A stretch of 64,000 bases of DNA, from positions 5,258,336 to 5,322,335 of the forward strand of contig NC_019695.1 in assembly GCF_000317125.1 (NCBI RefSeq), in the 5' to 3' direction. The stretch's first letter is position 1; the number at the start of each line of letters is the position of its first letter. Of this stretch, positions 1 to 64,000 are shown one piece after another. A program made the translations under genes and the position numbers. The notes under the pieces are model-generated. The model did no database searches, was not told the origin of the DNA, and saw only the letters and a program-made list of their open reading frames with translations. The stretch is from Chroococcidiopsis thermalis PCC 7203 (GTDB lineage: Bacteria; Cyanobacteriota; Cyanobacteriia; Cyanobacteriales; Chroococcidiopsidaceae).

Positions 1-84
1 CCAGACGTATGTAGAGTTAAGGCAAATATAATCGTATCGTTTGAATATGCTTATACAAAGATAGTTATACAGCAAAAGTCATAC

Positions 85-1137
85 TCAATAGTTATTATTC
101 AAATTCGTGCTTGCTTCAAAAAACTTCATGATACTAGATCGCAACTGGAACCATTTTTTCTCACCCATGAGAAAACGAGTTACACATCTTACTAATAAAG
201 TTGCTGATTCTAAAGTAACAGAGGGATTAATCATTACTGCGGACTTAAGTTTAACCAGTGCTTTAGAAAAATTTCCTATCTCCATATACATTTTGGCAGA
301 CAAAAGATTCACGCAACTTTGTGCTTGCTTATCATCTAAAATTCCTCTTTTCTTAGCTCTACTTAATACTTCTGCAATATCATTAACCAAGCTTGTAGTG
401 ATAGTAAATGTTTTCGATGCTGAGTGTAGGCGAAATAGAGCTAAGTTATAAGAAATATGTTTTAATGGTATTTTTTCAGCTAACTTAATCCATAGGTCAA
501 AGTCCATTGCATAATGGAGTGATAAATCTATTCCTCCAACTTCACGAACGGACTCTACTGGAGCAAAGACAGCTGGTTGCGGTAAGTGATATTTCCAAGC
601 TATAATTTTTTCAAGTGTCATATCTGGACACTGGCGAGGACAGAGACCAAGATCGTTATCGCATTCATCAATAAATCTGGCTAATCCATAAATAATACTA
701 GGTTGCTCTGCTTCCATCCATGCGGAAACTACTTTAAAAAGTGCATTCTGAACTAGAACATCATCAGAATTAAGCCAAGAAAAAATTTCTCCTTTAATTC
801 TAGCAAGTCCTTTGTTGATAGCATCACTCTGACCGCGATCGCTTTCACTTATCCAATGAAAACGTGAATCGCTTTCGTATTCTTTTAAAATAGATATTGT
901 TTCATCTGTGCTACCTCCATCGATTACCCAATACTCAATTTTCTCGTAATTCTGCGTTAGAACGCTTTCAATCGTCTTCCTAATAAACTTTCCTTGGTTG
1001 TATGATGGCGTAATAATACTAACCAAGGGTAGAGATAAATTAGTTTTAGCTTTTAACAAATCATACTCAGACATTAAATAGCTAGCCTCTAAGTTAGAAT
1101 TTATTTTCACTTGATGTTGGTAGCAAAAATTCAACAT
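85..1137 (-). CDS. Glycosyltransferase family 2
   Basis: 350-aa cytoplasmic GT-A glycosyltransferase, expected to add a sugar to a lipid-linked polysaccharide repeat unit. The GT2 N-terminal signature 'VSIITPSYNQGKF' lies at about residues 39-51, 'VIDGGSTDET' at 71-80, and the metal/nucleotide-sugar DXD-like motif 'NSDD' at 123-126. The C-terminal third is less conserved and helical. It is the last visible gene of a long minus-strand polysaccharide operon and starts 5 bp after the stop of the Wzy/ligase gene, so translational coupling is likely. Met22 (around 1074) is an alternative start, because the first 21 residues precede the conserved domain. Donor and acceptor cannot be read from sequence. 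The 84 bases beyond its stop hold nothing I recognise. Confidence 0.88.
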   Translation of the reverse strand: MLNFCYQHQVKINSNLEASYLMSEYDLLKAKTNLSLPLVSIITPSYNQGKFIRKTIESVLTQNYEKIEYWVIDGGSTDETISILKEYESDSRFHWISESDRGQSDAINKGLARIKGEIFSWLNSDDVLVQNALFKVVSAWMEAEQPSIIYGLARFIDECDNDLGLCPRQCPDMTLEKIIAWKYHLPQPAVFAPVESVREVGGIDLSLHYAMDFDLWIKLAEKIPLKHISYNLALFRLHSASKTFTITTSLVNDIAEVLSRAKKRGILDDKQAQSCVNLLSAKMYMEIGNFSKALVKLKSAVMINPSVTLESATLLVRCVTRFLMGEKKWFQLRSSIMKFFEASTNLNNNY

Positions 1138-1142
1138 ACTAG

Positions 1143-2423
1143 TTAAGAGTTAAACTGCGTGTATGCCTCATCTATTCTTCGATCTTTTTTGTAGATTTTA
1201 CGTTTAACAAGAACACATCTACTTAAGTAAGTAGATAGATATACGTACAAAAACCAAATAATGCTTTGCCTTGCAGACAAGACTCCAACATCAGTTAAGT
1301 TAGAAATGATTACAAAAGTAATCAGAGTTATCGGCAAGATAGATTCAAGCTTACTAAACCGTTGTAACTCACCTATGGCTATAAAAATATTTCTCACTAA
1401 TGATATTAATAAAGCTAACATACCAAGTAAGCCCAATTGCAAACCTACATCTAATAATCCATTGTGGGCATGAGGTGCTTGCCATCTGATTCTTTGCCAG
1501 ATATCAGCACAAGGACCATCTAAACCTGTCCAAAAAGCATTCAGTCCATAGCCTAATACTGGACGTTCCATAATTTTTTCCCAAACCATTCCCCAAAGAA
1601 TTGTCCGCCCAGTACCCGTAGTATCACGGCGAAAAAAGTCGAGGACGGTTTCATGATTTGTAGCTAATAAAGTAATTACTGAAGTAATAAAAAATAAAAT
1701 AAATGAAATTAAAACAACGTTTTTTGTTTTGAGAGTTCGTAATAATAACAAAATAATTAAGATCTCCAATAGTGATAAATAGGCACTGACAGTATTTGTA
1801 ATTGCTAACGAAACTGTACATATGGCAACAATGCTCCAGCTGATGGCTCTATAATGTTTCGTATGCAACGCATGAATTAACCATAGAACTATACCTAGTA
1901 CCATTATTCGTCCGCAATTTGTTGGATGACTTAATAAGCCTTGAAAACGCAACCCGGTACGCAAGTCAAGCAAAAAGGCATTAGCTGGCATAAATAGAGC
2001 AAATACTAAGCCTAAAATTGCTATAATTGCAAGCGACCAGCGAAATAGCTTCAGTACTTCATTTAAGCTATAACTAGTACCAAGGTAAATGCCAAAAATT
2101 GTTATTGCTAAAAGTGAAATACTATGAAAAAAAGTACTTATAGGTACTGCTGACCAAATTGTAGAAAGAAGTGATAGGGTAAGAAGTACGCATAAAAAAA
2201 TATCTTTAAATACTAACTTTAATGTTTGCTTATACTTAAGACTTGCTAGGAGAACTCCTAATCCGTAGATACAATAGTGAATTAAGCTTGTAAAGGGATT
2301 ATAAGCTTCTAATAATCTAGTACTTGGGTCTGGTTTTTCTAACGAAATTCCCATGAACATACACAATGAACATACAATAAAAACGTTTTTTATAAGTTTT
2401 AAATAATTTGCTTTATTCTTCAT
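1143..2423 (-). CDS. O-antigen ligase / Wzy-type polymerase family membrane protein
   Basis: 426-aa polytopic membrane protein of the Wzy_C (O-antigen ligase, PF04932) superfamily. It should polymerise or ligate lipid-linked repeat units on the periplasmic face of the inner membrane. About 10-12 hydrophobic segments are visible. The diagnostic region near residues 290-335 contains 'GYGLNAFW' followed by 'PHAHNGLLDVGLQLGLLG', including the conserved His-Asn of the family. In a cluster with a flippase and a tyrosine-kinase co-polymerase, the Wzy polymerase role is more likely than lipid-A ligation, but the family alone does not separate the two. Lower GC than the neighbouring core genes, as is usual for polysaccharide loci. 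Confidence 0.85.
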   Translation of the reverse strand: MKNKANYLKLIKNVFIVCSLCMFMGISLEKPDPSTRLLEAYNPFTSLIHYCIYGLGVLLASLKYKQTLKLVFKDIFLCVLLTLSLLSTIWSAVPISTFFHSISLLAITIFGIYLGTSYSLNEVLKLFRWSLAIIAILGLVFALFMPANAFLLDLRTGLRFQGLLSHPTNCGRIMVLGIVLWLIHALHTKHYRAISWSIVAICTVSLAITNTVSAYLSLLEILIILLLLRTLKTKNVVLISFILFFITSVITLLATNHETVLDFFRRDTTGTGRTILWGMVWEKIMERPVLGYGLNAFWTGLDGPCADIWQRIRWQAPHAHNGLLDVGLQLGLLGMLALLISLVRNIFIAIGELQRFSKLESILPITLITFVIISNLTDVGVLSARQSIIWFLYVYLSTYLSRCVLVKRKIYKKDRRIDEAYTQFNS

Positions 2424-2474
2424 CGTTTTTTGATAGAGAAAATGAGTCTAATTATATTGCTGAAATTTGCTTTA

Positions 2475-3722
2475 TTAAGAGGGACTTATTTCAGTGAAAA
2501 TAGACGTATAGCGTTGTGCTTGGATTGCTGACGTAAATTCGCACTCTGCTTTTTCACGGGCAATTTTGCACAGCTTGCTATGTCTCTCAAGATTTACTAA
2601 TACCCAGGCAATTCCTTGTGCTAAATCCTCTGTTTTATAAGCCTGAGCGAGGTAACCATTTCTCTGATGTTCGATCATATCTGGCATACCTCCAATATTG
2701 AAAGCTACACAGGGGGTTCCACAAGAAAGTGCTTCCATCACTGTGTTAGGTAAGTTATCCTGAATCGAAGGAGCAACAAAAACATCTGCTGCTGCGTAGA
2801 TCAAAGCAAGAGAAATATCGTCACTTAATTTACCTAAGTAGTGAGTCTTAAACCCAAAATCAAGTTGTGAACTAGGCTGGCTTGCACCCATAACAACTAG
2901 AGACAGCTGCTCTTTCCATTCAGATTTACTCAGGCTCAGCAATGCTTGTTGAAGAAGATGAAAACCCTTCCTTGGATCGCTTGTTGCATTCATTGCTCCG
3001 AACAAGACAAGAAGTTTATCTTCAGGTAGTCCAAGGAGTTGTCTTGCTAGTTGCCTGTTCATCGGCTTATATCTGTCAGTATCTAAACCATTTGGAATCA
3101 CCTCAATTCTTAAATCCTTAAACAGAGAACTAGAACTTACACACTTCGCCAGCCATTTGCTAGGAGTAACAATCGTCAAGTTAATATTCTTCCAAGCTTT
3201 TGCTTTCCGTTGCCAAACCCAATGAGATAAGTCATGGTTGCTACTGCTCGAAAGTTGCGGACAAGCACCACAGGAGTCAATGTAGCGATCGCATTCTTGG
3301 TTATAGTGACATCCTCCCGTAAAAGCCCACATATCGTGCAATGTCCAAACAATAGGCTGAGTAAATTTAGTGAGAGTTTCAATATTCAAAAATCCATGAC
3401 ATACCCAATGCAGATTAATCACATCTGGATCGATCTGAGCTACTTTCGCAGCTACCCGTTCAGGTAACCATTGTAGTGAATAAATTTCGCGCTCAGATTT
3501 CTTATAAGCAAGTAAGGGCAATCTATCTAAGGTTAACCTGAGTTTAGCAATACCCTTATCTATTTTGCTTCTTGGAGAAATTACAGTTACGTCATCACTT
3601 GTCTTAGTTTGTACCAACATCTGGGAAGAAACATCAATAGACTGTAACCCTTGATGCAAGCGATAAGCAGCACGAGCTGCTCCTCCATTTATATCGGCAG
3701 TGCTAAGAATTAAAGGTTTCAT
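2475..3722 (-). CDS. Glycosyltransferase family 4 (GT-B)
   Basis: 415-aa GT-B fold retaining glycosyltransferase. The N-terminal acceptor domain opens with 'STADINGGAARAAYRLHQGL', typical of GT4 enzymes. The C-terminal nucleotide-sugar domain has 'FGAMNATSDPRKGFHLLQQAL' and the signature around residues 320-350 ('PSIQDNLPNTVMEALSCGTP', then 'GGMPDMIEH'), with the second Glu of the EX7E element in 'MEALSCG'. It sits in the minus-strand polysaccharide operon between the Wzy-like gene and a methyltransferase. Sugar specificity is not predictable. A Cys-rich stretch near residues 142-155 ('CHYNQECDRYIDSCGACP') is typical of a GT4 subgroup and may bind metal; that role is inference. Confidence 0.88.
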   Translation of the reverse strand: MKPLILSTADINGGAARAAYRLHQGLQSIDVSSQMLVQTKTSDDVTVISPRSKIDKGIAKLRLTLDRLPLLAYKKSEREIYSLQWLPERVAAKVAQIDPDVINLHWVCHGFLNIETLTKFTQPIVWTLHDMWAFTGGCHYNQECDRYIDSCGACPQLSSSSNHDLSHWVWQRKAKAWKNINLTIVTPSKWLAKCVSSSSLFKDLRIEVIPNGLDTDRYKPMNRQLARQLLGLPEDKLLVLFGAMNATSDPRKGFHLLQQALLSLSKSEWKEQLSLVVMGASQPSSQLDFGFKTHYLGKLSDDISLALIYAAADVFVAPSIQDNLPNTVMEALSCGTPCVAFNIGGMPDMIEHQRNGYLAQAYKTEDLAQGIAWVLVNLERHSKLCKIAREKAECEFTSAIQAQRYTSIFTEISPS

Positions 3723-3783
3723 CTAATGCAGCATTTAAATGATGAATAATTTCTCTGATTCCAGCCCAGCATTAATAAAAATT

Positions 3784-4605
3784 TCATTGTTTTATTCCTT
3801 CTATAAATAAAGAATCTGGTTTTCTCAATAACCCCTTAATAGTATCTAAGCTATAAGTATTAAAATCTGGGATTCGGCTTTCGTCAGCTCGACAAACTAA
3901 TACATCTTTAAATCCAACTTTACTCAGTAGCTGTCTTAGCGAAAAACGATCGTACATCCAGCGATGAATTTCACCTGTATTTCTCATCAACCCTTCATCA
4001 AATGCAAGTCTTACTTCCTTACCTGCGGTTATTGTTACTATATTTCGTGCTAAGTAAATTCTCAAGTTATGTAATAACCACGACCAATTTTTTGACTTCA
4101 ACTTTTGCCAATTTGTCTTTTCTTCCTGTTGAAGCCAATTTTGTTCTGCTTCCCAGCCAATTCGAGACTTAATAAATTGTTTATTTTGCAGATTGGGGCT
4201 GCTCAAATAATTAATCATTTCTCCACCTTTAGAAGTGCGAACCATTTGATCCAAAAGCTCTAAAGTCATCCAAGTATAGTCTGCCTCTGCCTCCGTAACT
4301 CCAGCCTCAACTTGCTCTAAGGTATAAAGGTAGCTTTTTACTATTGATTCAAGATCGGGTACAACTATTCTGATGACACCATGCGGCTTCAGTACGCGGA
4401 AACATTCGGATACCAGACTCTTCGCGTCACTTTGGCTCTGATGCTCCAGTACATGTGAACTATAGCAAGCATCAAAATATCCATTGGGGTAAGGCAAGCC
4501 TTTGCGTATATCGTGGCTTTGAACATTTGGTGAGGAGGACACTAAATCAATGTTTGTCCATGCTTGATGAAAAGAAGAGCCACAGCCAATATTTAGAAGT
4601 TGCAT
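3784..4605 (-). CDS. SAM-dependent methyltransferase in polysaccharide locus
   Basis: 273-aa class I SAM methyltransferase. Motif I is at the very N-terminus ('LLNIGCGSSFH', residues 3-13), with the acidic residue of motif II in 'WTNIDLV' and the post-motif 'SSHVLEHQSQSDAKSLVSECFRVLKPHG' (Methyltransf_11 type). The C-terminal half is an accessory region. The likely job is O- or N-methylation of a sugar in the repeat unit, inferred only from the cluster. The gene ends about 60 bp before the GT4 start and begins 9 bp after the pyruvyl-transferase stop, so it belongs to the same transcription unit. Confidence 0.82.
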   Translation of the reverse strand: MQLLNIGCGSSFHQAWTNIDLVSSSPNVQSHDIRKGLPYPNGYFDACYSSHVLEHQSQSDAKSLVSECFRVLKPHGVIRIVVPDLESIVKSYLYTLEQVEAGVTEAEADYTWMTLELLDQMVRTSKGGEMINYLSSPNLQNKQFIKSRIGWEAEQNWLQQEEKTNWQKLKSKNWSWLLHNLRIYLARNIVTITAGKEVRLAFDEGLMRNTGEIHRWMYDRFSLRQLLSKVGFKDVLVCRADESRIPDFNTYSLDTIKGLLRKPDSLFIEGIKQ

Positions 4606-4614
4606 TTGTTTATC

Positions 4615-5565
4615 TTATGTATTGAGAAATTGATTTTTCCATTGATTAATATTTTGTAAAGGAAGCTTTATTTTAGTTTCGTACTTTGAGTTAATCCAAC
4701 TAGCTATTGCTATTAAATTATCTCGTTCAATGACAGGTAAATTAGTATTCTTAGCTATCTCAGTAGCTCTATTATCTACTGAAAGAATTAGCGTTCTTTT
4801 TTTATGTTGCAAAGCTCGGACTCCTGCATGTAACCGCGTACCCAAGTAATCAACTTTATTTTCAGACAAACACCGATCTAACCCTTTTAAGCTAGGTTGA
4901 AGATATATAACTTTGTCACTACAAATACTTCGCATATATTCATAGTCTTTTGGTTGTTGTGTCCAAAAATAAATCTGCTTGTATTCTTTCTCCAGTAAGT
5001 TAACTAATTTTGAGTCGAAATCTGGATGTTGATTGTACTCAGTAAAAGTGACTAATACCGAGTCTGCTCTCTCTTGTGGAATACTACGACAATGTTCCTC
5101 TGTTAATTTCCACATTGTCGGACAAGAAGTATTAATTACATTTTTTACGCCAATAGAGTTCAATTTCTGTTCAGTATAACTATCTCTAACAGAATGTAAG
5201 TAATTTTTATCTAGTAAATTTTTATATAAGATTTGAGTGTAAAGATTTGGTTTGTTTTGGTATTGCCACCAACCTACACCACATAAAATTATATTTTTGA
5301 CAAACATTGAATCCCATAAACTAACTTTCCATTGGTTATACCAATTCATATTAGATGACAATAAATTTGTACCACCTAATAATTTTAATTCACTTCCTCT
5401 CATATATTGATAGGAAGTTTTTGATATTACATCATGGGTTTGAATATGAATAGTTAAAATATTATCAAAAATGTCTTCCATGACATTTGTAATCGCATCC
5501 ATAATGATTCGATCGCCAAGATTAGAACTACAAATACTAGTATCTAGAATTGAAATCATTTTCAT
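4615..5565 (-). CDS. Polysaccharide pyruvyl transferase family protein
   Basis: 316-aa protein of the polysaccharide pyruvyl transferase family (CsaB/WcaK/ExoV-like, PF04230), which adds ketal-linked pyruvate from PEP to sugars and so makes the polymer acidic. Family hallmarks seen: N-terminal 'SNLGDRIIMDAI' (the 'N.GD' motif, residues 14-25), 'LKLLGGTNLLSS' (the G-G-[GT]-N segment), and 'VDYLGTRLHAGVRALQHKKRTLIL', where 'R.H' is the conserved catalytic/binding motif near residue 240. Neighbours are an HlpA-like glycosyltransferase and a methyltransferase. The acceptor sugar is unknown. AT-rich compared with the rest of the window. Confidence 0.82.
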   Translation of the reverse strand: MKMISILDTSICSSNLGDRIIMDAITNVMEDIFDNILTIHIQTHDVISKTSYQYMRGSELKLLGGTNLLSSNMNWYNQWKVSLWDSMFVKNIILCGVGWWQYQNKPNLYTQILYKNLLDKNYLHSVRDSYTEQKLNSIGVKNVINTSCPTMWKLTEEHCRSIPQERADSVLVTFTEYNQHPDFDSKLVNLLEKEYKQIYFWTQQPKDYEYMRSICSDKVIYLQPSLKGLDRCLSENKVDYLGTRLHAGVRALQHKKRTLILSVDNRATEIAKNTNLPVIERDNLIAIASWINSKYETKIKLPLQNINQWKNQFLNT

Positions 5566-5596
5566 ACAGCTTCCTTTGATTGTGAATATAAAATAG

Positions 5597-6514
5597 TTAA
5601 AGAATATTAAATTTTTTCTTCAGTTTGGCAAGCAAATTATTTTCTATTACTTTTTTAAAAAATTTTCGATCGTAGTTTCGATCGACTGCTGTGAAATCAT
5701 TCATTTTAATAGGGTATTTTAAATCTAATAACTTAAGCTCTGCTATTTTTGAATTTTTAGATTTAGTATGAGTAGAATTTTCTCCAAAACCAATATTAGA
5801 GATTAAATTTCTCGCAGGAACAACCGACAAACCAGACTGAGCTAGACGAGCAAAACTCCATTGATAATCCCATGCATTTAAACAAGAGCTATTTTGATAA
5901 GTTATCCAAAATATTTTTGCTCTTGCCTTAAATTGTTTATCACTTGAAAGCACATCACAAATTCTATCTCTTATTTCCTTCCGTCCCCATAGTTTGATCT
6001 CATGATCGTAATATTTCCAAGCTCTTTTCCAAGATGCCCAACCCCAAATCCCACCATAGTATGAAAAGTGATAGTCTTGAATATTAAATTTCCATTCTTC
6101 TAAAAAGTTTGTACCACTAATCATCATAATCCGCTCGTCATCTTTGTATCTATTCAACATTTGTTCGCAAAACGTAAAAAAACTCGGATGAGGTAAGCAG
6201 TCATCCTCAAGAAATATAGCTTCTTCTACTTGCTCAAATACCCAAGTAATACCTGTAGCTGGACGTATTCCACATCCTAAATTTACGTCAGAGTAATTCT
6301 TTATTACTTCACACTTCCAATCGACTTGTTCAATAATTGCACGGGTAGCAGCACATTTTTCTGCTTCACCTGGTTTATCTGCACGCGGTCCATCAGCAAT
6401 AACAAAAAGCTTTGAAGGTTTAGCTTCACGAATTGCCTCAAAAACTTTTGCAGTCGTGTCAGGTCGATTAAAAATGATAAAGGCGACAGGGGTTTTCAAT
6501 TGCCAACTAGTCAT
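5597..6514 (-). CDS. Glycosyltransferase-like (HlpA-type nucleotide-diphospho-sugar transferase)
   Basis: 305-aa GT-A fold protein of the type often labelled 'hemolytic protein HlpA-like' in databases. It begins 'TPVAFIIFNRPDTTAKVFEAI', has the nucleotide-sugar segment 'VNLGCGIRPATGITWVFEQV' and the DXD-type motif 'LEDDCLPHPSFF' near residue 100, followed by 'YYGGIWGWASWKRAWKYYD', characteristic of this family. Despite the database name there is no reason to expect haemolysis; a role in polysaccharide assembly fits the locus. It ends 31 bp before the next operon gene (pyruvyl transferase) and starts 2 bp after the FkbM methyltransferase stop. Confidence 0.82.
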   Translation of the reverse strand: MTSWQLKTPVAFIIFNRPDTTAKVFEAIREAKPSKLFVIADGPRADKPGEAEKCAATRAIIEQVDWKCEVIKNYSDVNLGCGIRPATGITWVFEQVEEAIFLEDDCLPHPSFFTFCEQMLNRYKDDERIMMISGTNFLEEWKFNIQDYHFSYYGGIWGWASWKRAWKYYDHEIKLWGRKEIRDRICDVLSSDKQFKARAKIFWITYQNSSCLNAWDYQWSFARLAQSGLSVVPARNLISNIGFGENSTHTKSKNSKIAELKLLDLKYPIKMNDFTAVDRNYDRKFFKKVIENNLLAKLKKKFNIL

Positions 6515-6516
6515 AG

Positions 6517-7233
6517 TTACAACCCAGAATCCTTAAATATCAAAGTTCTACATGTTTTGGCAAAAAGTTCATATCCTTGTTGAGCAAGAAATTGATATGT
6601 TTCACTTTTTGTCAAAGCGTTCATGCTGAAATTTAAACATTCAATCAAAATATATTCTGGTCTAAAAGTTTGCCAATCGTTTGAATGAAGAACTTCTAAA
6701 TCTAGTCCTTCAACATCAATAGACATAAAATCTATTTTTCGATCGAAATCAAAGTTATTTTTTAATAATTCCCTGAGAGTTATAGTAATAATATTTTGCT
6801 CTTTAAGAAGTTGCCAACCATGATTAATCCTTTCAGTAGCTAAGTTTTTATCAAATGTATTAAGAGCAGATTCATTAAACATAAAAAAAGACATTTCTCT
6901 TTTTTCGTTAGTAATAGCTGCTTCTATATTAATATCTCTCGATCTAAGTTTTCTAAAGAGAACCATACTACCTGGCATCGCATCAATATTTATTCCGTTC
7001 CAACCTTTTTTATAAAATAAATAAGTGTTTGAAAATCGTTTTGGATGGTGTGCGCCTACATCAATATAAAATCCATTAGTTTTACATTCAAAGATTCTTC
7101 TCAAAATTATATCTTCACCTTCTTGTGAATATGATTGAGTGGCGTAACTATTAAACAGCTTTTCTTTTATACTTTGCATGTAACTCCATAGTCTGTTAGG
7201 AAGAAGTTTCTTTAGAATGAGTTTCATGTTCAT
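6517..7233 (-). CDS. FkbM family methyltransferase
   Basis: 238-aa FkbM-type SAM methyltransferase (Methyltransf_21). Seen: 'SQEGEDIILRRIF' near residue 36, the SAM-binding 'GFYIDVGAHHPKRFSNTYLFYKKG', and 'IDFMSIDVEGLDLEVLHSNDW' near residue 165 (the D-V-E-G motif typical of FkbM). The family methylates hydroxyl groups on sugars and natural products; here the cluster points to sugar O-methylation. It shares a 4-bp ATGA overlap with the upstream flippase gene (7230-7233), so translation is coupled. An ATG at 7233 with a second Met at residue 3 leaves a two-codon ambiguity in the start. Confidence 0.85.
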   Translation of the reverse strand: MNMKLILKKLLPNRLWSYMQSIKEKLFNSYATQSYSQEGEDIILRRIFECKTNGFYIDVGAHHPKRFSNTYLFYKKGWNGINIDAMPGSMVLFRKLRSRDINIEAAITNEKREMSFFMFNESALNTFDKNLATERINHGWQLLKEQNIITITLRELLKNNFDFDRKIDFMSIDVEGLDLEVLHSNDWQTFRPEYILIECLNFSMNALTKSETYQFLAQQGYELFAKTCRTLIFKDSGL

Positions 7234-8546
7234 TTACTCCAATCAATTAGAAAAAGTGCCTGGAATTGAATAAAAAATATTTTTCTTGCTTTTCTACTAA
7301 ATAAATTTGCAATAAAGGCAGCAAAAGCATAGGAAATAACAGTAGCGATCGCTGCACCATTCCCAGAGTAAGTAGGAATTAAGAGAAAATTCAGTAACAC
7401 ATTGGCGATCGCACCAATCAGTGTTCTTTGCAAGGAAAGCTTTGTCAAGCCCTCGGTAATAAACCAAGGAGAAGTAGCAACACCCATAAAGACGAATAGA
7501 GATGCCCAAATATGGATTGCAAGAATAGAACTGGCTGCAATATATTCTTGACCGAACAACCCTACCACGAAGGTTTTCGATAGAAATGTCATAGGTATTG
7601 CGATCGCTGTGGATAAAAATACCATCAGCCGCAATAGCTGTTTTATGCGCTGGTAGTAAAGACTTTCACTTATTCCCTTTGCTTCGATAATAGTGGGAAA
7701 CATAGAAGAGGCGATAGCTGTGGGAATGAAATACCAGACTTCAGAGATCCGAGTAGCTGCTGAGTAAAGCCCGACGGCGCGATCGTCGATCATCTGTCCC
7801 AGCATAATCTGGTCGATTCGCATATAAATCATAATCGTCAGTCCCGAAAGCATCAGTGCCCAACTTTCTTTAAGTAAGGCGATCGCACGGGTAAGGCTCC
7901 AACGCCAAGCCCAAAAGCTATATCCTTGCATTCGGTAGTTGATCGCTAACCCAATTGCACCTAACCCGCTTTCTAGCAAAACTACCCAAGCAAAAGCTAT
8001 TAGAGATGCATTAATTTGAATTAAAGTTAACTTGACAAGGGTGATAACGATAAACGCTAGATTCTTAGCAATAACCGTATATTTTGATTGAACCTGCGCC
8101 TGAAATTGTAAATCAATGGTGTCAAAAGCCTGAAAAATTACTCCAACTGATAAAACACTGACTACCCAAGAAGTTAGCCGATCTCCTGAACGTAACAACG
8201 AAATGCTAAAAATTGATAGTACAACTAATACAATTCCACCAAGAAGTTTGAGAAAGAAAGTAGTACCAAGAATTTCATCCTTATATGAAGAATCACGTAC
8301 AATTTCACGAATTACTATGTTGTCCAAACCTAAAGTTGCAAATGGAGTTAGCAAAGCTACGAAAGCAGTGGCATAGTTTAATAGCCCAAATTGCTGAGTT
8401 CCCAAATAACGAGCTACCCACACACCTACAAAAAGCCCAACACCCATGCGAAGGATACGGTCAGCAAACAGCCAACTAGTATTTACCGCAACTTTACGTA
8501 ACTGAGGGCTAAATCTTTCGCGGATTGACACAATAGATTTGAACAT
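7230..8546 (-). CDS. Wzx-type polysaccharide flippase (MOP superfamily)
   Basis: 438-aa integral membrane protein with about 12 predicted hydrophobic helices and the polysaccharide-synthesis signature at its N-terminus ('NTSWLFADRILRMGVGLFVGVWVARYLG' region, residues 22-50), followed by 'QFGLLNYATAFVALLTPFATLGLD'. It would flip undecaprenyl-PP-linked repeat units to the periplasmic face, passing them to the Wzy-like protein at 1143-2423 and the co-polymerase kinase just upstream. It starts 11 bp after the kinase gene stop and overlaps the FkbM gene by 4 bp. Assignment to the family is firm; the substrate is not known. Confidence 0.88.
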   Translation of the reverse strand: MFKSIVSIRERFSPQLRKVAVNTSWLFADRILRMGVGLFVGVWVARYLGTQQFGLLNYATAFVALLTPFATLGLDNIVIREIVRDSSYKDEILGTTFFLKLLGGIVLVVLSIFSISLLRSGDRLTSWVVSVLSVGVIFQAFDTIDLQFQAQVQSKYTVIAKNLAFIVITLVKLTLIQINASLIAFAWVVLLESGLGAIGLAINYRMQGYSFWAWRWSLTRAIALLKESWALMLSGLTIMIYMRIDQIMLGQMIDDRAVGLYSAATRISEVWYFIPTAIASSMFPTIIEAKGISESLYYQRIKQLLRLMVFLSTAIAIPMTFLSKTFVVGLFGQEYIAASSILAIHIWASLFVFMGVATSPWFITEGLTKLSLQRTLIGAIANVLLNFLLIPTYSGNGAAIATVISYAFAAFIANLFSRKARKIFFIQFQALFLIDWSK

Positions 8547-8557
8547 ACAAATCTGAG

Positions 8558-10774
8558 TTATGATGCTGCCTTACGATTAGCAGTAGAACGCTGACGATTA
8601 GTGGAATCCTCCTCCATGTAATAGTCCTTCACATAGTAGTAATAACTATCAGATTCATTTTCCAAAATCACGCCATTGACCACTAAACCCAAGACTTTCT
8701 GACCGGAAGACTGCAACAAATCTTTAGCAGTAGTAGCAGTATTAGAACTCACAACACCAGGTCTTGCTACCATCAATAAACCATCTGTTATCTTACCCAA
8801 CATGAGAGCATCAGCAGCTACTAAAACTGGAGGAGCATCAATAATTACAAAATCAAACGATTTAGCAAAATTATCGATTAAGGAAGTTATTTGCACGGAA
8901 TCGAGCAGTGCTACGGGGTTGGGAGGAGTCGCACCAGCTGTGAGAATATGCAATTTAGGCAGAACTTCTTTAATTGCAGACTGGTAATCTACTTGACCGA
9001 CGATCGCATCGCTTAATCCTTCTGTATTAGCTTTCTCCCAAATGTGGTGTTGTCTGGGACGGCGCATGTCTGCATCAACAATTAAGACTCTGTTTCCCAG
9101 TTGAGCGATCGCCGCTCCTAAATTAGCAGAAACCGTAGATTTACCTTCTCCAGGAACAGAGCTAGTGACTAAAATCACTTTCAATTTATCCGAACTGGAA
9201 AATTTTAAGTTAGCCTGAAGCATCCGGAAAGCTTCCGCAATTGGCGCACGCGGAGTGTCTCTGACTGGGAGGGCGATCGTAGTTGCCTCCGCATTTTTTC
9301 CATCGGCAGCAGCTTTCTTTGTCAGAGAAGGAATAGCTCCTAAAAAGGTATAGCCAAATAACTCTCTTGCTTCCTTCAGAGTTTTGACCGATGTATCCTT
9401 AATTTCTAAGACTGCAACCGTACCGCTTGACAACACTACGCTCAACAATATACCTGCTGCCAAAATTATCATCGGTTTGAACAACAAAGCTTTTTCGGGA
9501 GCTAATGCAGATTCAATAATCCGAGCGTTACCCATATTTTGATTCTCTGCTACTCTCACCTCTTGCAGCTTTTGCAGCAGAATTTCGTATGTCGATTGAG
9601 CCGCTTTGAGTTGTCTTTCGAGTTCCCGTTGTTGCTGTTCTAATTTGGGCAGAATGTTAGCTCTTTGTTTATAGAGGTTGTATTCACCCGATAAAGAAGC
9701 TAAACGACTTGCTAAACCCAGACGCTCTACTTCTAGCTGAATATATGCCTCAGTTAGTTTCTGTTTGCTTTCACCGATTTGTAACTTACCATCAGCTAGG
9801 GTTCGCGTCTTTCCTACAGCCTGGGAGATCCGTTGGCTGAGTAAGGCTTTGAGAGCTGTTCTCTTTTGCTTGAGATTGGAAATTCCTGGATAGGTTTCGG
9901 CATAGCGCGTCCGCAGTTGTGCTAGTTCGGCTTCGGTTTTTTGATATTCTGTTAAAACTCTTTGCACGCCGCGAGCCTGATTGAGCGCGTTGAGGTTCAA
10001 GCTAGTATCTGTATCCATACCGACTTGTTGGCGCAGTTTTGCCAGCTTAGTATTAGCATTTGCCAATTCTGCTCGAACCTGGGCAATTTGTCCTTCTAAA
10101 GTTTGGATAACCGTGACTGCACCTTGTGCCTCTACTTCTAATGCAATTAGGTGATTCTGTTCTTTAAAGCGACGCAGAGCGCTTTCGGCTCGACGCACGC
10201 GGGCTTCAACATCAGGAATTTGCTTAGCAATAAAATCTCCGGCTGCTGTTGCCGTAACTCGATTAGTTTGAATATTGTTTTCTAAATAAACGTTCATCAA
10301 TTTATTGACGACGGCAGCAGCTTCATCAGGACTGATGCTTTTATACGTCACTTGCATCACATCAGTGCCACCAATATTTTTCAACTTTAGCTTGCCAATA
10401 ATATCTGCTGGCTTAAGTGGTTCACTTGTGCGATCGTCTTTGAGATTTAGTGCAGCTATAGTTTTTTGTAAGAGAGGAATGGAACGTACTACCTCAATTT
10501 CTGTATTGACAGGATTACTTTGAAGATTTAAACCTTCTAAGTCTCCGATTCCCTGCCCCAAACCTGTGAGAGCAGCCGTTTGATCGTTTTTCTTAACGAT
10601 CAGTTTCCCCGTCGCTTCATAAACGGGTTTCTGCAAGCAGACAGCTATAATTGCTAAACCCAGAATGGCAGTAAACACGCCCGTACCAGGTAGCCAACGG
10701 CGTTTTAAAATTATCCATAATTTTGAAAAATCTAAATCTAGATTTTCCGAGGTTTCAATAAGTTGCTCTTGCAT
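8558..10774 (-). CDS. Polysaccharide co-polymerase fused to BY-type tyrosine autokinase (Wzc-like)
   Basis: 738-aa inner-membrane protein that controls chain length and export of Wzy-dependent polysaccharide. Domain order: N-terminal Wzz domain with TM helix about residues 33-50, a long periplasmic coiled coil (about 180-430), a second TM helix ('PMIILAAGILLSVVLSSG'), then a cytoplasmic P-loop kinase with Walker A 'SSVPGEGKSTVSANLG', Walker A' 'VLIVDADMRRPRQ' and Walker B 'FVIIDAPPVL'. The C-terminal tail has a tyrosine cluster ('SYYYYVKDYYMEE', six Tyr), the expected autophosphorylation site. It is the first gene of the minus-strand operon, preceded by 450 bp without a gene. Initiating transferase and Wza-type outer membrane genes are not in the window. 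Confidence 0.92.
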   Translation of the reverse strand: MQEQLIETSENLDLDFSKLWIILKRRWLPGTGVFTAILGLAIIAVCLQKPVYEATGKLIVKKNDQTAALTGLGQGIGDLEGLNLQSNPVNTEIEVVRSIPLLQKTIAALNLKDDRTSEPLKPADIIGKLKLKNIGGTDVMQVTYKSISPDEAAAVVNKLMNVYLENNIQTNRVTATAAGDFIAKQIPDVEARVRRAESALRRFKEQNHLIALEVEAQGAVTVIQTLEGQIAQVRAELANANTKLAKLRQQVGMDTDTSLNLNALNQARGVQRVLTEYQKTEAELAQLRTRYAETYPGISNLKQKRTALKALLSQRISQAVGKTRTLADGKLQIGESKQKLTEAYIQLEVERLGLASRLASLSGEYNLYKQRANILPKLEQQQRELERQLKAAQSTYEILLQKLQEVRVAENQNMGNARIIESALAPEKALLFKPMIILAAGILLSVVLSSGTVAVLEIKDTSVKTLKEARELFGYTFLGAIPSLTKKAAADGKNAEATTIALPVRDTPRAPIAEAFRMLQANLKFSSSDKLKVILVTSSVPGEGKSTVSANLGAAIAQLGNRVLIVDADMRRPRQHHIWEKANTEGLSDAIVGQVDYQSAIKEVLPKLHILTAGATPPNPVALLDSVQITSLIDNFAKSFDFVIIDAPPVLVAADALMLGKITDGLLMVARPGVVSSNTATTAKDLLQSSGQKVLGLVVNGVILENESDSYYYYVKDYYMEEDSTNRQRSTANRKAAS

Positions 10775-11226
10775 AACTCAAAAATAGTAGAGAGAATAGT
10801 TTAGGCAAAAATTCCTGAAATACCAAGTTATAAGTTCTCAGTACAACGCGAATCTTTACAAAGTTATTAAGGTTTTGAGATACTACAGTTCAGTAATCTA
10901 AATTTCAAATAAAAGCTAACTTGAGTAATACAGGATATCCAAGCGAGTTTTCACCGATAACTTTATTTCAGGCTAATTTACTTTTAAAACTTCTTCCGTG
11001 GATTTACGTATAGACGAAGGAAATCAAGGATTATATATCATAGCCATTTTCAATTGAATGAGATAGGCGAGTAGGGGCGCACAGCCGTGCGCCCCTACAA
11101 ATATATTGGCGATCGCAAAGAGAAACGTTATCAGAAATCGCCCTTTTAGTGGAGAACAATTAGCAATTCCAAATTTGAATAGAAAAAATGGCGAAGAATC
11201 GAAAGCTAGTCGCTAAATTTTCAGAA
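10775..11226. other. Gene-free stretch upstream of polysaccharide operon, with palindromic repeat
   Basis: 450 bp between the kinase gene and codB-like gene. AT-rich on the operon side, where the operon promoter must lie; I see no convincing -35/-10 pair. A palindrome at 11071-11098 (GTAGGGGCGCAC, short loop, then its complement) belongs to a repeat family also found inside the amidase gene at 32010-32037. One HIP1 octamer lies just after it. Confidence 0.6.
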
Positions 11227-12525
11227 TCATTCCTTCACTCTGTTGTTTTTGGGAATTAGAAATTTACTCAAAATAAAATAGGCGATCGCAGCTGCAATAA
11301 TGCCGTTAATGGGCTTGACACCTGGAGAGAAGTAGGCGACTGCACTCGCTAACACGTAAGCAATAATTCCCGCCCAATTCAATGCAGGCTGTTTCTCTGT
11401 TAGTGCAGGGAAATGTCCTTTATGATGCAACCAGTAATCTGCCATTATGACCCCACCAATGGGAGGAATAAACGTTCCTAGTAAAATGAGGTAGGGGACG
11501 AGTAAATTGTAAATTCCGCCCCAGGCTAACACTAAAGCAACAGTCGCACCACCCAACACGAAAGCCGTCCGTTTGTTAGTACGGAACATATGCGCGCCTG
11601 CAACCGAGAATGCATAGATGGTGTTGTCTTGTGTCGTCCACATATTTAAGAACAACAGCACCAAACCCCAAAATAGCAATCCTTGTTGCGCCATGACTTG
11701 TACGATGTCTTCATTACCGTAAACTAGAGCGCAGAATGCACCGCTAAATATGAGTAAGCCATTGGCAAAGAAAAAGGCAGTGAGGGTACTTATCCATGCC
11801 GTGCGTCCCGAATTGGCAAATCGACTCCAGTTTGTGGCTTGAGTTCCGCCTGAAATAAACGTCCCGACAATAATTGTAATAGCTTCACCGATTGGCATGG
11901 GTTCTTTAGGGACGATCGCCTGCAACCCTGTAAACCCTCCGACTTTCGTGGTGGCGATCGCCAAACTCCAAACCATTAAAATTAGCATTGCTGGGACGGC
12001 AATTCGACTCAGCCAATCCATCGCCCGATAGCCAATATACGCTGTAGAACAAAAGAAATAAGTAAAAAATAGAATAATCAGCCAATTCCAGCCAGCCGGA
12101 ACGCCTAAAAGCTTATTTGCTAACTCTGCCATCAGCGCCGATCCCCAAGCATACCAACCAATTTGGGTAAAACCAAGCAGAAAATCAACCCAACGAGAAC
12201 CCACATTGCCAAAGCTAAACCGCGACATCAAGACCGTACTCAGACCTGTCTTGGCAGAAATATAAGCTAGTAGACTCGCGTAGATGCCTAAAATTAAATT
12301 ACCGATGACAATCAGCGAGACAAGATCGGGAAAAAATCGAAACGATGGACCTACCCTACCCCCAGCAAATAACGTTCCTGAGTATAAGGTAAAACCCATC
12401 AGCAAGGGAGCTAAAGACCAAATTGATTTGCGTGCTGAGGCGGGGACAGCACTGAGGGGATAATCTTCACTAACAGGCGATCGCGCTACGAATTGCTGTT
12501 CTTCTGACGTGCTACTCATACTCAA
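11227..12525 (-). CDS. Cytosine/purine permease, NCS1 family (CodB-like)
   Basis: 432-aa NCS1 transporter with about 12 TM helices. It resembles CodB: the N-terminal 'VPASARKSIWSLAPLLMGFTLYSGTLFAGGRVG' region, 'AYISAKTGLSTVLMSRFSFG' and 'FISGGTQATNWSRFANSGRTAW' match the family's substrate-binding helices, and 'MWTTQDNTIYAFS' is the TM8 motif. It would import cytosine or a related nucleobase with Na+ or H+. No cytosine deaminase gene is adjacent, so the substrate could be another base, allantoin or hydantoin. Transcribed away from the divergent aconitase-like gene, with 400 bp between them. The first few residues are Ser-rich and Met3 is an alternative start. Confidence 0.82.
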   Translation of the reverse strand: MSMSSTSEEQQFVARSPVSEDYPLSAVPASARKSIWSLAPLLMGFTLYSGTLFAGGRVGPSFRFFPDLVSLIVIGNLILGIYASLLAYISAKTGLSTVLMSRFSFGNVGSRWVDFLLGFTQIGWYAWGSALMAELANKLLGVPAGWNWLIILFFTYFFCSTAYIGYRAMDWLSRIAVPAMLILMVWSLAIATTKVGGFTGLQAIVPKEPMPIGEAITIIVGTFISGGTQATNWSRFANSGRTAWISTLTAFFFANGLLIFSGAFCALVYGNEDIVQVMAQQGLLFWGLVLLFLNMWTTQDNTIYAFSVAGAHMFRTNKRTAFVLGGATVALVLAWGGIYNLLVPYLILLGTFIPPIGGVIMADYWLHHKGHFPALTEKQPALNWAGIIAYVLASAVAYFSPGVKPINGIIAAAIAYFILSKFLIPKNNRVKE

Positions 12526-12927
12526 GCGAATAAAAGGTTGAAATTATTCTCAGGGCGATCGCGATCAAGTAAATGTATCATAGTTAACACGATCTGCGCT
12601 GAATTTTGCCTTCCCAGCCGATCGAACTGTAGTGATATGACTGTATAAATTAATATCGAAACTACAACATATAGCCGACTGAAAAGAGTGGAAATAACAG
12701 AAAATCTTACCTTGAGAAGATGCGCGATCGCCTGAATATACTTTTGCATATATTAATAACTGTAACTGCTAAGTAGTATGAATCGACAGAAGATAGCAGG
12801 CAAAGAAGAAACAAAGTTTATATTTAATTCTTCCCATTCATTAACTAAAAGTTGCACCTGATACAAGTTTCTAATTTTTGACTTTTAGCTTTTAAATTTT
12901 GACTTTTTCATAGGAGCCACGATACCA
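12526..12927. other. Divergent intergenic region codB-like / aconitase
   Basis: 400 bp with several HIP1-related GCGATCGC/CGATCG words and a (GACTTTT/TTTTGACT)-type heptamer stretch just upstream of the aconitase start (about 12870-12910). It presumably carries promoters for both divergent genes. A 75-codon minus-strand open frame here (12522-12749) has no plausible protein features and is not called as a gene. No riboswitch or tRNA recognised. Confidence 0.5.
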
Positions 12928-14958
12928 ATGAACGTCACTCAAAAGCTGATCCAGTCTCATTTAATTGAGGGAAAAATGATTCCAGGGCAGGAGATTGGTC
13001 TGAAAATCGATCAGTCTCTGACCCAAGATGCTACGGGTACGATGGTGATGCTGGAGTTGGAAGCTTTAGGAATCGATCGCGTCAAAACCGAACTTTCTGC
13101 CCAATATGTAGACCACAATTTATTACAAACAGATTACAAAAACGCCGACGACCATTTATTTCTGCGTTCTGCCTGTCAGCGATTTGGTATTTGGTACAGT
13201 CGCCCTGGAAATGGTGTCAGTCATCCCGTCCACATGGAACGATTCGGTATTCCTGGGAAAACTCTGATCGGTTCCGACAGCCACACCCCCGCCGCTGGTT
13301 CTTTGGGAATGTTAGCTTTCGGCGCGGGTGGAATTGACGTAGCTATGGCGATGGCAGGGGAACCGATGTATCTTAAAATGCCAAAAGTTTTGGGCGTGAA
13401 GCTAACCGGAAAGTTGCCTGACTGGGTAAGCGCCAAAGATGTCGTGCTAGAGATGCTGCGGCGCTACGATGTCCACGGCTGTCGCAATACAATTATCGAG
13501 TACTACGGATCGGGGCTGGAAAACTTGAGTGCAATGGATCGGCACGTTATTGCCAACATGGGTACGGAAATGGGGGCGACAACGACGGTATTTCCATCCG
13601 ATGCTGAGGTAAAACGGTTTTTAGCTTCCCAAGGACGGGGTGAAGATTGGGTAGAACTGATCGCCGATGCTGGCGCAGAATACGACCTTCATGACGAAAT
13701 TAATTTATCTGAATTAGTCCCTTTAATTGCTTGTCCCAGCAGTCCTGGTAATGTCGTCCCCGTGCGAGAAGTGCAAGGCAGATCGGTACAGCAAGTGGTA
13801 ATTGGTTCTTCCGCAAATCCAGGCATACGAGATTTTTGGATTGTGAGTCAAATTGTCAAAGGTAAAACAGCAAGCGATCGCGTTTCCTTTGACGTTAATC
13901 CTACCTCGCGCCAGGGAATCGAGAACTTAGCTGCGATGGGAACGGCTTTCTTAGATCTGATCCACGCTGGGGCGCGGTTTCATCAAGCGGGTTGTCTCGG
14001 TTGTATCGGTATGGGACAAGCCCCCGCCTCGAATCAAATTTCTTTACGCACGTTTCCCCGCAATTTTCCTGGGCGATCTGGAACTGCTGACGACCAGGTA
14101 TATTTGTGCAGTCCTGAAACAGCAGCAGCGGCAGCTTTAACGGGGGTAATTACAGATCCGCGAGATTTGGAACAAATCTACGGCATGAATTATCCTCAAT
14201 TTGTTGCCCCAGAAAAAGAGATTCTTAATACAGAAATGCTCGTTCCACCTCCTACAGATGGAAGTCAAATTCAGTTAGAAAAAGGACCAAATATTAAATC
14301 TCTCCCAGATTTTCCAGAGTTGCCAGATCGCGCGATCGTTCCCGTTCTACTTAAAGTTGGTAACAATATTTCTACAGATGAAATTATGCCAGCAGGGGCG
14401 CGAGTACTACCATTTCGTAGTAATATTCCTGGAATTAGTCAGTTTGTCTACTATATGGTAGATGAAACTTTTGCGGAGCGAGCTAAAGTTGCTCAGAAAG
14501 AATATGGCGGTCATGTCATTGTTGCAGGCGACAACTACGCCCAAGGTTCGAGTCGAGAACACGCCGCGATCGCACCCAAATATTTAGGACAAGTAGCGGT
14601 GTTAGCTAAATCCTACGCTCGAATTGGGTGGCAAAATTTAGTTAATTTCGGCATTATGCCGCTAGAATTTGTCAATCCTGATGATTACGATACTATCGAT
14701 CGCGATGATGAAATTGAAATTGTAGGAATGCGTGATGCCTTAACTGCTGGACAACCAATTGTAGCTAAAAATAAGACAAAAAACCTTGTTTATGAAATGA
14801 CTCATAGCATTAGTCCGCGTCAAATTAATATCCTTTTACATGGAGGTGTAATCAACGAATTTAGGGAAAAACTGAGCGATCGACAAGATTTAAGCGAAGA
14901 TCCTAGCATTTCTGCCAAACAAGAATCTTTGGCTGATAAACAGGATGTATTGGGGTAA
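12928..14958 (+). CDS. Aconitate hydratase, Aquifex-type
   Basis: 676-aa member of the aconitase superfamily, close in length and layout to the 'putative aconitase, Aquifex type' group rather than AcnB, the usual cyanobacterial TCA enzyme. Substrate-binding 'GSDSHTPAAGSLGMLAFGAGG' lies at residues 115-135. Two Fe-S cysteines are present in 'GCLGCIGMG' (C356, C359). The swivel-domain signature 'AQGSSREHAAIAPKYLG' is in the C-terminal part. The loop that normally reads S-C-T-N and carries the third cluster ligand reads 'GSSANPG' (Ser295), so either another Cys such as C269 substitutes or the cluster differs. Preceded by 'AGGAGCC' about 9 bp before the ATG. It may be a second aconitase or act on a related hydroxyacid. 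Confidence 0.85.
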   Translation: MNVTQKLIQSHLIEGKMIPGQEIGLKIDQSLTQDATGTMVMLELEALGIDRVKTELSAQYVDHNLLQTDYKNADDHLFLRSACQRFGIWYSRPGNGVSHPVHMERFGIPGKTLIGSDSHTPAAGSLGMLAFGAGGIDVAMAMAGEPMYLKMPKVLGVKLTGKLPDWVSAKDVVLEMLRRYDVHGCRNTIIEYYGSGLENLSAMDRHVIANMGTEMGATTTVFPSDAEVKRFLASQGRGEDWVELIADAGAEYDLHDEINLSELVPLIACPSSPGNVVPVREVQGRSVQQVVIGSSANPGIRDFWIVSQIVKGKTASDRVSFDVNPTSRQGIENLAAMGTAFLDLIHAGARFHQAGCLGCIGMGQAPASNQISLRTFPRNFPGRSGTADDQVYLCSPETAAAAALTGVITDPRDLEQIYGMNYPQFVAPEKEILNTEMLVPPPTDGSQIQLEKGPNIKSLPDFPELPDRAIVPVLLKVGNNISTDEIMPAGARVLPFRSNIPGISQFVYYMVDETFAERAKVAQKEYGGHVIVAGDNYAQGSSREHAAIAPKYLGQVAVLAKSYARIGWQNLVNFGIMPLEFVNPDDYDTIDRDDEIEIVGMRDALTAGQPIVAKNKTKNLVYEMTHSISPRQINILLHGGVINEFREKLSDRQDLSEDPSISAKQESLADKQDVLG

Positions 14959-15127
14959 TTGGTAATTGGTAGTTGGTAGTTGCAAGTTAACCCTTCTCCC
15001 CGTTCGATCTCATTCTATTTACCGATCGCTATTTATAACTCTTGGAGGAGATAGCAATCAAAACTTCTGTGACAGACTACGGATTAATTCAGTAAAAAAA
15101 TCTTGCTCGACCGTTAGGAGAAAGATT

Positions 15128-15469
15128 ATGGGTATAGGCGATTTTTTTAAAAACATTCCTGGTGTAGGCGATCGCAGACGAGATGACGATCGAGACTATC
15201 GAGATCGCAATGACGACGACGATCGCAGATATCGCAATCGCGATGAAGATGAGGACGACGATCGCGAGTACAGATATCGTTCGCGGGTAGAAGAAGAACG
15301 AGAATATAGAGATCGGTACGACGAAGAGGATGACGACAACGATCGCAGATATAGAAGGCGCGATCGCGACGATGACGATGAAGATCGAGAGTATAGAAGT
15401 CGCAGTCGGGATGATGATGACGATCGGGAATATCGATCCCGCGATCGCGACGATGACGATGACGATTAA
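15128..15469 (+). CDS. Arg/Asp-repeat low-complexity protein (copy A)
   Basis: 113-aa protein with no family I recognise. A 12-residue hydrophobic/amphipathic head, 'MGIGDFFKNIPG', is followed by about 100 residues made almost only of Asp, Arg, Glu, Tyr and Ser, in blocks such as 'DDDDREYRSRDR', ending in six Asp. It is surely disordered and zwitterionic. The start at 15128 is supported by 'TAGGAGAAAG' 8-10 bp upstream and by the head shared with the gene at 17144-17371. The DNA is packed with HIP1-like 'GACGATCGC' words that translate as Asp-Asp-Arg. Its stop lies 3 bp from the stop of the convergent MFS gene. Function unknown; condensate, charge-screening or desiccation roles would be speculation. 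Confidence 0.75.
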   Translation: MGIGDFFKNIPGVGDRRRDDDRDYRDRNDDDDRRYRNRDEDEDDDREYRYRSRVEEEREYRDRYDEEDDDNDRRYRRRDRDDDDEDREYRSRSRDDDDDREYRSRDRDDDDDD

Positions 15470-15472
15470 CGA

Positions 15473-16732
15473 TCAACCTACTAGCGATCGCCCCATCCTT
15501 TCCTGTTGAAGGCTATTTGTCTCTGGCATTAGTAACCAAAAGCAGGCGAGGGCAACAGAGGCGATCGCTGCTAAAGTGAGGAAACCTGCATTGTACCCTG
15601 CCTCTTGTACTACAAAACCTGTCAGCAAATTACTCAGGGAAGCGCCAATCCCTACAGCAGTACTAATTGCCCCTTGAGTCAGGTTAAAACGACCAGTCCC
15701 TTTAGTTAAATCTGCAACTATTAACACAGATACTACTCCAAAGATACCAGCGCCAATTCCATCTAAAATTTGTACGGAGACGAGAAAAAAGGGATTGTCG
15801 CTAAAAGTGTAGAGTACGCCCCGAATTGGCAAAATCGCAAAGCCTAACAAGAAGACTGGTTTGCGTCCTGCGTGGGCTAAACTTCCCGCCCAAGTTGACA
15901 CGGGGATCATCACCAACTGCGCCACAATGATGCAAGCTGACATGTACAGGGAAGCCCCTGTAGCCTTACCATCTGCAAGTCTTTGTCCGACAAGGGGTAA
16001 CATTGCAGCGTTAGCAAAGTGAAATAGCACGGCAGAAACGGCAAATATGAGGATGCGACGATCGCTTAAGATTTGACCGATGCCAGAAATATGCGATCGC
16101 TTTTCCTGCCCCTCTCCATCTTGCCCATCTTTTGCAGCCCGTGCCAAGTCGGGATCGATGTCTCGATTGCGGATTTGGAGTACGGAGATCGCACTCGCGA
16201 TCGCCGTGACTGCGACAAGAACAAAGATTCCTTCTCTAGCAACGAAATGACCGATAGTACCCGCTAAAGCTGCCGCAGCAACATTTCCGGCATGATTGAA
16301 AGCCTCGTTGCGACCGATGCGACGGTCTAGTTTGTTATATCCGACTATCCCTAACGTAATTGCTGCTATAGCTGGAGGAAAAATTGCTGCTGCTACACCA
16401 ATTAAAGCCTGAGCTGAAACTACTGTCGGTAAGGTTGGCGACAGTATCATGCCGATGCAACCTACCGCAACTAGCGCCGCTGCCACCACAACTAACAACC
16501 GTTTTTGTCGCAGGCGATCGACCACAGCCCCCGCTGGGGTTTGGGCAATTACTGTAGCAATTCCCATAGCAGACATGGCAATCCCGATATTGGCTGGACT
16601 CCATTTATGGGAAGCTTGCAAGTAGATTGCTAAATAAGGTCCGACTCCATCCCGCACGTCAGCAAGGAAGAAATTGAGCCGATCGAGCGATCTCAAACTT
16701 TTTTTCGGCGATCTAAGAGAGTTTTTAGACAT
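15473..16732 (-). CDS. MFS transporter
   Basis: 419-aa major facilitator with 12 predicted TM helices. Typical MFS features: 'GAVVDRLRQKRLLV' in the loop between TM2 and TM3 (G-x-x-x-D-R-x-x-[RK] motif, about residues 67-80), a charged central loop ('RNRDIDPDLARAAKDGQDGEGQ', about 198-218), and 'GAGIFGVVSVLIVADLTKGTGRFN' in the C-terminal half. It starts 'RLNFFLADVRDGVGPYLAIYL', which is common in bacterial efflux MFS proteins of unknown substrate. It lies between the two Arg/Asp-repeat genes and convergent with the first, so they may be functionally linked, but nothing in the sequence proves that. Confidence 0.85.
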   Translation of the reverse strand: MSKNSLRSPKKSLRSLDRLNFFLADVRDGVGPYLAIYLQASHKWSPANIGIAMSAMGIATVIAQTPAGAVVDRLRQKRLLVVVAAALVAVGCIGMILSPTLPTVVSAQALIGVAAAIFPPAIAAITLGIVGYNKLDRRIGRNEAFNHAGNVAAAALAGTIGHFVAREGIFVLVAVTAIASAISVLQIRNRDIDPDLARAAKDGQDGEGQEKRSHISGIGQILSDRRILIFAVSAVLFHFANAAMLPLVGQRLADGKATGASLYMSACIIVAQLVMIPVSTWAGSLAHAGRKPVFLLGFAILPIRGVLYTFSDNPFFLVSVQILDGIGAGIFGVVSVLIVADLTKGTGRFNLTQGAISTAVGIGASLSNLLTGFVVQEAGYNAGFLTLAAIASVALACFWLLMPETNSLQQERMGRSLVG

Positions 16733-16814
16733 AGAATTACAGTCCCTTTCTCAGTAGAAAAAAGGACTAAGTTATTTGTTAAGATAGATTACAGACTAAA
16801 ACAAACGACTAAAC

Positions 16815-17072
16815 TCAAGAATCTACTTTAAGATAGAAACTTGTAGCAACTTTGTCTATTTCATAAATAGAAAAGAAGAGAATTTGCGACTCAACTTCAG
16901 CAGCTCTAAAGCTTTCAATACAAGCAATAGATGTATTTCTAGTAGTAAGGTGAATTTTTGCACTATGTTTGAAGTTTGCCAATATAATAGGAAAACTATA
17001 TATAAATACATTCTCTCTATTTATAAGTCTTATTCCTATAAGTTCGGATGAATGAAACTGTCGCCGTGCCAT
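16815..17072 (-). CDS. Possible small hypothetical protein
   Basis: 85-codon open frame in an AT-rich stretch of 411 bp between the MFS gene and Arg/Asp gene copy B. The translation has no recognisable domain and a hydrophobic patch 'NVFIYSFPIILANF'. There is no good ribosome binding site before the ATG, and codon use does not stand out. It is listed because no other gene occupies this stretch; it may well be non-coding. Confidence 0.22.
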   Translation of the reverse strand: MARRQFHSSELIGIRLINRENVFIYSFPIILANFKHSAKIHLTTRNTSIACIESFRAAEVESQILFFSIYEIDKVATSFYLKVDS

Positions 17073-17143
17073 TAAAAATTCTTGTGATTCGATCGAGACA
17101 AGTTGTTAGAAAATACTCTTAATCGATCTCCCAAGGAGTTTTT

Positions 17144-17371
17144 ATGGAGATAGGCGATTTTCTCAAAAATATTCCTGGCTTTCCGCAAGACCGCCGCGAT
17201 GATGATGGCGATCGCACATCCAGAAGGCGCGATGATGACGACGATGACGATCGCAGGTACAAAGACGACGATCGCGAGTATAGAAGGCGCGATGATGACG
17301 ACGATGACGATCGCAGATATAGAAGCCGTAAACGCGATGACGATGATGATGATGACGATGATGATGACTAA
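17144..17371 (+). CDS. Arg/Asp-repeat low-complexity protein (copy B)
   Basis: 75-aa paralogue of the protein at 15128-15469. It shares the head 'M-x-IGDF-x-KNIPG' (residues 1-12) and a tail of alternating Asp runs and 'RRY', 'REYRRR' segments, ending in eleven Asp. A strong ribosome binding site 'AAGGAG' sits 7-9 bp before the ATG at 17144. Two DNA segments near 17226-17258 and 17286-17318 are near-identical internal repeats, so it has grown by tandem duplication. HIP1-type 'GATGACGATCGC' words recur here as well. Transcribed in the same direction as copy A but separated from it by the MFS gene; a candidate terminator follows at 17443. Function unknown. Confidence 0.75.
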   Translation: MEIGDFLKNIPGFPQDRRDDDGDRTSRRRDDDDDDDRRYKDDDREYRRRDDDDDDDRRYRSRKRDDDDDDDDDDD

Positions 17372-17442
17372 AACCGTCGTCTTGAGTTTGAGCTAGATTG
17401 CAGCACCATTTTTGCTTAGAATGAACCAAGTAAGGCTTCGTT

Positions 17443-17474
17443 TGGCGTTAGCTTCTCAGTTAGCGCCATTTTTG
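17443..17474 (+). terminator. Candidate intrinsic terminator after Arg/Asp gene B
   Basis: An imperfect stem pairs TGGCGTTAG with TTAGCGCCA through a roughly 8-nt loop, using two G-U pairs, and is followed directly by a run of Ts. It lies about 70 bp after the stop of the Arg/Asp gene at 17371. Confidence 0.5.
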
Positions 17475-17544
17475 TCGCTCTAAACTATTGCATATCTAAT
17501 TTTGCACTATGCAATTAACCAGCATCAGATATACTGTGTCTCAG

Positions 17545-17578
17545 CTTTTTGACTTTTGACTTTTCACTTTTGACTTTA
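17545..17578. repeat. Heptanucleotide tandem repeat (GACTTTT)n
   Basis: About five units of the GACTTTT/CACTTTT heptamer end immediately before the acyP start codon, occupying the place of a ribosome binding site. The same repeat recurs upstream of dxr's neighbour (37117-37145), before the permease gene (61046-61073) and, inverted, at 41692-41723. Confidence 0.85.
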
Positions 17579-17580
17579 TA

Positions 17581-17859
17581 ATGCAAGATCGACTTCGCGC
17601 CCATGTATTCGTTTCTGGTAGAGTTCAAGGAGTAGGCTACCGAATGTCAACGGCTGAGATGGCTGCTGAGATGGGGTTACATGGCTGGGTGCGAAACTTA
17701 CCTGACGGACGAGTGGAAGCCGTATTTGAAGGAACGAGAGAATTAGTAGAAGAGGCGATCGCGTGGTGTCGCCAGGGAAACCCGCCTGCTGTTGTTAAAG
17801 ACGTGGCGGTTGAGTACGAAACACCAGAAGGATTACGCAATTTTGAGATCCGGCGTTGA
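17581..17859 (+). CDS. acyP: Acylphosphatase
   Basis: 92-aa acylphosphatase (EC 3.6.1.7), hydrolysing carboxyl-phosphate bonds in small acyl phosphates in the cytoplasm. It has the complete signature: 'GRVQGVGYR' at residues 13-21 with the phosphate-binding catalytic Arg21, and 'GWVRNLPDGRVEAVFEG' with the catalytic Asn39. Length is standard for the family. The ATG lies directly after a heptamer repeat with no clear Shine-Dalgarno sequence, so translation initiation may be weak or leaderless-like. No functional link with neighbours is evident. Confidence 0.95.
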   Translation: MQDRLRAHVFVSGRVQGVGYRMSTAEMAAEMGLHGWVRNLPDGRVEAVFEGTRELVEEAIAWCRQGNPPAVVKDVAVEYETPEGLRNFEIRR

Positions 17860-18080
17860 TTTGGCAAGTGGAGGCAGCCGTGCGCTACTGTTTAGGTTTA
17901 TGACAGACAATGACAGCGATGTGGAAATCGCGATCGCTCCTGGTGTAGTCTTTTTTTAGACCATCTAGAACGCTTAAGGGAGTTTTTCTCCCAAATTGTT
18001 TCGTCTGCCTCTATTTAGAAAATACTATACTGAATATTGGTTTTATCTGTAGTCGTTCTTCAAAATAGGTAATTTTTACT

Positions 18081-19151
18081 ATGCACGATCGTATTGCCGA
18101 TATCCGCATTGATAATTCACATATCTTAATTACCCCGAAAGAATTAAAAACAAAATTACCCTTGACGGAAAAAGCAGAAAAAACTGTTCTACGCTTTCGG
18201 AAAGAATTAGAAAATATATTAGATGGTATAGATAATAGAAAGTTTATTGTAGTTGGTCCCTGTTCTATTCACGATGTTGCAGCAGCAGAAGAGTATGCAG
18301 GGAAATTAAAAAATTTAGCAGATAAAGTTCAAGATAAATTACTGCTGATCATGCGCGTGTATTTTGAAAAACCTCGCACGACAGTAGGATGGAAAGGGTT
18401 AATTAACGACCCCGATATGGATGATTCTTTCCATATTGAAAAAGGTTTGCATTTAGCCCGGAGCTTATCATTAAAGCTAGCAGAAATGGGTATTCCTGCG
18501 GCAACAGAAGCACTCGATCCAATCGTACCGCAGTATATCAGCGAACTCATGTCTTGGGCGGCGATCGGGGCGAGAACAACTGAATCACAAACTCACCGAG
18601 AAATTGCTAGCGGGCTATCAATGCCAGTAGGATTTAAGAATGGGACTGATGGGGGAATTCAAGTTGCTCTCAATGCCCTCCATGCAGCGAGTACGCCACA
18701 CAATTTTCTGGGGATCGATCAAAGGGGACGAGTGAGCGTTTTCAAAACAAAAGGAAATGCTTACGGTCATATTATTTTACGGGGTGGTGGTGGCAAACCT
18801 AATTACGAGATTGCCCATGTTAAGAAAGTAGAAGAAAAGTTAAAAGAGGCAGGTCTACCACCACGAATTGTCATCGATTGCAGCCACGGTAATTCTAATA
18901 AAAACTACAAATTACAAACTGTAGCTTTTAATGATGCGATCGCGCAAATTGTAGAAGGAAATACATCAATTCTAGGAATGATGTTAGAATCTCATTTGTA
19001 TGAGGGTCATCAGTCAATTCCTTGCGATTTGTCAAAATTGAAATATGGTATTTCAGTGACAGATCAGTGTATCGGTTGGGCAGAAACTGAGGAAGTTATT
19101 TTGGCAGCTTATGAGAAATTGAGTAAGGAAGCGATCGCGGTAGGTGGTTGA
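18081..19151 (+). CDS. aroF: 3-deoxy-7-phosphoheptulonate synthase, class I
   Basis: 356-aa DAHP synthase of the AroF/G/H class, first step of the shikimate pathway: PEP + erythrose-4-phosphate to DAHP. Motifs: 'FIVVGPCSIHD' (about residues 55-65, PEP/metal site), 'MRVYFEKPRTTVGWKGLINDPD' (about 92-113), 'GARTTESQTHREIASGLSMPVGFKNGTDGG' (about 172-201), and 'IDCSHGNSNKNY' with metal-ligand His. Length matches the feedback-regulated E. coli enzymes; which aromatic amino acid inhibits it cannot be told. The 220 bp upstream contain a small hairpin (GGGAGTTTTTCTCCC near 17980) that could terminate upstream transcription. Paralogue-level naming (aroF, aroG or aroH) is arbitrary. Confidence 0.93.
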   Translation: MHDRIADIRIDNSHILITPKELKTKLPLTEKAEKTVLRFRKELENILDGIDNRKFIVVGPCSIHDVAAAEEYAGKLKNLADKVQDKLLLIMRVYFEKPRTTVGWKGLINDPDMDDSFHIEKGLHLARSLSLKLAEMGIPAATEALDPIVPQYISELMSWAAIGARTTESQTHREIASGLSMPVGFKNGTDGGIQVALNALHAASTPHNFLGIDQRGRVSVFKTKGNAYGHIILRGGGGKPNYEIAHVKKVEEKLKEAGLPPRIVIDCSHGNSNKNYKLQTVAFNDAIAQIVEGNTSILGMMLESHLYEGHQSIPCDLSKLKYGISVTDQCIGWAETEEVILAAYEKLSKEAIAVGG

Positions 19152-19154
19152 GAT

Positions 19155-19240
19155 CCCCCCAACCCCCCTTAAAAAAGGGGGGCTAGATCTCCCTTCAATC
19201 CCCTAATAAATGTAGAGACGTTACATGTAACGTCTCTACA
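19155..19240. repeat. Two palindromic repeats downstream of DAHP synthase
   Basis: A C-rich/G-rich hairpin (CCCCCCAACCCCCCTTAAAAAAGGGGGG, about 19156-19183) resembles the one at 43947-43975. It is followed by a perfect 30-bp palindrome at 19211-19240 that begins TGTAGAGACGTTACA and continues with its reverse complement. The latter has further copies at 22960, 27133, 35195 and variants at 29949 and 54903. The first hairpin could act as a terminator. Confidence 0.9.
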
Positions 19241-19308
19241 GTGAAATTACCGATCGCTTCCTCACCAACTAACAGTTATATTCAGAGTCAAAAAATTGCT
19301 GAACAACA

Positions 19309-20751
19309 ATGAATGACTCTGAATCTGGGCAACATATTCGCGCTACCTTACAAAAAATCTGGGGATATGCATATTTTCGTCCACCCCAAGGGGAAATTAT
19401 TCGTAGTATATTGTCAGGGCAAGATGCTTTGATAATTATGCCTACGGGTGGAGGTAAGTCAATTTGTTTTCAACTTCCAGCGCTACTACAAACAGGGTTA
19501 ACTATAGTTGTTTCTCCTCTAGTAGCGTTAATGGAAAACCAAGTTAAAGAATTGCGCGATCGCCATCTTCCAGCTGCTTTATTACACAGTGAGTTACCAA
19601 AGGATAGTCGTTTTGAAACTCTACAACAATTAGAACGGCAACAGTTAAAACTACTTTATTTATCGCCAGAAACTTTACTCAGTAAACCGATTTGGGAAAG
19701 GCTATCTCAACCACAATTAAAAATTGATAGTCTAATTTTAGATGAAGCTCACTGTTTATCTCAATGGGGCGATACATTTCGTCCAGCTTATCGCCGTTTA
19801 GGTACAGTGCGATCGGCTTTACTTCAGTCTAAACCAGTTGGAGCAAAAATTGCGATCGCGGCTTTTACAGCAACAGCAGATCCGACAACTCAGCAAACAA
19901 TTCAGCAAGTCTTACAACTACAACAACCAGCAATTTTTCGTCAAAATCCCTACCGTTCCAATCTCCAGCTTCAGGTAAAAATAGTTTGGACACCAAGAGG
20001 ACGGAAACAACAATTAGAGAAATTTATTCAGTCACAACAGGGGGAAGCTGGATTAGTTTACGTGCGTACGCGCCGCGATAGCGAAAGTTTAGCAGAATGG
20101 TTAATGCAACAAGGATATACTACTGCGGCTTATCATGCAGGTTTGAGTCCAGCAGAACGTCGTAGAATTGAAGCTAGCTGGTTGAATGGAGAAATGCAAT
20201 TTGTTGTTTGTACTAGCGCGTTCGGTATGGGGATTAATAAACCTAACGTGAGATGGGTGGTACATTTCCACTCTCCCTTATTATTATCAGAATACGTGCA
20301 GGAAGTTGGACGTGCTGGCAGAGATGGAAAACCGAGTATTGCATTGACGTTAATTAGCGAACCTACAGGATGGCTAGATCCAGAAGATAAGCAGCGTCAG
20401 CAGTTTTTTGAAAATAAAATGCGATCGCAATATTTATCAGCACAGCAATTAGCAAAAAAACTTCCAGTGAAGGGAGAAGTAGAAGCTGTAGCACGCAAAT
20501 TTTCTGATGGTGCGATTGCGTTATCTCTCCTCCACAGTGCCAATTTGTTAGATTGGCAAGATCCATTTCATTACACGATCCGTCAACCAATTAAACTAAA
20601 GCCACCTAAACAATTTCTTGCCGTACAGCAGATGACTCAGTATCTTACAACGAAACAGTGTCGCTGGCAGTATTTGTTAAAATGTTTTGGTTTCAGTCAA
20701 GAATTACCATCTTCAGGTTGCGGACATTGCGATCGATGCAAAAAACATTAA
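19309..20751 (+). CDS. recQ: ATP-dependent DNA helicase RecQ (short form)
   Basis: 480-aa superfamily 2 DNA helicase for recombination and replication-fork repair. Q-motif region 'YFRPPQGEIIRSIL' precedes Walker A 'MPTGGGKS' (44-51); Walker B 'DEAH' is at 145-148; motif III 'AFTATAD', motif V 'FVVCTSAFGMGINKPNVRWVVHF' and motif VI 'QEVGRAGRDGK' are all present. The end 'CGHCDRCKK' is the tail of the RecQ zinc-binding domain. No winged-helix or HRDC domain follows, so it is a short RecQ like many cyanobacterial homologues. The threonine-aldolase gene starts 15 bp downstream and could be co-transcribed. Confidence 0.93.
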   Translation: MNDSESGQHIRATLQKIWGYAYFRPPQGEIIRSILSGQDALIIMPTGGGKSICFQLPALLQTGLTIVVSPLVALMENQVKELRDRHLPAALLHSELPKDSRFETLQQLERQQLKLLYLSPETLLSKPIWERLSQPQLKIDSLILDEAHCLSQWGDTFRPAYRRLGTVRSALLQSKPVGAKIAIAAFTATADPTTQQTIQQVLQLQQPAIFRQNPYRSNLQLQVKIVWTPRGRKQQLEKFIQSQQGEAGLVYVRTRRDSESLAEWLMQQGYTTAAYHAGLSPAERRRIEASWLNGEMQFVVCTSAFGMGINKPNVRWVVHFHSPLLLSEYVQEVGRAGRDGKPSIALTLISEPTGWLDPEDKQRQQFFENKMRSQYLSAQQLAKKLPVKGEVEAVARKFSDGAIALSLLHSANLLDWQDPFHYTIRQPIKLKPPKQFLAVQQMTQYLTTKQCRWQYLLKCFGFSQELPSSGCGHCDRCKKH

Positions 20752-21667
20752 TTATGTAGATAGATTATGGTAAACAATCCAGAACAATTTGCCAGCGATA
20801 ACTACTCTGGAATTTGCCCAGAAGCCTTAGAATATATGCTGAAAGCGAATGTAGGAAGTTCGCCTGCATATGGTAACGATGAATGGACGCAAAAAGCCTC
20901 AGATTATTTTCGGCAAATCTTTGAAACTGACTGCGAAGTATTCTTCGTCTTTAACGGCACGGCTGCTAATTCACTCTCTCTAGCTGCACTTTGTCAGTCT
21001 TACCACAGTGTCATTTGTCACGAAGTCGCACATATTGAAACCGATGAATGCGGCGCACCAGAATTTGCTTCTAATGGTTCTAAGTTATTACTAGCAAAAG
21101 GCGAAGTGGGTAAGCTAAACCCAGCGTCAGTAGAAGCGATTGTCAGCAAACGTGCAGATATTCACTTTCCCAAACCTAAAGTTATTAGCTTGACACAAGC
21201 TACAGAATTAGGAACTTTATATTCTATCGACGAACTTTTAGCAATTAAAGCAGTTGCCCAAAAATACAACTTAAAAATCCACATGGATGGCGCACGCTTT
21301 GCCAATGCTGTCATCGCAATGAATAAAACTCCAGCAGAAATTACCTGGAAAAGTGGGGTTGATGTCTTGTGTTTTTGCGGAACGAAGAACGGTACGGCAA
21401 TGGGTGAAGCAATTATCTTCTTTAATAAAAGCTTAGCAGAAGACTTTGCCTATCGCTGCAAGCAAGCGGGACAATTAGCATCGAAAATGCGATTTATTTC
21501 CGCACCTTGGCTGGGTTTATTAGAAACAGGTGCTTGGTTAAGAAATGCGCGTCACGCTAATGAATGTGCGGAATATTTAGAAAATCAACTTTTAAACATT
21601 GAAGGTGTAGAAATTCTATTTCCCAGGCAAGTTAATGGTGTCTTCGTGCAGTTATCAGAACATACTA

Positions 21668-22820
21668 TAGCGAGTCTAAGCGAATCGTGAAAAAGCATCG
21701 TAGTTGCTAAAATTTGGAAGATTAAAGAGTTTTAAGTCAACAAAAAGCTGAAATAAACGTTTGACGCTCTTAAAACTTTTTCCAAAACGATAAAATCTTC
21801 TCAGGAGAGTTTTCAGTTGTAACCAAATAGCTTCGACCGGATTCTCTTGAGGGGCATAAGGGGCAAATCGGACACAAGTAATTTGCCAATTTTCAGGAAG
21901 AAGCCCTTCATTTTGTTCGGTGAGAAAATCCCTCATTACTTGCCCTCGATGATAAGAGGCTCCATCCCAAATTAATAAAATTCTGGCTTGTGGATGTTTA
22001 CCTAGTAATTTTTTGACGAATTCTACTGTTAGTTCTCCATTTGCTGTTGGCTCAGGAACCAAAGTAAACTCTTGAGTAAATAGCTCTAGCGCACCATAAT
22101 AAGTTTGCCGTTCCTTGGGATTGAGGATTGGGATTTTTAAAGGATTTTTTACGAAGTTCCAAAGATAGCCAACCAGATCGTTCCAGAGAAGATGACATTC
22201 ATCTATGATATACACAACTAGCTCTTCAGCTTCAATCTGGGGTCGATACTTCTCTAGTAACTCGGCAATTTCTCGGTTTTTTTTGAGATCGCTTCTGGGT
22301 CTTGACGTGGACTGGTTTGTTCTCCTTTTTGCCACGTAATTCGCGCTTCTTTCAACAGTTGATAATAACTTTGTCGCGATTGAAAACTATATCGTACTGC
22401 TCGATTAGATACACCTCTAAGTCTGAAATATCCCAAGTTTTTTGTTCGACCAGCCACTGAATTACCGCTTGCCTTTCAATTTGAGTTAAGTAACCTTTTC
22501 CTCCTTGATACGAAGACCTTAACGCAGCTAATCCACCAGACTCGAAAGCTTGTTTCCATTTGCTAATAAATCCTACAGAAACTTCTAAGATTTGGCTAAT
22601 TTGTCGATATACATAACCTTCCATAGCTAGCTTCACAGCTAAAGCTCTTCTCATCTCTTTTTCATTTGGGTGACTTTGAATGAAATCTTTTAAGAGTTGA
22701 ATTTGTTGTGTTTTGGTTAGAGAAGTCGGATTCACGCTAGTTTTCATCAGCCTCTGACATCTAGAGCTTCATTCTACCTACTTATCTCCAATTTTGTTCA
22801 TAACTTGTTTAGACTCGCTA
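21668..22820 (-). mobile_element. IS630-family insertion sequence, 1153 bp
   Basis: Element with perfect 12-bp terminal inverted repeats TAGCGAGTCTAA at 21668-21679 and its complement at 22809-22820, flanked by TA (21666-21667 and 22821-22822), the target duplication typical of the IS630/Tc1 group. It carries a DDE transposase on the minus strand and interrupts the threonine-aldolase gene. Because host reading-frame restoration is exact, the boundaries are well supported, with only the usual TA ambiguity. Confidence 0.93.
21676..22747 (-). CDS. IS630-family transposase read in three frames (two -1 shifts)
   Basis: The transposase begins at 22747 with a helix-turn-helix region ('RQISQILEVSVGFISKWKQAF', about residues 54-74). 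Its frame closes at 22352, but the protein continues in the next frame ('FQSRQSYYQLLKEARITW') after a -1 shift at a TTTT run near 22387. It then continues in a third frame after a -1 shift at an A8 run (22277-22284). That last frame (to 21676) holds the catalytic core: 'VYIIDECHLLW', 'LLIWDGASYHRG' and 'APYAPQENPVEAIW' give the D, D and E. The A8 slip is a classic programmed-frameshift site; the first may be programmed or a lesion. The stop codon lies inside the terminal inverted repeat. Confidence 0.85.
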
Positions 22821-22959
22821 TATTAATCAATTACGTGCTAAAAACTGGCAATTCTACACTTTTATCGGTGCTGGTGGTGTAAGATTTATGTGTTCTTGGG
22901 GAACGACTAAAGAAAGAATTGATGAGTTGGTTGCAGATATTAAAACGTCGATCGCCTGA

Positions 22960-22989
22960 TGTAGAGACGTTACATGTAACGTCTCTACA
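22960..22989. repeat. 30-bp perfect palindrome between ltaE and fasciclin gene
   Basis: Same sequence as the palindrome at 19211-19240. It begins with the base after the aldolase TGA stop and ends about 8 bp before the fasciclin stop, so it could serve as a bidirectional terminator for the two convergent genes. Confidence 0.92.
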
Positions 22990-22997
22990 GATATAAA

Positions 22998-23399
22998 TTA
23001 CCCCATTAAAATCACGCGGTTAATTACATGAATCACGCCGTTATCAGCTTCAATATCTGGTGCTAATACTGTGGCATTTTTGACTTCAAAGCCATCAGTA
23101 CAGTTAATCGGAATTGGCGAACCTTCCACCGAAATGACAGAATCGACTTTTGCTAAGTCAGCTTGCATCAACTTACCAGAAACAACATGGAAAGTTAAAA
23201 TTCTTGCTAATTGAGGAATGTTTTGTAGTAAGGTTTGAATAGTTCCAGGTGGTAGTTGTGCAAATGCTTCGTCGTTAGGTGCAAACACCGTGAAGGGACC
23301 AGGACTTTTGAGGGTGTCTACTAACCCTGCTGCTTGTACTGCCGCTACTAAAGTATTGAAAGAACCCGCACCAACAGCAATATCGACAATGTCAGCCAT
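22998..23399 (-). CDS. Fasciclin (FAS1) domain protein
   Basis: 133-aa protein made of a single FAS1 domain: '[33 protein letters not shown]' (H1 region, about residues 14-46), '[10 protein letters not shown]' near 67-77, and the C-terminal '[15 protein letters not shown]' (H2 region, about 117-131). FAS1 domains mediate adhesion or protein interaction. No signal peptide is visible, so it is probably cytoplasmic or exported by another route; such short forms are common in cyanobacteria. An AGGTAAGA ribosome binding site precedes the ATG. Convergent with the split aldolase gene. Confidence 0.93.
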
Positions 23400-23529
23400 G
23401 TATCTTACCTAGAGTATAAAAAAATGCTCGTATAGCAATTACCAATTACGAACATATCATAGGTAGGGACGCATAACCGTCCGCTCCTATAAGATATATA
23501 TTATTCAAATGATAGAATTGACTCTACTA

Positions 23530-24399
23530 TTATTCATTACTCAACTGCTTGGTTTTCACTTGTCGCCAACGCATAAAAACCCCATAATTGGGACTGAATA
23601 AAAAAGCTAAGGCAAATAATCCCGAAACAACTAAAACGATCGCGGGACCGGATGGTAAGTTAAAAAAGTAACTGAGATACATGCCGCTAATACTAGAAAC
23701 AATCCCAATCGCCGCACCTAAAATCATCACTTGATGCAAGCGAGTGACTAGTAAATAAGCTGTTGCCCCAGGTGTAATGAGGAGGGATAATACTAAAATC
23801 ACGCCTACTGCTTTCATGCTGGCGACAATTGTTAAAGCAATTAACAACATTAAACCAAAATTTAGCTGATTCACTGGTAAGCCAGCAGCTTGAGCGCCTA
23901 GCGGATCGAAAGTGTAAAATAGGAGTTCTTTGTATAAGAGGAAAACAACAATTAATACTACAGTGGCAATAATTGCCGTATCGCGGACATCATCAAATGT
24001 CACGCCGAGAATATTGCCAAATAAAAAGTGATTCAGATCGATTTTATTTTGCTTCTGAATTGTCGTGATTAAGGTAATTCCCAAGGCGAAAAAAGCTGAA
24101 AATACTATTCCCATCGCTGCATCTTCTTTAATTGGCGATCGCGTGCGTATCCAAGCAATCAGCAGCGTACTAATTACCCCAGCAATAAACGCCCCAACAA
24201 AAATATTTGCCCCAACTAAAAAGGCGATCGCGAGTCCTGGCAGGACAGAGTGACTGATGGCATCTCCCAACAAAGCTAAGCGTTGTACCATCAAGTAACT
24301 GCCGACGACAGCACACAATAAACCAACAAGAATCGCCACAATCAGCGATCGCTGCATGAATCCATACTGCAACGGCTCAATCAATGCCTCAAGCATCAA
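23530..24399 (-). CDS. Metal ABC transporter permease (ZnuB/TroC/MntB family)
   Basis: 289-aa ABC-3 family permease with 8-9 TM helices. Family signature at the N-terminus: 'LVGLLCAVVGSYLMVQRLALLGDAISHSVLPGLAIAFL' region (residues 20-57), and the conserved 'DPLGAQAAGLPV' cytoplasmic loop near 170. It forms the channel for zinc or manganese import with the ATPase gene, which it overlaps by 4 bp (24396-24399), and with the divergent lipoprotein gene at 25306. Met2 is an equally possible start. Substrate inference is given under the binding protein. Confidence 0.9.
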   Translation of the reverse strand: MMLEALIEPLQYGFMQRSLIVAILVGLLCAVVGSYLMVQRLALLGDAISHSVLPGLAIAFLVGANIFVGAFIAGVISTLLIAWIRTRSPIKEDAAMGIVFSAFFALGITLITTIQKQNKIDLNHFLFGNILGVTFDDVRDTAIIATVVLIVVFLLYKELLFYTFDPLGAQAAGLPVNQLNFGLMLLIALTIVASMKAVGVILVLSLLITPGATAYLLVTRLHQVMILGAAIGIVSSISGMYLSYFFNLPSGPAIVLVVSGLFALAFLFSPNYGVFMRWRQVKTKQLSNE

Positions 24400-25229
24400 G
24401 CAGCAGCTCCACTAAAATACATCACCTTACCACTGTAGGCGCGATAAAGATTATCTTCAGTTAACACTGAAACGCGATCGCCCGTAGCAATTATCTCGCG
24501 ATTGAGCAGAATCAAATCGTCAAAGTGCTGAATCGATTCTCCCAAGTCATGATTCACAACTAATACGATTTTTCTAGCTTGGGCTAATTCGTGGAAAACA
24601 TCAAAAATTACAGTTTGGGTTTTTTGGTCAATTCCTACTAATGGTTCGTCAAAGCAAAAGATTTCGGCTTCTTGAGTCAAAGCCCGTGCTAAAAATACCC
24701 GTTGCTGTTGTCCTCCCGATAGCTGTCCGATGGGACGATTTTTATATGCGTCCATTCCCACCCGTTCTAATGCAGATTGGGCGACTTTACGACTGACAGT
24801 AGAAAAACGCTGAAATAAACCCGTTTTCTTGACTCTGCCCATCATCACCACATCCCACACCGTAGCAGGATAAGTCCAGTCAATTTGCGATCGCTGGGGA
24901 ACGTATGCAACTTTTTCCAACTGCTGCACCAAAGGCTTTCCCTGGTAAAGCACGTTACCGCTAGACAGAGGAACCAGTCCCAACATTGCTTTGATCAGAG
25001 TACTTTTACCCGCACCATTTGGACCAAAAACTCCGGTCAGCCTTCCAGGTCGCACCGTACAGTTAACATCGCGTAGTGCTTCCTGCGTGCGGTACTGCAC
25101 CCCTAAATGGCTGATATTAATATTTGCGGCGCTGGCGATATTCATATCCATTTTCTGTACGTTCGCAGCAGTTGGCACAAACCCATGAGTATTTATTCTG
25201 GGCTGGAGTTTCAAATTAAAAGTTTTCAT
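24396..25229 (-). CDS. Metal ABC transporter ATP-binding protein (ZnuC/MntA-like)
   Basis: 277-aa ATPase. Walker A 'GPNGAGKST', Q-loop 'AYVPQRSQIDWTYPATV', ABC signature 'LSGGQQQRV', Walker B 'EIFCFDEPLVGID' and H-loop 'VNHD' are all present. The conserved domain starts near residue 37, so Met27 or Met29 are plausible starts and the first 26 residues may not be translated. It pairs with the permease just downstream (4-bp overlap). The gene is divergent from the substrate-binding lipoprotein, with 76 bp between them that would hold both promoters; I could not find a clear Zur or Mn-regulator box. Confidence 0.92.
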   Translation of the reverse strand: MKTFNLKLQPRINTHGFVPTAANVQKMDMNIASAANINISHLGVQYRTQEALRDVNCTVRPGRLTGVFGPNGAGKSTLIKAMLGLVPLSSGNVLYQGKPLVQQLEKVAYVPQRSQIDWTYPATVWDVVMMGRVKKTGLFQRFSTVSRKVAQSALERVGMDAYKNRPIGQLSGGQQQRVFLARALTQEAEIFCFDEPLVGIDQKTQTVIFDVFHELAQARKIVLVVNHDLGESIQHFDDLILLNREIIATGDRVSVLTEDNLYRAYSGKVMYFSGAAA

Positions 25230-25305
25230 AACACTAACTTTTTTTGTCTACTTTGAGCATACTGTAAAAATGAAAAGAATATGAAAACATCTATAAAAGG
25301 AAATA

Positions 25306-26454
25306 ATGTTGATGATAAGCGGGCGTAATGATAAGGGAGTCGGGAGTCGGGAATCGGGAGTCGGGGGAAGAGGGCTGAGAGGGACAAGGGAGACAAGGGA
25401 GACAAGGGGGACAAGGAAGACAAGGGAGACAAGGGGGACAAGGGAGACAAGGGAGACAAGGAAGACAAGGGAGACAAGGGAGAAAAATTACTTCCGACTT
25501 ACGACTTACGACTTACGACTTCTTCTTTTGCCTCTTGCCCTTCTATCTAGTTGTAGCCAACCAGATGCAAGCCGCACCTCTCCGGGGACAGAAAAGCCGC
25601 AAGTCGTGGCGACTAGCACCATCATTAACGATTTGGCAGAACGGGTAGGAGGAGAAGAAATTCAACTGCGGGGAATTTTGAAGCCAGGGGACGATCCCCA
25701 CGTTTACGAACCAGTCCCAGCCGATAGTCAGGCATTGGAAGATGCGGACTTGATTTTGTATAACGGCTACAATTTGGAGCCAGGACTAATTAAGCTGATG
25801 AATGCAGCAGGATTGAAAAGGCGTAAATTGGCTGTAGGGGAAGTTGTGAAACCTTTACAGCTAGATAAAGGCAAAGGGGAAATTGTCCCCGATCCTCATG
25901 TTTGGGGCGATGTGGAAAATTCAATTCAAATGGTGAACCGAATTCGCGACGCTTTGATTGAATTGTCACCGGAAGATAAAGAGAAGTTTACCCAAAATGC
26001 CGCACAACTGATCGCCCAGTTGCAGGAATTAGATACTTGGATGACTCGGCAAATTCAAACCATCCCCATAGAACGACGAAAATTAGTTACGACGCACGAT
26101 GCATTTCAATACTTCGGTCGCGCCTATGGAATGGCGATCGCCGGGACTCTAATTGGGATCAGTACGGAAGAACAACCCAGCGCCCAAACTATCCAAAAAT
26201 TAGTCGAAGCTGTGAAAAAAGCTGGAGTTCCCGCTATCTTTGCCGAGACCACAATTAACCCTGCTTTAATTACTACTGTTGCTCAGGAAGCGGGAGTCAA
26301 ATTAGCACCGCGCCAACTCTACTCTGACTCGATCGGCGCTGCTGGTAGTAATGGAGATTCGTATATCAAAATGATGGTAGCGAATACGCAAACGATTGTA
26401 GAAGCACTGGGAGGAAAATACGAGCCATTTGAGTCAGTAACCAGTGACCAGTGA
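25306..26454 (+). CDS. Metal-binding lipoprotein of ABC transporter (TroA/ZnuA family) with repeat-built N-terminus
   Basis: 382-aa periplasmic binding protein for the divergent permease/ATPase pair. Metal ligands are visible as His in 'DPHVYEP', His in 'PDPHVWGD', His in 'TTHDAFQYFGRAYG' and Asp in 'LYSDSIG'. A third His rather than Glu suggests the TroA/ZnuA type (Zn, possibly Mn) rather than MntC/PsaA. A lipobox 'ALLSSC' follows a short hydrophobic segment at about residues 72-83. The ATG at 25306 has a good AAAGGA site, but the 60 residues between start and signal peptide are encoded by three tandem repeats (mostly 'TRE', 'TRG', 'TRK'), so the mature start may use another codon. The last residues and stop also lie in a repeat. 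Confidence 0.88.
   Translation: MLMISGRNDKGVGSRESGVGGRGLRGTRETRETRGTRKTRETRGTRETRETRKTRETREKNYFRLTTYDLRLLLLPLALLSSCSQPDASRTSPGTEKPQVVATSTIINDLAERVGGEEIQLRGILKPGDDPHVYEPVPADSQALEDADLILYNGYNLEPGLIKLMNAAGLKRRKLAVGEVVKPLQLDKGKGEIVPDPHVWGDVENSIQMVNRIRDALIELSPEDKEKFTQNAAQLIAQLQELDTWMTRQIQTIPIERRKLVTTHDAFQYFGRAYGMAIAGTLIGISTEEQPSAQTIQKLVEAVKKAGVPAIFAETTINPALITTVAQEAGVKLAPRQLYSDSIGAAGSNGDSYIKMMVANTQTIVEALGGKYEPFESVTSDQ
25337..25524. repeat. Three successive tandem repeats at the 5' end of the metal-lipoprotein gene
   Basis: (GGGAGTC)n heptamers at about 25337-25369 are followed by about eleven units of the nonamer GGGNGACAA at 25380-25488, then (ACTTACG)n heptamers at about 25497-25522. All lie between the start codon and the signal-peptide core in one open frame. 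Confidence 0.9.
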
Positions 26455-26464
26455 CCAGTGACCA
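26441..26464. repeat. CCAGTGA heptamer repeat bridging two genes
   Basis: About 3.5 units of CCAGTGA encode the last residues and stop of the metal-binding lipoprotein and the presumed GTG start of ureD. Confidence 0.85.
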
Positions 26465-27333
26465 ACTACAATAATTCTGTGCATCACAAAAATACTATTC
26501 CTTCTACCTGGCATGGCAATTTAGATATCGTGTATGCTCTGCGCAACGGTAAGACACAACCAATAAGCGATCGCGTTCAAGCACCGCTAAAAGTGCAGCG
26601 TCCGTTTTATCCAGAAGGAGACATCTGCCATACTGCTATCTTGCACACGGCTGGGGGAATTGTGGGGGGCGATTGCCTTTCCATTAACCTGCAACTCCAA
26701 CCGCGATCGCAAGCTTTAGTCACGACAACAGCAGCGAGTAAAATTTATCGCAGCAACGGCTTACAAGCTAGACAAATAGTCGAGATTCAGATTGATGAAG
26801 GTGCTTGTTTGGAGTGGTTGCCCCAAGAAACAATTGTCTTTAACGGCGCAAATTATCGTCAAGACTTGCGCGTAGAACTAGCCCCAGGTGCTAGCTGGTT
26901 GGGTTGGGAAATTACCAGATTTGGGCGTAGCGCTAGAGGCGAAAGATTTTTACAAGGAGAATGGCGATCGTATACCGAAGTCTGGCAACAAGGACAACCT
27001 TTATGGATCGACCGACAATGGTTGCCAGGAGAAGAAGCAATTCTCAACAGTCCCCACGGTTTAGCCGGACATTCTATTGTCGCCAGCCTTACCTGGATCG
27101 GATGCGAAGTCTCACCGGAGTTAGTAACAAAGTGTAGAGACGTTACATGTAACGTCTCTACAACCATACCAATTACTAATTATGGAGTCACTCGCCTTCC
27201 ACATGGATTATTATGTCGCTACCGTGGCTCTAGTTCAATTGAGGTGCGAAACTGGTTTACATCTGTGTGGCAGTTACTACGCTTATCATTATTAGACAGG
27301 TCTAGCTGTTTACCTAGAGTTTGGCAACAATAA
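26458..27333 (+). CDS. ureD: Urease accessory protein UreD
   Basis: 291-aa UreD/UreH, a scaffold with UreF and UreG for nickel insertion into urease. Typical segments: 'CHTAILHTAGGIVGGDCLSINLQLQPRSQALVTTTAASKIYRS' (about residues 59-101), 'EWLPQETIVFNGA', and the closing 'RLSLLDRSSCLPRVWQQ'. The GTG start at 26458 lies in a CCAGTGA tandem repeat shared with the stop of the preceding gene; the next GTG (26479) is an alternative. A 30-bp palindrome occupies 27133-27162, adding ten codons in frame (around 'KCRDVTCNVSTT') without a stop. Whether the altered protein still works is unknown. ureA follows 12 bp later. Confidence 0.9.
   Translation: MTNYNNSVHHKNTIPSTWHGNLDIVYALRNGKTQPISDRVQAPLKVQRPFYPEGDICHTAILHTAGGIVGGDCLSINLQLQPRSQALVTTTAASKIYRSNGLQARQIVEIQIDEGACLEWLPQETIVFNGANYRQDLRVELAPGASWLGWEITRFGRSARGERFLQGEWRSYTEVWQQGQPLWIDRQWLPGEEAILNSPHGLAGHSIVASLTWIGCEVSPELVTKCRDVTCNVSTTIPITNYGVTRLPHGLLCRYRGSSSIEVRNWFTSVWQLLRLSLLDRSSCLPRVWQQ
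27133..27162. repeat. 30-bp palindrome inserted inside ureD
   Basis: Identical to the palindromes at 19211 and 22960. Thirty bases equals ten codons, and neither strand introduces a stop in the ureD frame, so the gene stays open. Confidence 0.92.
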
Positions 27334-27345
27334 AAAGGACACTCA

Positions 27346-27648
27346 ATGCAACTTACGCCGCAGGAAAAGGATAAACTACTCATCTTCACCGCTGCTTTGG
27401 TAGCAGAACGCCGTAAAACTAGAGGACTAAAACTAAACTATCCAGAGGCAGTGGCGTATATTTCTGCCGCTATTCTAGAAGGGGCGCGAGAAGGACGTAC
27501 TGTCGCCGAGTTGATGAGTTTTGGCGCAACTCTCCTGATGCGAGATGAAGTCATGGAAGGAGTACCGGAGATGTTGCATGAAGTCCAGATAGAGGCAACA
27601 TTCCCTGATGGAACGAAATTAGTTACCGTCCACAACCCGATTCGTTAG
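27346..27648 (+). CDS. ureA: Urease subunit gamma
   Basis: 100-aa urease gamma subunit, complete: '[41 protein letters not shown]' region at the start, '[16 protein letters not shown]' and '[24 protein letters not shown]' at the end, all conserved in the family. In a working urease it packs with beta (ureB) and alpha (ureC) subunits to hydrolyse urea to ammonia and CO2. A ribosome binding site (AAAGGA) lies 7 bp before the ATG. In most bacteria ureB and ureC follow directly, but here the next gene is an unrelated methyltransferase, so the rest must lie elsewhere or be absent. Confidence 0.96.
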
Positions 27649-27730
27649 TTAGAAATGGGTGGAAGAATAGCTTTACACTTCGTAATTTTTTCTAAACTGA
27701 GAAGAGTAGAGGTATTTAAACGCTCGAATT

Positions 27731-28375
27731 ATGATTTTGCGCCCTCACGACCGGATCAAGTTAGACGATACCAACGACCAGCAGTTCTATTCTTTTCCGC
27801 GATTTGTCACCCATGTAGACGATAATTTTATTCAACAACTGACTCAGTTATATCGAGAACGCCTCAAACCCCACACCCGAATTTTCGACATGATGAGTAG
27901 CTGGGTGTCCCACCTTCCAGAGGAAATGGAGTTTGCTCATGTAGAGGGACACGGGATGAATGAAGAGGAACTAGCCCGTAATCCTCGATTGCATCATTAT
28001 TTCGTGCAAAATTTGAATCAGAATCCTAAATTTCCGCTACCAGACCAAGATTTCGACGCAGTATTGAATACTGTTTCGATACAATACTTGCAGTATCCAG
28101 AAGCAGTGTTTAACGAGATTCATCGGATTCTGAAACCGGGCGGAATTGTTATCATCAGCTTTTCCAACCGCATGTTTTACCAAAAAGCAATTCAAGCTTG
28201 GCGCGATGGAACGGAGTCGAGCCGGGTAGAATTAGTCAAACAGTATTTTCAAGCCATACCAGGATTCTCCGAACCCGAAGTTATTACCCATCAGTCCGGC
28301 ACTAATAATTTCATTCAGTGGTTGGGTGTCGGTGTGAAAGATCCGTTTTACGCTGTCATTGCCCAACGCATCTAA
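27731..28375 (+). CDS. SAM-dependent methyltransferase (Methyltransf_11 type)
   Basis: 214-aa protein, conserved-looking and cytoplasmic. The SAM-binding motif I is degenerate ('TRIFDMMSSWVSHLP', residues 48-62), while the motif III/IV region 'FPLPDQDFDAVLNTVSIQYLQYPEAVFNEIHRILKPGGIVIISFSNRMF' (about 99-147) is typical of Methyltransf_11. The start 'MILRPHDRIKLDDTNDQQFYSFPRFVTHVDD' is characteristic of a group found in cyanobacteria and some proteobacteria. Substrate unknown. It stands alone between ureA and a lipoprotein gene. Confidence 0.82.
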   Translation: MILRPHDRIKLDDTNDQQFYSFPRFVTHVDDNFIQQLTQLYRERLKPHTRIFDMMSSWVSHLPEEMEFAHVEGHGMNEEELARNPRLHHYFVQNLNQNPKFPLPDQDFDAVLNTVSIQYLQYPEAVFNEIHRILKPGGIVIISFSNRMFYQKAIQAWRDGTESSRVELVKQYFQAIPGFSEPEVITHQSGTNNFIQWLGVGVKDPFYAVIAQRI

Positions 28376-28445
28376 AATCTTCCGAAACTAAAGCAAGCGA
28401 TCGCCAGAATAAATGATAAGTGTAAAGCATCGAGCAGGAGGCGTT

Positions 28446-28961
28446 ATGTTTTTTCGTCAAGGGCGTAAAATTTTAGTGGCGTTAATGCTGTCATTGTTAC
28501 TATTTACTACAGCATGTACGGCTACAGAAACTCCAGGGCGGTTTGACCAAGCACAACAGGTCAGCAATCGGCAAAAAAGCGGTCAAGCAGTAGTCAAAGA
28601 AGCGACTCAAGGCAGCGAGTTCAATCGATTTTTCCCAGCTGCGAGCGGTGAATTTCAACGAGTTTATACCCAAGAGAAAAAAGGTTTTGCTGAGGCAAAA
28701 TTGAAAAGAGGTGGTAAAGATCTGGCAATGCTATCTATTTCTGATACTACAAGCTTGCCAACTGCCGCAGCAAAATTTAAGACGAGTACAAAACAAATTA
28801 ACGGTTATCCCGCCGTAGAAGTTGGTACGACACAAACAGCAGTTTTAGTCGGCGATCGCTATCAAGTTAAAGTTTTATCTCGCGATCCATCCTTTACAGC
28901 TAGCGATCGCGAAGCGTGGTTAAAGAAATTCAACCTCAATGGACTCTCAAAATTGCAATAA
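28446..28961 (+). CDS. Hypothetical lipoprotein
   Basis: 171-aa predicted lipoprotein. The start at 28446 is chosen over an upstream in-frame ATG (28413) because a near-perfect AGGAGG lies 5 bp before it and it opens a good type II signal peptide: 'FFRQGRKILVALMLSLLLFTTAC', with lipobox 'FTTAC' and Cys about residue 24. The mature protein (about 147 aa) is mixed charged and soluble, with no domain I recognise; 'VLVGDRYQVKVLSRDPSFTASDREAWLKKFNL' at the end suggests a small globular fold. Probably anchored to the inner or outer membrane, facing the periplasm. Confidence 0.75.
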   Translation: MFFRQGRKILVALMLSLLLFTTACTATETPGRFDQAQQVSNRQKSGQAVVKEATQGSEFNRFFPAASGEFQRVYTQEKKGFAEAKLKRGGKDLAMLSISDTTSLPTAAAKFKTSTKQINGYPAVEVGTTQTAVLVGDRYQVKVLSRDPSFTASDREAWLKKFNLNGLSKLQ

Positions 28962-29044
28962 ATGTCGATAGTTAATTGTTAATTGTTAATTGTACTTTTC
29001 TCTTAACCATTGACTATTAACTATTAGCGTATAAGGAGAATATT

Positions 29045-29932
29045 GTGAGCAAGTCAATTATTCAATTAGTGGACGAACTTCCCACTAATAATCTAACCGT
29101 TTCCATGCTGCGATCGCTCGATTTTGTGATTCCCGGGCAGTGGAATAATTTAGTTGATTTTGAAAATACAATTCGTACCGTTACAGGCGAAACTGACGAA
29201 AGTATCATTCAACAAGTTGGCGAACGGGCTATCTATCTCTACAACGATCGCTCTCAAGGATATCAGAGGGCGATGTGGTTATATCAAACTGTAGATAGAA
29301 CCGATAAAGCCTTGGGTGCAGCAGCTTTTGCGAATAAGGTAGGGGAAAAAATTCCGCTTTTGGGTTTCTTAAATAAAGTCACTCCTAAAGCTGATAAAGC
29401 TCAAACTATCGACCTAACTTTGAAATTAGTCGTCGAGTTGCTGGCTTTTTGTCAAATTAATGGTATTCCTGGCGATAGTATTGGTGATTTCGTTACTTCC
29501 CTGGCAGATTACAGTGGTGAATCCTTGATGCGCATGGTAGCCTTAGTTTGCGTCGATGGATTGATTCCTTTTGGTTCTGATTTTATCCAAAAGGCTTTAG
29601 CAACTTTAGATAAAACGAGTCCCCAAGAATTAGAGCAAAGCTCTACTTTCCAAAATATTAATAGCGACATTCCAGGAAATAATTCCGCCAGTAAGTTGAA
29701 CTTTATCGGTGAAAGTTTCAACTCTGTCACGGGTTGGATGAACGATTTAGTTGTTTCTCGTGGGTTGACACCGCAGAAAGTCGTGAGCAATCTACAAGGT
29801 TTTATGGAAGTTGCTGACGATAAATTAGACTACCTTGCTGCTTTTCTCGATGTCTCGACCAATTATTACGAACATACAGGAACCCAAACATTAGCACGAC
29901 GGTTAATTGAAAGAGCAGTAGCAGAAATATAA
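29045..29932 (+). CDS. Conserved hypothetical protein, helical
   Basis: 295-aa protein with no family I can name. It appears all-helical and soluble, with no signal peptide, and a moderately hydrophobic middle ('IDLTLKLVVELLAFCQINGIPG' and 'LMRMVALVCVDGLIPFGSDFIQKAL'). The GTG start at 29045 has AAGGAG 7-8 bp upstream, and codon use matches the neighbours, so it is very likely a real gene. It stands alone in its orientation between the lipoprotein gene and a repeat-bearing spacer. No function should be inferred. Confidence 0.75.
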   Translation: MSKSIIQLVDELPTNNLTVSMLRSLDFVIPGQWNNLVDFENTIRTVTGETDESIIQQVGERAIYLYNDRSQGYQRAMWLYQTVDRTDKALGAAAFANKVGEKIPLLGFLNKVTPKADKAQTIDLTLKLVVELLAFCQINGIPGDSIGDFVTSLADYSGESLMRMVALVCVDGLIPFGSDFIQKALATLDKTSPQELEQSSTFQNINSDIPGNNSASKLNFIGESFNSVTGWMNDLVVSRGLTPQKVVSNLQGFMEVADDKLDYLAAFLDVSTNYYEHTGTQTLARRLIERAVAEI

Positions 29933-29948
29933 GTCCTGTACAGGCATT

Positions 29949-30055
29949 TGTAGAGGCGTACGCATAGCGTCTCTACATTCTCAGCTTTTTCCACAGAATA
30001 TTGCTAGCAAAATCACTCTGTAGGGGGATTGCTTTTTAGCAATCTATCCTCTACA
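29949..30055. repeat. Palindrome variant and hairpin in spacer
   Basis: 29949-29977 is a diverged relative of the 30-bp palindrome (TGTAGAGGCG...CGTCTCTACA). A second hairpin at 30019-30055 pairs TGTAGgGGGATTGCT with AGCAATCtatCCTCTACA across a T-rich loop. Either could terminate the upstream gene. Confidence 0.75.
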
Positions 30056-30127
30056 TTCTCCTATCAATAAGCCTTGCTTGTATTTGCTATATCAAATTAT
30101 ACCAAACTAAAGCTAGTAGTAAATAAT

Positions 30128-30502
30128 ATGGAAGAAACATTTGAACTAACGGAATTACAACCTGAAGATTTAGAAACAATTAAGGTTGACTCTTTAGCAG
30201 ATCTAGATAGTTTAATAGCAGAAAAATTCAACCTTTTCGTGCGTCCCTATTCTACAGACATCAGAGCTGCATTAGAATTAGTTGCTTGGGATTTAGAAAA
30301 TTCAGATGCACCTCACTTTGAGTTATTTCGAGTTGAGGAACATTCTTTACCAGGATTACCTTTTGTTGCTAGCTTTATCCCAAATGGTGTTTGGGGTTAC
30401 GGTGAAACTGCGCCTCTAGCAATTTGTCAAGCAGCACTATTTCGGCATAAACAAATTAAGTTCGAGCTATCAGTTAATTCGTACGGTAGCGAACGAGCTT
30501 GA
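30128..30502 (+). CDS. Hypothetical protein
   Basis: 124-aa acidic soluble protein of unknown family. The ATG at 30128 is preferred: an upstream TTG in frame (30074) would add 18 residues encoded by AT-rich spacer. The sequence 'MEETFELTELQPEDLETIKVDSLADLDSLIAEKFNLFVRPYSTDIRAALELVAWDLE' looks globular, and 'PGLPFVASFIPNGVWGYGETAPLAICQAALFRH' is well ordered. No signal peptide or TM segment. Precedes nagB by 52 bp. Confidence 0.6.
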   Translation: MEETFELTELQPEDLETIKVDSLADLDSLIAEKFNLFVRPYSTDIRAALELVAWDLENSDAPHFELFRVEEHSLPGLPFVASFIPNGVWGYGETAPLAICQAALFRHKQIKFELSVNSYGSERA

Positions 30503-30554
30503 AAAATTGTTGAGGATTGTTATAAAGTGGCGGTACGCTTGTCAGGCTGTTTAA

Positions 30555-31373
30555 ATGTCCGATCTTCCTCACAACTTCCAAACCGACACACTCGCTAAAA
30601 TTTTGCCAGTAGATGCGCTGACAGTACGTTTGTACGATCGCGCTGATGAACTTACCACAGACGCAGCTAAAATTACGCAACGCTATTTACAAAACTTACT
30701 GACGCAGCAAGAGACTGCTAGGGTAATATTAGCAACTGGCAATTCTCAAATTGAATTTCTCTCAAAATTGGTAAATTTAGGTGAGATAGACTGGTCACGA
30801 ATTGTCTTTTTCCATCTGGATGAATATTTAGGAATTGATGCTAACCATCCGGCGAGTTTTCGGCGTTACTTGCGCGAACGAGTCGAAGAGAAAGTTCATC
30901 CAGCAGCATTTCACTATATTGATGGCGATACCGTACAACCGTTAGCAGAATGCGATCGCTATACTAAGTTATTATTGTCTCAGCCTATCGATCTATGTTG
31001 TTTGGGAATGGGAGGCAACGGACACTTAGCTTTTAACGAACCATCAGTAGCAGATTTTCAAGATCCTGACTATATAAAACTTGTAAAGTTAGAATTATCT
31101 ACTCGTCAGCAACAAGTTAACCAAGGTTATTTTAATAATATTGCAGCCGTACCGCAATACGCTTTTACATTAACAATTCCAGCAATTTGTTTAGCACACA
31201 AGATATTTTGTTTTGCTCTTGGGAAACATAAAGCTCAAGCAGTACAGCAGTCTTTAGAAGGTGCGATCGCTACGAGTTGTCCTGCTACTATACTCAGAAG
31301 TCAAGCTCAGGCAACATTGTTTTTAGATGCGGATTCAGCAAGCCTTTTGGGAAAGTCAAAAGTTAAAATTTAA
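30555..31373 (+). CDS. nagB: Glucosamine-6-phosphate deaminase family protein
   Basis: 272-aa NagB/6-phosphogluconolactonase superfamily enzyme. The N-terminal phosphate-binding loop 'VILATGNSQIEFLSKLV', the catalytic-loop 'FFHLDEYLGIDANHPASFRRYL' (the Asp of 'DEY') and 'CCLGMGGNGHLAFNEP' (the general-base region) match NagB more closely than 6-phosphogluconolactonase. It converts glucosamine-6-P to fructose-6-P and ammonia, linking amino-sugar and central metabolism. The end of the protein ('SKSKVKI'-like tail at 31345-31373) is encoded by a heptamer repeat, so the native C-terminus may have been slightly longer or different. Confidence 0.9.
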   Translation: MSDLPHNFQTDTLAKILPVDALTVRLYDRADELTTDAAKITQRYLQNLLTQQETARVILATGNSQIEFLSKLVNLGEIDWSRIVFFHLDEYLGIDANHPASFRRYLRERVEEKVHPAAFHYIDGDTVQPLAECDRYTKLLLSQPIDLCCLGMGGNGHLAFNEPSVADFQDPDYIKLVKLELSTRQQQVNQGYFNNIAAVPQYAFTLTIPAICLAHKIFCFALGKHKAQAVQQSLEGAIATSCPATILRSQAQATLFLDADSASLLGKSKVKI

Positions 31374-31435
31374 AAGTTAAAAACTTAAGTTTTAGTTTTT
31401 TGTCGCGCCAAGACGCAGAGGCGCGAAGAAGAAGG

Positions 31436-33334
31436 CTAAGAGTTTATCTCAATATTACTAAACCATTGTGTTATTCCTTGGGCGATCGCGCTGGCTAGTT
31501 GTTGTTGTGCTTGCGGGTTGACGATCCATTCAAATTCGTGGGGGTTAATCATGAAGCCTAACTCTAATAAGATTGTTGGGGCTGAAGCGGGACGAGTTAA
31601 AGCGAGATTGTTCCAGTACAGTCCGTAGTCTGGGCGGTTCAGTTTTTGGACTAAATAACTATGTAAAAAACTGGCGAGATCGTGTGCTTGGGGATGATAC
31701 CAAAAGGCAGCTAATCCTTGCGTTTTCATGGCATCACCTGCATCTGGTAGAGCATTGTAATGTAGAGAAATTGCGATCGCGGGTTCAATTTTATCGATTA
31801 TGTCTACTCGATCTGGTAACGATAAATCTACGTCTTCCTCCCGCGTCAGGTAAACTTCCGCGCCTCGTTTTTCTAGCTGTTCCCGAACTAATTTAGAGAT
31901 TAATAAATTGATATCTTTTTCAGGATAACCCGTTGGTCCTAATGCCCCAGTTTCCTTCCCTCCATGTCCGGGATCGAGGAGAATTTTGATTCCAGAAAGA
32001 GGAGAGTCGGTAGGGGCGCACTGCTGTGCGCCCGTACAGGGGAGTCGGGAGTCGGAAACTTGGAATTTTGAATTTTGAATTTTGAATTTTGAATTTTGAA
32101 TTTTAGGAGAATGACGCAGTGTCAACACCAAACTCGTTCCTTCGTAGCGCAATTTATAACCCCATTGCTGTTGGGATTTGAGGTTAAAAATATATTCCAA
32201 GCGATTGGGTGTGACTTGCTGCCAATCGAGGCGAGAGATTGTGGGATCGTCGTCGAGGCGGATTGTATCTGTTTGAGCGGTGGTATTATATAGAGTTAGT
32301 GTTAAGGTGCGATCGCCTTGCTGTATGCTTATGGGTACGGGGACTTGCAGTGGAAATACGATTTCTGTTGCTCCAGGTACGCGACGGGCGCTGACACTCC
32401 GAATAAGCGATCGCGGTGGGATTGCTCCTGGTATAGTTCTGGTTTCCTTACTATTAATCCAACCGCCATAATCTAAGCGCAGCCATTCTCCTTCTTTCCC
32501 TGTAACTGCTGCCCGCGTACCCTTGGGTAAAGGTGTGAGGCGAGAGTAGTCGGTACTCGCACCAGTTCGCGCTACTCCCTCATTTGCCGTGACTTCGACG
32601 ACTTCTAAATTTGCAGGTGAGAGAACTGTAACTTTACCTGGACTTGGTTGAGTCACGGTTTGACTGTTTAATATTAGTTGAAACTGTGGTTGAATTCCAG
32701 AACTAGGAGTGAAACCGCTAGTAATAGTATTATTGCCATCTACGAAATTCCCTAATTCTGGTAGAGTGGTACAACCTTGATATTGCCCAGATGTTAATTG
32801 TCGAGTTGGCTGATTTCGTCCGGTTAAAAGTGCAGAGTTAGCAGGCAGTTGGACTTGTTGTATTTGGGGGAAAAGGCGAATGTTATCTTTGCCTAATTGA
32901 ACGGAAACTGTAGATTGAGGAGGTGCGATCGCGCTAAAACAAACAAGTTCCCCTGGCATTCTGGCAATATCGACATTAGGAGTCAAGGAATCTTTACCAA
33001 ATGCCAATCCTACAGGTGGTACGGGGGTTGTATCTTGTCGCTGTACCTTTAGTTGCACCTGTCGATCTTGATATTGCAATATAAAAGTATTCTCTCCGAC
33101 TCGCAAGGGAAAACTAGGGGCAAAATGTCCGGCGCGACTGCGTTCTATCGGTTTACCGTTAACCAAAACTTTACCCGTTGGCGGCGCTGTTCCTACCAAA
33201 AAGATGCGATCGGCTACTGTTTGATGGTTAGCAGGGGGATACACTACTGATAGTTGCTGTTCTGCCCCAACTGGACGTACCATAAGCAGGACAAAGATAG
33301 TTCCGAGAAAGAATAATCCGAAAAGTTTTTTCAC
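31436..33334 (-). CDS. amiC: N-acetylmuramoyl-L-alanine amidase (Amidase_3) with SH3-like and AMIN-like regions
   Basis: 632-aa periplasmic cell-wall hydrolase that cuts the amide bond between MurNAc and L-Ala. Signal peptide: residues 1-24, with cleavage after 'VGA'. A long N-terminal region includes an SH3-like segment near residues 245-295 ('NEGVARTGASTDYSRLTPLPKGTRAAVTGKEGEWLRL') and an AMIN-like beta domain. The catalytic Amidase_3 domain starts at 'IKILLDPGHGGKETGALGPTG' (zinc His) and has 'EKDINLLISKLV' (Glu), 'SLHYNALPD' (His) and the C-terminal catalytic 'LELGFMINPHE'. The linker just before the amidase domain is encoded by a palindrome and six GAATTTT heptamers, giving 'IQNSKFKIQNSKF'. 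Symbol is by family only. Confidence 0.9.
   Translation of the reverse strand: MKKLFGLFFLGTIFVLLMVRPVGAEQQLSVVYPPANHQTVADRIFLVGTAPPTGKVLVNGKPIERSRAGHFAPSFPLRVGENTFILQYQDRQVQLKVQRQDTTPVPPVGLAFGKDSLTPNVDIARMPGELVCFSAIAPPQSTVSVQLGKDNIRLFPQIQQVQLPANSALLTGRNQPTRQLTSGQYQGCTTLPELGNFVDGNNTITSGFTPSSGIQPQFQLILNSQTVTQPSPGKVTVLSPANLEVVEVTANEGVARTGASTDYSRLTPLPKGTRAAVTGKEGEWLRLDYGGWINSKETRTIPGAIPPRSLIRSVSARRVPGATEIVFPLQVPVPISIQQGDRTLTLTLYNTTAQTDTIRLDDDPTISRLDWQQVTPNRLEYIFNLKSQQQWGYKLRYEGTSLVLTLRHSPKIQNSKFKIQNSKFQVSDSRLPCTGAQQCAPTDSPLSGIKILLDPGHGGKETGALGPTGYPEKDINLLISKLVREQLEKRGAEVYLTREEDVDLSLPDRVDIIDKIEPAIAISLHYNALPDAGDAMKTQGLAAFWYHPQAHDLASFLHSYLVQKLNRPDYGLYWNNLALTRPASAPTILLELGFMINPHEFEWIVNPQAQQQLASAIAQGITQWFSNIEINS
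32010..32104. repeat. Palindrome plus (GAATTTT)6 within the amidase gene
   Basis: GTAGGGGCGCACTGC and its near-complement (32010-32037) belong with the palindrome at 11071-11098. Six perfect GAATTTT units follow at 32063-32104. Both lie in the interdomain linker of the amidase and keep the frame open. Confidence 0.92.
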
Positions 33335-33358
33335 GCCAAAATAGGAGAATAGGGTATC

Positions 33359-33424
33359 GTAGGGGCGGGTTTACCTAGAATACCTGTTATCTAATAAGTA
33401 TGCTTAATAAATCCGCCTGTACAG
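33359..33424. repeat. GTAGGGGCGGGTTT-type palindromic repeat
   Basis: Long imperfect inverted repeat with GTAGGGGCGGGTTTAC at the left end and AAATCCGCCTGTAC at the right, between the divergent amidase and pyrG genes. Related copies lie at 52797, 54781 and three in a row at 60854-61040. Confidence 0.8.
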
Positions 33425-33512
33425 GAGTGGGGAGTCGGGGATTTTGACTTTCAACTTTTGACTTTTAACTTCTCCCTTCCCCCTCAAGAATATGTCACAA
33501 TTATCGGGGTGA

Positions 33513-35186
<1,674 letters not shown>

Positions 35187-35194
35187 AGCGGTTA

Positions 35195-35221
35195 GTAGAG
35201 ACGTTATATGTAACGTCTCTC
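35195..35221. repeat. Variant of 30-bp palindrome between pyrG and Nif11 gene
   Basis: GTAGAGACGTTATATGTAACGTCTCT: one centre base differs from the main family. It lies between the convergent pyrG and Nif11-like stops and can serve as a terminator for both. Confidence 0.88.
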
Positions 35222-35231
35222 AAAGTGGACA

Positions 35232-35465
35232 TTATCTAGGCATTAAACGCCGTCGTGGAGAAATCCCTGGGTTGATTACCGCAGCCATCTCTTCAGGAGT
35301 TAACTTGCTAATTTGAGCATCCAATTCAGCAACTGTGAATTTGTATCCTCGTTCAGATGCAATCTGAATGAAAGCTTCTGGTTCAGTTGTAGCCTTAAGT
35401 CTAGCTTGCAATGCGTCGTCTTGCAGTACGGCTTTAAAAAAGCGGGCAGCATGTTCTTGGGTCAT
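35232..35465 (-). CDS. Nif11-like leader peptide family protein
   Basis: 77-aa protein with a near-complete Nif11 domain: 'AARFFKAVLQDDALQARLKATTEPEAFIQIASERGYKFTVAELDAQISKLTPEEMAAV' spans residues 6-64 and shows the family's helical pattern (F-x-x-A-x-x-D-x-x-L-x-x-[KR]-L, then 'GY.FT..EL'). Nif11 domains serve as leader peptides of RiPP natural products, where a GG-type site would follow 'EEMAAV'. Here the tail is 'INPGISPRRRLMPR', with no GG and no Cys, Ser/Thr-rich core, so it may be a stand-alone Nif11 protein or a precursor of an unusual arginine-rich peptide. A good AGGAGA site precedes the ATG. No modification enzyme or peptidase-transporter is nearby. Confidence 0.85.
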   Translation of the reverse strand: MTQEHAARFFKAVLQDDALQARLKATTEPEAFIQIASERGYKFTVAELDAQISKLTPEEMAAVINPGISPRRRLMPR

Positions 35466-35864
35466 ATAAATCTCCTGCTGTTAAAGAGGAATTAAATCTA
35501 GTGACTCATTAGCGAAGTTTGACAAAGTTAACTCCACTCCCCACCCAAACTGCGATCAAATGAGATCGCACCTAATTTCGCAAAGATTTTGTCTAGCTGC
35601 TCCTGTATCTGTGAGCATAGACCCTTTTCTGAAAAAAATTCATCAAATCTTGATATAAATTAAAGTTTTTGGTAACAATGTAAACAAAAGTTGGTAATGG
35701 GTAGTTGGTAACGGGTAGTTGGTAGTTGCTTCCTTGTCCCCCTTGTCCCCCTTGTCCCCCTTGTCCCCCTTGTCCCCCTTGTCCCCCTTGTCCCCCTTGT
35801 CCCCCTTGTCCCCCTGCTCCCTGCTCCCTGATAAAGTGGTATTGCTGCTAATTCTGAAACAATC
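35466..35864. other. Spacer between Nif11-like gene and dxr, with nonamer array
   Basis: 400 bp. It holds the promoter for the minus-strand Nif11 gene, heptamer-like 'GGTAGTTGGTA' words at 35690-35730, then nine perfect TTGTCCCCC units at 35734-35814. dxr's promoter must lie within or after the array. A minus-strand open frame through the repeat (Gly-Asp-Lys)n is a by-product of the 9-bp period. Confidence 0.85.
35734..35814. repeat. Perfect nonanucleotide array (TTGTCCCCC)9
   Basis: Nine identical 9-bp units, 50 bp upstream of the dxr GTG start. The same unit, in either orientation, makes arrays at 25380-25488, 45897-45925, 52870-52893 and 58434-58541. Confidence 0.97.
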
Positions 35865-37061
35865 GTGAAAGCAATTACTCTCCTGGGATCGACTGGCTCT
35901 ATTGGTACTCAAACTCTGGATATTGTGGCACAGCACCCCGACCAATTTCGGATTGTCGGGTTGGCGGCTGGACGCAATGTAGAGATGCTGGCGGCGCAAA
36001 TTCGACAGTTTAAGCCGAGTATTGCTGCTATTTGCGATGTAGATAAGTTACCAGAATTGAAAGAAGCGATCGCAGATCTCGACTCGCCACCGATTTTACT
36101 AGCAGGGGAAGAGGGTATTGTAGAAGTTGCCCGTTATGGCGATGCCGAAAGTGTGGTGACGGGAATTGTCGGTTGTGCGGGATTGTTACCGACAATTGCT
36201 GCAATTGAGGCGGGTAAAGATATTGCTTTGGCAAATAAGGAAACTCTGATTGCGGGTGGTCCTGTTGTCTTACCATTGGTAGAAAAATACGGGATTAAAC
36301 TGTTACCCGCAGATTCAGAACACTCGGCGATTTTTCAGTGTCTTCAAGGCGTACCGGGACGTGGCTTGCGGCGAATTTTACTCACGGCTTCTGGGGGTTC
36401 TTTCCGCGATTTACCTGTAGACAAGTTAGCAAATGTCACCGTTGCCGATGCTTTAAAACATCCTAACTGGACGATGGGACGGAAAATTACGATCGATTCA
36501 GCGACGTTGATGAATAAGGGATTGGAAGTCATTGAAGCTCATTACTTATTTGGATTAGATTACGATCGCATTGATATTGTCATCCATCCCCAAAGTATTA
36601 TCCATTCTCTGATCGAACTACAAGATACTTCTGTATTAGCACAGTTAGGCTGGGCAGATATGCGTTTACCGTTGCTATATGCCATGTCATACCCAGAGAG
36701 AATTTATACTAATTGGAAGCAATTAGATTTGGTAGAAATTGGTAGTTTAACTTTTAAAGCCCCAGATCACGAGAAATATCCTTGTATGCAATTAGCATAT
36801 AGCGCGGGTCGTGCGGGTGGATCGATGCCAGCAGTTTTAAATGCAGCTAACGAGCAAGCTGTAGCTTTATTTTTAGAAGAAAAAATCCGCTTTTTAGATA
36901 TTCCTCGTTGTATCGAACTAGTTTGCGATCGCCATGCATCTGATAATTGTTCGACTCCATCTTTAGCTGACATCGTAGCAGCAGACCGTTGGGCAAGACA
37001 AGAAGTATTAACAGCAAGCGAAGATCTTAGTAGAGGCGATCGTTTAATTTCCTTACGATAG
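35865..37061 (+). CDS. dxr: 1-deoxy-D-xylulose 5-phosphate reductoisomerase
   Basis: 398-aa DXR, second step of the MEP isoprenoid pathway (DXP to MEP, NADPH and divalent metal). NADPH-binding '[16 protein letters not shown]' is at residues 6-21; '[11 protein letters not shown]' and the metal/substrate site '[16 protein letters not shown]' with its D-S-E-H are near 150-165; '[26 protein letters not shown]' and '[11 protein letters not shown]' are also conserved. The GTG start at 35865 gives a standard N-terminus and length. Isoprenoids here feed carotenoids, chlorophyll phytyl chains and quinones. Confidence 0.97.
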
Positions 37062-37357
37062 ATCGATCGTCAAACTTTTGTCCATCTAACCTGCTCAACT
37101 ATAGGTTCAATTGTTTTGACTTTTAACTTTTAACTTTTGACTTTTCCATGATTGAGTTTGCTATCAAGTGGGGTACGAAGACATTTCCTACTGAATATAT
37201 TGCTCTATGTATCTCTATTTTGGCAGTCGTCGCCACTTGGGGCAATTTTTGGAACTCAAGAAGAACGTTTGCGGCTGCTAACTATCCTAAATTAAGAGCA
37301 GAACTCAACTGGTTGCCAAACCGAATCTTTCCTAGCTGTAGTCTGTTCAATGAAAGT

Positions 37358-37586
37358 CAGCAACCCCCGACTTGAAGTCGGGGGCTTCAGGCAGATAACC
37401 TGAAGCCCTAGTTGACCAGACTATCGTTTGAGGCAAGTGTTAAAGACCTACTTTAGGATGCTTGCTAGTCCTGAACCCTAGAACCAGACGATTAAACAGA
37501 CTTATTGGGTTAAGTCAGTGTCGTTTGGATAGTTACCGACCTCAAACAATGTCGAAGCAAACATTACCTGTAAAAAGGATGCAGCA
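37358..37586 (+). ncRNA. Predicted omegaRNA of IscB, copy 1 (scaffold part)
   Basis: 230 bp between the element's left end and the iscB start, the location where IscB omegaRNAs are encoded. It is rich in complementary segments: CCCCCGACTT/AAGTCGGGGG, GGGCTTCAGG/CCTGAAGCCC, and a long-range 8-bp match GTTTGAGG (37426-37433) with CCTCAAAC (37540-37547) enclosing a branched region. The guide would be the roughly 16 nt immediately upstream in host DNA (TCTGTTCAATGAAAGT). Exact ends and expression are not shown by the sequence. Confidence 0.5.
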
Positions 37587-38862
37587 ATGCAAAATTACGT
37601 TTTTGTTGTTGACACAAATAAACAGCCTCTCAACCCAATTTCTCCAGCAAGAGCTAGAGAATTGTTGACTAAACAAAAAGCCGCTGTATTTAGAATGTAT
37701 CCCTTTACAATTATTCTGAAACACGCTGTTTTAAACCCTGCACCAAAGCCATTAACTATTAAGCTAGACCCAGGCAGCAAAGTTACGGGACTGGCGATTT
37801 TAGAAGGAGAAAATGTTATTTGGGTTGCCGAACTTGAGCATAGAGGAGGAATAATCAAAAACGCTCTCTCTGCTAGGCGTTCTTTACGCCGCAGTCGCAG
37901 GAATCGTAAAACTCGCTATCGTCCAGCACGTTTTGATAACAGAAAACGTAAAGAAGGATGGCTACCTCCATCATTGATGCATCGGGTTTTGACTACTGAG
38001 ACTTGGGTTAAACGGCTTTGCCGCTACGCACCAATTGCTCAAGTTGTCATGGAGTTGGTTAAATTTGACACTCAAAAAATGCAAAATCCCGAAATAGATG
38101 GTGTTGAATACCAGCAAGGGGAATTAGTAGGGTATGAGGTACGCGAATACTTGCTCGAAAAATGGGGACGCAAATGCGCTTATTGCGATACATCAGGCGT
38201 GCCACTCCAAATTGAGCATATTCACCCACGCGCCAAAGGCGGCAGTAATCGAGTTTCAAACTTATGTTTGAGTTGCCAACGGTGCAATATCAAAAAAGGA
38301 GTCAAATTGATTGAAGAATTTCTGAAAAAGGATAACTCTAGACTAGAAAAAATCAAGCAACTAGCCAGGAAGCCTCTAAAAGATGCCTTTCTCTGTTAGT
38401 GCAACTCGATGGAGCTTGTTTCATACTTTGAAAAACCTCCTACCAACGACGTATTGTTCGGGCGGACAGACGAAGTACAACAGGACTCGTCTTGAGTTAA
38501 ACAAGCAACATTGGATTGATGCTGCTTGTGTTGGCGATGTCGAAACAATTCGCTGACTCACCGAACAATCATTACGAATTAAATGTACTGGTTGGGGAAC
38601 TCGTCAAATGTGCGGAACTGACAAATATGGATTTCCGATTCGTCACAGAGAGCGAAAACAAGTCCATTTTGGCTGTAGAACAGGCGACATTGTTAAAGCT
38701 ATCGTTACTTCTGGAAAGAAAGCAGGAGAATATGTTGGTCGGCTTTCATGTCGTAAAAGTGGCAGCTTTGATATTACCACTACATCAAGCAGAGTAGCTG
38801 GAATCAGCCATAGATTTTGTACTCCAATTCACAAAAAGGATGGTTATTCGTATGGATTTTGA
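37587..38862 (+). pseudogene. iscB: IscB RNA-guided nuclease, frameshifted, copy 1
   Basis: IscB is the OMEGA nuclease family ancestral to Cas9. The intact 270-codon first part (37587-38399) holds the PLMP domain ('QPLNPISPARARELL', 13-27), RuvC-I with Asp61 ('IKLDPGSKVTGLAI'), the Arg-rich RRXRR/bridge helix (97-113), RuvC-II Glu156 ('VMELVKFD') and an HNH domain with C197/C200, His211 and C230/C233. One extra T in the run at 38388-38390 then shifts the frame. The rest ('SVSATRWSLFHTL', RuvC-III 'HWIDAACVG', and the C-terminal 'CGTDKYGFP...HKKDGYSYGF' domain) is readable in the next frame to 38862, with a TGA at 38554-38556. The actual product lacks RuvC-III and the C-terminal domain. Confidence 0.92.
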
Positions 38863-39439
38863 GAACTGCGGACGGCAGTTAAAACTGCCTACCGTCGTGC
38901 TTCCTCCCTGGTCTAAAGACGGCAGGGCTTCCGCACGACTTGTTACTTTCGGTGATAAAATTTCTGCTAACGACGTTCATATTACCGTGAGTGTGGCTCG
39001 GAGCGATCGCTGGTATTTCGATCGCGAAAGATGGTTTACTTACGAATACGCAGAATTAGCTAGACTCAAACCGTTAGAAGGTTTTCCCCCTCCTCCAGAA
39101 GATGATTTGGTTCAATGGTGTCAAACCAGAGGTTATAAACAAAGGTTATTTATTCCAGCCGAATCTGCGCAACTGCAAGAAATCGTTCGCCAAATTGCTC
39201 ATTCGGATGTCTATTATATCCATCTCAAGGTAGCTTATACATCTAACGTATTTGGAGCTAATAGAGTATGTAAAATTTCTCGAACATATAGAATAGAGCG
39301 CCAGCAAAATATGTCAAAATTACCATCAAAAGATGAAGTCATCTGGGAGATAAAAGAAGAAACACGAACCATACACCAGGAGTGAGGTTTGAAATCCAGG
39401 TATTTATTGCAATTAACAGTTTCAAACTAATTAGATTTT

Positions 39440-39950
39440 TCAAAGAGACAAGAAAAACTGCTTTAAGCGATCGAATTCTGGACTATTCCAAGGTAAATAA
39501 CCAGCTTGTGCTGCTTGTCCTAAACGTTTGTCTGGTTCAATTTGTGCCGATAACCATGCATGTATTCGTGCTTTTGCAAGACTTTTAGGATTTTGTCCTA
39601 TTTTTTGATATATTTAGTATGCTAATTTGAGGAGTAGTGGTAGTTATCTCTCCTAGTTTATTTGGAACAGGTAATCTGGCATTTCTTAACCCACTACAAA
39701 TACTCTGAAATGCACTTCTAGCGGAATCATCTGCATCGCGTGTAATTCCTAAAGAGGTAATTTCTCTATAACCAGAAATCTGTGGTAGAGTTTTTAAAAA
39801 TCTCCCTAATCCTGGTTTACCTCCATACTCTAGTACCTGTACATCAGTAATATTAAGCTGGGATAACAAGGCATTAAAAAATAATATTTCTTCCGAACCT
39901 TCTCCAATTAAAAGTTTAGGTTTAGAGATTTGCGTTGGTCTAGCAGGCAT
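39440..39950 (-). pseudogene. DUF3226 (TOPRIM-like) protein, frameshifted and internally deleted
   Basis: The 5' part (39950-39585) encodes 121 residues with the DUF3226/TOPRIM pattern: 'KLLIGEGSEEILFFNALL' (the E of the TOPRIM motif), 'VQVLEYGGKPGLGRFL' and 'ITSLGITRDADDSARSAFQSI' (the DxD motif). It ends early at 'ISKNRTKS'. Just downstream in another frame the family's C-terminus is readable, 'NPKSLAKARIHAWLSAQIE' through 'YLPWNSPEFDRLKQFFLSL' to a stop at 39440. The segment that usually joins them is missing, so a deletion plus frameshift has occurred. It overlaps the ATPase gene by one base (TAATG), so the two were co-translated. Confidence 0.8.
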
Positions 39951-41029
39951 TAACGCATCTCCAAATTCATTTCATCAGAGGTTGCTAAAGTTTCTCTGTC
40001 ATAAGTTATTGCTTGAATATCATTGTTAACCTGCTCAAGTCGATGGTAACGAAAATCATATTTCTCGCTAGTCTCAAATGCTTTATGAGCAGCTAATATA
40101 CATTCATAACTATGGGTTGTTGCAAATATTTGTACGTCCGACCTTCTAGCAGCATCAGCTATGGCTCTCCAAACATCTACTAAAACTGAGTAATGTAAGC
40201 CATTTTCAATTTCATCAATTAAAACAATACCACCTCTAGCGGTTGCAATAGCTAATATAATAGAAAGTAATCGTCCCATCCCTTCACCCATAAGCGTTAG
40301 CGGTACAAGTTCTCGCATACCAATATCGCCGTGAACAATTAGTCCTCTACCTACAAGTAGTAAGGTAAGCCGCTGCAATCGTGGTTCTAGCAGACGTAAG
40401 GCTTTTACGATCTCATCTTGCTTGCCTACACGCTCCAAATTGCTGAAACGTTCAGCATCTTCTCTATGAGAGCGTGTGTTAGTAGTAATATATATACCTA
40501 CAAAGGGAAATCCTTCAGGAAATCTAGGATATGACTTTTGCGCTCGACCATCAGCTCTTAAAAAGTTTCGAGTAACTCCATTGGGATATTCATACTCAAA
40601 TACTAATCCGTCATACTTCCTAAAACCTGTCATGAGTGATTCATTTGTTCTAAAAGGAATTGTTTCGTCTTCTTGAAAAAGCGGTACTGACATTTGACTC
40701 ATTTCATTTGCCATAAAAATTTTTAATGAACGCTGTATATTACTTTGTTCTATCGTATTAATATTAATAGTTCTTTCAAGCTCTTGCTCGTAAAAGATAT
40801 TTCTCCACTCTTCAAGCGTCTTGAAGCGATCGCGAGACGCGAGACTACGAATCTGCTCAATTCTAAGAACTGCATCGTAACCAATTGGATTAATAGAAAT
40901 AAAAATAGCTTCTAATAAAGATGTTTTACCAACATTATTTTTACCAGAGATCAAGTTTATTCTTTCCAGTGGCTCAATAGTGAAACTTTGGAAGCAACGA
41001 AAGTTTTTGAGCGTCAACGATCGCAACAT
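39950..41029 (-). CDS. AAA family ATPase (OLD/PARIS-like, AAA_15/21)
   Basis: 359-aa ABC/SMC-type ATPase: N-terminal 'LKNFRCFQSFTIEPLERINLISGKNNVGKTSLLEAIF' with Walker A at 29-36, signature-like 'LTLMGEGMGRLLSIILAIA', Walker B 'GIVLIDEIENGLHYSVL' and the H-loop 'FATTHSYECILAA'. This arrangement occurs in OLD, Gabija and PARIS (AriA) proteins. It is followed, with a TAATG overlap, by a TOPRIM-like DUF3226 gene. The pair looks like a two-gene sensor-ATPase/nuclease module of the antiphage kind, but no experimental data for DUF3226 pairs are assumed here. The ATPase is intact while its partner is broken, so the module is probably dead or reduced. Confidence 0.85.
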   Translation of the reverse strand: MLRSLTLKNFRCFQSFTIEPLERINLISGKNNVGKTSLLEAIFISINPIGYDAVLRIEQIRSLASRDRFKTLEEWRNIFYEQELERTININTIEQSNIQRSLKIFMANEMSQMSVPLFQEDETIPFRTNESLMTGFRKYDGLVFEYEYPNGVTRNFLRADGRAQKSYPRFPEGFPFVGIYITTNTRSHREDAERFSNLERVGKQDEIVKALRLLEPRLQRLTLLLVGRGLIVHGDIGMRELVPLTLMGEGMGRLLSIILAIATARGGIVLIDEIENGLHYSVLVDVWRAIADAARRSDVQIFATTHSYECILAAHKAFETSEKYDFRYHRLEQVNNDIQAITYDRETLATSDEMNLEMR

Positions 41030-41208
41030 AACTTAACCTATAGATTATGCACCATAAAAATCTTCTACCACTATCAGCTTATCTTGTTATGCTTTAATAC
41101 CGTCAGAGAAGGCAATTGTCCTAGTAAATTTCTAAAACGCGATCGCATCCATAGAAAGCGCGATGATATTGTTGAGGTTTGTAGCAGAGGAATCTTGAGG
41201 AGGGAAAA

Positions 41209-41691
41209 ATGGAACTCAAATCTGTGGCGATGGAAATTCCTGAAGGTAGCAATATTATCATCGGTCACAGTCACTTTATTAAAACTGTGGAAGACTTATA
41301 CGAGATTGTCGTCGGGATCTCTGCCCAAGCAAAATTTGGGATCGCTTTCTGTGAGGCTTCTGGTTCCTGTTTGATCCGCACTGCCGGAAATGATAAAGAA
41401 CTACAAGATATAGCTACTAAGAACGCTCAGGCGATCGCGGCAGGACACAGTTTCGTGATTCTGATGAAACAAGCCTACCCGATTAACTTCCTCAATGCAA
41501 TCAAACAATGCCAGGAAGTCTGCAATATCCATTGCGCGACAGCAAATCCAGTAGAAGTCATCCTAGCGGAAACTCAACAAGGACGAGGAATCTTGGGTGT
41601 TGTAGACGGATTTTCCCCCAAAGGTGTAGAGAACGCTGAGGACATACAAGCACGACAAAAGTTTTTACGCCAAATTGGATATAAGCTTTGA
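41209..41691 (+). CDS. Adenosine-specific kinase (PF04008 family)
   Basis: 160-aa protein of the small adenosine-specific kinase family known from archaea and some bacteria. The whole length matches: 'GHSHFIKTVEDLYEIVVG', 'FGIAFCEASGSCLIRTAGND' near residues 45-64, 'AGHSFVILMKQAYPINFLNAIKQCQEVCNIHCATANPVEVILAET' and 'RGILGVVDGFSPKGVENAEDI'. Start at 41209 has GAGGAGGG about 8 bp before the ATG. The physiological role in cyanobacteria is unknown. It lies divergent from the ATPase gene and is followed by a long spacer. Confidence 0.88.
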   Translation: MELKSVAMEIPEGSNIIIGHSHFIKTVEDLYEIVVGISAQAKFGIAFCEASGSCLIRTAGNDKELQDIATKNAQAIAAGHSFVILMKQAYPINFLNAIKQCQEVCNIHCATANPVEVILAETQQGRGILGVVDGFSPKGVENAEDIQARQKFLRQIGYKL

Positions 41692-42165
41692 AAAAGTCAA
41701 AAGTCAAAAGTTAAAAGTCAAAACTGAGGAGTCAGGAGTAAGTACAATCTGTTTCACGCACCACTCACTACGCACCACTCACCAATGCCAATCCCTGAAG
41801 TGTCATAATACCGCTTTGGTAAAGCTAGGTAAATTAGGTTTAATACAAGGGTCAGTTTGTGTCTGCTGCTTTCGAGTGGCGATCGCTGCTAGAAAAACGC
41901 TTCTGTGTAATACTTAAGCGAGGCAAAATATAATGATGCAAATATCTTATATGCATTATATTTAAACTGCAAAAATAATGAAGCAACAGCCCGAACACAA
42001 CGAACTGTAAGGCACGCAGGAGTCTAAAGACTTATGCTATTGACTCGGTCAAACACAAAATCTTAGAAGAATATTACAGTAGTAGAAATTTTTGGCAATA
42101 GCATCGTTAATATCTTTACAATACAGCTTAAAGTTGGCGTGCGGCGTACCTGGAGGAATGTTAAG
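41692..42165. other. Gene-free spacer with AAAAGTC heptamers
   Basis: 474 bp. (AAAAGTC)n repeats directly follow the adenosine-kinase stop (41692-41723). After that the DNA is AT-rich with no RNA gene or protein domain that I recognise. The last 20 bp contain the TGGAGG ribosome binding site of the next gene. Confidence 0.6.
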
Positions 42166-42507
42166 TTGAGTTACTTCCAAGAAGCTAAAGCATATTTCAT
42201 AGCGAGTCATCAGAACCCGATCAACATATTTTTACATCATTTAACAGTCTTACTGGCGATATCGGCGGTTGTATTGCTGTTCTACGATTGGCGATGGACG
42301 CTAGTTTGTCTGGTACTGACACAAGTATTCGCGATCGGCGGACATGCATTTTTTGAGAAGAACAAACCTGCATTTGTCAAGTACCGCAGCGGAATTATGA
42401 TTCCCGTTTCGATTTCTTGGTCGTTCGAGAATTTATTTGGCTTGCGTCAACTTTGGCGCTATTTCAATCAAGTCAGAAGCCAGAAGTCAGAAGTCAGAAG
42501 TAATTGA
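42166..42507 (+). CDS. Mpo1-like (DUF962) membrane protein
   Basis: 113-aa protein of the Mpo1/DUF962 family: 'SHQNPINIFLHHLTVLLAISAVVLLF' (conserved His residues and first TM helix), a second helix 'WTLVCLVLTQVFAIG' and the signature 'GGHAFFEKNKPAFVKY'. In yeast Mpo1 is an iron-dependent dioxygenase acting on 2-hydroxy fatty acids, and bacterial roles are unclear. A TTG start at 42166 is chosen because GGAGG lies 9 bp upstream; a GTG at 42139 would place the ribosome site inside the gene. The last residues ('RSQKSEVRSN') are encoded by AGAAGTC heptamers, so the C-terminus has been altered by repeat growth. Confidence 0.82.
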   Translation: MSYFQEAKAYFIASHQNPINIFLHHLTVLLAISAVVLLFYDWRWTLVCLVLTQVFAIGGHAFFEKNKPAFVKYRSGIMIPVSISWSFENLFGLRQLWRYFNQVRSQKSEVRSN

Positions 42508-42542
42508 TAGCTACTCACTCTTAAGACATTTGAGGAAAATTC

Positions 42543-43943
42543 ATGTATCAAGGTTTACCAGTTATTGATGCAGATGCCCACAAGCTTGAAAATCCCTTAG
42601 TCATGCGGGATTATCTAGAGCCAAAGTATCGCGATCGCGTGGGGATGGTAATCGATAGTCTGGGCGATCAGCGGGCGCGGGTAGTCGATTTTAACCCCGC
42701 TACAGGCAAAAACGATCTAACGCGGATGTTTCCCCAGCCTCAAGGCATGGGGAAAGGTGGATTTCGTAACTTACACCCAACAACTACTTTGGGCGCAACA
42801 TTCAACCGCCTGCGGATTGAAGATATGGATCGGGAAGGGGTAGACGTACACGTAATTTTCGGTACGTTCAACCTGACATTTTCTAGCATCTTAGATAAAG
42901 ACTTAGCGATCGCCCTATGTCGGGCTTATAACGACTATATTGCCGAAGATTGTCGTCCATATGGCGATCGCCTCAAACCAATTGGTGTCATACCTCTACA
43001 AGATGTCGATGCGGCTGTCGCCGAAATGCGTCGCTGCGTCAACGAACTAGGAATGATTGGTGTCGGTGTCGCCCCAAATATGCCCATTCCCCACCCAAAA
43101 GCACCCCAGGCTTTCCCCGATATCCGCAGTTGTAAGCCAATTAGCCATCCTGACTTCAGACCAATTCTACAAGCAGCAGTAGATTTAGATATTGCACTGG
43201 GAATCCACGGTGGTCCAGGTTCTTACATGATGGGCGGAATTTCTGACTACATGGAAACTTTTGTCCTGACTCACATCTTCGTCCAACGCAACCAACAGCA
43301 GCACGCTTTGGCGCGGATGGTATTTGATGGGGCATTTGAACAGTTTCCCACCTTGCGGGTTGGCTTTTTAGAAGGCGGTTGTGGCTGGCTACCGGATCTC
43401 GCCCATTCTTTCCACGAACATTGGGAAAAACGCATCCGCGATTTCGATCCCAAAAATCCTTATCGTCCTTCGATGATGGATGTTACGAAATTGATGTTGC
43501 AAGAACGCAAAGGACGCGATCGCGCTAACATCATCAACATGACCAAGAATCTCTTCGATCTATTGTGGAATGCCGAACACGACCCCGCCAAGATCGATGA
43601 TTCTAGCCTGTACGAGCATTATGACCTGCGCCATCGCGACCCGATGGAATATTTTGAACGGGGACAAATCTTTACTTCCTTTGAATCCGACGATCCCGCA
43701 CCCGCCTACTTACCCGTAGCAATGGGTGAGATTGGCAAGCACCTAACTTGCTTCTCTGGAGACTACGGACACTGGGATGGTGTATTGGAAAACTGCGTCA
43801 AAGATGCAGCGGGAGTCGCTGATTACGATCGCGAACACTTAGCGTTATTGCTAGGAGGTAATGCCTTAGAGTTATATGGCGATCGTCTGCGTCGTTCTCT
43901 CCCTAGCTACCTGACAGAACAGACGGCTGCTAGCGTCAGCTAA
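42543..43943 (+). CDS. Amidohydrolase family protein (ACMSD-like)
   Basis: 466-aa TIM-barrel metal hydrolase/decarboxylase of the amidohydrolase 2 group. Metal-ligand motif 'VIDADAHKLENP' (residues 7-18; the D-A-D-x-H pattern), 'IPLQDVDAAVAEMRRCVNELGMIGVGV' strand/helix unit, 'LGIHGGPGSYMMGG' (third His), and 'CFSGDYGHWDG' near 415 (catalytic Asp). These are features of ACMSD-type enzymes that act on 2-hydroxybenzoate-like or aminomuconate substrates, but many members are uncharacterised. The gene has its own AGGAAAATTC-ATG start after a heptamer repeat. No pathway partner lies next to it. Confidence 0.85.
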   Translation: MYQGLPVIDADAHKLENPLVMRDYLEPKYRDRVGMVIDSLGDQRARVVDFNPATGKNDLTRMFPQPQGMGKGGFRNLHPTTTLGATFNRLRIEDMDREGVDVHVIFGTFNLTFSSILDKDLAIALCRAYNDYIAEDCRPYGDRLKPIGVIPLQDVDAAVAEMRRCVNELGMIGVGVAPNMPIPHPKAPQAFPDIRSCKPISHPDFRPILQAAVDLDIALGIHGGPGSYMMGGISDYMETFVLTHIFVQRNQQQHALARMVFDGAFEQFPTLRVGFLEGGCGWLPDLAHSFHEHWEKRIRDFDPKNPYRPSMMDVTKLMLQERKGRDRANIINMTKNLFDLLWNAEHDPAKIDDSSLYEHYDLRHRDPMEYFERGQIFTSFESDDPAPAYLPVAMGEIGKHLTCFSGDYGHWDGVLENCVKDAAGVADYDREHLALLLGGNALELYGDRLRRSLPSYLTEQTAASVS

Positions 43944-44273
43944 CCGATCCCCCCTACCCCCCTTAAAAAGGGGGGTGTTTAAATCTCAGTCCCCCTTTGT
44001 TCAGGGGGATTTAGGGGAATTTAAATCTCAGTCCCCCTTTGTTCAGGGGGATTTAGGGGGATCTCAGATCGGTGCGGAGACTACCCCACCTTACATTTGC
44101 GTAATTTTTAGTATCGCTGGGTTCAACAAAGTAACACAGGCTGCTAAAGTGATCTCAACTAGAACCTGCCTGTAAATAAAATAAAACTAATTATTTGCAG
44201 TTTTACAACAGAACAACTTAAAGACAATCGGAACAATAATGCAACCATTTGATGTTGCAAGGGGTGGTGTTAA
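43944..44273. repeat. Repeat-filled spacer
   Basis: 330 bp. A hairpin 43947-43975 (CCCCCCTACCCCCCTT / AAAAAGGGGGG) is a likely terminator for the amidohydrolase gene. Then two direct copies, 42 bp apart, of a 37-bp unit that begins AAATCTCAGTCCCCC (43981-44017 and 44023-44059). The rest is AT-rich and includes the promoter of the radical SAM gene. Confidence 0.85.
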
Positions 44274-45842
44274 ATGCGAGTTTTACTCCTATATCCTCTT
44301 TTTCCCAAATCATTTTGGTCTTTTGATAAAGCGATCGAACTAATTGGTCGTAAAGTGGCAATGCCTCCACTGGGACTAATTACAGTGGCAGCAATTTTGC
44401 CTCAAGAGTGGGAATTTCGCCTCGTAGACCGTAGCGTGAGATCTGAAACAAAAGCAGATTGGGAATGGGCAGATTTGGTCATCATCTCAGGGATGATCGT
44501 CCAGAAACCAGATATGCTGCATCTAATTAGAGAAGCAAAGCGACATGGAAAATTAGTCGCCGTTGGTGGTCCCTACGTCACCTCCGTACCGGAAGCAGCC
44601 AAGGCAGCTGGGGCAGACTTTTTAGTATTAGATGAGGGTGAAATTACCTTACCGATGCTAGTAGAAGCGTTGGCAAGAGGCGAGACTTCTGGTATTATCC
44701 GCTCTAACGGTGAAAAGCCCGATGTCACGACCACACCGGTTCCCAGATACGACTTGCTAGATTTAAGTGCCTACGCTGATATGTCAGTGCAATTTTCGCG
44801 CGGCTGTCCCTTCCAGTGCGAATTCTGCGACATTATCGTGTTGTACGGACGTAAACCACGTACTAAATCTCCGCAACAATTATTGGCAGAATTGCAAACT
44901 CTGTACGATTTAGGCTGGCGGCGATCGATTTTTATGGTGGATGACAATTTCATCGGCAACAAACGCAACGTCAAGCTGTTATTAAAAGAACTCGGTCCTT
45001 GGATGGCAGAAAAAGGATATCCTTTTAGCTTTTCTACCGAAGCATCGGTAGATTTAGCCCAAGACGAAGAACTTTTAGATTTGATGATTGCGGCTAACTT
45101 TAACGCCGTATTTCTAGGAATTGAAACGCCAGATACTGATAGCTTAGAACTAACACAGAAATTCCAAAACACTCGTAACTCCCTGATTGAATCAGTACAA
45201 AAAATCAATCGGGTGGGGCTGAGAGTCATGGCTGGTTTTATTATGGGCTTTGATGGCGAAAAACCTGGAGCAGGCGATCGCATTATCGATTTTGTGGAAG
45301 CAACTGCAATTCCTCAAGCTTTATTCAGTATGCTGCAAGCCCTGCCAAATACTGCTTTGTGGCATCGCCTTCAAAAAGAAGGACGTTTACTCGAAGGTAG
45401 GGGAGTAGCAAATATTCACCAAACAACCCTGATCAATTTTATTCCTACCCGTCCTGTAGAAGACATTGCCCAAGAGTATGTTAGATGTTTCTGGGAACTG
45501 TACGAACCCAGTCGCTACTTAGCTAGAGTTTACCGCCACTTCCGGCTCATGAAACCGAAATCTCTGAAGAAAAAGCTGCGGATGCCAGGTTTGATTGAAA
45601 TACGCGCCATATTAACTATCTGTTGGCGACAGGGAATTAAGCGAAATACGCGCTGGCAATTTTGGCGGCAATTATTTTCGATGTTGCGGCATAATCCTAG
45701 CGTGTTTGAATCATATATCATCAACTGCGCCCACTTGGAACACTTCGTCGATTATCGCCAAATCGTCCGCGATCAAATTGAGTCACAACTAGCAGAACTC
45801 GCAGCCTTAGAAGCTACCATGCAACCGCAGCAAGTCGCTTAG
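44274..45842 (+). CDS. B12-binding domain radical SAM protein
   Basis: 522-aa enzyme with an N-terminal cobalamin-binding Rossmann domain (about 1-150; 'VLLLYPLFPKSFWS' and 'LVAVGGPYVTSVPEAA') and a radical SAM barrel with the 4Fe-4S motif 'CPFQCEFC' (Cys178, 182, 185). The C-terminal region ('FWELYEPSRYLARVYRHFRLMKP') resembles the DUF4070 extension often found in cyanobacterial members. Enzymes of this class methylate unactivated carbon or phosphorus, or rearrange substrates. The substrate cannot be deduced. ATG at 44274 follows a purine-rich GGGGTGGTG stretch. The gene stands alone. Confidence 0.9.
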   Translation: MRVLLLYPLFPKSFWSFDKAIELIGRKVAMPPLGLITVAAILPQEWEFRLVDRSVRSETKADWEWADLVIISGMIVQKPDMLHLIREAKRHGKLVAVGGPYVTSVPEAAKAAGADFLVLDEGEITLPMLVEALARGETSGIIRSNGEKPDVTTTPVPRYDLLDLSAYADMSVQFSRGCPFQCEFCDIIVLYGRKPRTKSPQQLLAELQTLYDLGWRRSIFMVDDNFIGNKRNVKLLLKELGPWMAEKGYPFSFSTEASVDLAQDEELLDLMIAANFNAVFLGIETPDTDSLELTQKFQNTRNSLIESVQKINRVGLRVMAGFIMGFDGEKPGAGDRIIDFVEATAIPQALFSMLQALPNTALWHRLQKEGRLLEGRGVANIHQTTLINFIPTRPVEDIAQEYVRCFWELYEPSRYLARVYRHFRLMKPKSLKKKLRMPGLIEIRAILTICWRQGIKRNTRWQFWRQLFSMLRHNPSVFESYIINCAHLEHFVDYRQIVRDQIESQLAELAALEATMQPQQVA

Positions 45843-45925
45843 AAAAGTCAAGAGTTAAAAGTCAAAAGTCAAAACTGAGGAGTCGGGGAAGAAAGAGACA
45901 AGGAAGACAAGGGGGACAAGGGAGA
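45843..45925. repeat. Heptamer and nonamer repeats after radical SAM gene
   Basis: (AAAAGTC/AAGAGTT)n heptamers at 45844-45872, then about three GGGGGACAA nonamers at 45897-45925. Confidence 0.8.
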
Positions 45926-46056
45926 AAACTACCAATTACCCATTACCTACTCTCACTGGTCACTGGTCACTGATAATCTACCTGTAGGCTAGAAGCAATT
46001 TTTGGTGAAATCCGCTACTGTGTGGCTAGTTTCATCAATTTTGGCTAAAAAGCGTC

Positions 46057-46779
46057 ATGGTTCCCATCCGCGATAACGTCCCGACGAAGATCGTTCCCTA
46101 CGTCACTTATGGACTGGTTGCAGCTAATATTCTCGCCTTTATTTACGAGGCAGATTTGCCACCGCAACAATTAGATGGTTTTTTTCATCTATTTGCTGTC
46201 GTTCCTAGAGAGTTAACAGCTAGTTTTGCCGGAATTACTGTAAATCAACCCGTACCAGAGTGGATTACCCTCATCACCTCCCAATTCCTCCACGGAGGAT
46301 TGTTGCATTTGGGAGGCAATATGTTGTTTCTCTGGATTTTTGGCAACAACGTTGAGGATCGTTTAGGACACGTCAAATATCTAATTTTTTATCTTGCCTG
46401 CGGCGTATTGGCAGCACTGGCACAATGGTTCTTTTCTCAATCTTCTGGTATTCCTTCCTTGGGTGCAAGTGGGGCGATCGCCGGAGTGATGGGTGCGTAC
46501 ATTCTCCGCTATCCCACAGCTGAAGTTCTGACTTTAATCCCACTGGGATTTTTCTTTCCCGCCGTCCGCATTCCTGCGTTTTATTTCCTGGGATTCTGGT
46601 TTTTGCAACAAGCTGCTTACGGTGTTGCCAGTTTAGAAGCTCGAACTAATATTGGCATGGAAAGCGGCGGTATTGCTTATTGGGCGCACGCAGGCGGTTT
46701 TCTGTTTGGTGCTGTTCTCGGCTTCCTGTTTGGAATGCTAAAAACGGAACCGCAAGACCAATATTCACAATACAGTTGA
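46057..46779 (+). CDS. Rhomboid family intramembrane serine protease
   Basis: 240-aa integral membrane protein with 6-7 TM helices. Catalytic Ser138 in 'SLGASGAIAG' and His211 in 'YWAHAGGFLFG' form the dyad; 'HGGLLHLGGNMLFLWIFGNNVED' (about residues 79-101) is the conserved N-terminal motif. Rhomboids cleave single-pass membrane substrates in the bilayer. The C-terminal tail is short ('KTEPQDQYSQYS'), part of it affected by a spacer repeat. Preceded by heptamer/nonamer repeats and followed after about 75 bp of (GTGACTAGTGG-like) repeat DNA by a methyltransferase gene. Confidence 0.92.
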   Translation: MVPIRDNVPTKIVPYVTYGLVAANILAFIYEADLPPQQLDGFFHLFAVVPRELTASFAGITVNQPVPEWITLITSQFLHGGLLHLGGNMLFLWIFGNNVEDRLGHVKYLIFYLACGVLAALAQWFFSQSSGIPSLGASGAIAGVMGAYILRYPTAEVLTLIPLGFFFPAVRIPAFYFLGFWFLQQAAYGVASLEARTNIGMESGGIAYWAHAGGFLFGAVLGFLFGMLKTEPQDQYSQYS

Positions 46780-46855
46780 CAGTTATTAGTGACTAGTGGC
46801 TGGTGACTAGAATTGAATCTGGTTCCACTAGTCATCAGCCACCAACCACTCATCA

Positions 46856-47491
46856 ATGACAAATTCAGAATATTGGGAAAACCGCTACCAAGTAGGAACG
46901 GCACGCTGGGATATTGGACAAGCCGCACCACCATTTGTCAGTTTATTAAATTCTCCTCAAGCCCCAAAACCTGGTAAAGTTGCAGTTTTGGGTTGCGGTC
47001 GCGGTTATGATGCCTTACTATTTGCACAGTATGGATTTGATGTCATTGGAATTGACTTTGCTCCTAGTGCAATCGCCTCAGCAACGGAATTAGCTCAAGC
47101 AACGGGTAGTTCGGCAAAATTCTTAGAGCGCGATATCTTTGAATTATCAGCAGAGTTTCCCCATTATTTTGACTATGTATTAGAACATACTTGCTTCTGC
47201 GCGATCGCCCCATCTCAGCGCCTAGCCTATGTCAAATTAGTCCGAGAAATATTACAACCTCAAGGACGACTCATCGGTTTATTCTTCACCCATTCTCGCT
47301 CAGGTGGACCACCCTTCGGCAGCACTCCAACCGAGATCCGCAACCACTTTACTCCAGACTTTGAAATTCTCTCTCTCGAACCCGTCACAAATTCAGTTCC
47401 CGAACGCCAAGGAGAAGAACATTTAGGAGTGTTTCAGGTAACAGTCAGCAACCCCCGACTTGAAGTCGGGGGCTTCAGGCAGATAACCTGA
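46856..47491 (+). CDS. Methyltransferase (TPMT/thiol-type), C-terminus replaced by IscB element copy 2
   Basis: 211-codon frame encoding a class I methyltransferase of the thiopurine/thiol methyltransferase-like group: 'YWENRYQVGTARWDIGQAAPPF' (residues 4-25) is diagnostic, with motif I 'VAVLGCGRGYDALLFAQYGFDVIGIDFAPSAI' and 'VLEHTCFCAIAP' present. The native protein ends about at 'EEHLGVFQVTV'. The last roughly 14 residues ('SNPRLEVGGFRQIT') come from the left end of the element inserted at 47446. Since the catalytic domain is complete the protein may still function. Homologues typically end at this point, so loss is small. Confidence 0.85.
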   Translation: MTNSEYWENRYQVGTARWDIGQAAPPFVSLLNSPQAPKPGKVAVLGCGRGYDALLFAQYGFDVIGIDFAPSAIASATELAQATGSSAKFLERDIFELSAEFPHYFDYVLEHTCFCAIAPSQRLAYVKLVREILQPQGRLIGLFFTHSRSGGPPFGSTPTEIRNHFTPDFEILSLEPVTNSVPERQGEEHLGVFQVTVSNPRLEVGGFRQIT

Positions 47492-47674
47492 AGCCCTAGT
47501 TGACCAGACTATCGTTTGAGGCAAGTGTTAAAGACCTACTTTAGGATGCTTGCTAGTCCTGAACCCTAGAACCAGACGATTAAACAGACTTATTGGGTTA
47601 AGTCAGTGTCGTTTGGATAGTTACCGACCTCAAACAATGTCGAAGCAAACATTACCTGTAAAAAGGATGCAGCA
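47446..47674 (+). ncRNA. Predicted omegaRNA of IscB, copy 2 (scaffold part)
   Basis: Identical to the region at 37358-37586, but the adjoining upstream host DNA differs, so the guide would differ: TGTTTCAGGTAACAGT here. Boundaries and expression are inferred. Confidence 0.5.
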
Positions 47675-48950
47675 ATGCAAAATTACGTTTTTGTTGTTGA
47701 CACAAATAAACAGCCTCTCAACCCAATTTCTCCAGCAAGAGCTAGAGAATTGTTGACTAAACAAAAAGCCGCTGTATTTAGAATGTATCCCTTTACAATT
47801 ATTCTGAAACACGCTGTTTTAAACCCTGCACCAAAGCCATTAACTATTAAGCTAGACCCAGGCAGCAAAGTTACGGGACTGGCGATTTTAGAAGGAGAAA
47901 ATGTTATTTGGGTTGCCGAACTTGAGCATAGAGGAGGAATAATCAAAAACGCTCTCTCTGCTAGGCGTTCTTTACGCCGCAGTCGCAGGAATCGTAAAAC
48001 TCGCTATCGTCCAGCACGTTTTGATAACAGAAAACGTAAAGAAGGATGGCTACCTCCATCATTGATGCATCGGGTTTTGACTACTGAGACTTGGGTTAAA
48101 CGGCTTTGCCGCTACGCACCAATTGCTCAAGTTGTCATGGAGTTGGTTAAATTTGACACTCAAAAAATGCAAAATCCCGAAATAGATGGTGTTGAATACC
48201 AGCAAGGGGAATTAGTAGGGTATGAGGTACGCGAATACTTGCTCGAAAAATGGGGACGCAAATGCGCTTATTGCGATACATCAGGCGTGCCACTCCAAAT
48301 TGAGCATATTCACCCACGCGCCAAAGGCGGCAGTAATCGAGTTTCAAACTTATGTTTGAGTTGCCAACGGTGCAATATCAAAAAAGGAGTCAAATTGATT
48401 GAAGAATTTCTGAAAAAGGATAACTCTAGACTAGAAAAAATCAAGCAACTAGCCAGGAAGCCTCTAAAAGATGCCTTTCTCTGTTAGTGCAACTCGATGG
48501 AGCTTGTTTCATACTTTGAAAAACCTCCTACCAACGACGTATTGTTCGGGCGGACAGACGAAGTACAACAGGACTCGTCTTGAGTTAAACAAGCAACATT
48601 GGATTGATGCTGCTTGTGTTGGCGATGTCGAAACAATTCGCTGACTCACCGAACAATCATTACGAATTAAATGTACTGGTTGGGGAACTCGTCAAATGTG
48701 CGGAACTGACAAATATGGATTTCCGATTCGTCACAGAGAGCGAAAACAAGTCCATTTTGGCTGTAGAACAGGCGACATTGTTAAAGCTATCGTTACTTCT
48801 GGAAAGAAAGCAGGAGAATATGTTGGTCGGCTTTCATGTCGTAAAAGTGGCAGCTTTGATATTACCACTACATCAAGCAGAGTAGCTGGAATCAGCCATA
48901 GATTTTGTACTCCAATTCACAAAAAGGATGGTTATTCGTATGGATTTTGA
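47675..48950 (+). pseudogene. iscB: IscB RNA-guided nuclease, frameshifted, copy 2
   Basis: Same sequence as 37587-38862: intact PLMP, RuvC-I, bridge helix, RuvC-II and HNH in a 270-codon frame ending at 48487. The same one-base insertion comes before the RuvC-III part (48476-48478), and the same TGA lies in the second frame (48642-48644). The remaining domain is readable to 48950. The shared lesions show that copying happened after inactivation, or that gene conversion has kept the two alike. The truncated protein keeps HNH but not a complete RuvC active site. Confidence 0.92.
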
Positions 48951-49112
48951 GAACTGCGGACGGCAGTTAAAACTGCCTACCGTCGTGCTTCCTCCCTGGT
49001 CTAAAGACGGCAGGGCTTCCGCACGACTTGTTACTTTCGGTGACTAGTGACTAGTGGCTGGTGTCTAGAAAAGAGTCTAGCCACTGGTTCCACTAGCTAC
49101 TAGCTACTCACA

Positions 49113-49143
49113 AATGACGAATGACAAATGACAAATGACAAAA
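49113..49143. repeat. Heptamer repeat (AATGACA)n at the nadD start
   Basis: About four units of AATGACA/AATGACG run into the nadD coding start, so the ATG chosen (49128) is one of several identical, out-of-phase ATGs in the array. Confidence 0.85.
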
Positions 49144-49748
49144 TAGGCATTTTCGGCGGTACTTTCGATCCGGTACATTGGGGACACTTGTTGGTTGCTG
49201 AGAGTGCTTGCAGTCAAGTTGGATTAGAACAGGTGATCTGGGTAGTCAATTCTCGCCCACACTACAAGCAATCGACACCATTTCAGCATCGGTGGGAAAT
49301 GGTACGACAGGCGATCGCAGATCGTCGTGATTGGGAAATCGCACCCCCATCGGATACTTTTATGAAAACCACCTATGCCAGCCAAACTTTGCAGGCACTG
49401 CAAGCAAATTACCCTGATAGTCGTTGGCACTGGATTTTAGGGTTAGACACGTTTCTCACCTTACCCCGTTGGTATCATCGCCAGGAAATTGCCCCTGCTT
49501 GCGAGTGGTTAGTCGCTCCGCGTCCATTATATGAGTCAGAAAGTCCCCCAATTCAGGTATTATGCGATCGGGTAGCACAACAGTTAGCCACTGAATCAAC
49601 ATACATTCGCTGGCAAATTATCGATCTACCTTTAGTAGGAATTTCGGCAAGCTTAGTCAGGCAATACTGCCGCGATCGCCGTTCGATTCGCTACTTTGTC
49701 CCTGAAGCAGTGAGAATCTATATTGGCGATCGGCAGTTATATACATAA
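49128..49748 (+). CDS. nadD: Nicotinate-nucleotide adenylyltransferase
   Basis: 206-aa NaMN adenylyltransferase of NAD biosynthesis. The nucleotidyl-transferase signature 'IGIFGGTFDPVHWGHLLVAE' (residues 6-25, with the H-x-G-H), 'PHYKQSTPFQHRWEMVRQAI', 'WILGLDTFLTLPRWYH' and the closing 'ISASLVRQYCRDRRSIRYFVPEAVRIYI' (the I-S-x-x-x-[IV]-R motif) are present. The first codons ('MTND') come from a tandem repeat, so the native start might be slightly different, but the conserved domain begins five residues later. Downstream of IscB element copy 2. Confidence 0.93.
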   Translation: MTNDKIGIFGGTFDPVHWGHLLVAESACSQVGLEQVIWVVNSRPHYKQSTPFQHRWEMVRQAIADRRDWEIAPPSDTFMKTTYASQTLQALQANYPDSRWHWILGLDTFLTLPRWYHRQEIAPACEWLVAPRPLYESESPPIQVLCDRVAQQLATESTYIRWQIIDLPLVGISASLVRQYCRDRRSIRYFVPEAVRIYIGDRQLYT

Positions 49749-49876
49749 CGATCCCAATGATTTGTGTGCTTTTTCTGTCAATGTCACTGAAGCTAGTTTA
49801 GAATAGAGCGCCCTTTGCGATATGATCGATTGTCAATAATAGGTATTTAATTCACTACACCAGAGGGCAAGACGCT

Positions 49877-50890
49877 GTGATTAGAGTTGCAATCAATGGT
49901 TTTGGGCGGATCGGACGTAACTTCATGCGTTGCTGGCTTCTGAGAGACAGCAGCGATATCGAAATAGTCGCGATCAACGATACTTCCGATCCGAAGACCA
50001 ACGCTCATCTGCTGAAGTATGACACCATGTTGGGGACTTTAAAAGGCATCGACATCAGCGCAGATGAAAATTCGATTATCGTCAAGGGTAAGACGGTTAA
50101 ATGCACCTCCGATCGCAATCCAGAGAACTTGCCTTGGAAAGACTGGGATATCGATCTCATTATCGAATCGACAGGTGTATTCACCAGTCGGGAAGGGGCA
50201 ACCAAACACTTGAACGCTGGTGCAAAGAAGGTGCTGATCACGGCTCCAGGTAAAAATGATGATGGTACGTTTGTCTATGGCGTAAACCATCACGAATACG
50301 CGCATGAAACGCACACAATCATAAGCAACGCTAGCTGTACCACGAACTGCTTAGCGCCCATCGTCAAAGTGCTGCACGAAAAATTCGGCATCATCAAAGG
50401 CACGATGACCACCACCCACAGCTACACTGGGGATCAAAGATTACTCGATGCCAGCCACCGCGATGTCAGACGGGCAAGAGCCGCGGCTATGAACATCGTT
50501 CCTACATCTACTGGTGCTGCTAAAGCAGTGGCTTTGGTACTACCAGACTTGAAAGGTAAGCTGAACGGTGTTGCTTTGCGCGTTCCTACTCCTAACGTCT
50601 CAATGGTAGACTTGGTTGCTCAGGTTGAAAAGCCAACCTTTGCTGAAGAAGTCAATTCCACGTTGAAGGAAGCTGCTGAAGGCTCCCTCAAGGGTATTCT
50701 AGAATATAGCGATCTACCGCTAGTATCCTCGGATTACCAAGGTCACGATGCTTCTTCCATCGTTGATGCTAGCTTGACGCTTGTTATGGGCAACGACCTA
50801 GTTAAAGTCATGGCTTGGTATGACAACGAATGGGGCTACAGCCAACGGGTGTTAGATCTAGCTGAGTTAGTTGCTAGAGATTGGAAATAG
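49877..50890 (+). CDS. gap2: Glyceraldehyde-3-phosphate dehydrogenase, Gap2 type
   Basis: 337-aa GAPDH. N-terminal '[17 protein letters not shown]' NAD(P)-binding loop, catalytic Cys in '[13 protein letters not shown]' (near residue 155), '[37 protein letters not shown]' and C-terminal '[21 protein letters not shown]'. The region after the first Rossmann strands ('[23 protein letters not shown]') has the pattern of cyanobacterial Gap2, the NADP(H)-using Calvin-cycle and gluconeogenic enzyme, rather than the glycolytic Gap1. GTG start at 49877; no convincing Shine-Dalgarno. Convergent with thiL. Confidence 0.95.
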
Positions 50891-50956
50891 GAATTTGTCA
50901 TTAGTCATTGGTCATTAGTTAAAAGCAAATGACAGATGACAATTGACCAATGACGA

Positions 50957-52000
<1,044 letters not shown>

Positions 52001-52056
52001 AAGAAGTCGGGAGTAGAGAGCAGGGAGCAGAGAAGAAAAGGCGTTTTGTGGTAGCT

Positions 52057-52887
52057 TTAATCACAATCCAAATATACTTTTTCCCATTCTTGCTCGGATA
52101 ATGGTTGTACGGCGAAGTCAACATGAAAACAATTTTTGGCAGATGCAACTAAAGCATTTATAACTAATTGAATTAAATCTTCCCCTCGTCGCAGAGGTAA
52201 CTTTATCGCAGCAAACGCCTCTGTGCCAAACACTTGAGCAAACAAATCCTCATCTGGTTCCAGCCGCATCGAACCATGTTGAAGGATAACACCACCCCGC
52301 CTTAGTTGAGCGCTACCAATTAATTTTGTCCCATCCTCCAAGACGAGATCCGCTCCCGTTGCCGTACCAAAGCAGTTAGGGTTGTGAATGTACCCTCGTC
52401 CAGCCGTACCATAGTGTAGCTGGATGCCGAGCGATCGCCACCCCTGAATCAGAAATTCACAAATTTGTTGGTATGCCTGAGTGCGACTTCCAGATAATCC
52501 TGACATCACCACGGCATAGGTTAAATCGCCTTGATGTAAAACTGCTCTACCTCCCGTTGGACGGCGTACCAAATCGAGCGCCCTACCATTCCAAATTAAA
52601 TTTTGCCAGCGATCGGGATACTGATGTTGATGGTAGCCAAGAGAAATTGCTGGCGGCGACCAAGTGTAAAACCTCAATGTAGCAGGCATTAGACCTAATT
52701 GATGCTGCTCTACTAAATAGCGATCGATCGCCATTTGGACTGTTCCTGGCGCTTCTAGGTGAGGAATTAACCGCCAAATGCGGGAGTCGGGAGTTGTAGG
52801 GGCGGGTTTAGTAAAAGCTTCATGGCTCACGTCAATTAATCTTCGGTCAAAGCCCGCCCGAGGGGAGCCGGGGGACAAGGGGGACAA
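52057..52887 (-). CDS. Lipoate-protein ligase A family protein (start uncertain)
   Basis: A lipoate/octanoate ligase-type protein, 276 codons in the longest frame. Family features: 'WRLIPHLEAPGTVQMAIDRYLVEQ' near residues 39-62, 'PAISLGYHQHQYPDRWQ', the lipoate-loop 'LVRRPTGGRAVLHQGDLTYAVVM', 'CFGTATGADLVLEDGTKLIGSAQLRRGGVILQHGSMRL' with its Lys of the 'K-[IL]-x-G-S-A' motif. It attaches lipoyl or octanoyl groups to carrier domains such as E2 subunits. The first 40 or so codons lie in a palindromic repeat (52797-52866) and a nonamer array, so the true start is lost from view; GTG at 52830 is another candidate. The native N-terminus should begin close to the 'WRLIP' segment. Confidence 0.85.
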   Translation of the reverse strand: MSPLSPGSPRAGFDRRLIDVSHEAFTKPAPTTPDSRIWRLIPHLEAPGTVQMAIDRYLVEQHQLGLMPATLRFYTWSPPAISLGYHQHQYPDRWQNLIWNGRALDLVRRPTGGRAVLHQGDLTYAVVMSGLSGSRTQAYQQICEFLIQGWRSLGIQLHYGTAGRGYIHNPNCFGTATGADLVLEDGTKLIGSAQLRRGGVILQHGSMRLEPDEDLFAQVFGTEAFAAIKLPLRRGEDLIQLVINALVASAKNCFHVDFAVQPLSEQEWEKVYLDCD

Positions 52888-52893
52888 GGGGGA
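52797..52893. repeat. Palindromic repeat and nonamers at the 5' end of the lipoate-ligase-like gene
   Basis: A GTAGGGGCGGGTTT...AAAGCCCGCCC inverted repeat (52797-52861) followed by about 2.5 GGGGGACAA nonamers (52870-52893). Confidence 0.85.
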
Positions 52894-52932
52894 AGGCGGA
52901 ATTAACTACCAACTACCAACTAACAACTACCA

Positions 52933-53427
52933 CTAATTAGCAAATTCTTGTTGTAAAGCCTCGTCATTATCATCGGCGATCGTAGCTACGACTGTAATCA
53001 GGCGGGATACCTCGCCAGCAGAAAGTTCTGCTACAGTGCGGGTAGACAAAACCACAATTTGCTCGTCAAAGATACCGAAACTGGCTTCAAAGGTATCAGA
53101 CCAGTTCATTTCTAGTAACCGTCGCATTAAACCAGCATCGTTTTTGGTGGGTAATTTTAATACCGCAGACCAAACTTTGAACGTGTCTTCATCGGTTTGT
53201 CCGGTTAGTTGCACGAAGACTTCAACGCTACCATACTTAAACTTCCATAAATAGCTATTCTGAGTATGACTGACCATTGCACTTTCATCTTGCTGCAAGC
53301 TTGCAATGACAGTTTCGATCACCTCTACATGGTTAATGCCAGTACCTTCAACTAACTCTTCGAGGATTTCTTCGCTAGACATAGAGTCACTTACTACCGT
53401 TGCCGGATCTGGTCGATCGCTCGTCAT
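52933..53427 (-). CDS. YbjN-like domain protein
   Basis: 164-aa acidic cytoplasmic protein with a YbjN/type III secretion chaperone-like fold suggested by the alternating strand-helix pattern: 'SYLWKFKYGSVEVFVQLTGQTDEDTFKVWSAVLKLPTKNDAGLMRRLLEMNWSDTFEASFGIFDEQIVVLSTRTVAELSAGEVSRLITVVATIADDND' (about residues 59-157). The first 40 residues are a low-complexity acidic arm. Such proteins are universal in cyanobacteria, and their function is unproven. Own ATG with a purine-rich upstream; separated by about 160 bp from the methyltransferase gene. Confidence 0.75.
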   Translation of the reverse strand: MTSDRPDPATVVSDSMSSEEILEELVEGTGINHVEVIETVIASLQQDESAMVSHTQNSYLWKFKYGSVEVFVQLTGQTDEDTFKVWSAVLKLPTKNDAGLMRRLLEMNWSDTFEASFGIFDEQIVVLSTRTVAELSAGEVSRLITVVATIADDNDEALQQEFAN

Positions 53428-53586
53428 AGAAATGCCTTCTAACAGCTATGAGGTCTTCTAGACCCAATTTATCGCTTTTAGGTATAGCAATTGCCTGTCT
53501 TTAGCAATAAATCTTAACTTTCTCCCGTCATTCAAAGGCGGTGGCATCGTCACCGCCTTCGATCGCAATTTTTCCACTCGCAGTTG

Positions 53587-54642
53587 CTACACTGGCTTAC
53601 ATGCTACCAATACCTTACTCATGTATTGGACTTCAGCAGTGACATTCTCAAAACCTGCCTTTTCCAGACGCTCTACTAAGTCATCTGTCATGTAATGTCT
53701 GTAGTAGGGCTCGTGGAAGGTTTCGTAGAAGCCTGTCATGGCTGGCTCCATTTCTGGAGAATCGCTCATCTGAATCGAGTCGCAGATGATAAACCTACCA
53801 CCTGGCTTGGTGACTCGGAAAGCTTCTTCGATAACTCGCTGCCGTGCGACTGCTGGCAGTTCGTGGAATAAGAATACGCTAGTTGTAGCGTGGAAGTAGT
53901 TATCCATGTATGGCAATTCTTCGGCATTAGCTTGCAGCAATTGCGGTAGTTCCCCAGGAATTTGAGACAACATTTGATTGGCTTTGCGCAAATAGGCTGG
54001 GGATAAATCCGTACCGAACAACGCCGCTTTGGGTAAAGCAGCGCGAATCATTTTTAGAGTGCGACCAGTACCGCAAGCAATATCGAGAATCTTAATTTGG
54101 CTAGCGGGTACATCGTCAAAATCACTCAATCCTTGCTTCAAGGATGCAAGAATCCGCCGCCGCATGGCATCAGCCGAGCCACCAAATAGAATCTCTACTT
54201 GTAAATCGTAGAGATTGGCTGACAGGTCGCTCAAATAACCACCCGTTTGATGATGGAAATTTTGCAGGTAGTAGCTGGGATAGCCGGCAATATCTAAATT
54301 CGAGTCAAAATCTTGGTAGTTTTTTTGTTTGGCTCTTTCCCAAATTTGCGGCAAATCGAACCATACAGCCGGATAGTAGAGGAAGAACTCATCCCAAGGA
54401 TTATCGAACAGGATATTGTGGGGATAGACTCCTGCCTCGGCATCTTGCCAGTCTACTTCTAACAGTCGTTCGTAACGCTGATTGATTTTCTGTAGCAAAT
54501 CGAGCGGTAAGGGTTTAGACTTGCGATCGCTCGGCGAAACTAGGCTCATTACCCGCGTGCTGAGTATCTTGTGAGCGAGTCCGAAGTAATTTTTGCTCTG
54601 CTGAAAAGTTTGATATGTCAGTTTTGTTAAAGTGTCAGCCAT
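53587..54642 (-). CDS. SAM-dependent methyltransferase (cyanobacterial, UbiE/Methyltransf_11-like)
   Basis: 351-aa soluble enzyme. The N-terminal ~150 residues ('YPHNILFDNPWDEFFLYYPAVWFDLPQIWERA') are characteristic of a cyanobacterial/plant-plastid family. The SAM domain has motif I 'ILDIACGTGRTLKMIRAALPKAALFGTDLSPAYLRKAN', motif II 'LQANAEELPYMDNYF' and motif III 'AFRVTKPGGRFIICDSIQM'. Substrate unknown; a quinone or other lipid has been suggested for similar proteins, but the sequence does not show it. ATG at 54642 follows the 5' spacer repeats shared with glnA. Confidence 0.85.
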   Translation of the reverse strand: MADTLTKLTYQTFQQSKNYFGLAHKILSTRVMSLVSPSDRKSKPLPLDLLQKINQRYERLLEVDWQDAEAGVYPHNILFDNPWDEFFLYYPAVWFDLPQIWERAKQKNYQDFDSNLDIAGYPSYYLQNFHHQTGGYLSDLSANLYDLQVEILFGGSADAMRRRILASLKQGLSDFDDVPASQIKILDIACGTGRTLKMIRAALPKAALFGTDLSPAYLRKANQMLSQIPGELPQLLQANAEELPYMDNYFHATTSVFLFHELPAVARQRVIEEAFRVTKPGGRFIICDSIQMSDSPEMEPAMTGFYETFHEPYYRHYMTDDLVERLEKAGFENVTAEVQYMSKVLVACKPV

Positions 54643-54780
54643 AGGTAGTTGCTGGAATCAGTTTTGAGTCGGTCTTTACCTAATCTTTAATTTATTGTAA
54701 ATAAGTGTTACGAAAAATTCCTAAATCTTTCGATAGGTCTGGAGATTTTTGGTGAAAAATTTTTGGACAAGGGAGACAAT

Positions 54781-54926
54781 GTAGGGGCGGGTTCACCAGC
54801 AATCTCTGAGATCCAACCAAATATCCCTGCAAACCCGCCCTAACATGTTTACCGCATGAAAAAAGCCACCTGCAATTTGGTGGCTGAAAACTCATTTAGC
54901 GATGTAGAGGCGTTACATGTAACGTT
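54781..54926. repeat. Two palindromes between methyltransferase and glnA genes
   Basis: 54781-54843: GTAGGGGCGGGTTCAC... with AACCCGCCCTAAC at the other end, same family as 33359. 54903-54926: variant of the 30-bp palindrome family (TGTAGAGGCGTTACATGTAACG), immediately adjacent to the glnA stop codon, whose last bases complete the repeat. Confidence 0.88.
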
Positions 54927-56348
54927 CTAGCAATCGTAGTAGAGGGCAAATTCATAAGGATGGGGGCGTAACCGCATCGGGTTAACTTCGTTGTCAAGCT
55001 TGTAAGCAATCCAAGTTTGAAGGAAATCTTCCGTGAATACTCCAGTTGACGTTAAGAATTCATGGTCTTTTTCCAATGCTTCTAGAGCGTCTTCTAACGA
55101 GCCTGGAGTCGAAGGAATTTTGCTTAACTCTTCTGGCGACAAGTCGTAGATATCCACGTCTAAGGGTTCGCCAGGGTCGATCTGATTCTTAATTCCGTCT
55201 AGTCCAGCGCAAAGCATAGCAGCAAAGGCTAGATAAGGGTTAGCCGTTGCATCTGGACAACGAAACTCTAACCGCTTAGCTTTGGGATTGGGTCCAGATA
55301 GCGGAATGCGGATGGAAGCAGAGCGGTTACCTTGAGAATAGGCAAGGTTTACAGGCGCTTCAAACCCAGGGACTAAACGCTTGTAAGAGTTAGTCGTGGG
55401 ATTGGTTAAAGCTAAAAGTGCAGGAGCGTGCTTGAGGATACCACCAATGTAATGCAGCCCCATTTCGCTCAAGCCAGCATACTTATCACCTGCAAACAAA
55501 GGCTGCCCATCTTTCCAAATTGATTGATGGGTGTGCATCCCAGAGCCGTTGTCGTTGAACACTGGCTTAGGCATAAAGGTGATAGTTTTGCCATACTTTC
55601 TGGCAACATTTTTGATGACGTACTTATAAATCATCAAATTGTCAGCCGACCTAATCATGGTATCGAAGCGAATACCAAGTTCGCACTGTCCGCCTGAAGC
55701 AACTTCGTGGTGATGCTTTTCGATTGGCACGCCACACTTAGCCATCGTCAGCAACATCTCAGTCCGCATATCCTGAGATGTATCTGTTGGCGCAACTGGG
55801 AAATATCCCTCTTTGTAGCGGGGTTTGTAGCCCAGGTTGCCACCCTCTTCTTTTCTACCTGTATTCCAACGCCCTTCAATGGAATCTACGTGGTAGTATC
55901 CTTCGTGCTGATTTTGGTCGAAGCGGACATCATCAAAAATGAAAAATTCGGCTTCTGGACCAAAAAAGGCTGTGTCACCGATGCCTGTGGAGATTAGGTA
56001 GTCTAGGGCTTTTTGAGCAATAGAGCGAGGATCGCGGGCGTAAGGCTCTCCTGTACGAGGTTCAATAATGCTACAGATTAGGCTTAGAGTCGGTTCTGCC
56101 ATAAATGGATCGATCCAAGCGGTTTTTGGATCGGGAACCATTGCCATATCTGATTCATTAATGGCTTTCCAACCGCGAATACTAGAACCATCGAAGGCTA
56201 CGCCGTCGGTGAAGCTACTTTCTTCAATTTGGTTTTGGTATACCGTCAAATGCTGCCAAATTCCAGGCGTGTCAATGAATTTTAGATCGATGACTTGAAT
56301 GTTCTGATCTTGAATCATCTTCAAGACTTCTTGTGCGGTTTCGGGCAT
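54927..56348 (-). CDS. glnA: Glutamine synthetase type I
   Basis: 473-aa dodecameric GSI, the main ammonium-assimilating enzyme. Motifs: '[21 protein letters not shown]' near residues 49-69, '[13 protein letters not shown]' (Mg ligands), '[14 protein letters not shown]' , ATP site '[18 protein letters not shown]', '[22 protein letters not shown]' and the end '[13 protein letters not shown]'. The 'IYDLSPEEL' stretch is where GSI-beta enzymes carry the adenylylation Tyr, though cyanobacteria usually regulate GS by inhibitory proteins instead. Its promoter region carries an NtcA-type site (see 56450-56492). No gifA/gifB is nearby. The stop lies in a palindromic repeat. Confidence 0.98.
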
Positions 56349-56717
56349 GGTGACTCCTTAATCTGCCAATGACTGAATGGAACTATTGCACTCTCAGCTT
56401 GCTGCCACGATGTGGTTTGCTGGAAGCCAGATCTTGCCACATTTGAATCATCCTAGAAAGAGAGTGAAGGCAATTTTGTAGTTTAAATGACAAAACGTCT
56501 GCCTGGAGGCTTATATTAGTTATTCCTTAACAAGCTGTATTAATTGGGACGCATGGATGGTTTCTCATCGGGGTCAAATTTAGCTTAAAATCCTTAAAGA
56601 GCAATGGTTTGCTTGTAGGCTTTCAGGCTTGAGGTGGCACGGTCAGTTGTTAACAAGTGCAATTCCTTAGCTCAACAATATCAAACCACAGATAGGAAAA
56701 ATTCGGAGAGCAATCAA
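56349..56717. other. Divergent glnA-apcF intergenic region
   Basis: 369 bp holding the glnA promoter above and the apcF promoter, which I could not place. A GGAGAG site at 56705-56710 serves the apcF start. Confidence 0.7.
56450..56492 (-). promoter_or_regulatory. Candidate NtcA-activated promoter of glnA
   Basis: On the minus strand, GTC-N8-TAC (within TGTCATTTAAACTACA, 56492-56477) is followed after 22 nt by TAGGAT (56455-56450), a TAN3T -10 box. This is the class II NtcA pattern GTAN8TAC-N20-24-TAN3T with one mismatch. It would place transcription start near 56443, about 95 nt before the glnA ATG. NtcA control of glnA by nitrogen status is established in cyanobacteria; this site is a prediction. 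Confidence 0.65.
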
Positions 56718-57227
56718 ATGCGGGATGCAATAACAAGCTTAATTGGGACTTACGACGTGGCAGGACGGTACTTCGATCGCACTGCCTTAGAACGGCTCAA
56801 GTCCTACTTTGACACCGGAACGGCACGGGTTCAAGCAGCTGCAACAGTTAACTCAAATGCTGCATCAATTGTCAAGCAGGCTGGTTCGCAATTATTTGCC
56901 GAACAACCAGAATTGATTCGTCCTGGTGGTAATGCCTATACAACGCGGCGCTATGCTGCTTGTTTGAGAGATATGGATTATTACCTCCGTTATGCGACTT
57001 ACGCGCTGGTAGCTGGCAATATGGATGTGCTAGACGAGCGCGTGCTACAAGGCTTGCGGGAGACTTATAATTCTCTGGGCGTACCAATTGGTCCTACCGT
57101 GCGCGGTATCCAAATGATGAAGGATATTGTGAAGGCACAAGCAGTAGCAGCTGGCGTAGAAAATACAGCTTTTATCGATGAACCGTTCGATCACATGACT
57201 CGCGAATTGAGCGAACGGGATATTTAA
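56718..57227 (+). CDS. apcF: Allophycocyanin subunit ApcF (beta-18 type)
   Basis: 169-aa phycobiliprotein of the phycobilisome core. It replaces one beta subunit in the terminal-emitter trimer and passes energy to chlorophyll with ApcE. Seen: 'MRDAITSLIGTYDVAGRYFDRTALERLKSYFDTG' (the start chosen, with GGAGAG upstream; an upstream in-frame GTG at 56634 adds 28 unlikely residues), the chromophore-binding Cys82 in 'RRYAACLRDMDYYLRYATYALVAG', and Asn72 in 'GGNAYTTRR', the usually methylated Asn. The C-terminus 'AAGVENTAFIDEPFDHMTRELSERDI' fits ApcF rather than ApcB. It stands alone, as apcF often does. Confidence 0.9.
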   Translation: MRDAITSLIGTYDVAGRYFDRTALERLKSYFDTGTARVQAAATVNSNAASIVKQAGSQLFAEQPELIRPGGNAYTTRRYAACLRDMDYYLRYATYALVAGNMDVLDERVLQGLRETYNSLGVPIGPTVRGIQMMKDIVKAQAVAAGVENTAFIDEPFDHMTRELSERDI

Positions 57228-57318
57228 TTGGTAGTTGGTAGTTGGTGGTTGGTAATTGGTGGTTGGGCGATCGCGTTCTGTTTAAATTATGAAGGCGATC
57301 GCTTTTTTACTGGCTAAT

Positions 57319-58281
57319 TCAGATTTTGGCAAGAATTGTTTGAGCAGCTGCTTCATCGATAATTAACCCTGTAATTAGCTTGCCGCTTAAAGCAGCTAAA
57401 ATGGCTTCTACCTTTTTTACGCCACCTGCTACACCAATAACGAGCCGCTGCGCGGGTTGTTCGAGCGGTACGCTGGCGACACGGCTATTCGTTCCCTGTT
57501 GCAGCAAAACTCCGTGGCGATCGTACGCCCAGCCTGCAATCTCCCCCACTGCACCCAGTTCGACTAATTCAGCTACCTCGTCATCGTTAATAAAGCCATT
57601 TTGATGTAATGGGGCATTCCAATCAATCTGACCGATACCGACAAATGTTGCCTTGGCTTGCTCGGCAAGGGTTTTGACGGCGATGAACGATCGCTGCGTC
57701 TGCAACAGTTCCCGTTCTTCAACACTAGTCGCTACAACCGGAGTCGGTACGGGATACGCTTGCGAACCAACCCGCTCTGATAAATGCATCACGACTTCAT
57801 GATGACCTGCCCGCCCGTAATGAGACATATTACCAATAGTAGAAACAATTTTATGCTGCGGTCGCTCCATTGACGGGATCTGCTCCACCATCGATCGCAA
57901 TGTTCGCCCTGAAGTAAATGCCAATACTGTAGGCGTTTTTGCAATAAGATACGTTTCTAAACAGCTAGCAGCACGCACGCCAATACCGTTGAATGTGTCG
58001 CCACTTCCCGCGTCACTCGGTACGACTTCGCAAAGCGATAAATCGAATTTGTCGCGTAGCGCTTCAGCTAGAGCAATGCATTCACTCAAGGGATGATCGA
58101 GCCGAAATTTGATCAGCTTTTCACTCACTGCCAGCGCAATTAGGCGTTGTGCCGCTTGCCGAGACACGCTGAGCTTTGCTGCAATTTCTTCTTGCGTATT
58201 TCCGGCTATGTAATAGAGCCATGCAGCATGAGCTGCCAGATCTAACTTGCGATCGCGTCGCTCCGAACCAGTTTCTCCCAT
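57319..58281 (-). CDS. SorC/DeoR-type sugar-binding transcriptional regulator
   Basis: 320-aa regulator: an N-terminal helix-turn-helix ('GNTQEEIAAKLSVSRQAAQRLIALAVSEKLIKF', about residues 28-60) and a C-terminal sugar-binding domain of the SorC type ('TPTVLAFTSGRTLRSMVEQIP', 'VSTIGNMSHYGRAGHHEVVMHLSERVG', 'QRLVIGVAGGVKKVEAILAALSGKLITGLIIDEAAAQTIL'). It would sense a phosphorylated or free sugar/polyol and control the adjacent dehydrogenase and transporter genes. It shares its strand with the SDR gene, 260 bp apart, but a nonamer array separates them. Confidence 0.88.
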   Translation of the reverse strand: MGETGSERRDRKLDLAAHAAWLYYIAGNTQEEIAAKLSVSRQAAQRLIALAVSEKLIKFRLDHPLSECIALAEALRDKFDLSLCEVVPSDAGSGDTFNGIGVRAASCLETYLIAKTPTVLAFTSGRTLRSMVEQIPSMERPQHKIVSTIGNMSHYGRAGHHEVVMHLSERVGSQAYPVPTPVVATSVEERELLQTQRSFIAVKTLAEQAKATFVGIGQIDWNAPLHQNGFINDDEVAELVELGAVGEIAGWAYDRHGVLLQQGTNSRVASVPLEQPAQRLVIGVAGGVKKVEAILAALSGKLITGLIIDEAAAQTILAKI

Positions 58282-58433
58282 ATCCTACCTTCAGGATTTG
58301 TATATCTCTCAAAAGGAAGATTGAATCTTCGAGCATATGCTCAAAGCAAGGCATTTTGCTCAGTTCTTTACAAATTATTAAAAGTGGTAATGGGGAATTG
58401 GTAATTGGTAGTGGGTCATTGATAGTCACCTCC

Positions 58434-58541
58434 TTGTCCCCCTTGTCCCCCTTGTCCCCCTTGTCTCCCTTGTCCCCCTTGTCCCCCTTGTCCCCCTTGT
58501 CCCCCCTTGTCCCCCTTGTCTCCCTTGTCCCCCTTGTCCCC
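58434..58541. repeat. Nonamer array (TTGTCCCCC)n next to SDR stop
   Basis: About twelve units of TTGTCCCCC with a few C/T variants. The array ends at the last base before the SDR stop codon (58542). Confidence 0.95.
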
Positions 58542-59345
58542 CTACTGTCCACCCGTAATCTCCAAGTTAAACCCAGTAATATAGCTGGCTTCTTCACTCA
58601 TGAGAAACGCTACACCGTTAGCAACTTCTTCTAAGCTTCCCAAACGGCGCATTGGGACTGAATCGATCATCTGCTGCTCGACGACTTTGGGATTGGAATC
58701 AAAGTATTGAGATCCTACAGATGCCTGTAATTCTGTCTGTCGCGTCCACATCATGCCAGGACCGATTAACGCTGGAGAGAGTGCATTGACTCTAATACCA
58801 TAAGGAGCGAGATCCTTTGCTGCTGTCTGAGTCATGCCGACAACCGCAAACTTAGAAGCAGCGTAAGCCACCATGTTCGGTGGACCTACTACCCCCGCAT
58901 AACTTGCCGTATTGACAATTGCCCCGCCGCCAGATTCGCGCATATGTTGTGCGGCAGCCTTGAGAACGTGAAAAACACCGACAACATTGATGTCAATGAC
59001 TTTTTGAAAGTCATCTTCTGGGTACTCGTCAGTCTTGGCAAACAAACCTTGATAGCCTGCATTATTAAAAACATAGTCGATCCGTCCCAATTGCTCTACA
59101 GCCCCAGCAAAAGCTTTGGCGACATCTTCAGAGGTTGTGACATCACAGCCAAATGTGGCGACTGGAACGTTGTACTCTGCTAGTTCTCGCGCTACATCTA
59201 CCATTTTGGTTTCGTTTAAATCCCAGAGTGCCACACCTGCACCATTAGCAGCAAAACGATGTGCGGTCGCTTTGCCAATGTCTCCTGCACCGCCTGTAAT
59301 CAGGATGGTCTTACCCGCAAAGTCATAGGTGGCTCTTGCTGTCAT
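58542..59345 (-). CDS. SDR family oxidoreductase (polyol/sugar dehydrogenase-like)
   Basis: 267-aa short-chain dehydrogenase. NAD(P)-binding 'ILITGGAGDIGKATAHRFAANGAGVALWDLNE' (residues 14-45, Asp near 42 favouring NAD), 'FNNAGYQG', catalytic Ser in 'NTASYAGVVG', 'YAASK' Tyr-Lys and the C-terminal 'EEVANGVAFLMSEEASYITGFNLEITGGQ'. Placed with a SorC regulator and a polyol-type ABC transporter, it most likely oxidises a sugar alcohol such as sorbitol or mannitol, though the family is too broad to be sure. Transcribed away from the ABC operon; the 156-bp divergent spacer (59346-59501) is the likely control region. Confidence 0.9.
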   Translation of the reverse strand: MTARATYDFAGKTILITGGAGDIGKATAHRFAANGAGVALWDLNETKMVDVARELAEYNVPVATFGCDVTTSEDVAKAFAGAVEQLGRIDYVFNNAGYQGLFAKTDEYPEDDFQKVIDINVVGVFHVLKAAAQHMRESGGGAIVNTASYAGVVGPPNMVAYAASKFAVVGMTQTAAKDLAPYGIRVNALSPALIGPGMMWTRQTELQASVGSQYFDSNPKVVEQQMIDSVPMRRLGSLEEVANGVAFLMSEEASYITGFNLEITGGQ

Positions 59346-59501
59346 TGGTTCTACCTATTGTTGAAGAATTATTGCAAATACTCATTGACTTCTCATTTTT
59401 TAAATCGAGCCGAGTACGATCTCTATTATTGAGCTTTTGCCCAAGTCTAGAGCATAAAATCAAAATTTCATTTAATTTTTTAACATCAAAGGAGTTATGC
59501 G

Positions 59502-60851
59502 GTGCGTATCCCCCGCTTCGCTAAAGTACTGGTTGCATTCCTAGCTGGGTTGATGCTGGTGCAACTGCTACACGCTTGTTCGTCTTCATCAGCCGCCGAG
59601 AAAACTAGACTGACGATCGCCACCGTTAACAACGGCGACATGGTTGTCATGCAGGGGCTTTCTCGCCAGTTTGAACAAGAAAACCCCAATATCGAACTCA
59701 GGTGGGTGGTGCTGGAAGAAAACGTGTTGCGCCAACGCACGACTACGGATGTTGCCAGCCAGGGAGGACAATTTGATGTCTTGACAATCGGTTCTTATGA
59801 AACCCCAATATGGGCGAGACGAGGTTGGCTAACACCATTGAACAACCTACCTGCTAGCTATGACGTAAACGATCTGCTAAAACCCATCAGAGAAGGACTT
59901 TCCAACGACGGCACGCTCTACGCGCTGCCGTTCTATGGAGAAAGTTCAATGCTGTACTACCGCAAAGATTTGTTTGCCAAAGCAGGAATTAGCGTTCCCG
60001 AACAACCAACATACGCTCAGATCGCACAGTGGGCGAGTAAAGTTCACGATCCGGCAAACGGGGTATATGGCGTTTGTCTGCGAGGAAAACCTGGCTGGGG
60101 CGAAAACATGGCATTTCTGTCTACCTTGGTCAACACCTCCGGCGGGCGCTGGTTTGACATGAAGTGGCAACCTCAGCTCGATACTCCAGCCTGGAAAGAG
60201 GCAGTAGGATTTTACGTCCAACTGCTACAAAAATATGGACCCCCAGGAGCCAGTTCTAATGGATTCAACGAGAATCTCGCGTTGTTCTCGACGGGTAAAT
60301 GCGGCATGTGGGTAGATGCAACCGTTGCAGCGGGACTGTTATCTAATCCGAAAGAATCCCAAGTCGCCGATCGCGTTGGCTTTGCCCGTGCGCCAATTGA
60401 AGAGTATCCTAATGGATCGAACTGGCTATGGGCTTGGGCGTTAGCAATTCCTCAAACCTCAAAATCTCCCGCAGAGGCGCAAAAGTTCATCGCCTGGGCA
60501 ACATCCAAGGAATACATCCAATTGGTTGCGAACAAAAATGGCTGGGTTGCCGTTCCACCAGGGACGAGGACTTCCACCTACAACAATCCCAATTATCAAA
60601 AAGCCGCACCGTTTGCTCAGATTGTCTTGAACTCAATCCAATCTGCCGATATTACCCATCCCGCCGCCGAACCAACTCCTTATAAGGGAGTTCAATATGT
60701 AGACATTCCAGAATTTCAAGCGATCGGCGCTTCTGTCGGGCAGACCATCGCCGCCGCACTGACCAACAACATTTCGGTAGATCGAGCATTGCAACAATCG
60801 CAGAGTGCAACCGAACGGTTTATGAAACACACCGGATATATTGACCAGTGA
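59502..60851 (+). CDS. ABC transporter substrate-binding lipoprotein (polyol/sugar type)
   Basis: 449-aa solute-binding protein of family 1, close to the mannitol/sorbitol-binding SmoE group. Lipoprotein signal: 'RFAKVLVAFLAGLMLVQLLHAC' (lipobox 'LLHAC', about residue 26). 'FEQENPNIELRWVVLEENVLRQRTTTDVASQGGQFDVLTIGSYETPIWARRGWLTPL' (about 53-113) is typical, and 'ALPFYGESSMLYYRKDLFAKAGI' is the family's sugar-site helix. GTG at 59502 is chosen because GGAG lies 7 bp upstream; a nearby ATG (59497) is out of frame. First gene of the plus-strand operon. Confidence 0.9.
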   Translation: MRIPRFAKVLVAFLAGLMLVQLLHACSSSSAAEKTRLTIATVNNGDMVVMQGLSRQFEQENPNIELRWVVLEENVLRQRTTTDVASQGGQFDVLTIGSYETPIWARRGWLTPLNNLPASYDVNDLLKPIREGLSNDGTLYALPFYGESSMLYYRKDLFAKAGISVPEQPTYAQIAQWASKVHDPANGVYGVCLRGKPGWGENMAFLSTLVNTSGGRWFDMKWQPQLDTPAWKEAVGFYVQLLQKYGPPGASSNGFNENLALFSTGKCGMWVDATVAAGLLSNPKESQVADRVGFARAPIEEYPNGSNWLWAWALAIPQTSKSPAEAQKFIAWATSKEYIQLVANKNGWVAVPPGTRTSTYNNPNYQKAAPFAQIVLNSIQSADITHPAAEPTPYKGVQYVDIPEFQAIGASVGQTIAAALTNNISVDRALQQSQSATERFMKHTGYIDQ

Positions 60852-60853
60852 GT

Positions 60854-61040
60854 CGTAGGGACGGGTTTCCAAACCCGCCCCTACGACTCCCGACTCCTGT
60901 ACGGGCGGGTTTCCCAAATAGACTCTGATGCTAACTACAGATTTCGGGTGAACCCGCCCCTACAATTTTTGACTTTTGTACGGGCGGGTTTACCGATCGT
61001 ATTTGATTCTGACCAGTATTTCGGGTGAACCCGCCCCTAC
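60854..61040. repeat. Three consecutive GGGCGGGTTT-type palindromes
   Basis: 60854-60885, 60899-60963 and 60978-61040: each has a G-rich left arm (GTAGGGACGGGTTT or GTACGGGCGGGTTT) and a right arm AACCCGCCCCTAC. The spacer holds a GACTTTT heptamer run up to the permease start. Confidence 0.9.
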
Positions 61041-61077
61041 AATTTTTGACTTTTGACTTTTAACTTTTGACTTACTT

Positions 61078-61998
61078 ATGTCTTCCTCATTAGCTGTAAA
61101 GCCTCAACAGGCAACGCCACCACCTGCCAAACGTTCTAGGCGACAGACATCGACCTTATCTTTAGTTGCGCCTTCGGTCATTGTGCTGCTGCTGTGGATG
61201 ATTGTGCCTCTGGCGATGACCTTATGGTTTTCCTTTCAGCGATACAACCTGCTGAATCCAGATGCCCGCCGATTCATCGGAATTGAAAATTTCACCTTCA
61301 TCCTCACCGATCCGGCATTGTGGACGGCGATCGCCACCACTCTAATTTTAGTCGCCTCGGTGTTAGCAATTACGATCGCGCTAGGCACGTTACTCGCGGT
61401 CTTATTTGACCAAGACTTTCCGGGTCGCGGGATTGCGCGGGTACTGGCGATCTCGCCATTCTTCGTCATGCCTACAGTCAGCGCCTTGATCTGGAAAAAT
61501 ATGTTGATGCATCCAGTCAACGGACTGTTTGCTCAAATCACAAGAGGATTGGGCTTAGGGGCGATCGATTGGTTTGCCGATTTTCCCTTGCTGGCGATTA
61601 TCATCATTGTTTCCTGGGAGTGGCTGCCCTTTGCATTGCTAATTTTACTCACTGCCATTCAGTCTTTAGATCGCGAACAGTTAGAGGCGGCGCGGATGGA
61701 TGGGGCAAATGCGATCGCCTTATTTCGTTTCGTTATGCTACCGCATTTGAGTCGCGCTATTGCTGTAGTCGCTGCGATCGAGACGATTTTCTTCCTGACG
61801 ATCTTTGCCGAAATCTTCGTGACTACTGGTGGTGGACCCGGACTGGCAACTACTAACCTTGCCTATTATATTTTCCTCAAAGCCTTACTAGAATTTGATG
61901 TCGGTGGTGCTTCAGCGGGTGGATTAATTGCCGTCCTCCTTGCCAACATTGTCGCAATCTTTTTGATGCGTAGCGTTGCTCGTAATCTGGATACATAA
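61078..61998 (+). CDS. ABC sugar permease 1 (SmoF/MalF-like)
   Basis: 306-aa inner-membrane permease with six TM helices and a short charged cytoplasmic N-terminus. The EAA motif for the ATPase contact is 'EQLEAARMDGANAIALFRFVMLPHL' (about residues 200-224, with the conserved 'EAA...G.........P'). 'TTGGGPGLATTNLAYYIFLKAL' and the 'RNLDT' end are typical. Start ATG at 61078 follows a heptamer repeat. It works with the second permease 2 bp downstream and the ATPase at 62923. Confidence 0.93.
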   Translation: MSSSLAVKPQQATPPPAKRSRRQTSTLSLVAPSVIVLLLWMIVPLAMTLWFSFQRYNLLNPDARRFIGIENFTFILTDPALWTAIATTLILVASVLAITIALGTLLAVLFDQDFPGRGIARVLAISPFFVMPTVSALIWKNMLMHPVNGLFAQITRGLGLGAIDWFADFPLLAIIIIVSWEWLPFALLILLTAIQSLDREQLEAARMDGANAIALFRFVMLPHLSRAIAVVAAIETIFFLTIFAEIFVTTGGGPGLATTNLAYYIFLKALLEFDVGGASAGGLIAVLLANIVAIFLMRSVARNLDT

Positions 61999-62000
61999 TC

Positions 62001-62822
62001 ATGGCACGTAAAAATTCTCGCCTCTGGCTCTGGACAATTCTAGGATGGCTAGCTGCTGCCATCTTGTTTTTCCCGATCTTCTGGATGTTTATTACCAGCT
62101 TCAAAACTGAAGTAGCAGCAGTTTCAACTCCACCGCAATTGTTTTTCCAGCCTACATTGGAAAACTATGTTGCCATCCAAGATCGGGCAGATTATTTCAA
62201 CTATGCGTTTAACAGCATAGCCGTCTCACTCGGTTCGACAATACTCGCGCTACTGCTTGCCGTACCTGCTGCCTATGCAATGGCATTCTTCCCTACTAAG
62301 CGCACCAAAGGAACCTTACTGTGGATGCTATCTACCAAAATGCTGCCACCCGTAGGCGTATTAGTGCCGATCTACATTCTGTGTCGCAACTTGGGATTGC
62401 TAGATACCCGCATCGGTTTGATTATCATTTATACCCTGATTAACTTGCCGATCGTTGTCTGGATGATCTACAGCTTCTTCAAAGAAGTTCCCAAAGATAT
62501 TCTCGAAGCCGATCGCATGGATGGGGCAAACACGCGCCAAGAACTGCTCCATGTCTTGCTACCCCTAGCATTACCTGGAATTGCCTCCACCGCGCTGCTT
62601 TCAATTATTTTGTCATGGAACGAAGCCTTCTGGAGCTTAAACCTGACGACAGCAGATGCAGCCCCACTCACAGCATTTATTGCCTCATTTTCCAGCCCCC
62701 AAGGGCTATTCTGGGCAAAACTCTCCGCCGCATCAACACTGGCGATCGCCCCCATCCTGATCTTCGGTTGGCTCAGTCAACGGCAACTGGTACGGGGGTT
62801 GACGTTTGGAGCAGTGAAGTAA
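62001..62822 (+). CDS. ABC sugar permease 2 (SmoG/MalG-like)
   Basis: 273-aa permease with six TM helices. The N-terminal 'WTILGWLAAAILFFPIFWMFITSFKTE' and the EAA motif 'DILEADRMDGANTRQELLHVLLPLALPG' (about residues 165-193) are typical of MalG/SmoG. 'TFGAVK' ends the protein, as in mannitol/sorbitol permeases. Only 2 bp separate it from the first permease, so they are co-transcribed. A GAATTCG heptamer array and TACCAATTACCAA words fill the gap to the ATPase gene. Confidence 0.93.
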   Translation: MARKNSRLWLWTILGWLAAAILFFPIFWMFITSFKTEVAAVSTPPQLFFQPTLENYVAIQDRADYFNYAFNSIAVSLGSTILALLLAVPAAYAMAFFPTKRTKGTLLWMLSTKMLPPVGVLVPIYILCRNLGLLDTRIGLIIIYTLINLPIVVWMIYSFFKEVPKDILEADRMDGANTRQELLHVLLPLALPGIASTALLSIILSWNEAFWSLNLTTADAAPLTAFIASFSSPQGLFWAKLSAASTLAIAPILIFGWLSQRQLVRGLTFGAVK

Positions 62823-62855
<33 letters not shown>

Positions 62856-62922
62856 AATCGATCTCGTACCATGCAACTACCAATTACCAACTACCAATTA
62901 CCAATCACCAATTACCAAAATT

Positions 62923-64000
62923 ATGTCAACAGTTACTTTAAGAAATATCCATAAACGGTATGCCGATACTGAGGTGATTAAAGGTATCGATCTTGATATC
63001 GGCGATCGCGAATTTGTTGTCTTTGTCGGTCCTTCTGGTTGTGGCAAATCAACTTTGTTACGGGCGATCGCTGGACTGGAGGAAATCACATCTGGCGATT
63101 TACTCATTGATGGCGTGAGAGTAAATGACGTACCACCAGATAAACGCGGGTTGGCAATGGTGTTTCAAACCTATGCCTTGTATCCCCACATGACGGTAGC
63201 AGAGAATATGGCGTTTAGTCTGCGCCTAGCGGGTGTTCCTAAGGCTCAGCGTCTTGAAAGAGCGAAAGAAGTTGCCCGTATCCTTCAATTAGAACCGCTA
63301 TTAAATCGGAAGCCTAGAGAACTATCGGGAGGACAACGCCAACGGGTAGCGATCGGTCGGGCTTTGGTGCGCAAACCTAAAGTCTTTTTGTTCGACGAGC
63401 CGCTGTCAAACTTGGATGCAGCCTTGCGCGTACAGATGCGGATCGAACTTGCTAGCCTTCATGATACTTTGCAAGCCACGATGATATACGTGACGCACGA
63501 TCAAGTGGAGGCGATGACGCTAGCTGACAAAATTGTGGTGTTGCAGGGTGGTATTGTCGAGCAAGTCGGATCGCCGTTGGAACTGTACCACCATCCCCGC
63601 AATTTATTCGTGGCTGGGTTTATCGGTTCGCCTAAAATGAATTTTCTCTCAGTGACGGTGACAGCTGTAAATAATTCTGGGACAACAGTTGCACTGCCTG
63701 GTGAGGCAACAGTAACAATTCCCGTCCAGCCTGGATTGTCGGTAGGAGATAGAGCCACGCTGGGAATTCGTCCCGAACACTTGCGACTCGATCGCCATAA
63801 CGCCACGCTCAATGGCGAAGTACTTGTTGTAGAACGGTTGGGTGGAGAAACTTTTCTCTACGTCAAGATTGCGGGTGGCGACACGTTAATTGTGCAAACA
63901 GACGGAGATAATCCCAGCCGGATGCACGATCTCGCACCGCTCCAGATTAACGGCGATCTCTGTCATTTATTTAACCAGCAAGGTGAAGCTATTCCTAAAG
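62923..64000 (+). CDS. ABC transporter ATP-binding protein (SmoK/MalK/UgpC type), partial
   Basis: At least 359 codons, running off the window's right end. Walker A 'GPSGCGKSTLLR' (about residues 37-48), Q-loop 'MVFQTYALYPHMTV', signature 'LSGGQRQRVAIGRAL', Walker B 'KVFLFDEPLSNLDA', H-loop 'YVTHDQVEAMTLADK', then the MalK-type OB/TOBE regulatory domain ('ATLGIRPEHLRLD'). It energises the two permeases upstream and completes a binding protein-permease-permease-ATPase operon. Such ATPases can serve several sugar transporters. The sequence ends shortly after 'FNQQGEAIPK', where a typical MalK would have few residues left. Confidence 0.95.
   Translation, partial: MSTVTLRNIHKRYADTEVIKGIDLDIGDREFVVFVGPSGCGKSTLLRAIAGLEEITSGDLLIDGVRVNDVPPDKRGLAMVFQTYALYPHMTVAENMAFSLRLAGVPKAQRLERAKEVARILQLEPLLNRKPRELSGGQRQRVAIGRALVRKPKVFLFDEPLSNLDAALRVQMRIELASLHDTLQATMIYVTHDQVEAMTLADKIVVLQGGIVEQVGSPLELYHHPRNLFVAGFIGSPKMNFLSVTVTAVNNSGTTVALPGEATVTIPVQPGLSVGDRATLGIRPEHLRLDRHNATLNGEVLVVERLGGETFLYVKIAGGDTLIVQTDGDNPSRMHDLAPLQINGDLCHLFNQQGEAIPK

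Follow-up and report, generated by a model that had tools for sequence, protein, structure and literature searches.

The locus and its two paralogous genes

The window analyzed here is a stretch of 64,000 nucleotides from the complete, 6.69-Mb genome of Chroococcidiopsis thermalis PCC 7203. It contains two paralogous open reading frames on the plus strand, with the layout given in Table 1. The protein of gene 1 (113 amino acids) begins MGIGDFFKNIPG and that of gene 2 (75 amino acids) begins MEIGDFLKNIPG, so that 10 of the 12 residues of the head are identical. Behind the head each protein continues as a tail of Asp, Arg and Tyr that ends in poly-Asp. The Shine-Dalgarno-like sequence AGGAGA stands 6 bases ahead of the ATG of gene 1, and AAGGAG stands 5 bases ahead of that of gene 2; purine-rich sites are present again upstream of the start in most relatives. 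An initial annotation made from the sequence had described two genes of 113 and 75 codons with a common head, Asp/Arg/Tyr tails terminating in poly-Asp, and ribosome binding sites; all of these features are borne out. The consensus scan that located the terminator-like hairpin 3' of gene 2 gave totals near those expected from shuffled sequence, and the hairpin is therefore weak evidence for a terminator.

Table 1. Features of the locus, in window coordinates
Feature	Position	Strand	Evidence
Two-block element of gene 1, TTTATAACTCTTGGAGGAGAT-N15-TGTGACAGACTACGG	15032..15082	+	matrix score 40.8 bits
Shine-Dalgarno-like AGGAGA, gene 1	15116..15121	+	sequence; recurs in relatives
Gene 1, 113 aa: residues 1-12 amphipathic head, residues 13-113 Asp/Arg/Glu/Tyr tail with acidic C-terminus	15128..15469	+	
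MFS transporter gene between the paralogues, judged incidental	15473..16732	-	Pfam MFS_1, E 2.3e-41
Shine-Dalgarno-like AAGGAG, gene 2	17133..17138	+	sequence
Gene 2, 75 aa: paralogue of gene 1 sharing its head, in the conserved slot just 5' of acylphosphatase	17144..17371	+	
Terminator-like hairpin (11 pairs, then TTTTTG), 3' of gene 2	17443..17468	+	consensus scan only
Acylphosphatase gene, conserved downstream neighbor	17581..17859	+	Pfam PF00708, E 1.8e-25

The pair was also said to flank an MFS transporter gene, and a minus-strand MFS_1 gene does lie between the two reading frames. The same arrangement is found in genome G001. In genome G002, of the same genus, both paralogues are present about 310 bp apart without the MFS gene between them, and none was seen beside the relatives examined in other genomes. 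We therefore judge the transporter to be an incidental neighbor, and have rejected a functional link to it.

Further along the window there is a threonine-aldolase-like reading frame of 307 amino acids (20767-21690), the counterparts of which have 345 amino acids in G002 and 344 in G001. It runs into minus-strand reading frames resembling an IS630-type transposase (21676-22747; putative), suggesting from the sequence that an insertion has truncated it.

Distribution of the family and its genomic site

A protein search of 60 relatives gave matches in 13 genomes. When 391 genomes of the order were searched with a profile of the head, 29 had the family at E of 0.01 or better. Three named Nostoc genomes are carriers. 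In a sample of 386 genomes of the phylum every strong match (E below 1e-9) lay within the order, and the best match outside had an E of 0.016; a full-length profile gave no match beyond the order. These counts are lower bounds, for a check of synteny added one member with a divergent head that the head profile had missed. One new weak match to the full-length profile within the order (locus L158 of G336) proved to be a headless tandem repeat that matches the tail profile, and was discarded as a false positive. A mobile origin was rejected, as plasmid and phage records gave no match.

Head and tail occur together in genomes from several families within the order, where the head profile reaches E-values as low as 1e-15 while the background stays above about 1e-2, and this is more than an accident of composition. 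Neither window protein was assigned to any family in Pfam, NCBIfam or PHROGs; a Pfam search up to E 1 gave nothing for the two, and one up to 0.1 gave nothing for three relatives. No description of the family was found in the literature searched, and solved structures searched with the head profile gave insignificant matches only, the best with an E of 1.1. By sequence comparison, then, the window genes belong to a real and undescribed family. The view that no described family has this layout still stands, and one half of what the initial annotation had set against itself, absence of a head plus charged tail from related genomes, does not apply, since the combination is found there.

The family has a conserved site, lying between a DUF1823 gene in divergent orientation and a downstream acylphosphatase gene. 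At 32 family loci the acylphosphatase gene was in reach at 20 (within 1.5 kb downstream) and the DUF1823 gene at 18. In the window, gene 2 is the copy at the conserved position and gene 1 is an extra copy. Twelve loci of other genomes have kept DUF1823 and acylphosphatase while the family gene is absent. Because the copies in G657, G638 and G207 carry internal stops, the sequences suggest that the family gene has been lost repeatedly, and truncated or interrupted copies show that it is dispensable in several genomes. Copies with internal stops were observed at loci L093, L095 and L025 (near position 1501) in Nostoc-group genomes, and are likely to be decaying.

The head and the tail

The consensus of the first 10-12 residues is M-G/E-I-G/D-D-F/L/M-F/L-K/R-N-I-P/V-G, and in an alignment of 20 rows M1, I3, D5 and G12 are invariant or nearly so. 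All 21 distinct heads, including those of both window genes, are amphipathic, with the hydrophobic residues on one helical face. The helical hydrophobic moment at 100 degrees is 0.66-0.80 (shuffle p 0.0006 to 0.022), and the best angle for these heads is 90-105 degrees. Even a head with a four-residue insertion scores as amphipathic. On the polar face D5 and K/R8 are conserved, and this sequence evidence points to a specific contact more than to a generic lipid anchor. Binding to anionic lipid is not favored either, since almost every head variant has a net charge of 0 or -1 and the tail is net negative.

The tails range in length from 24 to 137 residues. Pooled, they contain 41.7% Asp and 25.8% Arg; charged residues make up a fraction of 0.61-0.90 of every tail, and aliphatic residues are nearly absent. 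All members have acidic runs, and in 29 of 31 five or six of the last six residues are acidic. The net charge per residue (NCPR) is -0.217 +/- 0.034 (sd; 30 proteins, one truncated member excluded), with a range of -0.29 to -0.17 and values of -0.20 and -0.24 for the window tails. Independent draws of the same composition and mean length would give an sd of 0.096; since the members share descent the constancy of charge overstates the independent evidence, and the comparison is suggestive and no formal test. In most tails the segregation of charge exceeds random expectation (shuffle z up to 6.8). The median kappa of 0.27 is intermediate compared with peptides (DR)12 (0), (D4R4)3 (0.05) and D12R12 (1.0), with f21-family tails among the least segregated (0.07-0.11).

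AlphaFold2 applied to 20 sequences gave a mean pLDDT of 51.6 and a pTM of 0.13, with the head helical over three residues only and at low confidence. This is consistent with tails that are predicted to be disordered, and with the lack of any confident helix in the models. The proteins had been described as zwitterionic and disordered. The prediction of disorder agrees with the second part of that description; the first is inexact, because the NCPR stays at about -0.22 over tails of 24 to 137 residues, which gives the tail an anionic bias that a true zwitterion would lack.

A conserved element upstream of the family gene

A conserved DNA element of 51 bp begins about 90-110 bp 5' of the start codon. 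Aligned upstream regions reveal two blocks, of approximately TCTAYMYCTGYTGGAAGAGAT and TATGACAAACTACTA, separated by 14 or 15 bases, and the second block ends about 40-60 bases ahead of the ATG. Scanning the window with a two-block matrix gave the gene 1 site as the only strong match (40.8 bits, with the runner-up at 12.3), this site being one of the nine from which the matrix was built. The exact pattern has one site in the whole genome. For gene 2 the two-block element was not found; a GACAAGTTG-like second block alone is kept, and some divergent members likewise do not have the element. Together with the conserved genomic site, this element is an addition to what was initially annotated.

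The core pattern TGGARGAN{20,21}GACARACT was found in 11 of 60 genomes, at one site each and always before a family gene. Among 391 genomes there are 30 sites in 29 genomes, 15 of which precede family genes. Scored with the full matrix, these 15 gave 40.8-52.9 bits (nine of them having been used to build it) and the other 15 gave -5.5 to 15.7. A reversed control pattern occurred in a similar total by chance, and the evidence lies in the position and the full-matrix score. Five family loci outside the matrix set also carry the element (19.0-45.7 bits), and it is absent from the 12 loci that have DUF1823 and acylphosphatase genes and no family gene. The full-scoring element was found only before family genes, once per genome, and seems to be used for the family gene only.

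Several interpretations of the element were examined and set aside. RNA structure in the leader was rejected, with no consensus pairs predicted and no credible Rfam match. So was an upstream leader peptide: the blocks stay conserved although their spacing differs by a single base from family to family, and no shared reading frame would survive this. By inspection the element bears no resemblance to the SigJ J-box (GGGaAtacT), and a plus-strand scan reported no simple sigma-70 promoter within it. The inferred role of the element is that of a promoter or an operator.

Relation to known proteins

Charged disordered proteins are an already known kind; what is new is the conserved head together with a constrained net charge and a dedicated upstream element. 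A close resemblance in composition may be drawn with R-MCD proteins, whose low-complexity tails are rich in Arg and Asp; how the charges are arranged and what net charge results have been shown to count in them (PMC9324279). The family tails are similarly composed mostly of Arg and Asp and are predicted to be disordered. However, the incorporation of R-MCD proteins is favored when an Arg-enriched balance makes the net charge neutral or positive (PMC9324279), and the NCPR of 30 family proteins is -0.29 to -0.17. The family is bacterial, and its members are small, stand-alone and net negative with a conserved head. The Hero (heat-resistant obscure) proteins are also small, hydrophilic, highly charged and disordered (PMC7067378), and the family proteins resemble them in size, hydrophilicity, charge and predicted disorder. 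They are a functional class defined by heat solubility without sequence homology, whereas the family has its conserved head and dedicated element. LEA and tardigrade proteins resemble the family in its hydrophilicity and predicted disorder, but neither LEA nor any other Pfam profile matches either window protein. The basic-acidic dipeptide domains of U1-70K, which are named in the literature, alternate basic and acidic residues in low-complexity sequence like the family tails; they are part of a eukaryotic splicing factor, while the family tails hold Tyr and sit behind a conserved head.

Selection and alternative explanations

Gene 1 has relatives of 96% identity in two genomes of the same genus, with dN/dS of 0.07-0.19. 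Over its 113 codons there are 6 synonymous and 5 non-synonymous changes relative to G002, and 14 and 5 relative to G001. Counted pairwise, the substitutions between same-genus orthologues overall yield dN/dS of 0.06-0.19, and the heads show no amino acid change; repetitive tails may misalign and bias dN low, making the near-gapless gene 1 comparison the safest. One close Nostoc pair gave 1.37, from seven changes only. These sequence comparisons suggest that the family genes are under purifying selection. Such low values within the genus count against the idea that the tail is a DNA artefact, arising as a side effect when the HIP1 repeat (GCGATCGC) expands in a cyanobacterial genome. The idea draws on the HIP1 core CGATCG, which is in excess over synonymous-codon shuffles in the window genes (8 against 2.1 expected, and 4 against 0.8), and on GAT-CGN coding for Asp-Arg. 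Yet in Nostoc and some other genomes the same proteins are encoded with 0-1 CGATCG sites and no excess, and the tails accordingly did not arise from HIP1; the codons for Asp, Arg and Tyr are moreover of mixed synonymous usage. We find this explanation hardly credible. An excess of CGATCG over the synonymous-shuffle expectation was also observed in several same-family relatives.

Explanations that take the protein as the functional product turn on what the tail does. It might form condensates, as the initial annotation proposed: Arg/Tyr clusters and Asp runs would make the protein associate with itself or condense together with other polymers, while location or valence would be set by the head. 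The Arg/Tyr/Asp make-up, the high charged fraction (0.6-0.9) and the segregation of charge are in keeping with this, and in eukaryotes mixed-charge domains of Arg and Asp collect in nuclear speckles (PMC9324279). In the same work (DR)12 and (D4R4)3 stay soluble and D12R12 alone makes droplets, and incorporation grows with net positive charge. Because the family tails are net negative, with kappa between that of soluble and droplet-forming peptides and f21-family tails among the least segregated, self-condensation would be possible but is not favored, and we regard it as unlikely. A soluble stress protectant, shielding against aggregation in drying (a role also raised in the initial annotation), heat or salt stress in the manner of Hero or LEA proteins, would fit the extreme hydrophilicity, scarcity of aliphatic residues and predicted disorder, and Hero proteins do protect enzymes from drying (PMC7067378). 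This role, with the head playing a minor part, leaves the conserved head and single-site regulation unexplained, and the gene has a patchy distribution in the order, with losses; it too appears doubtful. We think it highly unlikely that the protein is a cation or mineral binder, in which Asp runs would take up Ca2+, Mg2+ or other metals or would control carbonate, and Arg clusters would set the net charge. The acidic C-termini and runs would suit such a function, but Arg at about 26% of the tail weakens simple polyanion binding, and no metal gene is obviously conserved alongside.

A model for the family

Taking the computed features together, namely the family and its conserved site, the pattern of the head, the constrained charge and predicted disorder of the tail, and the upstream element, we prefer a reading to which we give a probability of about 0.4. 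The family would comprise small anchored polyampholytes, in which the first 10-12 residues fold as a short amphipathic helix and thereby attach the whole to a surface, be it a membrane or a partner protein. Given the conservation of D5 and K/R8, we lean toward docking on a protein and away from lipid. The disordered tail behind the head, with Asp runs alternating with Arg/Tyr clusters, would act as a charge-tuned brush, spacer or scaffold on the docked surface. It would do so through its bulk properties of length, hydration and an NCPR near -0.2, with no need for a fixed sequence. Expression would be set by the control element that is seemingly reserved for the family gene.

A broader proposal, which we consider distinctly unlikely, is of a bacterial class of surface-anchored polyelectrolyte proteins in which net charge and length, and not sequence, carry the function. 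Each gene would be under the control of its own element, present once per genome, and the head would direct a charged coat to one specific cell structure.

Charged disordered proteins have been studied mostly in eukaryotes, where the contributions of sequence and of bulk properties are hard to part. In this family the tails have varied in length over fivefold and have exchanged D with E, R with K and Y with H, while the NCPR has barely changed. The genes are small and keep a fixed place in the genome, and natural losses are found close by, so that selection on bulk charge would be directly testable in bacteria.
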